Below, piece by piece: positions 1 through 27,844 of a stretch of DNA of 27,844 bases. The notes under the pieces are model-generated. The model was not told the DNA's origin. It ran no database searches and saw only the letters and a program-made list of their open reading frames with translations. Source of the DNA: a virus; IMG/VR virus record IMGVR_UViG_3300042731_001865, positions 1 through 27,844 of that record; one strand, written 5' to 3'. A program made the position numbers and the translations under genes. How positions within the stretch are numbered: position 1 is the first letter of the stretch; every line of letters starts with the position of its first letter.

Positions 1-311
1 AGATCAATCAGAGAGAGTTTGAGGCATTAGATCCTAACTTTATCCCTAACAGAGAGAACATGATCGTTACCATGGGTGGTGATGGTGCAGTATGGAATAA
101 GAAAAAGTTTCCCTGCAATGATCTGGTCAGGACATTTGATGTGACAGGTGCTGGTGATACTTTCCTCGCCGCTCTGGTATTTTATTACATCCAACTACCT
201 TTTATGGAGGAGTCCATTGCCTTTGCAAACAAGGCAGCAGCAGTAGCAGTACAAAACCCTGGGACTTATACTCTCAGGATGGATGATGTTGATAGGATTT
301 TGGGTTTATGA
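1..311 (+). CDS. PfkB-family sugar kinase, C-terminal part (HldE/RfaE-like)
   Basis: The reading frame is open from base 3 and enters from outside the window, so the gene is 5'-truncated here. The visible ~102 residues carry the PfkB signature DVTGAGDTF, whose Asp is the catalytic base that activates the sugar hydroxyl and whose Gly-Ala-Gly forms the anion hole. An ANKAAAVAVQNPGT stretch follows, typical of the last helix and nucleotide-binding loop of HldE/RfaE kinase domains. These kinases phosphorylate D-glycero-D-manno-heptose-7-phosphate at C1. The TGA stop overlaps the ATG of the next gene (ATGA), so the two are translationally coupled. An HldD-like epimerase in the same cluster supports a heptose substrate, but another PfkB sugar kinase cannot be excluded without the N-terminus. 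Confidence 0.8.
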   Translation, partial: INQREFEALDPNFIPNRENMIVTMGGDGAVWNKKKFPCNDLVRTFDVTGAGDTFLAALVFYYIQLPFMEESIAFANKAAAVAVQNPGTYTLRMDDVDRILGL

Positions 312-643
312 GATACAATGTAGACATCGACGGCACCATATGCTATCCTGGTGAAGGGGATGGCAGATATACTCTTGCTAATCCACGCTGGGATAGAATC
401 CAGATCATAAATAAACTGTATGATGAAGGTCACGAGATCATCTACCATACCGCAAGAGGTATGGGCACCTTTGAAAATGATCGTGACGCAGCAAGAGATA
501 AGTATTATGAGTTTACTATCGAACAATTAAACTCCTGGGGATGTAAGTACCACGCACTTTTCCTGGGGAAACCTGCAGCAGACTACTACATCGATGACAA
601 AGGAATTAACTCCGAAGACTTCTTCAATAAAGATCGTTCCTAA
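308..643 (+). CDS. Small HAD-superfamily phosphatase
   Basis: This 111-residue protein starts MRYNVDIDGTI. D6 and D8 form the HAD DxDGT motif (nucleophile and acid/base). HTARG near residue 47 matches HAD motif II, and the YYIDDKG near residue 92 resembles the acidic motif IV. There is no cap domain, and the length fits the short capsular/sugar-phosphate HAD phosphatases found beside nucleotide-sugar genes. With a PfkB kinase upstream and an HldD-like epimerase downstream, it may remove a phosphate from a phosphorylated sugar, as GmhB does in the heptose pathway. That role is inferred from the neighbourhood, not from a GmhB-specific motif. It overlaps the next gene by 50 bases. Confidence 0.75.
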   Translation: MRYNVDIDGTICYPGEGDGRYTLANPRWDRIQIINKLYDEGHEIIYHTARGMGTFENDRDAARDKYYEFTIEQLNSWGCKYHALFLGKPAADYYIDDKGINSEDFFNKDRS

Positions 644-968
644 AGGATGGGGACACGAGAAATGGATCGTTAACAACGAAAAATATTGTGGCAAACTCTT
701 GTTCATTGAGAAGAACAAGAGGTGTTCATGGCACTACCATAAAATAAAAGATGAGACCTTCTACTTACAGAGTGGTCTCATCTCATTGTATTATGGTTTT
801 GATGAAGATATTGGTAAGGCAGAGATGATCGTGCTAGAACCAGGTGATAAATTTCATATTCCAGTTGGACTGAAACATCAGATGGTTGCGCTGTTAGATT
901 CAGAACTATTTGAATTCTCAACGCAACACTTTGACTCTGACTCACATAGAATTAGGAAGGGCGATTGA
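594..968 (+). CDS. Cupin-domain protein
   Basis: This 124-residue single-domain cupin has the first cupin motif as WHYHKIKDETFYLQSG, with likely metal ligands H47, H49 and E54. The second motif lies around PGDKFHIPVGLKHQM with H95. Such small cupins in sugar clusters are often mannose-6-phosphate isomerase-like or sugar epimerase/isomerase proteins. The first in-frame ATG lies 50 bases inside the HAD gene; the conserved part starts near residue 13, so the true start could differ slightly although no later ATG fits. The gene ends convergently with the epimerase gene, overlapping its 3' end by 17 bases. Its exact substrate is unknown. Confidence 0.72.
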   Translation: MTKELTPKTSSIKIVPKGWGHEKWIVNNEKYCGKLLFIEKNKRCSWHYHKIKDETFYLQSGLISLYYGFDEDIGKAEMIVLEPGDKFHIPVGLKHQMVALLDSELFEFSTQHFDSDSHRIRKGD

Positions 969-1737
969 CATACTGATCAACAGTCATGAAGTTATAGTCT
1001 TTTAACCAAGACATATCTGCACAGGTATAAAACTGGTACTTACCATGTAGGTGGGGAGGGAACGAGATCTTTTCGATCTCTACCCTCTCTTTTTTTGCAA
1101 CGATATCTGCTACATCTTGAATGCTGATAGGGTTGCCTGTTCCAAGATCAAAGATACCACTGCCTGCATTGTTAGACAGAACAACATTTACAATGTCTCC
1201 TACCCACACATAGTCTCTGACCACTTTATCTGATCCTACGAATGGATGAATCTTACCAGTTGCTGCTTGCCATGCAAACTTGCTGACGAGACTTGCCTGA
1301 TCGCCTTTGTGATACTCTCCGCTACCAAAGACATTGAAGTATCTAAACCCCTGGATGTGCTTAAACTTATCCATATTTTCCAGCACCCAATAGTCTACAG
1401 TAGCCTTTGACAAGGAGTAGTAATTCAATGGGTTAATGATCTTATCCTGGTTGCCATAAACTGATGCTGAGGAAGCATACTTTACTGGTATACCATACTC
1501 GATTGCTTTCTTAAATAGTTGGATGCTAAAGTCAATATTGTACCTGTAGATCATGTCTACATTCTTATTTGTTGTGGAAGACAATGCTCCCTGGTGAACG
1601 ATCATGTCCACCTCATCCCAGCGATTAAAATTCTCTAAAAGCTTGAAGCAGTCATCAATCTCAACCTCAACGACATTCTTCATTGAGTTCTTGAAATGTT
1701 TACCGATGAACCCACCAGCACCCGTTACGATATTCAT
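952..1737 (-). CDS. NAD(P)-dependent sugar epimerase, HldD/RfaD-like
   Basis: This 261-residue extended short-chain dehydrogenase has an N-terminal Rossmann motif TGAGGFIG (residues 5-12) and the catalytic tetrad elements YASSASVYG (near 87-95) and YSLSK (Y107, K111). The HQGALSSTT stretch near residue 48 and VFGSGEYHKG near residue 126 resemble ADP-L-glycero-D-manno-heptose-6-epimerase, which inverts C6 of ADP-heptose. It is about 50 residues shorter than E. coli HldD (310). It is the only minus-strand gene in this part of the window and diverges from the large tail-fibre gene. Another NDP-sugar epimerase or dehydratase remains possible, but the heptose kinase-like neighbour favours HldD. 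Confidence 0.8.
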   Translation of the reverse strand: MNIVTGAGGFIGKHFKNSMKNVVEVEIDDCFKLLENFNRWDEVDMIVHQGALSSTTNKNVDMIYRYNIDFSIQLFKKAIEYGIPVKYASSASVYGNQDKIINPLNYYSLSKATVDYWVLENMDKFKHIQGFRYFNVFGSGEYHKGDQASLVSKFAWQAATGKIHPFVGSDKVVRDYVWVGDIVNVVLSNNAGSGIFDLGTGNPISIQDVADIVAKKERVEIEKISFPPHLHGKYQFYTCADMSWLKDYNFMTVDQYVNRPS

Positions 1738-1807
1738 CTAAAATCTTTTTATTATATATTCTACCACACCTAAATATAAAAAAGGTGCCCACTTTAGAAT
1801 TGGCGGT
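1738..1807. promoter_or_regulatory. Divergent intergenic region with AT-rich promoter-like sequence
   Basis: Seventy bases separate the epimerase (minus) from the tail-fibre gene (plus), so both promoters should lie here. On the minus strand a TATAAT box reads across 1751-1756, with no good -35 hexamer. On the plus strand CTAAATATAAAAAAGG (about 1769-1784) is only an approximate match to a T4-type late box. The assignment is weak. Confidence 0.3.
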
Positions 1808-4800
1808 ATGTCTTTAAATAAATATACGCTTAAAGTATCTCGCCCAGAGTACTGGCAAGAGATCCATGATCTGCTTACTAGTGAGACTCATGTAGCAAAC
1901 ATTCCAGATAGATGTGCTTGCTGCTCTGATGAGAAAGTTCACAGTCCCAGCAGATCCACATACGAACTCACCCAGGAAGAGGCTGAGGAACTTGCAAACG
2001 ATTTTCGTATTGCATGGATTGAACTGTCTCCACAAGACAACCCAGAGGCATATCCTCTGCCATCTCACCATGGTCTTCCGCCAGAGAAAAGAAATGCTGG
2101 CAATGTAAAATACTACCGCACTCTGACTGGCGTTGGGTACACTGCTGGTGAAGAGAATCGTTCTAACTGGGGTGTTCGTAGGACAGGTCTGTCTACATCT
2201 CAGATTACTACCACAGGTAGTCAGTTAGCGAGAACAGATAATGTTGACTATGTATATGATGGTAGCAATGTAGATATTATTATCCATGACTCTGGTGTCA
2301 TGGCATCTCACCCAGAGTTCTTAAATGATGATGGCACTACCAGAGTAAAGGATGTTCTTCTGGATGGACCTTACTATATTGACCCAACCTTCTTCGACAA
2401 CGGTGGATACACATACACTAAGTCGGATGGCACTGTAGGTATTGCCACAGAGTCTGCTCATGAGTGGTGGAGAAATACTAACTATAGATCTCCATCTTTC
2501 TCTGGCATCGCCACAATCAATACTCCTACGACAACTTATACTGCTATAAGATCTATTGGTATTGGTACAGGCACTTCTGTCTCCCTCACTTCTGGTCACG
2601 GTACTGCTGCTGCATCTGTTGCTGCTGGTAAGAACTTCGGTCTGGCGTTCAAGGCAAACATCTGGAACATGCCTGCCATCAGTGACAATGTTGGCATGGG
2701 CATTGAGATGTCCTATGATCTGATGAAGATCTTCCACCAAAATAAACCAGTAAACTCTGCCACTGGTGTGAAGAATCCTACTGTCGTCAATGGTTCGTGG
2801 GGTTATCAGGCTGCGGCAAGAAATAGTCAATATCACTACACAAGATTTAGAGGAGCTGATAGATACCTTCTCATGAACGGGTCCTATTCGACCTATCCTG
2901 CTGACGCAAGAACCATGGTTCGTGGTTTTAACAACCAGGTTAGTGGTGCTTATAGATCATGGTCTTCTTCATCTAGATCTAACTCTACTGATGAGGCAGG
3001 AAAAGAACTCATGGATGCAGGTGTCATCTATGTTGCTGCTGCTGGTAACAATGATCAGTATGTGGGTGTAGGTTCTACCAACCCTCATAGATTAAATGCT
3101 TGTGAAGATAGGTGGTATACTGTTGGAGACCCTCGCGCAGAGTTTACTAACTATGGTAACGATCTGTGCCCCACCTCTCACAGAGACTGGATGAACCCTC
3201 AGGGTATTGGTTTCGATGCAACAGTAGACCCAGAGTTCCACCCTGTTATTAATGTCGGTGCCATCGATGACTATCCTGTATGGAGTAGTAGTATCGGTAT
3301 CGAAGAGCAGAAAGCAACTTACTCTAACAAGGGTGATGGTATCGATATCTATGCTCCTGCTGATGATATGTTGTCAGCAGGTTCACCTACCTCTGGATAC
3401 CAGGACTATCTGGTTTGGGATACTTCTGCCAAGTATGGTGCTAGTTTCTACGACGCATATTTTAATGGCACATCTGCTGCTGCTCCTGTAGTTGCTGGTC
3501 TTGTCGCATGTTATATGCAGAGATTCCCAACTGCTGATTCAAGACAGGTTAAAGAATGGTTGAGAAGTGCAGGATCTAATTCAGTAACCAGTGGTGGTTC
3601 ACAAGAACCTGGAACAACTTTCTGGGATCCTTACTATGATGGATTCTATACGAACAACTATTATAATTATGGCGATGAATACTATCTGTTCTGGACATAC
3701 AACAGAGCAATGTGTCAGAGTCCAGAGTATCCAATCAAGGTTGCATACCTGAACCCACAACTTGGTATCCGTACCGACTTAGGTGGTATCAATACACCAG
3801 GTATTAGCACAGACAATCTCCCAGAGAGGGGAGTCTTTAATGCTGGTGTTGCTCTCACCTCTACTGACTATGATCCCATTGGTGGTATTGTTGAGTCTGG
3901 TTCTCTTAAGAAGGTACACTTCCAAGTGTCTCCTAGCCCAGAGTTCACAACCATTGCATGGGAAACTAGCACAGATGATACCAGACTCACTCAGTTAACT
4001 GGTGCTCTAGCCCAGTCCACTGACTATTACTTCAGAGTCAGACATCTTTCCAATCCCGATGGTAGTTCTTTCACTGCTTATGAGTCTGAGTATTCTGGAG
4101 TTACTTCATTCAGAACATACAACCCACCACAAGGTATCTCTACTCCAGAGGTATACTATCCAACTAATGGTCTGATTCTTGATAGTGTCTATGGTCTTCA
4201 GTTAAGATCTAAAGAGTATGATCCTATCAATGGAGAGGAAACTTCTGGTACATTGAAGGCAGTTGAGTTCCAAGTTCTGAGTCAACTTGGTACGCAGGGT
4301 ACTGGTAGCAGTCCTCAGTCATATGGTGTTACGATTACTGGAGCAGTCTCTCCAGACTATTACATCATTACTGCTGTTGATAGAAATGGCGCTGTAAATG
4401 GTAATGATCCTGCTCTCACATATGATGTTGGAGATACAATCACCTTTGACTTATCAGTGCTCGGAGGAGCACACCCTCTCTATATTAGAACTACTTTAGG
4501 TGGCATGTCTGCTGGTGGTGTTAGTGGTGAGGGAACAGATACTGTAACCTGGAACACCACTGGTCTGGCAGCAGGAACATACTACTATCAGTGTGGTGTC
4601 CACCCCAACATGTATGGTGCTATTACCTTACGGGCATCTAGTGGCACACCTGATGTTGTTGTATGGGAGTCTACTGGTGACAACAATACCAGTCTCTTCC
4701 AGACTGTTGAGATTCCATTAGAGTATGGCACCAACTACTACGCAAGAGTCCGTCACATCTCTAACGCTGACGGTACTGCTCAGGCAGAGTTTACCTCCGA

Positions 4801-7111
4801 ATATTCTGCAGCAGTTCTATTCACGACTCCTGCTGAGGTTGGTAACCCTTATGGTAGAATTGCATCTACAAAGACATCTCTGCAGAATGGTGTTGTGTCT
4901 CCCGTGCTTCTCTTCGAGGCATCAGATCTTCTCGATGTTACTGTAACTGCATCTAACACATCCAATACTAATAGTTCTTTCTCCATTGGTATCTCTAGTG
5001 ATTATGGATTTAAGGACAGTGATTATATTTCTTATGGTATCGATCTACCTCGTGGTGGTAACGATATGCTTGAGAACATCACTCTCAAAGCTGGTGATAA
5101 GATCTATGTGTCGTCGTTCGATCCTGGTGTAGACTTTGCTGCATTCTCTACCAAGTTCTACAACAATGTTTCTGAAGACACAAAACTGGTTCATGGTCGC
5201 AGCAAGTCTCTGACATCTGGATTCACTCCACCTAATACCATCAATGACAATCTTGCTATCTACACTGCTAAGCAGAATAGTATAGTCACAGTTCACGCTA
5301 CGAACAGAAACACTGATAGGAGTGTTGCTATCGGTGTTGGCATCGCGTCTGGACCTGCTTCTAGTGCATTAGATTCCGACTACATTGTGTTTGGTCAGAG
5401 AGTACAACCTCTCCAAGACTTTAGAATGGATCACATCGGTGTTGGTACAGACCAAACCGTGTTCGTAAGAGCTGCAAAAGCTGGTGTATCTTTTGTTGCA
5501 TACTCTAAACCAGCAGACGAGGGTCCTTCGGGTATCGGTACTGTCGGTGATGTTAATACAACTGGTGTCGTCACTGCAACTAAGTTTGTCGGTGATGGTT
5601 CTGGACTCACTGGTGTTACCGCTATTGGATCTGGTATTGAGGTTAGAGATAGTGGTGTAGCAGTTGGTGCTGCATCTACTGTTGATTTTGGTGATAGAAT
5701 CAGCGTCTCTCCTATCTCTGCTGGTGTTGTTACAGTTACATCTGCTGACACTGTATCCATCGCACAGACTGCAAACAGTCTTGCCTCTGGTGTAGTCGTT
5801 GCTAATGCTACTAACGCACAGACTGCACAGCAAGCAGTCAATGCTACTCAGGCAGACTATGCAATCACTGCAGGTATCGCTACCATTGCACTTAGTGCAT
5901 CGATTGCTTCTGGTCTGAGAACTGATGTTCAGATCTTTACTACCAGATCTATCGAAACTACTGATAAGTTTATTGGTGACGGTAGTCTGCTGCAGAATGT
6001 TGTTGCACTTGGTTCTGGTGTTGGCATCGCTACTACTGGTGGCACAGTTGGTTCTGCGGTAACCATTACTCTCAGCACAAGTCTGGATGTAACTCCAGTC
6101 TCTGCTGGTATCGTTACTGTTAGCGTACAAGAAGTTCCTCAGGCAGTTCAAGCTGGTGTTGCAACCTACGCATCTATCGCTGGTGTATCGTCCTTCTGTC
6201 CTAACGCAGGATTCGCTACAGCGTCCACCAATGCGTCGTTCGCTGCCTTTGCTAACTTCTCCGCACTGACGGGTGCTGCAGAGACTTCTAAGAGTCTTTA
6301 CACTGAGTCTGAACTGCCATTCAAACCTCTGCCCGTTACCTTTGGTAATAAGTCTTCTAAGCACCGCTACACTGGTGTTGGATCTGATGGCACCATCAAC
6401 ATTCAGGGTTATGAAGCACCTTACTTGAGATTTGAGGTTGGTCAGACCTATCGCTTCGAGAACGCTGCTCAGCAGGCAAACTTCCCCATCAGGTTCTACT
6501 ATGCTGCTGATGGTCTTGGCGTCGGTTTTGGTACAACATCTCCATCTGTATATACAGATAGAGTTACCGAGACCTCAACATATACCGAGATCCAAATCAC
6601 CGAGGAGACTCCACAAATTCTCTACTACGGTGCAGGTATCGGGTCAACCATGGGTAGCATGGGTAACTCGATCCAAGTCTTTAACCCAGAGTTCCACAAG
6701 TTCTTAAGGGTTGGTGAGTACAAGAATCTTGCAGGTCTCAAGACATGTACACACACTCAAGTGTTCGAGGGTCGTGCTACTGCATGGTACATGAACACTA
6801 ATTTGGGTGTTGGTAACAGTGATTATGTACCTGGTGATCGTTCGCACAATGTAAGTTCCATCGAACAAGTGTCCACAGGTGTGTACACAGTGAACTTTGC
6901 AGACGCGATGAATGATGTAAACTATGCAGTTGTAATCAATGGTAGGGGCACCAATAACTTCCCAGGTGGTCTGGTAGATGCTACGGTATATGACAGAACC
7001 ACGACAGGATTTGGTGTTACCATTTACAACGGCATCCCCGCTCCAGAAGACCTCAGGGATGTTAATATTGTAGTTTACGGTGGACAAAACGGAGAGCCTA
7101 CATACCTGTGA
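1808..7111 (+). CDS. Giant tail-fibre-like protein with subtilisin-type protease and cupredoxin domains
   Basis: This 1767-residue protein is modular. Residues ~150-620 are an S8 subtilase with all catalytic elements: D161 (HDSG), H264 (GHGTAAA), oxyanion N414 (AAAGNND) and S556 (NGTSAAAP). Residues ~660-1010 are two FN3-like repeats sharing F-Q-V and YYxRVRHxSNxDG patterns; the second is interrupted at ~826-946 by a cupredoxin domain with type-1 copper ligands H889, C929, H932 and M935. Two copies of a beta-rich repeat follow (~1043-1125 and ~1160-1232), then cyanophage fibre repeats (FVGDGSGLTGV near 1262), a cupredoxin-like domain lacking the ligands (~1505-1625) and a C-terminal tip-like domain. 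No signal peptide is seen, consistent with a virion protein. The protease may process the fibre or degrade a host surface protein; that is inference. Confidence 0.85.
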   Translation: MSLNKYTLKVSRPEYWQEIHDLLTSETHVANIPDRCACCSDEKVHSPSRSTYELTQEEAEELANDFRIAWIELSPQDNPEAYPLPSHHGLPPEKRNAGNVKYYRTLTGVGYTAGEENRSNWGVRRTGLSTSQITTTGSQLARTDNVDYVYDGSNVDIIIHDSGVMASHPEFLNDDGTTRVKDVLLDGPYYIDPTFFDNGGYTYTKSDGTVGIATESAHEWWRNTNYRSPSFSGIATINTPTTTYTAIRSIGIGTGTSVSLTSGHGTAAASVAAGKNFGLAFKANIWNMPAISDNVGMGIEMSYDLMKIFHQNKPVNSATGVKNPTVVNGSWGYQAAARNSQYHYTRFRGADRYLLMNGSYSTYPADARTMVRGFNNQVSGAYRSWSSSSRSNSTDEAGKELMDAGVIYVAAAGNNDQYVGVGSTNPHRLNACEDRWYTVGDPRAEFTNYGNDLCPTSHRDWMNPQGIGFDATVDPEFHPVINVGAIDDYPVWSSSIGIEEQKATYSNKGDGIDIYAPADDMLSAGSPTSGYQDYLVWDTSAKYGASFYDAYFNGTSAAAPVVAGLVACYMQRFPTADSRQVKEWLRSAGSNSVTSGGSQEPGTTFWDPYYDGFYTNNYYNYGDEYYLFWTYNRAMCQSPEYPIKVAYLNPQLGIRTDLGGINTPGISTDNLPERGVFNAGVALTSTDYDPIGGIVESGSLKKVHFQVSPSPEFTTIAWETSTDDTRLTQLTGALAQSTDYYFRVRHLSNPDGSSFTAYESEYSGVTSFRTYNPPQGISTPEVYYPTNGLILDSVYGLQLRSKEYDPINGEETSGTLKAVEFQVLSQLGTQGTGSSPQSYGVTITGAVSPDYYIITAVDRNGAVNGNDPALTYDVGDTITFDLSVLGGAHPLYIRTTLGGMSAGGVSGEGTDTVTWNTTGLAAGTYYYQCGVHPNMYGAITLRASSGTPDVVVWESTGDNNTSLFQTVEIPLEYGTNYYARVRHISNADGTAQAEFTSEYSAAVLFTTPAEVGNPYGRIASTKTSLQNGVVSPVLLFEASDLLDVTVTASNTSNTNSSFSIGISSDYGFKDSDYISYGIDLPRGGNDMLENITLKAGDKIYVSSFDPGVDFAAFSTKFYNNVSEDTKLVHGRSKSLTSGFTPPNTINDNLAIYTAKQNSIVTVHATNRNTDRSVAIGVGIASGPASSALDSDYIVFGQRVQPLQDFRMDHIGVGTDQTVFVRAAKAGVSFVAYSKPADEGPSGIGTVGDVNTTGVVTATKFVGDGSGLTGVTAIGSGIEVRDSGVAVGAASTVDFGDRISVSPISAGVVTVTSADTVSIAQTANSLASGVVVANATNAQTAQQAVNATQADYAITAGIATIALSASIASGLRTDVQIFTTRSIETTDKFIGDGSLLQNVVALGSGVGIATTGGTVGSAVTITLSTSLDVTPVSAGIVTVSVQEVPQAVQAGVATYASIAGVSSFCPNAGFATASTNASFAAFANFSALTGAAETSKSLYTESELPFKPLPVTFGNKSSKHRYTGVGSDGTINIQGYEAPYLRFEVGQTYRFENAAQQANFPIRFYYAADGLGVGFGTTSPSVYTDRVTETSTYTEIQITEETPQILYYGAGIGSTMGSMGNSIQVFNPEFHKFLRVGEYKNLAGLKTCTHTQVFEGRATAWYMNTNLGVGNSDYVPGDRSHNVSSIEQVSTGVYTVNFADAMNDVNYAVVINGRGTNNFPGGLVDATVYDRTTTGFGVTIYNGIPAPEDLRDVNIVVYGGQNGEPTYL

Positions 7112-7114
7112 ACA

Positions 7115-7123
7115 TGCTATAAT
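7115..7123 (+). promoter_or_regulatory. Extended -10 promoter upstream of the glutaredoxin gene
   Basis: TGCTATAAT is an exact extended -10 element (TGnTATAAT), which does not need a good -35. It lies immediately after the tail-fibre stop codon. A start about 7 bases downstream would give a short leader containing GAGG before the ATG at 7144. Confidence 0.6.
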
Positions 7124-7143
7124 AGCTGAGGTACAGTATTCCT

Positions 7144-7374
7144 ATGTTCACGATTTATTCTATGGAGGGTTGTGGATATTGTGACCAAGTTGTACAACTT
7201 ATGCAACTCACATCACAATCCTTCGTAAACTACAAGCTTGGTAGAGACTTTACAATTGAAGAATTTAAGGATGAATTCGGCACATCAACTTTTCCGATGG
7301 TAATGCGTCAGGATAAAGTTATTGGTGGTGCTGCCGAGACGGCGACTTATTTTAAAGAAAATGGGCTCGCCTAA
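7144..7374 (+). CDS. Glutaredoxin
   Basis: This 76-residue single-domain thioredoxin-fold protein has the redox-active site CGYC (C10, C13) and the cis-proline loop STFPMV, followed by the glutathione-binding GG turn (IGGAAET). It reduces disulfides using glutathione. In T4-like phages this protein usually serves ribonucleotide reductase or general redox balance during DNA synthesis, although no nrd gene is in view. The size is normal for phage and bacterial glutaredoxins. It is preceded by an extended -10 promoter and overlaps the next small gene by 14 bases. Confidence 0.92.
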   Translation: MFTIYSMEGCGYCDQVVQLMQLTSQSFVNYKLGRDFTIEEFKDEFGTSTFPMVMRQDKVIGGAAETATYFKENGLA

Positions 7375-7564
7375 AGTAGCACTAAATAGAGGTGTTGATT
7401 TCATCATAAATGGGGGTAAGAAAAAGGAGCAACCTGCACCGAAAACAATAGAGATTGTTTACGGTAAGTTAGTCGGCTTCTTTAAGTGGGAAGTCGAATT
7501 TCATCTAGGGTTTTCCCTGGATTTTAAGAAAAGGATTTCCCATAAGGAGGAAAAACAATGTTAG
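7361..7564 (+). CDS. Hypothetical small basic protein
   Basis: This 67-residue protein starts MGSPKVALNRGVDF. An in-frame start at 7322 exists, but it would bury most of the N-terminus in the glutaredoxin gene, so the ATG at 7361 (14-base overlap) is preferred. The protein is Lys/Arg-rich with an aromatic beta-like centre (YGKLVGFFKWEVEFHLGF). No family is recognised. The stop codon lies just past the ATG of the next gene, so the two overlap by 7 bases. Confidence 0.6.
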   Translation: MGSPKVALNRGVDFIINGGKKKEQPAPKTIEIVYGKLVGFFKWEVEFHLGFSLDFKKRISHKEEKQC

Positions 7565-7788
7565 CAGTTTCCTTAGTTTTTGGATCTTTCATGATCCTAC
7601 TGACAGGTGTCATTTCAGTTACGCTAGGATGGGTGCTCAGAGAGTACATGTTCTACCACCATGACAGACCTAACATCAATCCTCCAATACACCCAGAGAT
7701 GTATGATGAGAATGGAAACATTATCCCTGACGAAGTAATTGCCTTCAGATTTGAAAATGCCGAATTTGAGGAGGATGACGAAGACTAA
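7558..7788 (+). CDS. Small single-pass membrane protein
   Basis: This 76-residue protein has an N-terminal hydrophobic helix of about 20 residues (residues ~3-26, ending GWVLREYM). A hydrophilic tail with HPEMYDENGNIIPDE follows, ending in the acidic EEDDED. A strong Shine-Dalgarno sequence (AAGGAGG) precedes the ATG. I recall similar proteins in T4-like cyanophages, but no function is known. It probably sits in the host inner membrane during infection. Confidence 0.75.
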   Translation: MLAVSLVFGSFMILLTGVISVTLGWVLREYMFYHHDRPNINPPIHPEMYDENGNIIPDEVIAFRFENAEFEEDDED

Positions 7789-7802
7789 TTTTTGGAGTTA
7801 CT

Positions 7803-8252
7803 ATGGCTAAATTACCACCTAATCCACTGCAGAGTGAAATTTTACGGGCAGTATCGAACGCAAAAACCAAAGCGACTAAGATTAAGTTACTGCAAGACCA
7901 CCGTTGTCATGCACTGATTTCTTTGCTAATCTGGAATTTCGATGAGAGTATTCATAGTGCTCTACCCGAAGGAGAAGTGCCCTACACCCCTAATGATGCA
8001 CCTACTCCAGATGCACAGAGTAAACTGATGAGTGAGTATCGCACTCTCTATAACTTTGTCAAAGGGGGTAATGATCGTCTTCAGCGGACAAGGAGAGAGA
8101 ATCTCTTCATCGAACTGCTTGAAGCACTTCATCCAGATGAGGCAGAATTGTTATGTTTAGTGAAGGATAAAGATCTTGGAAAAAAATACAAACTCACCTA
8201 CAACACAGTCAAAGAAGCCTATCCAGACATCGAATGGGGAGGCAGATCATAA
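7803..8252 (+). CDS. Conserved cyanophage hypothetical protein
   Basis: This 149-residue soluble, mostly helical protein starts MAKLPPNPLQSEIL and contains helices with AKTKATKIKLLQDH and ERRE/LLEALHPDEAELL-type segments. GGAGTT precedes the ATG. The pattern (lysine-rich helices, a central proline-rich linker around residues 56-70 and a C-terminal YPDIEWGGR) matches a type I associate with T4-like cyanophages, but I cannot assign a function. The gene is followed 10 bases later by another small conserved gene. Confidence 0.7.
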   Translation: MAKLPPNPLQSEILRAVSNAKTKATKIKLLQDHRCHALISLLIWNFDESIHSALPEGEVPYTPNDAPTPDAQSKLMSEYRTLYNFVKGGNDRLQRTRRENLFIELLEALHPDEAELLCLVKDKDLGKKYKLTYNTVKEAYPDIEWGGRS

Positions 8253-8262
8253 GGAGAAACCT

Positions 8263-8562
8263 ATGTGGACAGATTCCGATAAGCGTCTCGCTAAGGACAA
8301 GTACAGCATCACAATTTATAATGCTGACTGCGCCAAAAGTGCCGCTAATGATAAGAGTCTGCCCACAAGTGCTTACCTTGTGACATATAAGATTGATGCA
8401 CAGACAAAATATGACATTGTGATGGCACAAAAGTGCGTAAACATCTTCGACTTTTATTGGGATCACCTTAGGAGTGACCTAATCAGTATTGCATGGACCG
8501 AGGGCACAGTGAACCCCAAGATGTGGGGGTACACCTGTCCAGAGAACAAGAAGAAAAAATAA
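8263..8562 (+). CDS. Conserved hypothetical protein
   Basis: This 99-residue protein starts MWTDSDKRLAKDKYSI. The frame is open further upstream, but the ATG at 8263 has a good Shine-Dalgarno (AAGGAG at 8251-8256), while an earlier start at 8176 would overlap the previous gene by 77 bases without one. The protein mixes beta strands (YSITIYN, AYLVTYKI) with a helix around VNIFDFYWDHL and ends in a lysine tail. No family is recognised. Its stop codon forms the first bases of the RNA structure that follows. Confidence 0.65.
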   Translation: MWTDSDKRLAKDKYSITIYNADCAKSAANDKSLPTSAYLVTYKIDAQTKYDIVMAQKCVNIFDFYWDHLRSDLISIAWTEGTVNPKMWGYTCPENKKKK

Positions 8563-8625
8563 TACCTGAAACCAAAATCGACTTTTTGTTTCAAATATTC
8601 GGGAAAAAAAATCCCAGGTATTTTT
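8562..8625 (+). terminator. Branched RNA structure with U-run, possible terminator
   Basis: ATACCT (8562-8567) pairs with AGGTAT (8616-8621) and encloses two hairpins. The first is 8568-8577 with 8583-8592 (10 positions, one C-T mismatch, loop TCGAC). The second is GGGA (8601-8604) with TCCC (8612-8615) around seven A residues. Both hairpins abut the closing stem with no unpaired base, which predicts a three-way junction. Five T residues follow at 8621-8625, so termination is plausible, but this is not a standard simple hairpin. Confidence 0.45.
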
Positions 8626-8671
8626 GGGTTCTTAAGGTTTTTTAAAATTGTATCGTAAGTTACAGAATTAG

Positions 8672-8700
8672 TTGACTAAATAAGGCATGTGGTCTATAAT
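8672..8700 (+). promoter_or_regulatory. Consensus-like sigma70 promoter
   Basis: TTGACT (8672-8677), a 17-base spacer and TATAAT (8695-8700) make a near-perfect host-type promoter. Transcription would start about 8707 and read the small-gene block that begins at 8719. It overlaps the region some might assign to an earlier GTG start of that gene, which argues for the later ATG. Confidence 0.8.
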
Positions 8701-8718
8701 AGACCTGTCGTTCATCTC

Positions 8719-8919
8719 ATGCTCAGTATCTTACTGGCATTGACCCTTGCCCATCATGCTGACGACAACCCTTACGGGTGGCACATGTCGTGTGAAAGGT
8801 TCTTACAGAGACGAATAGAGATCCAAATGGATTCTAACCTAGACCAACGGTCTAAGTGGAATTTGATAGGATATCTTAAGTCAAAAGTAGAAGGTCAATG
8901 TGACGGGACACTTACATGA
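8719..8919 (+). CDS. Small protein with N-terminal hydrophobic segment
   Basis: This 66-residue protein starts MLSILLALTLAHHADDNPYGW. A short hydrophobic stretch of about ten residues resembles a signal peptide or anchor. The rest is helical and charged (CERFLQRRIEIQMDSNLDQRSKWNLIGYL) with two cysteines. The ATG at 8719 is chosen because the promoter -10 box covers the alternative upstream GTG. The 5' leader would be only about a dozen bases and has no clear Shine-Dalgarno. I recall similar small proteins in T4-like cyanophages; the function is unknown. Confidence 0.68.
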   Translation: MLSILLALTLAHHADDNPYGWHMSCERFLQRRIEIQMDSNLDQRSKWNLIGYLKSKVEGQCDGTLT

Positions 8920-8921
8920 GA

Positions 8922-8943
8922 CGCAAGTAAGTCGCGGAACGGA
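8922..8943 (+). repeat. Intergenic motif copy 1 (CGCAA-N9-GGAACGG)
   Basis: CGCAA at 8922-8926 is followed after nine bases by GGAACGGAG. The same arrangement recurs at 9104. It lies between two tiny genes, just upstream of the ATG at 8955. Confidence 0.45.
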
Positions 8944-8954
8944 GCGTTCACCCC

Positions 8955-9116
8955 ATGTTAGAGATACTTCTATATGCAGGTATTGCCTGCCCAGATGCTG
9001 ATGCTTTGATCCTTCGGATTCAGAAACATGAGTATATGGAACCAGAAGTTAAACTCGAGCTGGTTGAGACCGTAAAGGACTCTGTACCAGAGTGTTATTG
9101 GGGCGCAAACGACTGA
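8955..9116 (+). CDS. Conserved cyanophage mini-protein
   Basis: This 53-residue protein starts MLEILLYAGIACPDADALI and ends with PECYWGAND. It is acidic and helical with two cysteines. It is read directly from the sequence: ATG at 8955, 53 codons, TGA at 9114-9116. I recall similar short proteins as common hypotheticals in T4-like cyanophages, which supports a real gene despite its size. No function is known. It lies between the two copies of the CGCAA-N9-GGAACGG motif; the second copy overlaps its stop codon. Confidence 0.65.
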   Translation: MLEILLYAGIACPDADALILRIQKHEYMEPEVKLELVETVKDSVPECYWGAND

Positions 9117-9126
9117 AGGAACGGGG
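9104..9126 (+). repeat. Intergenic motif copy 2 (CGCAA-N9-GGAACGG)
   Basis: CGCAA at 9104-9108 and GGAACGGGG from 9118 have the same nine-base spacing as the copy at 8922. Here the left half is inside the end of the 53-residue gene. Confidence 0.45.
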
Positions 9127-9159
9127 ATTAAAACCCTCTAGTATTTCAGGAGTAAACAA

Positions 9160-9330
9160 ATGCTGAACACACTTAACATCATCAAAAAGCAGATTGAAAA
9201 AGCATCTGCACTTCACGACGCACAAATTAGTCATACTGCATATCGTGGTGTTGACTATGATGTAAATTGTGCAACATCAAAAGAAGTTCACGGTACTTTC
9301 TGCTACCGTGGTCACCTTTACAATAAGTGA
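9160..9330 (+). CDS. DUF4278-like mini-protein
   Basis: This 56-residue protein starts MLNTLNIIKKQIEKASALHD. A helix is followed by TAYRGVDYD (near residue 27) and FCYRGHLY at the C-terminus. The paired YRGxxY signature is typical of the DUF4278 family, which is common in cyanobacteria and their phages. A good Shine-Dalgarno (CAGGAGT) precedes the ATG. The function is unknown. The family link supports a cyanobacterial host. Confidence 0.7.
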   Translation: MLNTLNIIKKQIEKASALHDAQISHTAYRGVDYDVNCATSKEVHGTFCYRGHLYNK

Positions 9331-9337
9331 GGGTGTC

Positions 9338-9436
9338 ATGCAAGCATTACAGGTAGCGGGTTTCGGAACCCTCTTCAGTATTGTTTTCATTGGACTTCTT
9401 TACGGCGAACTCATTCTTTTAAATAAGTTTGAGTGA
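9338..9436 (+). CDS. Tiny membrane peptide
   Basis: This 32-residue peptide (MQALQVAGFGTLFS...LLNKFE) is almost entirely one hydrophobic helix (residues ~6-28) with a short charged end. GAGGGTG precedes the ATG at a suitable distance, and the gene ends just before a strong terminator, so it closes this transcription unit. It probably inserts in the host membrane. No family is recognised with certainty. Confidence 0.55.
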   Translation: MQALQVAGFGTLFSIVFIGLLYGELILLNKFE

Positions 9437-9444
9437 GACATAAG

Positions 9445-9472
9445 AGAGAGGTTAACAAACCTCTCTTTTTTT
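9445..9472 (+). terminator. Rho-independent terminator
   Basis: A perfect 9-bp stem, AGAGAGGTT (9445-9453) with AACCTCTCT (9458-9466), has a four-base AACA loop and runs into seven T residues. It ends the small-gene block starting at 8719. Confidence 0.88.
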
Positions 9473-9524
9473 GTACTTATGTGTAAAATTTGCAAATGTT
9501 AGTAAATTAACACAAACTGTGCTA

Positions 9525-9530
9525 TATAAT
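9525..9530 (+). promoter_or_regulatory. Probable -10 box
   Basis: TATAAT within TGCTATATAAT lies just after a strong terminator and before the next gene, where a promoter is expected. No convincing -35 hexamer is at 16-18 bases, so the call is tentative. Confidence 0.45.
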
Positions 9531-9601
9531 ACAGAATTAAGGATAACCATTATGCTCTGATCTTGTTTTTTTCATTATGGCTGAAACACTGCGAGAGTGA
9601 C

Positions 9602-9769
9602 ATGCACAATTTCCCTATAAACCAATTAGCAGAGTGGAAAAAGTTTGAGAAAACATGTGAACGGTCTACAGAGGATATAGACCTTATCAACGACTATTTC
9701 GACTGTCTAATTGAGTGCGACGACAAGCAATCAATTTGCAAAAAAGTATGTAGAGATCTACTAAATTAA
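9602..9769 (+). CDS. Small protein with twin CX3C motif
   Basis: This 55-residue protein starts MHNFPINQLAEWKKFEK. The frame is open back to a TTG at 9563, but the ATG at 9602 is the first standard start and removes a poorly conserved-looking lead. The C-terminal half has CLIEC and CKKVC separated by six residues, plus one upstream Cys, a pattern suited to a helical hairpin held by disulfides or by metal. I recall similar short Cys-rich proteins in cyanophages. The function is unknown. It is bracketed by a promoter and a strong terminator, so it is a single-gene transcript. Confidence 0.65.
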   Translation: MHNFPINQLAEWKKFEKTCERSTEDIDLINDYFDCLIECDDKQSICKKVCRDLLN

Positions 9770-9777
9770 GCGCAGAC

Positions 9778-9803
9778 GGCGGGATTGATCATCCCGCCTT
9801 TTT
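9778..9803 (+). terminator. Rho-independent terminator
   Basis: An 8-bp GC-rich stem, GGCGGGAT (9778-9785) with ATCCCGCC (9791-9798), has loop TGATC and five T residues after it. It ends the CX3C-protein gene. Confidence 0.9.
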
Positions 9804-9821
9804 CGTGTATAATGATAAATA
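9785..9821 (+). promoter_or_regulatory. Sigma70-like promoter overlapping the terminator, plus late-type box
   Basis: TTGATC (9785-9790), a 17-base spacer and TATAAT (9808-9813) form a reasonable host-type promoter whose -35 lies in the terminator loop. GATAAATA (9814-9821) matches the NATAAATA late motif of T4-like cyanophages. Both could drive the gene at 9837. Confidence 0.5.
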
Positions 9822-9836
9822 TCCTTTAAACGGACC

Positions 9837-10004
9837 ATGGATAAAGAAAAACTAAAACTCATCGTCAGGAATCTAAAGTCCTTGGTCGAAGTTCTAGAAT
9901 CTGAGGTTTATTCAGATAAGGAGTCATATGTCCACCCCAACAAAAGGGGTCATTTAGGGGATTATGACGAAATTTGGGACGATGACGATGGCTACCCCGA
10001 TTAA
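9837..10004 (+). CDS. Conserved cyanophage acidic mini-protein
   Basis: This 55-residue protein starts MDKEKLKLIVRNLKSLVEVL, a helical leucine-rich start, and ends in an acidic tail with WDDDDGYPD. The ATG follows a promoter region by a short leader. I recall the same N-terminal helix and YPD ending in T4-like cyanophage hypotheticals, so it is likely real. It is followed one base later by the next small gene, suggesting coupled translation. The function is unknown. Confidence 0.68.
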   Translation: MDKEKLKLIVRNLKSLVEVLESEVYSDKESYVHPNKRGHLGDYDEIWDDDDGYPD

Positions 10005-10005
10005 C

Positions 10006-10182
10006 ATGCGCTACAAAGAGACCATAAAGTTAACAAAAAAGGCACTTAAACAACCTTGGATGTATTCTGAGGAAGAGTTAATGTATATGCGTAAGCAACT
10101 AAAACTTGCTAAGCGCAGTTTAAAATTGAAACAGATGAGGAAGAATGAAAGTAAGTCTGATCCAAGTAACCCCGAATCCTGA
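10006..10182 (+). CDS. Small basic helical protein
   Basis: This 58-residue Lys-rich protein starts MRYKETIKLTKKALKQPW and is predicted to be helical (MYSEEELMYMRKQLKLAKRSLKLKQ). Starts at 9964 and 9988 are also in frame, but the ATG at 10006 comes right after the previous stop and matches where the recalled cyanophage homologues begin. It overlaps thyX by 38 bases. The basic helices could suit nucleic-acid binding, which is only a guess. Confidence 0.6.
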   Translation: MRYKETIKLTKKALKQPWMYSEEELMYMRKQLKLAKRSLKLKQMRKNESKSDPSNPES

Positions 10183-10783
10183 AGAAACGATGGCGTATGT
10201 CGCCAGAGTCTCAAATCCACAAAATCAGGAAAATCCTAATTATGCTAAATTGCTCGGATATTGTATTAAACACGGACATTGGTCTGTGTTCGAGCAGGCA
10301 TTTATGACACTGGAGATTGAGACTACTAGGGGACTGGCAGCTCAAATTTTGCGTCACCGTAGCTTCACATATCAAGAGTTTTCCCAACGGTATGCTGACA
10401 GTTCTATGCTGGCAGATGAGATCCCTTTGTTCGATCTTCGTCGTCAGGATACAAAGAATCGTCAGAACTCTATTGATGATATTGATCCATTCATTAAGCA
10501 GGAGTTTGAGATCAAGATTAAGAAGCATTTTGAGGACGCTATGCGCCTCTACAAGGAGATGTTAGACGCTAATATCGCAAAGGAGTGCTCTAGGTTCGTA
10601 TTGCCCTTAGCAACGCCCACAAGACTCTATATGAGCGGTTCTGTTCGCTCATGGATCCATTATATTACCCTGAGATCTGCAAATGGTACTCAGAAGGAAC
10701 ATATGGATATTGCTAACGAATGTAAGCGTATTTTTACCGAACAATTCCCTACAGTTGCCGAGGCACTGGAGTGGTCTAAATAA
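10145..10783 (+). CDS. thyX: Flavin-dependent thymidylate synthase ThyX
   Basis: This 212-residue protein has the ThyX signature RHRX7S as R70-H71-R72 ... S80 (RHRSFTYQEFS), followed by QRY. The enzyme makes dTMP from dUMP using methylene-tetrahydrofolate, FAD and NADPH, so it supplies thymidine for phage DNA synthesis. The length is normal for the family. A GAGGA Shine-Dalgarno precedes the ATG inside the preceding gene. ThyX is common in T4-like cyanophages, where it replaces the ThyA of T4. Confidence 0.95.
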   Translation: MKVSLIQVTPNPEETMAYVARVSNPQNQENPNYAKLLGYCIKHGHWSVFEQAFMTLEIETTRGLAAQILRHRSFTYQEFSQRYADSSMLADEIPLFDLRRQDTKNRQNSIDDIDPFIKQEFEIKIKKHFEDAMRLYKEMLDANIAKECSRFVLPLATPTRLYMSGSVRSWIHYITLRSANGTQKEHMDIANECKRIFTEQFPTVAEALEWSK

Positions 10784-10803
10784 TATTGTCCTGGATTTAT
10801 AAC

Positions 10804-11046
10804 ATGCCTCTATATCCTGTAAAGAATTTGAAAACGGGTGAAACACAAGAATTAGTGCTGTCTATCGCCCAATACGAAGAGTGGAAAAAAGAAAATCCCG
10901 ATTGGGATAAAGATTGGTCGAAAGGATGTGCGATGCCTGGCGAAGCTGGGGATTGGCGGAACAAGTTAGACGGCGGGTGGAACGAAGTGCTCGATAGAGC
11001 ATCTCGTTCGCCTGGATCCCAGGTGCGTAAATTCAACAACTACTAG
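10804..11046 (+). CDS. Conserved cyanophage hypothetical protein
   Basis: This 80-residue protein starts MPLYPVKNLKTGETQELVL. The frame opens at a TTG at 10786, but the ATG at 10804 gives the N-terminus expected for this type. Tryptophan-rich motifs (EEWKKENPDWDKDWSKGC, GGWNEVLDRAS) and a single Cys are its hallmarks. I recall it widely in T4-like cyanophages between thyX/phoH-type genes. The start resembles a short beta hairpin seen in FmdB-type zinc ribbons, but the needed cysteines are missing. The function is unknown. Confidence 0.7.
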   Translation: MPLYPVKNLKTGETQELVLSIAQYEEWKKENPDWDKDWSKGCAMPGEAGDWRNKLDGGWNEVLDRASRSPGSQVRKFNNY

Positions 11047-11052
11047 AAACCT

Positions 11053-11805
11053 ATGCCCAGAAGGAAGAAGTCTTTAGAGCCCATTGGTATCGGCATGAGT
11101 GCTAAGCAGATGAGGCGTAAAAAACCAATCAACACTGATCTTCTTGTTGACATTGCGCCATTAACAGACAATCAAGAAACATTATTTAAAGACTACTCTC
11201 TTGGGAAAAACATCTTTGCATACGGAGCAGCAGGAACTGGCAAAACATTCATTGTTTTGTATAATGCTCTGAGAGATGTTCTTGATGAAAACTCTCCTTA
11301 CAATAAAATCTATATTGTAAGGTCTCTAGTCTCTACTAGAGAGATTGGTTTCCTGCCTGGTGACCATGAGGACAAATCTGCACTTTACCAGATTCCTTAT
11401 AAGAATATGGTGAAGTATATGTTTGAGATGCCTACAGATTCTGATTTTGAAATGCTGTACGGTAATCTTAAAACCCAGGAAACTATTTCGTTCTGGTCTA
11501 CATCATTCATTCGTGGCACAACACTCGACGATGCAATTATTATCGTTGATGAATGTCAAAACTTGAATTTTCATGAACTAGATAGTATAATTACAAGAGT
11601 CGGTGAGAATACGAAGATCCACTTCTGTGGTGACGCTACTCAGACTGATCTTACAAAGACATATGAGCGCAACGGTATTCTCGACTTTATGAAGATTCTG
11701 GAGCAAATGCCATCATTTGCATCCATTGAATTTGGTGTAGAAGACATCGTTCGTTCTGGTCTTTGTAAGGAATATCTCGCAACTAAATTGGCACTCGGTA
11801 TGTAA
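11053..11805 (+). CDS. phoH: PhoH-like P-loop ATPase
   Basis: This 250-residue protein has Walker A GAAGTGKT (residues 58-65) and Walker B IIIVDECQN with D166 and E167, plus VRSLVSTREIGFLPGD, which is typical of PhoH. HFCGDATQTDL near residue 199 fits the GDxxQxD sensor motif. PhoH proteins are RNA/DNA-stimulated ATPases (helicase-like) and are very common in marine phages. Their role during infection is unresolved; a link to phosphate starvation is historical. The stop codon overlaps the ATG of the exonuclease gene by one base (TAATG). Confidence 0.95.
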   Translation: MPRRKKSLEPIGIGMSAKQMRRKKPINTDLLVDIAPLTDNQETLFKDYSLGKNIFAYGAAGTGKTFIVLYNALRDVLDENSPYNKIYIVRSLVSTREIGFLPGDHEDKSALYQIPYKNMVKYMFEMPTDSDFEMLYGNLKTQETISFWSTSFIRGTTLDDAIIIVDECQNLNFHELDSIITRVGENTKIHFCGDATQTDLTKTYERNGILDFMKILEQMPSFASIEFGVEDIVRSGLCKEYLATKLALGM

Positions 11806-12470
11806 TGTTTAACCATCTTGATATTGAAATCCCTCGCTTACAGAGGGTCACCATTGACGGTGTTCGTTATTATGATACACCTGATAACAAGATGGTTTCT
11901 ATTACCTCTGTTATCAGTCATTATAATAAGGATAAATTCGCAAAGTGGCGGAAAAAAGTAGGGGAAGAGAAGGCAAACGCGATTACTCGCAAAGCGACTA
12001 GTCGGGGCACCGACATGCATACGCTCACGGAGAATTATCTTCTTAATTTGCCTCTCCCTAGAGTAAATCCTCTTCCCGATTTTCTGTTTAAGATTGCTAG
12101 ATCTACCCTTGACAAAATCGACAACATCCATACTCTAGAGGGTTCCCTCTATAGTAAACAACTGGGTGTTGCTGGAACTGTTGACTGTATCGCTGAATAT
12201 GAAGGCGAATTAGCAGTCATTGACTTCAAAACATCAAAAGAACCTAAACCACGATCTTGGATTGATGGATACTTTGTGCAAGCAGCAGCATATGCCTGCA
12301 TGTATTATGAACTGACAGGCACTCCTGTCAAAAAACTGGTCATTATTATGGCATGTGAGAATGGTGAGTGCGTTGTCTATGAGGAGCGTGACAAGTTGAA
12401 GTATATGAAACTTCTTGTTACCTATATCAAAACCTTCCTAGAATACCACTTACAACTCCATGGAAAATGA
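11805..12470 (+). CDS. PD-(D/E)XK exonuclease, MGME1/RecB-like
   Basis: This 221-residue protein has nuclease core residues in order: RGTDMHTLTENYL (H72, E76), E112, GTVD (D127), IDFKT (D140, K142) and the QAAAYA helix (Q159). That layout is the RecB/Cas4/MGME1 family of metal-dependent single-strand exonucleases. In T4-like cyanophages a protein of this kind lies between phoH and gp33 and is annotated as an exonuclease. It may act in recombination or in degrading host DNA. It is coupled to phoH upstream and overlaps gp33 downstream by 11 bases. Confidence 0.88.
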   Translation: MFNHLDIEIPRLQRVTIDGVRYYDTPDNKMVSITSVISHYNKDKFAKWRKKVGEEKANAITRKATSRGTDMHTLTENYLLNLPLPRVNPLPDFLFKIARSTLDKIDNIHTLEGSLYSKQLGVAGTVDCIAEYEGELAVIDFKTSKEPKPRSWIDGYFVQAAAYACMYYELTGTPVKKLVIIMACENGECVVYEERDKLKYMKLLVTYIKTFLEYHLQLHGK

Positions 12471-12714
12471 ATTTACTCAAGCGTTAGGACAAAAATTTAT
12501 GAACCCAGCAAAGTTTGCGCTGGAGATTGAACAGATTGTTCTAAATGAGAAACTTAATTATATTGATGCTATCGTCCTCTTTTGTGAAGAGAATAGTATT
12601 GATATCGAGTCAGTCACTAAATTGATCTCTAAACCATTGAAAGAGAAAATTAAATGTGACGCACAACAATTGAATTTCATGAAAAAGACCACTCGTGCAA
12701 AACTACCACTTTGA
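12460..12714 (+). CDS. 33: Late-transcription co-activator gp33
   Basis: This 84-residue helical protein starts MENEFTQALGQKFMNPAKFA and contains LNYIDAIVLFCEENSIDIESV, with a basic C-terminus (MKKTTRAKL). Size, sequence character and position just upstream of gp59 match cyanophage gp33. In T4, gp33 binds host RNA polymerase beta-flap and joins gp55 and the sliding clamp to activate late promoters. Its presence fits the NATAAATA late boxes seen in this window. Its stop overlaps the TTG start of gp59 (TTGA). Confidence 0.8.
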   Translation: MENEFTQALGQKFMNPAKFALEIEQIVLNEKLNYIDAIVLFCEENSIDIESVTKLISKPLKEKIKCDAQQLNFMKKTTRAKLPL

Positions 12715-13292
12715 CACCATACGATTGCTATAGAACTTATCTTGCGGTAAAAAACCATTTTACAAAAGAGAAGTTCGACTTCTTTAAAAGTAATGGTAAA
12801 GCAAGAGCATCTACAGATGCTTTTAATAAGCGTAAAGACAAGTATTTTTTTGAAAAACTAGCACATTATAGAAATGATGTGGAAGTCACAAAATACTTTC
12901 TAGCATATTTCTTAGAAGATAAGTCATGGGTCGGTGATATGGTTCATGATAAGGGTGAGATCTACGACAATTACATGAGTAAGATGTATGATCTAGAGAA
13001 CACTTTTAGAGAGGAGTCTTCTGTTCTTTTTGAGAGCGAAAATCTCCAAAAAGTCTTTGAGTGTAAGACTGGACAGCATCCACCCGTACTTAAAAAGTTC
13101 CTAAACGGAAAAATCAGTATCGAAACCATGGTGATCTATGATAAAATACTGATGTTCTGTAAGGACTACGACAAGACACTGCTAGATCCAGTGTGGGAAA
13201 CCGTATCATTGAAAATTAGGAAGTATAAACCCTTCCTAAATATCGATGTGTTCAAATACAAGACTATATTAAGAGAGGTGATAAATGTCTAA
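12711..13292 (+). CDS. 59: Helicase loader gp59
   Basis: This 193-residue protein starts MTPYDCYRTYLAVKNHF. The start codon is TTG at 12711; no ATG is available upstream, and the conserved TPYxCY beginning requires it. FNKRKDKYFFEKLAHY (near 40) is typical of gp59, the protein that loads the gp41 helicase on gp32-coated forks and recombination intermediates. The rare start plus TTGA overlap with gp33 suggests translation depends on gp33 and keeps gp59 low. It overlaps the next gene by 8 bases. Confidence 0.88.
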   Translation: MTPYDCYRTYLAVKNHFTKEKFDFFKSNGKARASTDAFNKRKDKYFFEKLAHYRNDVEVTKYFLAYFLEDKSWVGDMVHDKGEIYDNYMSKMYDLENTFREESSVLFESENLQKVFECKTGQHPPVLKKFLNGKISIETMVIYDKILMFCKDYDKTLLDPVWETVSLKIRKYKPFLNIDVFKYKTILREVINV

Positions 13293-13626
13293 TTTTTTCG
13301 ACTCTGAACTTGTTCAGGCGGAGATGGAAGAGATCAATGATCTTCAGGCAGAAATTTACAAGGAAGCATTTAGGTTTCCAGAACTCTCTGTTGAAGAAAA
13401 GATTGAACACTTAGAACGGTTGGATTATCTCCTTGAAAAACAGGAGATTCTCTACACCCGTCTAAAACTGTCAGACGACCCCCGCGCTCAGAAAGTTCGT
13501 GACAATGTTCGGGACTCTGCTATAATGATGGGGTTCCCCAAGGACATCGACTGCTCCGTTCTCTTCTCCAATATGAGGAAGACCTTGGATTCAGTTAGAA
13601 AAGGGGTCCTTGACAAGGACAGATGA
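13285..13626 (+). CDS. DUF1825-like protein
   Basis: This 113-residue helical protein starts MSNFFDSELVQAEMEEINDLQ. The FFDSExVQ opening, the central EHLERLDYLLEKQEILYTRLKLSDDP and the final helix match the cyanobacterial family DUF1825. In T4-like cyanophages this gene is characteristically between gp59 and gp32, as here. The function is unknown; the host homologue suggests it may mimic or replace a host protein. The -35 box of the gp32 promoter lies inside its last codons. Confidence 0.8.
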   Translation: MSNFFDSELVQAEMEEINDLQAEIYKEAFRFPELSVEEKIEHLERLDYLLEKQEILYTRLKLSDDPRAQKVRDNVRDSAIMMGFPKDIDCSVLFSNMRKTLDSVRKGVLDKDR

Positions 13627-13639
13627 GTCATCCTATAAT
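13610..13639 (+). promoter_or_regulatory. Consensus sigma70 promoter for gp32
   Basis: TTGACA (13610-13615), an 18-base spacer and TATAAT (13634-13639) are both perfect hexamers. A start near 13646 would give a 35-base A-rich leader before the gp32 ATG. It allows high gp32 expression independent of the upstream genes. Confidence 0.85.
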
Positions 13640-13650
13640 CGACTCGCACA

Positions 13651-13680
13651 GACCAAATCCTAAAAACACAGGCCAAATCT
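13651..13680 (+). repeat. Direct repeat in the gp32 leader
   Basis: GACCAAATCC (13651-13660) and GGCCAAATCT (13671-13680) share eight of ten bases and are exactly 20 bases apart; the second touches the gp32 start codon. It could be a translational operator for gp32 autoregulation, as known for T4 gp32 mRNA, but that is inference. Confidence 0.4.
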
Positions 13681-14607
13681 ATGTCTTTTGCATCGCTCAA
13701 GAAGCAGTCTTCTCTCGGCAACCTTACTGCCAAACTCGTTAAAGAGGTTGAGAAGGCAAACTCTCCTCAAGGTGGAGACGATCGTCTCTGGAAACCTGAG
13801 GTAGACAAAGCAGGTAACGGTTATGCCGTTATCCGTTTCCTCCCCGCTCCTGATGGTGAGGAACTGCCTTGGACTCGTATGTATTCCCATGCTTTCCAAG
13901 GTCCTGGTGGATGGTATATTGAGAATTCTCTCACTACCATGAATCAGAAGGATCCCGTGTCTGAGTACAATACCCAACTGTGGAACAGTGGTGTTGACTC
14001 TGATAAAGAGATCGCTCGTAAGCAGAAGCGTAAGCTCTCTTACTACAGCAACATCTATGTTGTTCGTGACCCTGCCAATCCTCAAAACGAAGGTAAGGTC
14101 ATGCTCTATAAGTATGGTAAGAAGATCCATGACAAGATCCTTGCTGCCATGCAACCTGAGTTTGAAGATGAAGAGCCCATCAATCCCTTTGATTTCTGGG
14201 CAGGTGCAGACTTCAAACTGAAGATCAAGAAGGTTGCTGGTTACTGGAACTATGACTCTAGCGAGTTTGCCCGTCCTGGCACTCTTGGCGACCTGGGTGA
14301 TGGTGAACTTGAAGCGATCTGGAAGAAGGAATATTCTCTGGAAGAGATCTCTGCTCCCGCTCAGTTCAAGACTTACGAAGAACTGAAGAAGCGTCTGGAC
14401 TATGTTCTGGGCATCGCTAAACCTGCCTCTCGTCCCGCTGTGGATGAGGAGTTGGAAGATGAGAGCGAAGGTCGTGGATCATTCACTCCCGACTTTGCAT
14501 CTAAAGTCGCTGATGATCCTATCGCTGGTAAAGTGGACATGGGTGGTCCCATCAATGAAGATGAGGATGATGCCCTGAGTTACTTCCAGCGTCTTGCTGA
14601 AGAATGA
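13681..14607 (+). CDS. 32: Single-stranded DNA-binding protein gp32
   Basis: This 308-residue protein has the basic N-terminal cooperativity segment, an OB-fold core with aligned gp32 motifs (GWYIENSLTT, KRKLSYYSNIYVVRDP, EGKVMLYKYGKKIHDKI, FKLKIKKVAGYWNYDSS) and a long acidic C-terminal tail ending in EDEDDALSYF for partner proteins. It coats single-stranded DNA in replication, recombination and repair. The protein has no cysteine at all, so the zinc ribbon of T4 gp32 is absent; WYIENSLTTMNQKDPVSEY replaces it. It has its own strong promoter and a terminator after it. Confidence 0.95.
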   Translation: MSFASLKKQSSLGNLTAKLVKEVEKANSPQGGDDRLWKPEVDKAGNGYAVIRFLPAPDGEELPWTRMYSHAFQGPGGWYIENSLTTMNQKDPVSEYNTQLWNSGVDSDKEIARKQKRKLSYYSNIYVVRDPANPQNEGKVMLYKYGKKIHDKILAAMQPEFEDEEPINPFDFWAGADFKLKIKKVAGYWNYDSSEFARPGTLGDLGDGELEAIWKKEYSLEEISAPAQFKTYEELKKRLDYVLGIAKPASRPAVDEELEDESEGRGSFTPDFASKVADDPIAGKVDMGGPINEDEDDALSYFQRLAEE

Positions 14608-14615
14608 TATAAATA
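14608..14615 (+). promoter_or_regulatory. T4-type late promoter box
   Basis: TATAAATA is an exact match to the T4 late consensus. It begins directly after the gp32 stop codon. The expected start (about +6 from the last A) is near 14621, inside the 5' arm of the following terminator. It would drive the gene at 14662 and those after it. Confidence 0.65.
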
Positions 14616-14618
14616 ACC

Positions 14619-14644
14619 AGAGGGAGGCAACTCCCTCTTTTTTG
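14619..14644 (+). terminator. Rho-independent terminator after gp32
   Basis: An 8-bp stem, AGAGGGAG (14619-14626) with CTCCCTCT (14631-14638), has the stable loop GCAA and seven T residues. It should stop transcripts coming through gp32. Confidence 0.88.
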
Positions 14645-14661
14645 TCTACAAACTAAAAGAA

Positions 14662-14829
14662 ATGGCTGCATACTCTGGAAATCATTATCTTGCTAGGTTT
14701 ACTGTTGATGGTACAGAACAGACCATCGATGTGTATGCCAAGGATGACACCGATGCCAAAAACAAAGTAGCAATGCTGTACCCAGTAACTGCTGCTGATG
14801 TCACCGTATCCTCTGGCGCTCCTAACTGA
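14662..14829 (+). CDS. Small hypothetical protein
   Basis: This 55-residue protein (starts MAAYSGNHYLARFTVDG) has alternating beta-like sequence with TEQTIDVYAKDDTDAKNKVAML, which resembles a small alpha/beta domain. It is read directly: ATG at 14662, TGA at 14827-14829. Its stop overlaps the next ATG (ATGA type: the A at 14829 is shared), which supports a real coupled gene. No family is recognised. It lies downstream of a late-type promoter, so it may be expressed late. Confidence 0.62.
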   Translation: MAAYSGNHYLARFTVDGTEQTIDVYAKDDTDAKNKVAMLYPVTAADVTVSSGAPN

Positions 14830-15233
14830 TGGCACGAGATAAAGTTATCGTATACAACGGCGATGATGGCAAGTGTAGGGTAGTTATCCCTACATATGAC
14901 TGTGCATTGGCGGACGATGCTGTTATCGCTAAAGACATTCCAACAGCGGAATACTCCGTGTTGGATCCTTCTGCCTTGCCCGACAAAACATTTAGAAACG
15001 CATGGACATACAACCACTCAAGTTTAGCTGTGGATGTGGATCTTGCAAGTGCGAAAGAAATAACGACCGAAATCCTGGAGAGTCGTTATCTAGCGAACGA
15101 GAAGGAGAACGAGGAGATTACGAGAGTCGCCAACATGAGAGGGCAGACTCCAGACCTTCTTGATAATCCTGCGGTTCCATACTCCGATATCAGCGCAAAA
15201 AGAAGCGTTAATGGTCTATTGAGTCTTTTATGA
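14829..15233 (+). CDS. Conserved hypothetical protein
   Basis: This 134-residue protein starts MARDKVIVYNGDDGKCRVVI. The N-terminal half looks like a beta-rich domain, while the C-terminal part from ~75 is helical and charged (EILESRYLANEKENEEI). I recall similar N-termini (MARDKVIVYR...) in T4-like cyanophages. The function is unknown. It is coupled by a one-base overlap to the gene before and by a 4-base ATGA overlap to the oxygenase gene after, so it is part of the same operon. Confidence 0.65.
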   Translation: MARDKVIVYNGDDGKCRVVIPTYDCALADDAVIAKDIPTAEYSVLDPSALPDKTFRNAWTYNHSSLAVDVDLASAKEITTEILESRYLANEKENEEITRVANMRGQTPDLLDNPAVPYSDISAKRSVNGLLSLL

Positions 15234-15844
15234 AGGTAAATGTTGTTAATCCACCCGTTACAGGGTGGTTGGAAGTTGATCTTACAAAAGACGATATAGA
15301 TCATCTGCAATCGTGTATTGACGCTGCGAACATTAATAAGAGAACAGCAACGCATACTCTCGCTGGGCATATAGAGAGTAGTCTGTTCTTAGAAGATATT
15401 GACAATCAGTTCATGAGGAATGTATTACTTCCTTGTGCTACTAAATTCGCCCACTCTTTTCCTGGATCTTTTACGAAAGTTGACTGTGATGTTGACCGTA
15501 ATAAGTTGCATCTACGGTCTCTCTGGGTAAATTATCAGAACCAGCATGAGTTCAATCCTATGCACTCTCATACTGGTGTATTCTCCTTTGTCGTCTGGAT
15601 GAAAATACCGACAAAGAGTGAAGAGCAGCACAGTTTATTCGACATGGAAGGGTGTACAGCATCAGACTTCCACTTTACATATGTCGATACCACTGGTAAA
15701 ATAAAGAATCACTTTGTTCCTATGGATCCTGAGAAAGAAGGGAAGATGTTGTTCTTCTCCTCTCAGTTTAATCATGGGGTATATCCGTTCTACAACTGCG
15801 AAGAACAAAGAATCTCCGTCTCTGGAAACCTATTTTATGGATAA
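15230..15844 (+). CDS. 2OG-Fe(II) oxygenase-like protein
   Basis: This 204-residue protein has a double-stranded beta-helix pattern: NPMHSHTGVFSFVVWMKIP near residue 107 holds the first iron ligand(s), and FSSQFNHGVYPFYN followed by EQRISVSGN near 185 holds the distal His and the arginine that binds 2-oxoglutarate. This is the layout of cyanophage oxygenases where the first motif reads HxH rather than HxD. Members hydroxylate proteins, nucleic acids or small molecules; the phage substrate is unknown. It overlaps the next oxygenase gene by 8 bases. Confidence 0.75.
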   Translation: MKVNVVNPPVTGWLEVDLTKDDIDHLQSCIDAANINKRTATHTLAGHIESSLFLEDIDNQFMRNVLLPCATKFAHSFPGSFTKVDCDVDRNKLHLRSLWVNYQNQHEFNPMHSHTGVFSFVVWMKIPTKSEEQHSLFDMEGCTASDFHFTYVDTTGKIKNHFVPMDPEKEGKMLFFSSQFNHGVYPFYNCEEQRISVSGNLFYG

Positions 15845-16397
15845 CGCTAACTACAGTAATGAAAAACCATATTATATCTTTTCTCTAAGTGACGATGCAC
15901 TTGATAAGATTGAAGAGTATTACAATACCCTAGATGAAGATGCATGGGTTCCTATGCATCAAAAGTATGGAGATAATGAAAACTTCAGGGTATGTGACAT
16001 CCATGCTGTCGTAGCAAAATCATATCCTGCCATGATTGCTACCGACTGCTTTAATTTTATCAATGATAAAAAATATGAGTTTGATATCGATCTGTTCGAG
16101 TATCAGATGATGAGGTATGATGTCGGAGGTAACTTTGGATGGCACTGTGACTATGGTGTATCCCCTCAAGAGAATTACTGGAGAAAGTTATCCCTCACTA
16201 TCCAACTTAGTGAACCAGATGAGTATGAAGGTGGTGAACTAATTCTGGTAGACTATTTCAATCAGTGGCAACAGATGCCTAAAGAGAGAGGTGCTGCTGT
16301 TATTTTTGATGCTCGTTGTCCTCATAAAGTAAATCCAGTTCTAGCTGGTGAACGGAAGGCGATCGTGGGCTGGGCGAATGGTCCAAAGTTGCGATAG
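15837..16397 (+). CDS. 2OG-Fe(II) oxygenase, PKHD-type
   Basis: This 186-residue protein starts MDNANYSNEKPYYIFSL. The frame is open from 15714, but the ATG at 15837 (overlapping the previous stop by 8 bases) gives the normal domain length. The iron triad is H103-x-D105 (WHCDYG) and H163 (CPHKVNPV), and R173 (GERKAIVGW) binds 2-oxoglutarate at the usual +10 spacing. It is therefore predicted active, hydroxylating an unknown target. Prolyl/peptidyl hydroxylases of this P4Hc type are frequent in T4-like cyanophages. Its 3' end overlaps the antisense frameshifted gene. Confidence 0.88.
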   Translation: MDNANYSNEKPYYIFSLSDDALDKIEEYYNTLDEDAWVPMHQKYGDNENFRVCDIHAVVAKSYPAMIATDCFNFINDKKYEFDIDLFEYQMMRYDVGGNFGWHCDYGVSPQENYWRKLSLTIQLSEPDEYEGGELILVDYFNQWQQMPKERGAAVIFDARCPHKVNPVLAGERKAIVGWANGPKLR

Positions 16398-16577
16398 CAT
16401 AGCGAGGGTTAGTTTTTGCCTCGTAACTTAGCATCACAGACATTTCATCCACACACTTACACCATTTCTTTCTCGCCTCTGGCGCACCTAATGCTTTTTT
16501 TCAAACAACCTATGCCATTCATGCCAGAGTCTATTGCACTCGGCATTTTTTATGTTTAGATGTTCTTCTCGGTACAT
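16300..16577 (-). CDS. Small gene requiring a -1 shift at A AAA AAG
   Basis: The ATG at 16577 overlaps the gp53 stop (TAATG), the same coupling used between the other minus-strand genes. The zero frame encodes 29 residues (MYREEHLNIKNAECNRLWHE...FEKKH) and stops at 16488. Just before the stop, an in-phase A AAA AAG (16500-16494) allows a -1 shift into a frame that stays open to 16300 and reads ALGAPEARKKWCKCVDEM and onward, which looks like genuine coding. The shifted product would be 92 residues. Either this is a programmed frameshift or a one-base change in the A run has broken the gene. The last 98 bases are antisense to the oxygenase gene, and that part may not be meaningful. No family is recognised. 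Confidence 0.6.
16494..16500 (-). other. Candidate -1 slippery heptamer A AAA AAG
   Basis: On the minus strand the codons read gaA AAA AAG CAT TAG, so the heptamer is in phase, as in E. coli dnaX. AGG lies about 8 bases upstream, and a CGCC-AGA-GGCG mini-hairpin lies 8-9 bases downstream. These are the stimulatory elements expected for bacterial -1 frameshifting, although the hairpin is small. Confidence 0.5.
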
Positions 16578-17233
16578 TATAGACCTTTAGTATCCTGATT
16601 ATAAGTTCTCTTAGTGTCTCTGTCGATATAGTCTGAAGATTTACTATATCTGACAGAAGTTTTCAGGTCGGTCATAAACTGGGTAAGGAATTGTCTTCTA
16701 AGAATAGAGATGTTCCTCTTGTTTTCATTATTTCTAGTTTCATCCAGATAGTTCGTAACACCGATTACTGGGTTTAGTGTCAAGTTTTCGTTGTCTGGAT
16801 CTTGGATGGTAAATCCTTGATCTACTACCTTACCAGCAGGCATAATTAGTCTGCCCATACTATCTTTCACTTCTGTCGTCTCATAGAATTTGGTAGCGTT
16901 CAGATCTTGTAAACCATACTTTTCTAGAGCATAATCATACAGTTGTTTATTAGACAATGGCCATTCATCTCTGACATTGGTGATGCCAGCAGTCATCAAG
17001 ACTACCCAGTCGAGTTTTAAGTTACCATATACTGCCTGTGCAACATCTTGAGGTCTATCACCCTCTCGAATCGTATACTTTGTCAGGTATGTTGTCGATG
17101 CAAATGCATCATCTCTCAGTTTTCCTCTCACAAAGAGATTCTTTACCTGCAGATAGTTCTCTACTGCTGGACTATTGTCCAGTGGATTCCTAACGATAAT
17201 GTTAGGTAGTTGTGAAAAATAGTGTCCAGCCAT
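16577..17233 (-). CDS. 53: Baseplate wedge subunit gp53
   Basis: This 218-residue protein starts MAGHYFSQLPNIIV. The central TKYTIREGDRPQDVAQAVYGNLKLDWVVLM is the LysM-like element typical of gp53, followed by the NVRDEWPLS stretch. In T4, gp53 joins the wedges to complete the baseplate around the hub. The length is close to T4 gp53 (196). Its ATG overlaps the gp48 stop by one base, and its own stop overlaps the ATG of the frameshifted gene by one base. Confidence 0.88.
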   Translation of the reverse strand: MAGHYFSQLPNIIVRNPLDNSPAVENYLQVKNLFVRGKLRDDAFASTTYLTKYTIREGDRPQDVAQAVYGNLKLDWVVLMTAGITNVRDEWPLSNKQLYDYALEKYGLQDLNATKFYETTEVKDSMGRLIMPAGKVVDQGFTIQDPDNENLTLNPVIGVTNYLDETRNNENKRNISILRRQFLTQFMTDLKTSVRYSKSSDYIDRDTKRTYNQDTKGL

Positions 17234-18159
17234 CAGTAACCAACTCCGTTAGCGCCGTCTTGAAGGGTATCGTAGTCTTCGCGGTAGATAGGATTGAGTT
17301 CAGTAAATCCTAATGACATGTTCATATGGATGGGTGTACCATCTTCATATGTAGCGTAGGTATTACTCGCCGTGTAGTTCACGGAAACATTTCTCAGAGC
17401 ACAGATCTTAAATGCGTTCAAGAATGGGTGAGTGTTCCCACCTTTCATGTATGTAATACGGAACACATCAGGTGCATTTAAGAAACCTACATTGTCACCG
17501 CTACCTGCTTTTGGAGCGTTTGCTTCTTTAATGCATCTGATAATATCTTTTACATTCTTTGCCTCTTTCTTCGTTCTAGGTACAAAATTGAAAGCAAAGT
17601 TGAATGTTCTGATATTGACACTGTTGAACAGCATCTCAACATTCTGGTTAATGATTTGACCACTTGCTCTGGCGAGAACACCATTAACTGATGTATTTGC
17701 ACCTAATGCATTTGCACCAGCAACAACAGCAGCAGTTTTTAGGTAGTTAATAATATTGCTACCAGGGGCACCTCCTGCAGCATTAGCAAAGTCCTTCCCG
17801 ACCGACATGGCAACTTTTAGTGCTGCCTCAGGAGAGTCCGCCTCAACTGCCTTATTCATTTTCGAGATACCATAGGCAGCAGCATCACTGAGTCTATCTT
17901 CTCCCCATCCAGCAGAGTTACTGTCTTGGATGTTTCCTGGAATTGGCAGAATAATAGTCTTTTCTGCCTTTGCACCAGAAAGTCTAGACGCTGCTCTATT
18001 AGTGAGTCCGCCACTGCCTGCGGTACTAAACAGATTCGACAGACCACTGTTACCATCAGTAGGTGCAGCTCCTGCAGGACTATATTTAATAATCTCCAGA
18101 CGCAGATAGTCTGTGCTACTATCGATAATATCGTCAGGATACCTGAGGATCGTTGCCAT
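17233..18159 (-). CDS. 48: Baseplate tail-tube cap protein gp48
   Basis: This 308-residue protein starts MATILRYPDDIIDSSTDYLRLEI. The middle is Ala/Gly-rich and variable. The C-terminal part (NVSVNYTASNTYATYEDGTPIHMNMSLGFTEL near 265-297) is the conserved tail-tube-fold signature shared by gp48 and gp54. In T4, gp48 sits on the hub and begins the tail tube with gp54. A late-type box lies upstream at 18179-18186. It is followed by gp53 with a one-base overlap. Confidence 0.85.
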   Translation of the reverse strand: MATILRYPDDIIDSSTDYLRLEIIKYSPAGAAPTDGNSGLSNLFSTAGSGGLTNRAASRLSGAKAEKTIILPIPGNIQDSNSAGWGEDRLSDAAAYGISKMNKAVEADSPEAALKVAMSVGKDFANAAGGAPGSNIINYLKTAAVVAGANALGANTSVNGVLARASGQIINQNVEMLFNSVNIRTFNFAFNFVPRTKKEAKNVKDIIRCIKEANAPKAGSGDNVGFLNAPDVFRITYMKGGNTHPFLNAFKICALRNVSVNYTASNTYATYEDGTPIHMNMSLGFTELNPIYREDYDTLQDGANGVGY

Positions 18160-18178
18160 TACGCACTAGTTTTTTAGT

Positions 18179-18186
18179 TATTTATG
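18179..18186 (-). promoter_or_regulatory. Late-type promoter box upstream of gp48
   Basis: Read on the minus strand this is CATAAATA, matching NATAAATA. The predicted start is near 18173, leaving a leader of about 14 bases to the gp48 ATG at 18159. It overlaps the stop codon of the preceding gene. Confidence 0.6.
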
Positions 18187-18529
18187 TGCTCATACGGAAC
18201 TTTGCATAAGATAGAGATCTAGCATCCTCTACCTCATTTGCTCTGATTACATAAAACTTACCAATGACCTCTTCCCAGGTATAGTTTCTCTGCTTATTCC
18301 AGTGAAAGTTAAATCCTTTGATCCCCCACCGTTGCACTTCTGTGCATACAATTAGTGGGAACTCGTCGTATGTAATGTCTGGTGTTTTTGCCTTGTATAT
18401 AAATGTGTAAAATCCTCCCACCTCTGGCAGGATTGCTTCTTCATCTAGGACCGTAAGGACCTGTTCCATAATATCATCGGGTTTCTCCATACCCGTAAAA
18501 TTATCTACAACTGGTTGTAGTCTGCTCAT
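18182..18529 (-). CDS. Conserved hypothetical protein of the baseplate operon
   Basis: This 115-residue protein starts MSRLQPVVDNFTGMEKPDDIM. The middle contains FYTFIYKAKTPDITYDEFPLIV and WGIKGFNFHWNKQRNYTW, a pattern I recall in T4-like cyanophage proteins encoded next to gp4 and gp48. No function is assigned. Location suggests a structural or assembly role. It overlaps gp4 by 4 bases (ATGA) and is separated from gp48 by a late-type promoter box. Confidence 0.72.
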   Translation of the reverse strand: MSRLQPVVDNFTGMEKPDDIMEQVLTVLDEEAILPEVGGFYTFIYKAKTPDITYDEFPLIVCTEVQRWGIKGFNFHWNKQRNYTWEEVIGKFYVIRANEVEDARSLSYAKFRMST

Positions 18530-18960
18530 ACTCCTAGTTCGCTTTCTGTTAGAATTTTGAATTCCAGTCTTCTATCGGCACAAAACTCTCTTGCTGCTTC
18601 CCATTTTGCCTGGTTTTTGGCATACTCTGTTACCTCTCTAATGTACTTCTTAGTTCTCTTAGTCTGAGGTGCAGGGGCAACACATTGTCTCTTAGGTTTT
18701 ACCTCAATGATGTACTTTTTGATAGCTCCTGAAAGATCTCGCACTTTGATGTAGAAATCAGGGAAGTAACGATGGATCTTGTTATCTAATGGTGATCTAT
18801 ATGGTATGACAATCTCTTCACTACCCCACTCAAGAATGTTCTCATTTTTATCACAGTAGACCATGAATTTTCGTTCCCACAAACTGCGATAAATAATGTT
18901 GCGATGGTCTCCGCGATATTTCTGTGTATTTGAGGGTCTAAATCTACCCGAATAAGCCAT
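18526..18960 (-). CDS. 4: Head completion protein gp4
   Basis: This 144-residue protein starts MAYSGRFRPSNTQKYRGDHRN. The frame extends seven codons upstream, but MAYSGR is the conserved start. SLWERKFMVYCDKN, the following GSEEIVIPY, FPDFYIK (metal-binding Asp) and IIEVKPK (ExK) make up a PD-(D/E)XK nuclease core of the TnsA type. T4 gp4 (also gp50/65) is needed for head completion after packaging, probably trimming DNA. A late-type box (AATAAATA) is upstream at 18985-18992. Confidence 0.85.
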   Translation of the reverse strand: MAYSGRFRPSNTQKYRGDHRNIIYRSLWERKFMVYCDKNENILEWGSEEIVIPYRSPLDNKIHRYFPDFYIKVRDLSGAIKKYIIEVKPKRQCVAPAPQTKRTKKYIREVTEYAKNQAKWEAAREFCADRRLEFKILTESELGV

Positions 18961-18984
18961 ACATACTGTAACGATCAACAAAGG

Positions 18985-18992
18985 TATTTATT
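18985..18992 (-). promoter_or_regulatory. Late-type promoter box upstream of gp4
   Basis: On the minus strand this reads AATAAATA, a match to the NATAAATA late motif. It sits in the 32-base gap between the divergent gp4 and gp54 genes and touches the gp54 GTG start. The predicted start is near 18979, about 19 bases before the gp4 ATG. Confidence 0.55.
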
Positions 18993-19847
18993 GTGCCATT
19001 ACCAAGAGCAAGGTCAACTTCCTCAATGCTTTCGTTATTTTCAAAGGTCGCAACGACCAACAACTATGAGGTTTACTTCACAGGATTTGGATCTCTGCAG
19101 AAACTGAACGGTTATATTACCAAGAAAAATCCCAGAGTGAACAACTATTTCATCACTCGGGAACTAGGTTTACTCTGCAATCGTGCTGAGCTGCCAGGCA
19201 CAAGTTTTGCTACAGCACAGATTGAAGGTGATAGAATGGGTATCACCGAGAAGTTTGCACATAGTAGAATTTATACGGATACCTCGCTCACCTTTTATGT
19301 TGACTCAGATTACAGAGTAGTCGAGTTCTTTGAAACCTGGCAAGAATTCATTGCTAATGGGTCAGGTGTAACAGACGGTGTTGATCCTAGAGAAAGAGCA
19401 TACTATCATAGGATGCACTATCCTTCAGAATACAAGGTTCAAACCATGAAGATTCTGAAGTTTAATAAAGATCACTTTAGAAATGTTCAGTATACATTCC
19501 TGAACGCTTTCCCTGTCAATGTTACCTCAATGCCTGTCTCTTATGGCAATGCAAGACTGATGGAGTGTACTGTCACATTCGCATATGACAGATACTTCTT
19601 CGGTGACATTACCTCACTTACACCAACATCTAGAGTTTCTCCTGCAACAGGTCCTGCGGCACCAGGTAATGAAGAGACTCGTGATAACTACACTGGAGCA
19701 GGTGGATACACTACACCAGATCTTAAAGGTCCGTCATTCAGTGAAGCATCTTTCAATATGGATCTAGATATTAACTACAATCTTGATGTTGGTCCACTGT
19801 TCAATCCATTTACTGACGCTACATCAGAACCCTCAGCAGAGGAATAA
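18993..19847 (+). CDS. 54: Baseplate tail-tube initiator gp54
   Basis: This 284-residue protein starts with GTG (MPLPRARSTSSMLSLFSKVA). AAAGG lies about 10 bases upstream; a later ATG at 19026 would remove the conserved N-terminus. Features include TNNYEVYFTGF, the LPGTSFATAQIEGDRMG loop, and SLTFYVDSDYRVVEFFETWQEFI, which match the tail-tube fold of gp54. In T4 it sits atop gp48 and nucleates polymerisation of the tube protein gp19. The last ~70 residues are Pro/Thr- and acid-rich and variable. Confidence 0.82.
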   Translation: MPLPRARSTSSMLSLFSKVATTNNYEVYFTGFGSLQKLNGYITKKNPRVNNYFITRELGLLCNRAELPGTSFATAQIEGDRMGITEKFAHSRIYTDTSLTFYVDSDYRVVEFFETWQEFIANGSGVTDGVDPRERAYYHRMHYPSEYKVQTMKILKFNKDHFRNVQYTFLNAFPVNVTSMPVSYGNARLMECTVTFAYDRYFFGDITSLTPTSRVSPATGPAAPGNEETRDNYTGAGGYTTPDLKGPSFSEASFNMDLDINYNLDVGPLFNPFTDATSEPSAEE

Positions 19848-19850
19848 ATA
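19843..19850 (+). promoter_or_regulatory. Late-type promoter box before gp26
   Basis: AATAAATA matches NATAAATA and spans the stop codon of gp54. The expected start is near 19856, giving a leader of about 14 bases to the gp26 ATG at 19870. No Shine-Dalgarno is obvious in that leader. Confidence 0.45.
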
Positions 19851-19869
19851 AATCACTGACATACTCATC

Positions 19870-20589
19870 ATGCCATTACCTAAGATTAGTGCTCCGACAT
19901 TTGAGCTGACTATTCCATCTACAGGAAAGAAAATTAGATACAGACCTTTCCTTGTAAAAGAAGAAAAAATTCTTGTCATTGCAATGGAAACCAATGACAT
20001 GAAGCACATTGCGAGAGCAGTAAAGGATGTTCTCTCTGCATGTATTCTGACTAGAGGTGTTAAAGTAGATACGCTATCTACATTTGACATCGAGTATCTC
20101 TTCCTCAATGTTAGAGGTAAGTCTGTCGGTGAATCGGTGGACATCCTGGTAACATGTGAAGATGATGGAACTACCCAGGTTCCTGTAACCGTGTTCATCG
20201 ATGAGATTCAGATGAAGCATGATCCTGAGCATAGTGATACTATTGTTCTGGATGATGATCTGAAGATGAAGATGAAGTATCCGTCTCTGGATCAGTTCAT
20301 TAAGCAGAACTTCAATATTACTGACACTAACGACTTCGATACATCCTTTGAGATGATCGGTAGTTGTGTTGATCTGATCTACAATGAAGAAGAGACCTGG
20401 ACACAATCTGACTATACTAAGAAAGAAATGACCGAATTTCTCGGTCAGTTGGGATCTAGGCAGTTTAAGGACATTGAGAAGTTCTTTACTACGATGCCCA
20501 AACTTCATCATGAGATTACAGTAACTAATCCAAACACCGAAAAAGAAAACACCATTGTTCTGGAAGGACTGGCATCTTTTTTCAGCTAG
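19870..20589 (+). CDS. 26: Baseplate hub assembly protein gp26
   Basis: This 239-residue protein starts MPLPKISAPTFELTIPSTGKK. The opening YRPFLVKEEKILVIAMET is the signature of the T4 gp26 family. Helical segments follow, with SLDQFIKQNF and a C-terminal domain ending in GLASFFS. In T4, gp26 acts in building the baseplate hub. The final codons tcT TTT TTC AGC TAG contain an in-phase T TTT TTC slippery heptamer (20577-20583). A -1 shift there would extend the product into the following ORF, giving a 302-residue fusion. Confidence 0.88.
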   Translation: MPLPKISAPTFELTIPSTGKKIRYRPFLVKEEKILVIAMETNDMKHIARAVKDVLSACILTRGVKVDTLSTFDIEYLFLNVRGKSVGESVDILVTCEDDGTTQVPVTVFIDEIQMKHDPEHSDTIVLDDDLKMKMKYPSLDQFIKQNFNITDTNDFDTSFEMIGSCVDLIYNEEETWTQSDYTKKEMTEFLGQLGSRQFKDIEKFFTTMPKLHHEITVTNPNTEKENTIVLEGLASFFS

Positions 20590-20603
20590 CGATGTTGCAT
20601 TGT
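20577..20603 (+). other. Candidate -1 frameshift site T TTT TTC with downstream hairpin
   Basis: The heptamer T TTT TTC (20577-20583) is in the correct phase two codons before the gp26 stop. After a -1 shift the frame reads Q-L-A and then enters the next ORF with no stop. A hairpin follows five bases later: GCGATG (20589-20594) with CATTGT (20598-20603), loop TTG, six pairs including two G-T wobbles. The hairpin holds the next ATG in its left arm. Confidence 0.65.
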
Positions 20604-20777
20604 GATCTTGTAAACTACTACAGGATCAACTTCGCCTTAATGCAGCATCATAAATATAGCTTGAGTGATCTCGAAAATATGTTCCCTTTTGAAAGGGAAA
20701 TCTACCTCACTTTGTTACAACAATATATTGAAGAGGAGAATCTGAAGGCACAACAAAATAACGGCGGAACATTCTAA
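20592..20777 (+). CDS. -1-frame extension of gp26 / small chaperone-like protein
   Basis: This ORF encodes 61 residues from the ATG (MLHCDLVNYYRINFALMQHH) and is open back to the gp26 slippery site at 20583. It contains KYSLSDLENMFPFEREIYLTLLQQYIEEEN, a compact helical module I recall downstream of gp26 in T4-like phages, where annotation sometimes links it to gp51. No Shine-Dalgarno precedes the ATG, which favours expression as a -1 fusion with gp26. Its stop overlaps the ATG of the tape-measure-like gene by one base. It may be a separate protein by re-initiation instead. Confidence 0.65.
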   Translation: MLHCDLVNYYRINFALMQHHKYSLSDLENMFPFEREIYLTLLQQYIEEENLKAQQNNGGTF

Positions 20778-22519
20778 TGGCAGCTGTACCACAAACTAAT
20801 CTTTTGCCACCTGGTAGAGCGGATACTCCTGAGGGAACTGTAGTTAACCCAGGAGCACCTGCGGGGTATATTGATGCCAAAAAGTTTGGTCGGATTACCA
20901 GAAGTATCTCCAATATCAATAAGAATCTGGCGGGGATTACCAGTCTCCTGCAACAGGATCTGGTACAAGATCAGCAGGCACAGGTACAGGAGGATCAGCG
21001 CAAGAAGCAAAGAGTAGATAATATTAAGAAGGATAAGAAAGAGAACTTTATTGAAGGTGCGATTCAAAACACCATCACTAAACCAGTTCAGAAGATGGCG
21101 AAGAAGGCAAAGAGTGCCTTTGGTGGATTCTTCAAAGCTCTCACTATGATCTTTGCTGGATGGTTGCTGGATAAGGGTGGTGATGCGTTAAAAGCATTTG
21201 CAGAAGGAGATACGAAGACATTAGAGAGTATTCGAGATAATGTCCTAAAGGCGTTTGGTGTTGCTGGTGGTATATTCTTACTGTTGAATGGTGGTATCCC
21301 ACTAATTTTTGGTGCTGTTTCTGCACTTATTGGTACAATTATAACCACAATTCCAGCAATCTTGGCACTATTGGCAAACCCTGCCGTATGGATTGCTGCT
21401 GGAATCCTTGGTGCTGGGATAGCATTAGGTGCGTTTCTGAGTAATCAGGAAAATTATAAGAGTGAGACTTCTAAAACAATTGAAGAGGCAGTAGAGAAAG
21501 AAGGAACTGCGGAAACTTTAGCAAAACTTCAGCAAGAATTAGATGAAAAAACAAAGAGAAGATCGGAGTTAAATGTTTTTAACCCACTAGAGTGGGGAGA
21601 ATACATATCTCTTGGCACAGAACTTGCTGAAATAAGAGAGCAAATGAAAGCCGTTGAGCAAGGTTATACATCTAAAGACGATCCAAATTTTCGAGCAGGA
21701 TTGCCACCAGCAAAGTCAATAGCTTCTGATATTGCTGGAATGTTGGGCGCGAAGACATTTGAGGAACCTATTTCTCAGGAGCAGAGAGCAGCCTTTGCAC
21801 AAATGGCAGTGATCTCTAGACAACTTGCTGAGAATATGAAGAAGCAAGAGGCATTGAATCAGCAAATATCTACGACTCAGGCTAAAGGTAAGAAAACATC
21901 GCTTAAGGCACAACTTAAATTGCTGAAAGAAGAGCAATTGACTATTATGAATGATGCAAAGGATAAAGTTGATAGTGATATTCTTACTGATGCTCAGAAA
22001 GCACTACTCATGAGTATTGCTCAGAAAGCATTTGAACAAGTCGAGGGACGCCCAATGACTATTGGCGATGAAGAGAGTTCGGCATCTTTGTTCAGACAAG
22101 GAGAAATGTTAGAGCAGGTTTCTCAGCATGGTCTGGAAGCACCACCACGACCAGATCCTAACCCAGCACCATCAAATAATGCACAAAGTATTCCAGTGGT
22201 TCCTTATGATCCAAATGACAAATCTTTAGAGGCTACTCTCGCGAGAGAGGAAGCTGGTTTGAATAAGGCATTGCAGAAAGAGAACATGCCACCCATATCT
22301 TCCGCCCAAAATAATTCACTGGATCTAGTAAAGCAACCATTTAAGAAAGAATCAAAGGTAACACTAGTTCCTTTTGATTACCAGAAAGATGCGAGTGGAT
22401 ATGAGGGTGATGAAAACTATAGAGAGGGTGAGGCATCTGGTATTCCAGATTTAATGACTAGTAATCCAGATAATGCTTATCTTCTGCACTTCAGATCAGT
22501 CTACGGTATTGGTAAATGA
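20777..22519 (+). CDS. Tape-measure-like tail protein
   Basis: This 580-residue protein has a coiled-coil-like helical N-terminus rich in Q/K (LQQDLVQDQQAQVQEDQRKKQ, residues ~57-77), a basic stretch, the motif GGFFKALTMIFAGWLLDK (116-133) and a hydrophobic region of several membrane-type segments (~153-220). Long helices with EEAVEKEGTAETLAKLQQEL follow, then a Pro-rich tail. This pattern fits a tail-length determinant, the role of T4 gp29 in the hub, although it has no clear gp29 motif. It lies right after the gp26 frameshift pair, as tape-measure genes do. It overlaps the next gene by 4 bases. Confidence 0.7.
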   Translation: MAAVPQTNLLPPGRADTPEGTVVNPGAPAGYIDAKKFGRITRSISNINKNLAGITSLLQQDLVQDQQAQVQEDQRKKQRVDNIKKDKKENFIEGAIQNTITKPVQKMAKKAKSAFGGFFKALTMIFAGWLLDKGGDALKAFAEGDTKTLESIRDNVLKAFGVAGGIFLLLNGGIPLIFGAVSALIGTIITTIPAILALLANPAVWIAAGILGAGIALGAFLSNQENYKSETSKTIEEAVEKEGTAETLAKLQQELDEKTKRRSELNVFNPLEWGEYISLGTELAEIREQMKAVEQGYTSKDDPNFRAGLPPAKSIASDIAGMLGAKTFEEPISQEQRAAFAQMAVISRQLAENMKKQEALNQQISTTQAKGKKTSLKAQLKLLKEEQLTIMNDAKDKVDSDILTDAQKALLMSIAQKAFEQVEGRPMTIGDEESSASLFRQGEMLEQVSQHGLEAPPRPDPNPAPSNNAQSIPVVPYDPNDKSLEATLAREEAGLNKALQKENMPPISSAQNNSLDLVKQPFKKESKVTLVPFDYQKDASGYEGDENYREGEASGIPDLMTSNPDNAYLLHFRSVYGIGK

Positions 22520-24375
22520 AGTTAGTACCAACACTAGAAGTAATTGATACTATCGATATTGGTCTAACTGGTGTTACTCAGTCAGTCCTTAGTCTGAAGA
22601 AGGTAGTTAATAAAAAATTAAAGGCAGATAAAAAGGCAATCATTGCTGCTGATCTTGCAGCGTTCAAAGCAAACGATGCTGAGAAAAAGGTTGATGCCGA
22701 AAAACTTATGGAGGCAAAGAAACCAGAATCTCAGATTGGAGCAGGTGCTGCAAATAAAAAGTTAGGATCTGGTGGTGGTCCATTCCAGAGACTTATGAAA
22801 GCTCTGGGTGCAATTATTGCAGGATTTGTACTAGACAAGTTACCTCAGATTATTGAGGAAGTTCAGCGTATTAAACTCACAATCGAGAGAGTCTTTAACT
22901 CTATCAAAAACATGTGGGACTCTGCTGTCACTGCGATAGAAGAGATAATTGATGTTGGTGAGCAACTGTGGGAAAATGTAATGAATCTGGATTTCTTCGA
23001 TAGTGAAGGAAAACTTAGAAGAGAGATTGATGATGCACAAGCTGCGGTAAAGGATGGTCAAGCTAAGTGGAGATTTGAGATCAATAACATTGAGGAATCA
23101 ATTAAAGACTGGGTAGAAGGTAAGGGTGTAGAGGATATTAAGGCAGCGATGGAGGCAGGAGGAGGTCCAGAAATAACAACATCTTCATCATCCAGTTCTA
23201 GTTCTTCTAGTTCTAGTAGCAGTAGCTCTTCCTCTGGAGGTTCTCCAGTATTATCACCACTTCAGCAGGAAGCGGCAGAACTGATTAAATCTAGAGAATC
23301 TACCACTTCTGGTGGATACAATGCTATGAATCAGGGCACTGTTCCTGATAAGAAAGGTGCCGAACCAGAATCTGGTCACTCTAAAGACATTATTGGGGTA
23401 GATCTAACATCTCTGACCATTGCTCAGGTCATGGCGAGACAGAAGACAACACTCAATAATGATGAGGGATTTGTATTCGCTGCTGGTGCTTATCAGTTTA
23501 TTCCTGGAACTCTTGAGAGTGCTATGAAGCTGGCAAATCTCAAACCTGGAGATAAGTTTAATAAGGAAAATCAGGATAGAATGTTTATCGCTCTCCTAAA
23601 AGATGGTGGGTTGGGGCATTGGACTGCAGATCCTAGACATAGAAAATATACTGACGCAGAGAAAGCACTTATCGAAAGAGCAAGACAGGAACCTGCTCCT
23701 GCACCTGGACCGCGACCACAACCAGCACCAACTGCAAACCCTGTAGTTAATAACAAACCAACAACACAACCTCTACAACCTAAAGCAGGTAATGTTAACC
23801 TGGTAGACACTGGTTATGTTGATTATAAAGGCAGAAAGATCTTATTAAACTCTACTGCAAAGGGTGGAAATGCTGTGCAAGACTTCATTGCAATGGCACA
23901 GGCTGCTGCAGCTGATGGTATTGACATTGGACCTGGTATTTCTAGTGCTTACAGAGACCCAGGCAAAAATGCTGCTACACCAGGATCTGCTAAGAACTCT
24001 TCTCACATGTATGGTGAGGCATTTGATATTAACTGGAACACCACTGCTGGTAAATGGATCAGAAAGAATGCTCACAAATTTGGATTCATACATGCAGACT
24101 ATAAAGCAACATCTACACACTTCAATTACACTGGTCAGAAGACAGAAGAACAACCTCCCAGCACTCTATTATCTTTCAATAATCCACAACCTGCCCCAGA
24201 TCCTAGTGCCCTAGAGGAACCTGAGACTCCAACCTTTGTACCTTTCCCAATAAATAAGAATAATAATATCGCTCAAGGCGGTGGAGGCAGTAAGTCTAAA
24301 GACCCACCAGCAGCTCCTAGTCGTCAAGATGATTGGGTTGCTATGTCAACGATGCTTAAGAACTTCTACACATAA
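22516..24375 (+). CDS. Tail protein with muramidase-like and M15 peptidase domains
   Basis: This 619-residue protein starts MKLVPTLEVIDTIDIGLTGV and shares the GPFQRLMKALGAIIAGFVLDK motif (89-108) with the preceding protein. Residues 223-240 are 18 consecutive serines. A muramidase-like domain follows (~250-390) with E261 (SRESTTSGGYNAMNQG) as candidate catalytic acid and AAGAYQFIPGTLESAM (~323-338). A Pro-rich linker leads to an M15/VanY-type zinc peptidase (~440-545) with SSHMYGEAFD (H497, D504) and STHF (H535). The domain pair could cut both the glycan and peptide of peptidoglycan during DNA entry. The role at the tail tip is inferred from the gp27/gp5 context. Confidence 0.82.
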   Translation: MKLVPTLEVIDTIDIGLTGVTQSVLSLKKVVNKKLKADKKAIIAADLAAFKANDAEKKVDAEKLMEAKKPESQIGAGAANKKLGSGGGPFQRLMKALGAIIAGFVLDKLPQIIEEVQRIKLTIERVFNSIKNMWDSAVTAIEEIIDVGEQLWENVMNLDFFDSEGKLRREIDDAQAAVKDGQAKWRFEINNIEESIKDWVEGKGVEDIKAAMEAGGGPEITTSSSSSSSSSSSSSSSSSSGGSPVLSPLQQEAAELIKSRESTTSGGYNAMNQGTVPDKKGAEPESGHSKDIIGVDLTSLTIAQVMARQKTTLNNDEGFVFAAGAYQFIPGTLESAMKLANLKPGDKFNKENQDRMFIALLKDGGLGHWTADPRHRKYTDAEKALIERARQEPAPAPGPRPQPAPTANPVVNNKPTTQPLQPKAGNVNLVDTGYVDYKGRKILLNSTAKGGNAVQDFIAMAQAAAADGIDIGPGISSAYRDPGKNAATPGSAKNSSHMYGEAFDINWNTTAGKWIRKNAHKFGFIHADYKATSTHFNYTGQKTEEQPPSTLLSFNNPQPAPDPSALEEPETPTFVPFPINKNNNIAQGGGGSKSKDPPAAPSRQDDWVAMSTMLKNFYT

Positions 24376-25655
24376 TGCCAGCACAACCAACCCAAGGATC
24401 TAGTTTTGATGTTATGTCAATTACCTCTCTGAAAGGAGAGGAGTTGGACATAAAGGGTGGCGTGGTATCATGTCAGTATTATGAGGATCTATTCTCTCCG
24501 ACAATTACCGCTAACATTCAGATTGTTTCTACGACTGATGTGTATAACACTCTACCTATTCGTGGTGGAGAGAAGGTAGTCCTTAAAATTACAACACCAT
24601 ACGAACAGCACACCGAAAAAACTCCTGGAGAGTTTGATGTTGTAATGTATGTGAACAAAATCTCTGGATTTATCCAAGAGAAACAGATGCAGACTTTTAT
24701 ACTGGAACTTGTATCTGAACAGGCAATTACAAATCAGAAAACCAGAGTATTAAAGAAATATCTGAACAAAAAGATAAGCGAGATCATTGACGATGTGCTA
24801 AAATTGCTGAAGTTCGAGGAGGATGATATTGAAAAGGTAGAAGAAACACAAAAGAATATTAACTTCTACGGTAACATGAGGAAACCCTTTACTATTATTC
24901 CTCACCTGGCAGCAAGAGCTATTCCAGTTGGTGCTAATAGTAAGACTGCAGGATTTTTATTCTGGCAGACTAGGAAGGGTGTCACCTTCAGATCATTTGA
25001 AGAGATGATTAAGGAGGAGAAGAAAGCAACTTATACTTTCAGTAGAGTTAACGAGAACGCTGCTGCAGCATGTCGCGAAAACATGGATGAAATTGTAGAG
25101 AAGAACCAGTTCAAGGTTCTACAATATTCAGTCAAAAATAACAATGATGTTGTTAATGACAGTGCTGCTGGAGAGAAATCTACATACAGATGTTTCTTCA
25201 ATCCCAATACCTTTGAGTTTGTGAATAACAAGTTCCAAGCAAACAATGATCAGGAGTCTTTGGGTACAGAAGAGAACCCTACTCCTGAAGTCCAAGACCC
25301 AAATACCATCCCAGCTAATGAGTTGGGACAAAGGATCCTTTGCGGTATATTCGATGTTGGTCAGTCTGAACCTAAGGTATCGAAAGATATCAATAATGAT
25401 GAATTAGAGGACTTATCTCAGTCCATCGCTCGCTACAGTTCAATGTTTACTCAGACGGTGACTTTCACCTGTGCAGCAAATGTTGCTCTAGTTGCGGGAG
25501 ATGTTATTGAATGTAAGTTTCCCCTGACAGACAGTGAAGACGAACTTGACGATAAGCAAAGTGGTCTATATATTATAAAAGAAATAACCCATTTCTGGTC
25601 ACCTAATCGATCATATTCCGCTATGAGAGTGATCAGGGACAAATCAGGTATCTAA
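24375..25655 (+). CDS. 27: Baseplate hub subunit gp27
   Basis: This 426-residue protein starts MPAQPTQGSSFDVMSITSLKG. The VSCQYYEDLFSPTITANIQIVST opening, the middle FYGNMRKPFTIIPHLAARAIP with FLFWQTRKGVTFRSFEEMI, and the C-terminal DVIECKFPL...SGLYIIKEITHFWSPN are typical of the gp27/VgrG hub fold. It forms the trimeric torus at the tail tip that carries gp5. Its ATG overlaps the previous stop by one base. The length is similar to T4 gp27 (391). Confidence 0.88.
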   Translation: MPAQPTQGSSFDVMSITSLKGEELDIKGGVVSCQYYEDLFSPTITANIQIVSTTDVYNTLPIRGGEKVVLKITTPYEQHTEKTPGEFDVVMYVNKISGFIQEKQMQTFILELVSEQAITNQKTRVLKKYLNKKISEIIDDVLKLLKFEEDDIEKVEETQKNINFYGNMRKPFTIIPHLAARAIPVGANSKTAGFLFWQTRKGVTFRSFEEMIKEEKKATYTFSRVNENAAAACRENMDEIVEKNQFKVLQYSVKNNNDVVNDSAAGEKSTYRCFFNPNTFEFVNNKFQANNDQESLGTEENPTPEVQDPNTIPANELGQRILCGIFDVGQSEPKVSKDINNDELEDLSQSIARYSSMFTQTVTFTCAANVALVAGDVIECKFPLTDSEDELDDKQSGLYIIKEITHFWSPNRSYSAMRVIRDKSGI

Positions 25656-25656
25656 C

Positions 25657-25872
25657 ATGGAAAAATCTATCGAAGATCATATCGAGAAGGATAAGGAAAT
25701 CCTTCACGATCCCACAACTAATCCTCAAATGCGTAGACATATTGAGGGACAACTGGACCAGTTAGAAAGATACAAGGAAGCACATCCCGACGATCATCAT
25801 GATCCCACGGATTTTGAGCTGTACTGTGAAGACTTCCCCGAATCAGACGAGTGTAGAATCTACGAAGACTAA
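25657..25872 (+). CDS. Conserved small acidic protein between gp27 and gp5
   Basis: This 71-residue protein starts MEKSIEDHIEKDKEILHDP. The N-terminal helix is charged, and a C-terminal motif HHDPTDFELYCEDFPESDECRIYED carries two cysteines. I recall a protein with the same HDPT...C...ECRxYED ending before gp5 in T4-like cyanophages. The function is unknown. The gene starts one base after the gp27 stop and its stop overlaps the gp5 ATG by one base, so it may be an assembly partner of the hub. Confidence 0.72.
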   Translation: MEKSIEDHIEKDKEILHDPTTNPQMRRHIEGQLDQLERYKEAHPDDHHDPTDFELYCEDFPESDECRIYED

Positions 25873-27844
25873 TGGTAAGAGAAATCGAGGGTGGACAATC
25901 TAATTTTTTCGGCAGAGACGGTATGCGTCTCTGGATCGGACAGGTCGCTCCTCGCGAAGTGCAGGAAGACCAGACCGTTGATGGTGCTGGTTGGGGTAAC
26001 AGGTATAAAGTTCGCATCATGGGGTATCACCCCTTTGATGACTCTGTAGAGGATGCAGAGTTACCCTTTGCACAAGTATTGCTGCCCCCTACTGCTGGTA
26101 GTGGAGCAGCAAATTTCTCTGAGTCAACAGAACTCCAACAGGGTGATGTTTGCCTAGGATTCTTTTTAGACGGTGATAAAGCACAACAACCGTGTATTCT
26201 AGGTCACTTTGCACACACTGGTGATGGACAGACCCTAGAAGAGTATACTAAACCATTCATTAACTATACTGGATATACGGAAGATACTCCAGTAAACCCA
26301 AAAATTAAAACCGATCAGTCTAACGAACAAAACGCAAAATCTAACGAGACCAACACTAGTGCAGAGAAAGGTCAGTACGCTGATGCTGATGGTGCAGGTA
26401 AGTTTGTCCTCACTGATGACCCATGTAATGACTTCTCGATTTCTCGAATGGCTAACCTCATCGAGAACATGTCTTACAAGATCGAGGAATTGTCACTAAA
26501 AGGTGCTCAATTAGAGTCAGAGATTAATGCTGTCTCTAGTCTTATTGAAACGCAGGCAAATGGTTTTGTCGGCAGAATGATGGATGTGACATATGATTGG
26601 ATAGAACCACAATTACAGGAGGGTTTAGATAACTTATACAAGGATACCTTTGGTAAGGTATTCGGTCAGATGGGTAATACCCCACAGTCATATGCTGTTG
26701 CCCATGCATCAGGTAGAGCAGCACAAATTGGTATGGTTCCTGCTGTAAAGAACGCAGAGAATGGACTGGCATGTGCTGCAGCAAAGGTTGTAGAAGCTAT
26801 TAAAGGGAGCGTTAGTGATGCACTCAAAGACTTACTTGCCTCTGGTCTTGCAGCTGCTGCTTGTGCTGCTGCTAACTTTGTTGGTAGTTTTATAGGAGAT
26901 ATCATTAATAAAATTGAAAAAGCAATCGCACCACTATTCGATTTCTTAAAACCAATTTTATCTGGAGGACTGAAGGTAGCAGACTTCCTTAAGAGTGCCG
27001 CTGGTATTTTGGAGGATGTTTCTAGTTTCTTAGATTGTGGTCAGACCAACAAAGGTAAGTGTGCTCCTGAGAAAAAATATCAGATCGCTGGTCCTATCTT
27101 TGAAAAGGGTGCAGATCCATTTAACTATGTACAAAATCTTGTTAACGGATTGCCATCGGGTAGTGGAAAGGTTTCCGATCTCTTAGATAGTCTATCTGGT
27201 GCTGGTGGATGTAGCGGTGCTTGTGGAGATAGTAATCCATTTGTCGAGATCTTTGGTGGTGGTGGTATCGGTGCTATTGGTGAAGCTGTGGTCGGCAATG
27301 TTATTGAAAGTTCTGGAGCAGGTGCAATCGCTGATAGTGTCTCAAGAACTGCTGGAATTATCGGTGTTAACATGAAACTACCTGGTTCAGGTTATCTAAC
27401 ACCACCAACTGTCCGTATTGGTGATAAGTGTGGTAAGGGTCACGGTGCCACCGCAAAGGCAGTTCTTAATGAAGAAGGTGGAGTAGAAGCAATCGTAGTT
27501 AACACTGAGGGTGAGGGTTATCCCGTTGTAGATGATCCACCAACAAACATTGGTATGACAGCGGTTTATGTACAAAATCCTGGCAGTGGATATGGTCCAG
27601 ATGATTTCATCGATGAGACTAAATTTATCTTTGAAGATACTCCAAATGCTGTTGATGATGAGCAGATTGATAACCTGATTGGTTCCGATCCTACAAGACC
27701 CATTACCGATCCAGACAATACTCCTGAGTCTGAAAGACAGCGCAGGAAAGATAGACCAAATAGACTTTTCGACATCACTGTCGATCCTGTAACTGGCGGT
27801 ATTACTAAGGTTGAGGTCATAAATATCCTTAGATTCGCTGTTCC
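25872..27844 (+). CDS. 5: Baseplate hub protein gp5-like, 3' end outside window
   Basis: The frame opens at ATG 25872 (TAATG overlap) and has no stop before the window ends, giving 657 visible residues. Residues ~10-115 form an OB-fold-like domain (MRLWIGQVAPREVQ, NRYKVRIMGYHPFD, LQQGDVCLGFFLDG, QPCILGHFAH), as in T4 gp5. Helical, Ala-rich and hydrophobic stretches follow (~220-370). From ~495 there are Gly-rich repeats of the type PGSGYLTPPTVRIG and NPGSGYGPDDFI. T4 gp5 has a lysozyme domain after the OB-fold; none is seen here, which suggests the hydrolase is carried by the gene at 22516. Confidence in the gp5 assignment is good; the C-terminal needle is not in view. Confidence 0.85.
   Translation, partial: MVREIEGGQSNFFGRDGMRLWIGQVAPREVQEDQTVDGAGWGNRYKVRIMGYHPFDDSVEDAELPFAQVLLPPTAGSGAANFSESTELQQGDVCLGFFLDGDKAQQPCILGHFAHTGDGQTLEEYTKPFINYTGYTEDTPVNPKIKTDQSNEQNAKSNETNTSAEKGQYADADGAGKFVLTDDPCNDFSISRMANLIENMSYKIEELSLKGAQLESEINAVSSLIETQANGFVGRMMDVTYDWIEPQLQEGLDNLYKDTFGKVFGQMGNTPQSYAVAHASGRAAQIGMVPAVKNAENGLACAAAKVVEAIKGSVSDALKDLLASGLAAAACAAANFVGSFIGDIINKIEKAIAPLFDFLKPILSGGLKVADFLKSAAGILEDVSSFLDCGQTNKGKCAPEKKYQIAGPIFEKGADPFNYVQNLVNGLPSGSGKVSDLLDSLSGAGGCSGACGDSNPFVEIFGGGGIGAIGEAVVGNVIESSGAGAIADSVSRTAGIIGVNMKLPGSGYLTPPTVRIGDKCGKGHGATAKAVLNEEGGVEAIVVNTEGEGYPVVDDPPTNIGMTAVYVQNPGSGYGPDDFIDETKFIFEDTPNAVDDEQIDNLIGSDPTRPITDPDNTPESERQRRKDRPNRLFDITVDPVTGGITKVEVINILRFAV

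What the first reader, a model, noticed from the sequence alone, without database searches (positions are those of the whole stretch)
16300..16577. Previously uncalled gene after gp53 with an in-phase A AAA AAG site
The stretch between the oxygenase and gp53 appears empty, but the minus strand has an ATG overlapping the gp53 stop (TAATG). It opens a 29-residue peptide that ends CAT TAG right after gaA AAA AAG. A -1 shift restores a plausible coding frame for 64 more codons. AGG lies upstream and a CGCC/GGCG mini-hairpin downstream. This is dnaX-type geometry. The alternative is a single-base loss in a seven-A run, either in the phage or as a sequencing error.
Basis: partly seen in the sequence, partly recalled or inferred. 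Interest (0 to 1): 0.72.

Follow-up and report, generated by a model that had tools for sequence, protein, structure and literature searches.

The report
Cyanophage gene with conserved ribosomal frameshift
A tiny, mostly overlooked gene of ocean viruses that infect cyanobacteria is split over two reading frames, and about a hundred relatives keep the same 'slippery' sequence at the join, so the virus very probably makes ribosomes slip back one base there to produce the full protein.

Summary
At window 16577-16300 (minus strand) an ATG overlapping the gp53 stop opens 28 codons ending GAA AAA AAG, then CAT TAG; the coding frame continues at -1. Homologues in cultured Synechococcus phages and IMG/VR contigs split identically: 119 of 119 unique split genes (72 of 72 found without using the motif) carry A AAA AAG in phase at codons 26-28, although the A run is 6 or 7 long and codon 26 varies. 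A zero-frame stop two codons later is strongly over-represented (59 of 72; 22.5 expected). Synonymous sites are frozen around the site and at an upstream GGAGGGAG. A hairpin starts 8 bases downstream. A second branch of the family encodes the same protein in one frame with other linkers. The product is a phage-only helical hairpin of about 60 conserved residues; the shift falls at the turn, so unshifted translation gives helix 1 alone. In most other phages the gene ends about 20 bases before petE (plastocyanin) or lies between zwf and the terminase gene. Shift efficiency and protein function are untested.

The parts
16488..16577 (-). zero-frame ORF, 29 codons (MYREEHLNIKNAECNRLWHEWHRLFEKKH, stop TAG 16490-16488); start ATG overlaps the gp53 stop (TAATG)
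   Evidence: homologous to the N-terminal half of one-frame homologues
16494..16500 (-). slippery heptamer A AAA AAG, in phase with the zero frame (codons 26-28)
   Evidence: 119/119 split homologues, 72/72 in the motif-independent sample
16300..16494 (-). -1 frame after the shift: ALGAPEARKKWCKCVDEMSVMLSYEAKTNPRY plus a non-conserved tail, stop TAA 16302-16300; conserved part ends at about 16399
   Evidence: PHROG 8483 E = 7e-22 over residues 24-61 of the joined protein
16501..16503 (-). TGA in the -1 frame immediately before AAA AAA GCA; the next -1 frame start codon is GTG at 16452, inside the conserved domain, so independent initiation cannot make the whole C-terminal half here
16480..16486 (-). 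5' arm of the downstream hairpin (TGCGCCA), beginning 7 bases after the heptamer (8 for the six-pair core common to relatives)
16458..16464 (-). 3' arm of the downstream hairpin (TGGTGTA)
16509..16511 (-). AGG, possible weak upstream Shine-Dalgarno-like element, 8 bases before the heptamer; the GGAGGGAG of most relatives (17 bases before) is absent in the window
16577..17233 (-). upstream gene, baseplate wedge gp53
15714..16397 (+). convergent 2OG-Fe(II) oxygenase ORF (true start may be further in); its 3' end overlaps the non-conserved tail of the shifted product

Best explanation
The region is one small cyanophage gene decoded by programmed -1 ribosomal frameshifting. Ribosomes start at ATG 16577, reach A AAA AAG with tRNA-Lys on AAA and AAG, and a fraction slip back one base, helped by a hairpin 7-8 bases downstream (and in most relatives perhaps by GGAGGGAG upstream). 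Non-shifted ribosomes stop two codons later and release a 29-residue peptide, helix 1 alone; shifted ribosomes make the full helical-hairpin protein (about 60 conserved residues plus a variable tail). Shown by comparison: the conserved slip site in phase, both frames under coding selection, the excess of zero-frame stops, folding beyond codon-use expectation. Inferred: that slippage occurs on the ribosome, its efficiency, the stimulatory roles of hairpin and upstream element, and that both products matter. Function of the protein (speculative): a phage-only Cys/His helical hairpin, usually encoded just before plastocyanin (petE), possibly serving the phage's reprogramming of photosynthetic electron flow or carbon metabolism.
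For: Slip site: 119/119 unique split genes, 72/72 in the motif-independent sample (51 at under 90% nucleotide identity). Codon 26 ends in A in 72/72 against 37 expected, across seven different codons; the Lys pair is always AAA AAG while Lys elsewhere in the gene is AAA 158 / AAG 128. Zero-frame stop at codon 30: 59/72 against 22.5 expected (clusters 44/51 against 15.5), kept through -1 frame changes Leu/Ile/Val and Ala/Asp. Synonymous codon identity 1.00 at codons 27-28 and 0.94 at 29, against about 0.4-0.5 expected. The most variable codon position switches frame at the site. One-frame homologues align over both halves. Hairpin: mean folding energy -12.4 against -10.2 and -11.2 kcal/mol in synonymous shuffles (z -6.5 and -5.0), not in windows further down; base 94 purine/pyrimidine covaries with base 116 T/G (p 1e-6 for all, 0.017 for clusters). 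The window and others have TGA in the -1 frame directly before the site.
Against: No translation, proteomic or ribosome-profiling data. 58 of 72 relatives have an ATG or GTG in the -1 frame upstream of or at the site, so some C-terminal half could come from internal starts there. GGAGGGAG lies 17 bases upstream, further than the roughly 10 bases of E. coli dnaX (own knowledge), and is missing in the window. Most hairpin pairs never vary because they also encode Pro and Trp-Cys, so covariation rests mainly on one pair.
Confidence: 0.92

Rival explanations
1. Sequencing error or a one-base deletion: an ordinary one-frame gene is broken in this contig.
For: One-frame homologues exist; homopolymers are error-prone.
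Against: The same break at the same codon in 119 unique sequences from many isolates and metagenomes, with runs of 6 or 7 A; the one-frame genes have different linkers, not an eight-A run; both halves remain under coding selection.
Confidence: 0.01
2. Transcriptional slippage: RNA polymerase adds an A in the run, so that a minority of mRNAs carry one continuous frame.
For: An A run lies at the junction; an extra A would give the same protein.
Against: The run is only 6 A in 46/72 and 7 in 26/72, below the n > 7 quoted for transcriptional slippage at A runs (PMC3711429); selection keeps the phase and the final AAG codon rather than a longer run; the zero-frame stop and downstream hairpin suit ribosomal shifting.
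Confidence: 0.04
3. Two overlapping genes: the -1 half is a separate protein started internally (ATG/GTG in the -1 frame), by its own Shine-Dalgarno (GGAGGGAG) or by coupling to the zero-frame stop. This is how S-RSM4, S-CAM3, Syn19 and others are annotated.
For: 58/72 have an upstream ATG or GTG in the -1 frame, 48 of them with a Shine-Dalgarno-like tetramer within 16 bases; GGAGGGAG is conserved at synonymous sites in the split class.
Against: No usable start in 8/72, including the window, where TGA abuts the site, and only TTG in 6; the possible starts are at different places; one-frame homologues show that the halves form one domain predicted as a helical hairpin; it does not explain the frozen A AAA AAG.
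Confidence: 0.05

Closest known systems
E. coli dnaX (tau/gamma) -1 frameshift
   Same: A AAA AAG heptamer, hairpin a few bases downstream, purine-rich upstream element
   Different: In dnaX the shift gives the short product; here the shift gives the full-length protein and non-shifted ribosomes stop. Unrelated gene; upstream element further away (17 bases) and missing in the window
IS3-family orfA/orfAB frameshifts on A AAA AAG
   Same: Same heptamer and logic: short zero-frame product, longer -1 fusion, downstream structure
   Different: Not a transposase; product of about 75 residues; no mobile-element features seen
Phage tail-assembly chaperone frameshifts (lambda G/GT)
   Same: Phage gene, -1 shift giving an extended protein from the same start
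   Different: Not in a tail-chaperone position in relatives (before petE, or between zwf and the terminase gene), far smaller, different slip sequence from lambda
PHROG 8483 / T4-GC 972 (cyanophage hypothetical proteins)
   Same: The -1 half of this gene is a member
   Different: Those entries hold only the C-terminal half, started at whichever ATG/GTG/TTG is available; the upstream half and the join are missing

Membership tests
programmed -1 ribosomal frameshift genes | in-phase X XXY YYZ heptamer conserved among homologues | tested here: met
   72/72 motif-independent, 119/119 in all
programmed -1 ribosomal frameshift genes | both frames under protein-coding selection, and one-frame relatives that span the join | tested here: met
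   variation by codon phase switches at the site; one-frame homologues span it
programmed -1 ribosomal frameshift genes | downstream structure about 5-9 bases from the site | tested here: met
   hairpin beyond synonymous-shuffle expectation, z -5.0 to -6.5, local to the site; stimulation itself not tested
programmed -1 ribosomal frameshift genes | upstream Shine-Dalgarno-like stimulator about 10-14 bases from the site (optional) | tested here: inconclusive
   GGAGGGAG conserved in the split class (AGG 46/46 of Arg codons; one-frame class 25/42) but 17 bases away and absent in the window
programmed -1 ribosomal frameshift genes | measured trans-frame product | not testable with these tools
   needs mass spectrometry, ribosome profiling or a reporter
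dnaX frameshift element | shift into a near stop giving a shortened product of a DNA polymerase III subunit | tested here: not met
   the shift extends the product; no Pfam family at its cut-off; no Rfam match
phage tail-assembly chaperone G/GT | lies between the major tail protein and tape-measure genes | tested here: not met
   neighbours are petE/PTOX or zwf/nuclease/gp17 in relatives, gp53 and an oxygenase in the window
PHROG 8483 | sequence match to the family profile | tested here: met
   E = 7e-22 for the joined window protein, residues 24-61; the 29-residue zero-frame peptide alone matches nothing

The most novel reading that the evidence does not exclude
A widespread cyanophage control device: the frameshift sets the ratio of a helix-1-only peptide to the full Cys/His helical hairpin, tuning a small protein encoded in the phage photosynthesis cassette (just before plastocyanin), possibly a copper- or redox-linked factor, while sister phages make the same protein without a shift. 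That would give a natural with/without comparison for what frameshifting buys a virus.
Probability: 0.25. Interest if true: 0.78.

Novelty: new member of a known kind. Interest (0 to 1): 0.64.

Why it matters
The best-known frameshifting in tailed phages is in tail-chaperone genes; this appears to be a second, widespread phage family, in a small non-structural gene of marine cyanophages. The product is mis-annotated (half of it, or nothing) in the split-class reference phages examined. Because the same gene occurs in one-frame form in sister phages, often at the same place before petE, it offers a ready comparison for why a virus keeps a frameshift. It also gives a small invariant Cys/His protein to test in phage control of photosynthesis.

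Tried and rejected
Sequencing error, transcriptional slippage and two independent genes: see rivals. Literature: full-text searches and look-ups in the frameshifting review PMC5009743, the A_AAA_AAG survey PMC4066793, the GeneTack survey PMC3711429 and the cyanomyovirus comparison PMC3037559 gave no description of this frameshift; only open-access PMC papers were searched, and supplements were not available. Function by family: no Pfam, PADLOC or PDB sequence match of note. Function by fold: Foldseek against PDB gave nothing with E below 1; VIA-align Z up to 8.4, within what unrelated helical models give; the copper sensor CsoR and a copper storage protein are among these weak hits and are no evidence. 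BFVD gave only family members as clear hits. Tree of 112 sequences (49 columns): split and one-frame forms are intermixed with mostly unresolved forks, so the number and direction of switches cannot be told. The host genome collection gave one hit, in an archaeal MAG, probably a mis-binned phage contig.

Full report
OBSERVATION. The minus strand between gp53 and the convergent oxygenase reads exactly as described: TAATG at the gp53 stop, 28 codons ending GAA AAA AAG, then CAT TAG; the -1 frame runs for 64 further codons to TAA 16302-16300. The window is a whole 27.8-kb IMG/VR virus record. gp53, the tail tube cap and the two oxygenases are confirmed by profiles.

HOMOLOGUES. DNA search of the phage collection at once found the same piece, 75-80% identical, in Synechococcus phages S-M1, QB2, WH25-B, S-H25, S-RSM4 and S-CAM3, in other genome neighbourhoods. 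tblastn with the joined protein found two-piece (two-frame) matches in 39 records and one-piece matches in 17 more cyanophage records. IMG/VR scans and one motif scan brought the total to 216 unique gene sequences: 119 split (C-terminal block exactly 29 bases after the N-terminal block) and nearly all the rest in one frame with other linker lengths.

SLIP SITE. All 119 split genes have A AAA AAG at the same codons, in phase. Excluding everything that came only from the motif scan, it is 72 of 72 (51 clusters below 90% identity; median pairwise identity about 69%). The A run is 6 in 46 and 7 in 26. Codon 26 is CGA, GAA, TTA, CAA, ATA, AGA or CTA, always ending in A, where codon use predicts about half. 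Strong synonymous freezing is seen at codons 26-30 and 19-20, with a few weaker isolated codons elsewhere. The zero-frame stop at codon 30 is kept in 59 of 72 (22.5 expected; z 9.7), through -1 frame codons TTA, CTA, ATA and GTA; the 13 exceptions (TTG) run on for up to about 20 more zero-frame codons. So ending the short product next to the site appears selected, though not obligatory.

STRUCTURE. A six-pair hairpin starts 8 bases after the heptamer (bases 92-97 with 113-118 of the gene; one more pair in the window, 16486-16480 with 16464-16458). Mean folding energy of the 45 bases after the site is lower than in synonymous shuffles (z -6.5 with gene-wide codon use, -5.0 with column-wise codon use); the signal is gone 20 bases further on. 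Most pairs cannot vary because they encode Pro and Trp-Cys, but base 94 (third base of an Ala codon) is nearly always a purine when base 116 is T, and in 7 of 13 cases a pyrimidine when it is G (Fisher p 1e-6 over all, 0.017 over clusters). Members without Pro at 33 fold a longer stem using bases 122-127 instead. Upstream, TGG AGG GAG TGG gives GGAGGGAG, 17 bases from the site, conserved at synonymous level in the split class (AGG 46/46, GAG 52/59) and less so in the one-frame class (25/42, 23/52); its role is open. The window lacks it and has AGG 8 bases from the site.

ALTERNATIVES. Internal starts exist in the -1 frame of 58 of 72 relatives, but in 8, the window among them, no start codon precedes the conserved residues. 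Transcriptional slippage is unlikely with 6-7 A (n > 7 quoted in PMC3711429).

PROTEIN. The joined product matches one-frame homologues over its length. AlphaFold2 on a one-frame member with 51 IMG/VR sequences gives a helical hairpin, helices 5-26 and 32-56, mean pLDDT 87. Residues 26-28, encoded by the slip site, lie at the end of helix 1 and the turn, so the unshifted product is helix 1 alone. Over 212 sequences C14, C42, K10, W21 and W39 are invariant and H6 nearly so (210) (partly favoured by search patterns that contain some of these residues). By hairpin register C14 and C42 should lie opposite each other (inference). The family is phage-only in the collections searched. PHROG 8483 and T4-GC 972 hold only the -1 half.

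CONTEXT. In 45 split and 83 one-frame loci petE (plastocyanin) follows, starting a median of 20 and 24 bases after the gene, with PTOX beyond in many; 57 split loci have zwf upstream, and nuclease (53) or terminase (44) genes downstream. The window is the only copy found next to gp53. A role in phage control of photosynthetic electron flow is a lead from position only.

VERDICT. A real, widely conserved programmed -1 frameshift in a phage gene family for which I found no description in the literature searched; mechanism of a known kind; function unknown. No step had to be referred.

Noticed in passing
L005, L006, L015, L017, L020, L024, L026 and IMG/VR loci: The small gene ends about 20 bases before petE on the same strand in 43 of 45 split and 81 of 83 one-frame loci that have petE downstream, so split and one-frame versions occupy the same cassette.
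   Followed up: partly
L024 1734-2057 (S-SCSM1, NC_070962): The petE-like gene next to the family member is named 'tail tip protein Tal' with a note 'plastocyanin (petE)': an annotation slip in the record.
   Followed up: no
window 16300-16397: The last 32 codons of the shifted frame are antisense to the end of the oxygenase and match no relative: a real tail, or simply the first stop reached by chance.
   Followed up: partly
split genes, residues 33 and 43: Members with His/Gln/Arg/Asp at 33 instead of Pro tend to have Ala (GCT) at 43 and a different, longer stem, as if protein residues change together to keep an RNA hairpin.
   Followed up: partly
L364 (NHGE01000043.1, Euryarchaeota MAG TMED129): The only hit in the genome collection is on a contig binned as archaeal; probably a cyanophage contig in the wrong bin.
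   Followed up: no

Follow-up and report, generated by a model that had tools for sequence, protein, structure and literature searches.

The genes annotated as gp26 and gp51 in the T4-like cyanophage DNA analyzed here very probably form one tail assembly chaperone gene, from which a -1 programmed ribosomal frameshift would produce a short and a long form. The original prediction of a lambda G/GT-like frameshift, giving gp26 and a gp26-gp51 fusion, is strongly supported by a reading-frame relation kept at every junction surveyed, by a slippery heptamer found at all but one of them, by the lack of a start codon in nearly a third of the relatives, by conserved flanking stimulators, and by a homologue in which the two parts are fused in a single open reading frame. 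The 27.8-kb stretch of DNA under study (hereafter, the window) contains the T4-like cyanophage genes gp26, gp32, gp53, PhoH, and ThyX, and at the DNA level it matches Synechococcus and Prochlorococcus myoviruses most closely.

Structure of the gp26-gp51 junction

The junction comprises the following features:

19870..20589, + strand: gp26, the putative short product (TAC-N, 239 aa); PF12322 T4_baseplate, E 7e-71; phrog_150 baseplate hub, E 2e-75
20562..20568, + strand: GGAAGGA, a Shine-Dalgarno (SD)-like element located ~9-10 nt upstream of the heptamer; anti-SD pairing -6.0 kcal/mol; degenerate relative to the GAGGG of most relatives
20577..20583, + strand: candidate slippery heptamer T_TTT_TTC, in phase with gp26; U_UUU_UUN in 306/307 junctions, Phe codons fixed in 84/84
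20587..20589, + strand: zero-frame stop TAG, one codon 3' of the heptamer; equal spacing in 274/306 relatives
20583..20777, + strand: putative TAC-C, the -1-frame extension named gp51 in relatives; phrog_634, E 2e-26; C-terminal end of phrog_150, E 1e-6; aligns with the C-terminus of T4-type gp51

The PF12322 score of the window gp26 (238.9 bits) exceeds the curated cut-off of 24.5. Its last codons (20575 TCT, 20578 TTT, 20581 TTC, 20584 AGC, 20587 TAG) place T_TTT_TTC in phase at 20577-20583, precisely the ending that had been described. Read codon by codon, the -1 frame gives F-F-Q-L-A-M-L-H... and passes, as predicted, straight through Q-L-A; meeting no stop, it enters the 61-aa ORF (20592-20777). 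Both predicted lengths were likewise recovered: 239 aa for the short form and 302 aa for the fusion, join(19870..20583, 20583..20777), of which the last 64 residues come from the -1 frame. At 61 aa, gp51 in the window has no N domain, and the T4-type layout, with a second gene encoding N and C domains in one ORF, is not the one found here.

Taken alone, the heptamer is weak evidence because 19 in-phase X_XXY_YYZ sites occur among 7000 codons of the window, one other of which is also TTTTTTC (at 13293). Given that the motif by itself proves little, the evidence beyond chance is comparative.

Conservation of the heptamer and reading frame

We surveyed 307 non-redundant junctions, pooling all loci and including cultured complete genomes. 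The original prediction had proposed a check of the heptamer and the frame relation across relatives, and both were retained: gp51 lies in the -1 frame at 307/307 junctions, and an in-phase U_UUU_UUN heptamer is present at 306/307 (286 UUC, 16 UUU, 2 UUG, 2 UUA), counts that overstate the number of independent observations, as many of the junctions are close relatives. In the first 80 relatives (gp26 59-72% identical), TTTTTTC stands one codon 5' of the stop at every locus. The same arrangement is kept in phages of Sinorhizobium, Delftia, Vibrio, and Aeromonas, whose gp26 is only 22-35% identical to that of the window; a scan of viral_contigs with the Delftia phage protein matched that phage itself only.

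The site is constrained beyond its protein-coding role. The Phe codon pair at the heptamer is TTT-TTC in 84/84 cyanophage-type loci, always preceded by a codon ending in T; the ten other Phe columns of gp26 vary in this set (607 TTT:224 TTC), none of them being fixed.

Departures from the common arrangement are few. The one junction among the 307 without the heptamer (L144, 1440-1500) lacks the last ~36 residues of gp26, a loss that may reflect a deletion or an assembly artefact, and its gp51 is still in the -1 frame. In Vibrio phage K475 (L088, 2702-2723), the -1 frame stays open past gp26 and no canonical heptamer is present (ACG CTT TTT GCG TAA). At L082 (2699-2732) and 14 further loci, e.g., in Pelagibacter phage Mosig, the zero-frame stop lies 24 nt 3' of the heptamer, resulting in a longer overlap.

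Signals flanking the heptamer

Upstream of the heptamer, GAGGG occurs at 207/306 loci, with the GAGG ending 10 nt 5' of the heptamer, also in 207/306. Anti-SD pairing of this region averages -7.3 kcal/mol (97 loci) compared to -1.7 kcal/mol for random gp26 20-mers, the window being weaker than that average. The conserved Glu codon at the SD-like element is GAG in 71/84 loci, versus 31% elsewhere in gp26.

Downstream, a two-tier stem is predicted in the window:

20591..20602, + strand: outer helix, 5' arm, beginning 7 nt after the heptamer and holding the ATG at 20592; 98.8% of cells paired across the clade of the window (seven sequences), compensatory changes at one pair
20603..20612, + strand: inner helix, 5' arm; 84% of cells paired in the window's clade
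20619..20628, + strand: inner helix, 3' arm (predicted fold, clade alignment)
20638..20649, + strand: outer helix, 3' arm (predicted fold, clade alignment)

For a span of 97 nt, the predicted energy of this stem is -31.3 kcal/mol (z -4.3 relative to dinucleotide-shuffled sequences), and the fold is more stable than synonymous recodings of the same region (z -5.0, 0/100). These values run against the earlier view of the hairpin as modest and possibly due to chance. That view had correctly put the ATG in the left arm, although the stem starts 7 nt, not 5 bases, after the heptamer. Extra stability of the downstream RNA relative to synonymous recodings is general (mean z -2.8 over 285 loci, versus -0.5 and -0.3 for control regions).

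Most cyanophages share an 11-bp hairpin that begins with the final base of the usual stop codon; P-SSM2 shares both the heptamer and the hairpin, and a fusion there would read ...SFFRI... across the shift. Cells of the hairpin are paired in 82.8% of cases, compared to 26-50% when the hairpin is slid, and 42 cells are double-changed versus 14 in shuffles; the shuffle counts ignore kinship and are hence support, not probabilities. One pair varies (UA 26, GC 17, AU 8), and in the alignment the wobble base of one codon here covaries with an amino-acid-changing base of another. In the window's clade, the hairpin is replaced by the two-tier stem of 12 + 10 pairs. RNAalifold returned no consensus structure for 28 mixed sequences (alignment A1) because the clades use different stems, and a split by clade resolved this; for 66 type I sequences, it retained only four central pairs. 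On balance, we lean towards a T4-like chaperone frameshift driven by a three-part, dnaX-like signal, i.e., an SD-like element fixed 10 nt upstream, U_UUU_UUN, and a stem downstream that compensatory changes have preserved. The stem would have been remodeled into two or more architectures, namely one 11-bp hairpin in the majority of cyanophages and 22 bp in two tiers in the window's clade, with the coding sequence adapting to it.

A fused homologue in T4-type phages

A profile of the fusion matched two proteins of the T4-type phage Phi1, namely gp51 (E 3e-21), which holds the N and C domains in one ORF, and gp26 (E 4e-21), which has the N domain only. The two Phi1 proteins are paralogous (~25% identity), and in Phi1 the in-frame fusion, gp51, coexists with a short gp26 encoded separately. 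T4 genes 26 and 51 are homologous, with the domain content seen in Phi1; T4-type phages have two genes instead of a frameshift, located on opposite strands in Phi1. In the window, the phrog_150 match reaches into the gp51 sequence. The structure model of gp26 (pLDDT 83.6) gave strong matches to T4-like gp26 models and no significant match in the PDB, where the HK97 tail assembly chaperone 2ob9 reached only E 3 (probability 0.23). PDB sequence searches with the gp26 and TAC-C profiles yielded nothing useful.

Proposed expression of the gp51 frame

In the proposed mechanism, most ribosomes would read gp26 to its stop codon and release TAC-N. On reaching T_TTT_TTC with Phe-tRNAs in both the P and the A site, a minority would move back by a single base onto TTT-TTT, run past the stop, and complete TAC-NC, with the SD-like element and the downstream stem setting the efficiency of the slip. 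By analogy to lambda gpG/gpGT, the domain common to both forms may coat the tape measure protein, and tail tube subunits may be recruited by the C-terminal one. The analysis establishes the sequence, the frame, their conservation, a constraint exceeding that of protein coding, and the homology; that ribosomes slip, how often they do so, what the stimulators contribute, and which partners are bound are inferred.

An independent gp51 gene, transcriptional slippage, and sequencing error were considered as other explanations and rejected. In the first case, gp51 would be a separate protein made by termination-reinitiation, starting from the ATG that follows the gp26 stop by two bases, a very improbable reading that would fit the TAG-CG-ATG spacing in the window, the presence of an ATG within four codons in 186/306 relatives, and the calling of gp51 as a gene by annotators. 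However, the ATG at 20592 has no SD, as had been noted originally (best upstream anti-SD pairing -0.9 kcal/mol), and is buried in a stable predicted stem; the SD-like element lies 10 nt before the heptamer and ~24 nt before the ATG, and the fixation of TTT-TTC would be left unexplained. No ATG is present in the first four codons of the -1 frame in 120/306 relatives, and 93/306 (30%) have no ATG, GTG, or TTG in the first nine, making a frameshift the sole evident route to gp51 in these 93. Where it is absent, the ATG is mostly swapped for Leu codons in the aligned protein (FFRVALSH vs. FFRVGMAH), as is expected if the Met is an internal residue. The ATG is usable in the window and in ~60% of relatives, and thus some independent translation of gp51 could take place; given that the window has its own ATG, the case for a gp51 without independent initiation is, for the window alone, no more than suggestive.

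Slippage of transcription on the T run, rather than of the ribosome, could also create the fusion and is less probable still. There is a T6 run, extended to T7 in 16 relatives, but at most loci it consists of just six Ts followed by a strictly kept C (286/306), whereas the bacterial cases have been described for runs of about nine (PMC5009743), and the phase-locked heptamer, the SD-like element at a fixed distance, and the downstream stem are ribosomal signals. A sequencing error or a decayed gene that splits one ORF, as the fusion in one frame in T4-type phages might suggest, has a negligible probability and is refuted by the survey, in which the arrangement recurs throughout 307 non-redundant sequences, complete genomes of cultured phages among them.

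Relation to known frameshift systems

The abstract of a 2022 study reportedly describes frameshifting as conserved across several groups of T4-like phages. The tail assembly chaperones of such phages were identified by Vladimirov, Gautam & Davidson 2022 (Virology 566:9-15), as referred to in PMC10885494, and, judging from the title and the citing papers, their TAC-N/TAC-NC is the same kind of gene pair as the one described here. Some T4-like phages have separate short and fused genes (PRFect, PMC10885494), and poly-T slippery sites in T4-like TAC-N genes are known (PMC12846349, 2025, which cites Vladimirov et al.). The suggestion that T4-like gp26 could be a new case must accordingly be withdrawn as far as the title and citing papers inform us, both the T4-like chaperones (2022) and the poly-T sites having been reported already. 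The simplest account is a -1 programmed ribosomal frameshift that would yield TAC-N and TAC-NC in the manner of lambda gpG/gpGT (PMC5009743); this 2016 review describes G-T frameshifting as widely conserved, with T4 excepted. The frameshifted chaperone pair in the window is a well-supported further example of a frameshift known in many phages, including T4 relatives, and what may be new is the detailed anatomy of the signal and its breadth.

The gene pair in the window resembles lambda G/GT and P2 E/E' in arrangement and proposed mechanism and differs in its heptamer, U_UUU_UUC; the match to the HK97 chaperone fold was not significant. An upstream SD-like stimulator and a downstream stem-loop are also features of E. 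coli dnaX (PMC5009743), although frameshifting leads to a shorter product in dnaX and would lead to a longer one in gp26/gp51.

In cyanophages, the gp51 region is routinely annotated as "baseplate hub assembly catalyst", and no gene is annotated there in S-CAM8, ACG-2014d, and S-CAM1. Based on the sequence comparisons, the gp51 frame of cyanophages is almost certainly the C-terminal part of the frameshift product. Annotation corrected in this way would give marine T4-like phages a tail-building machinery like that of long-tailed phages in general. The locus varies widely in nature, which makes it well suited for studying the evolution of frameshift stimulators.

Neighboring genes and other observations in the window

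Two genes flank the pair:

18993..19847, + strand: tail-tube-like gene, upstream of gp26; PF23849 Phage_TTP_2, E 9e-19; phrog_45 tail tube, E 2e-41
20777..22519, + strand: 580-aa gene after the gp51 ORF, where a tape measure gene would be expected

The upstream tail tube gene is confirmed by both Pfam and PHROG. The downstream 580-aa gene had no match in either database, and its position suggests a tape measure protein.

Elsewhere in the window, the second in-phase TTTTTTC lies close to the start of an ORF at 13285 and is probably due to chance. A 1767-aa ORF (1808-7111), large for a phage protein, contains a subtilase domain (PF00082, E 8e-21, residues 152-589), and an NAD-dependent epimerase/dehydratase-like gene (PF01370, E 1e-19) is encoded on the minus strand at 952-1737. 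Near the tail genes, a 619-aa gene (22516-24375) shows a weak C-terminal match to M15 peptidases.
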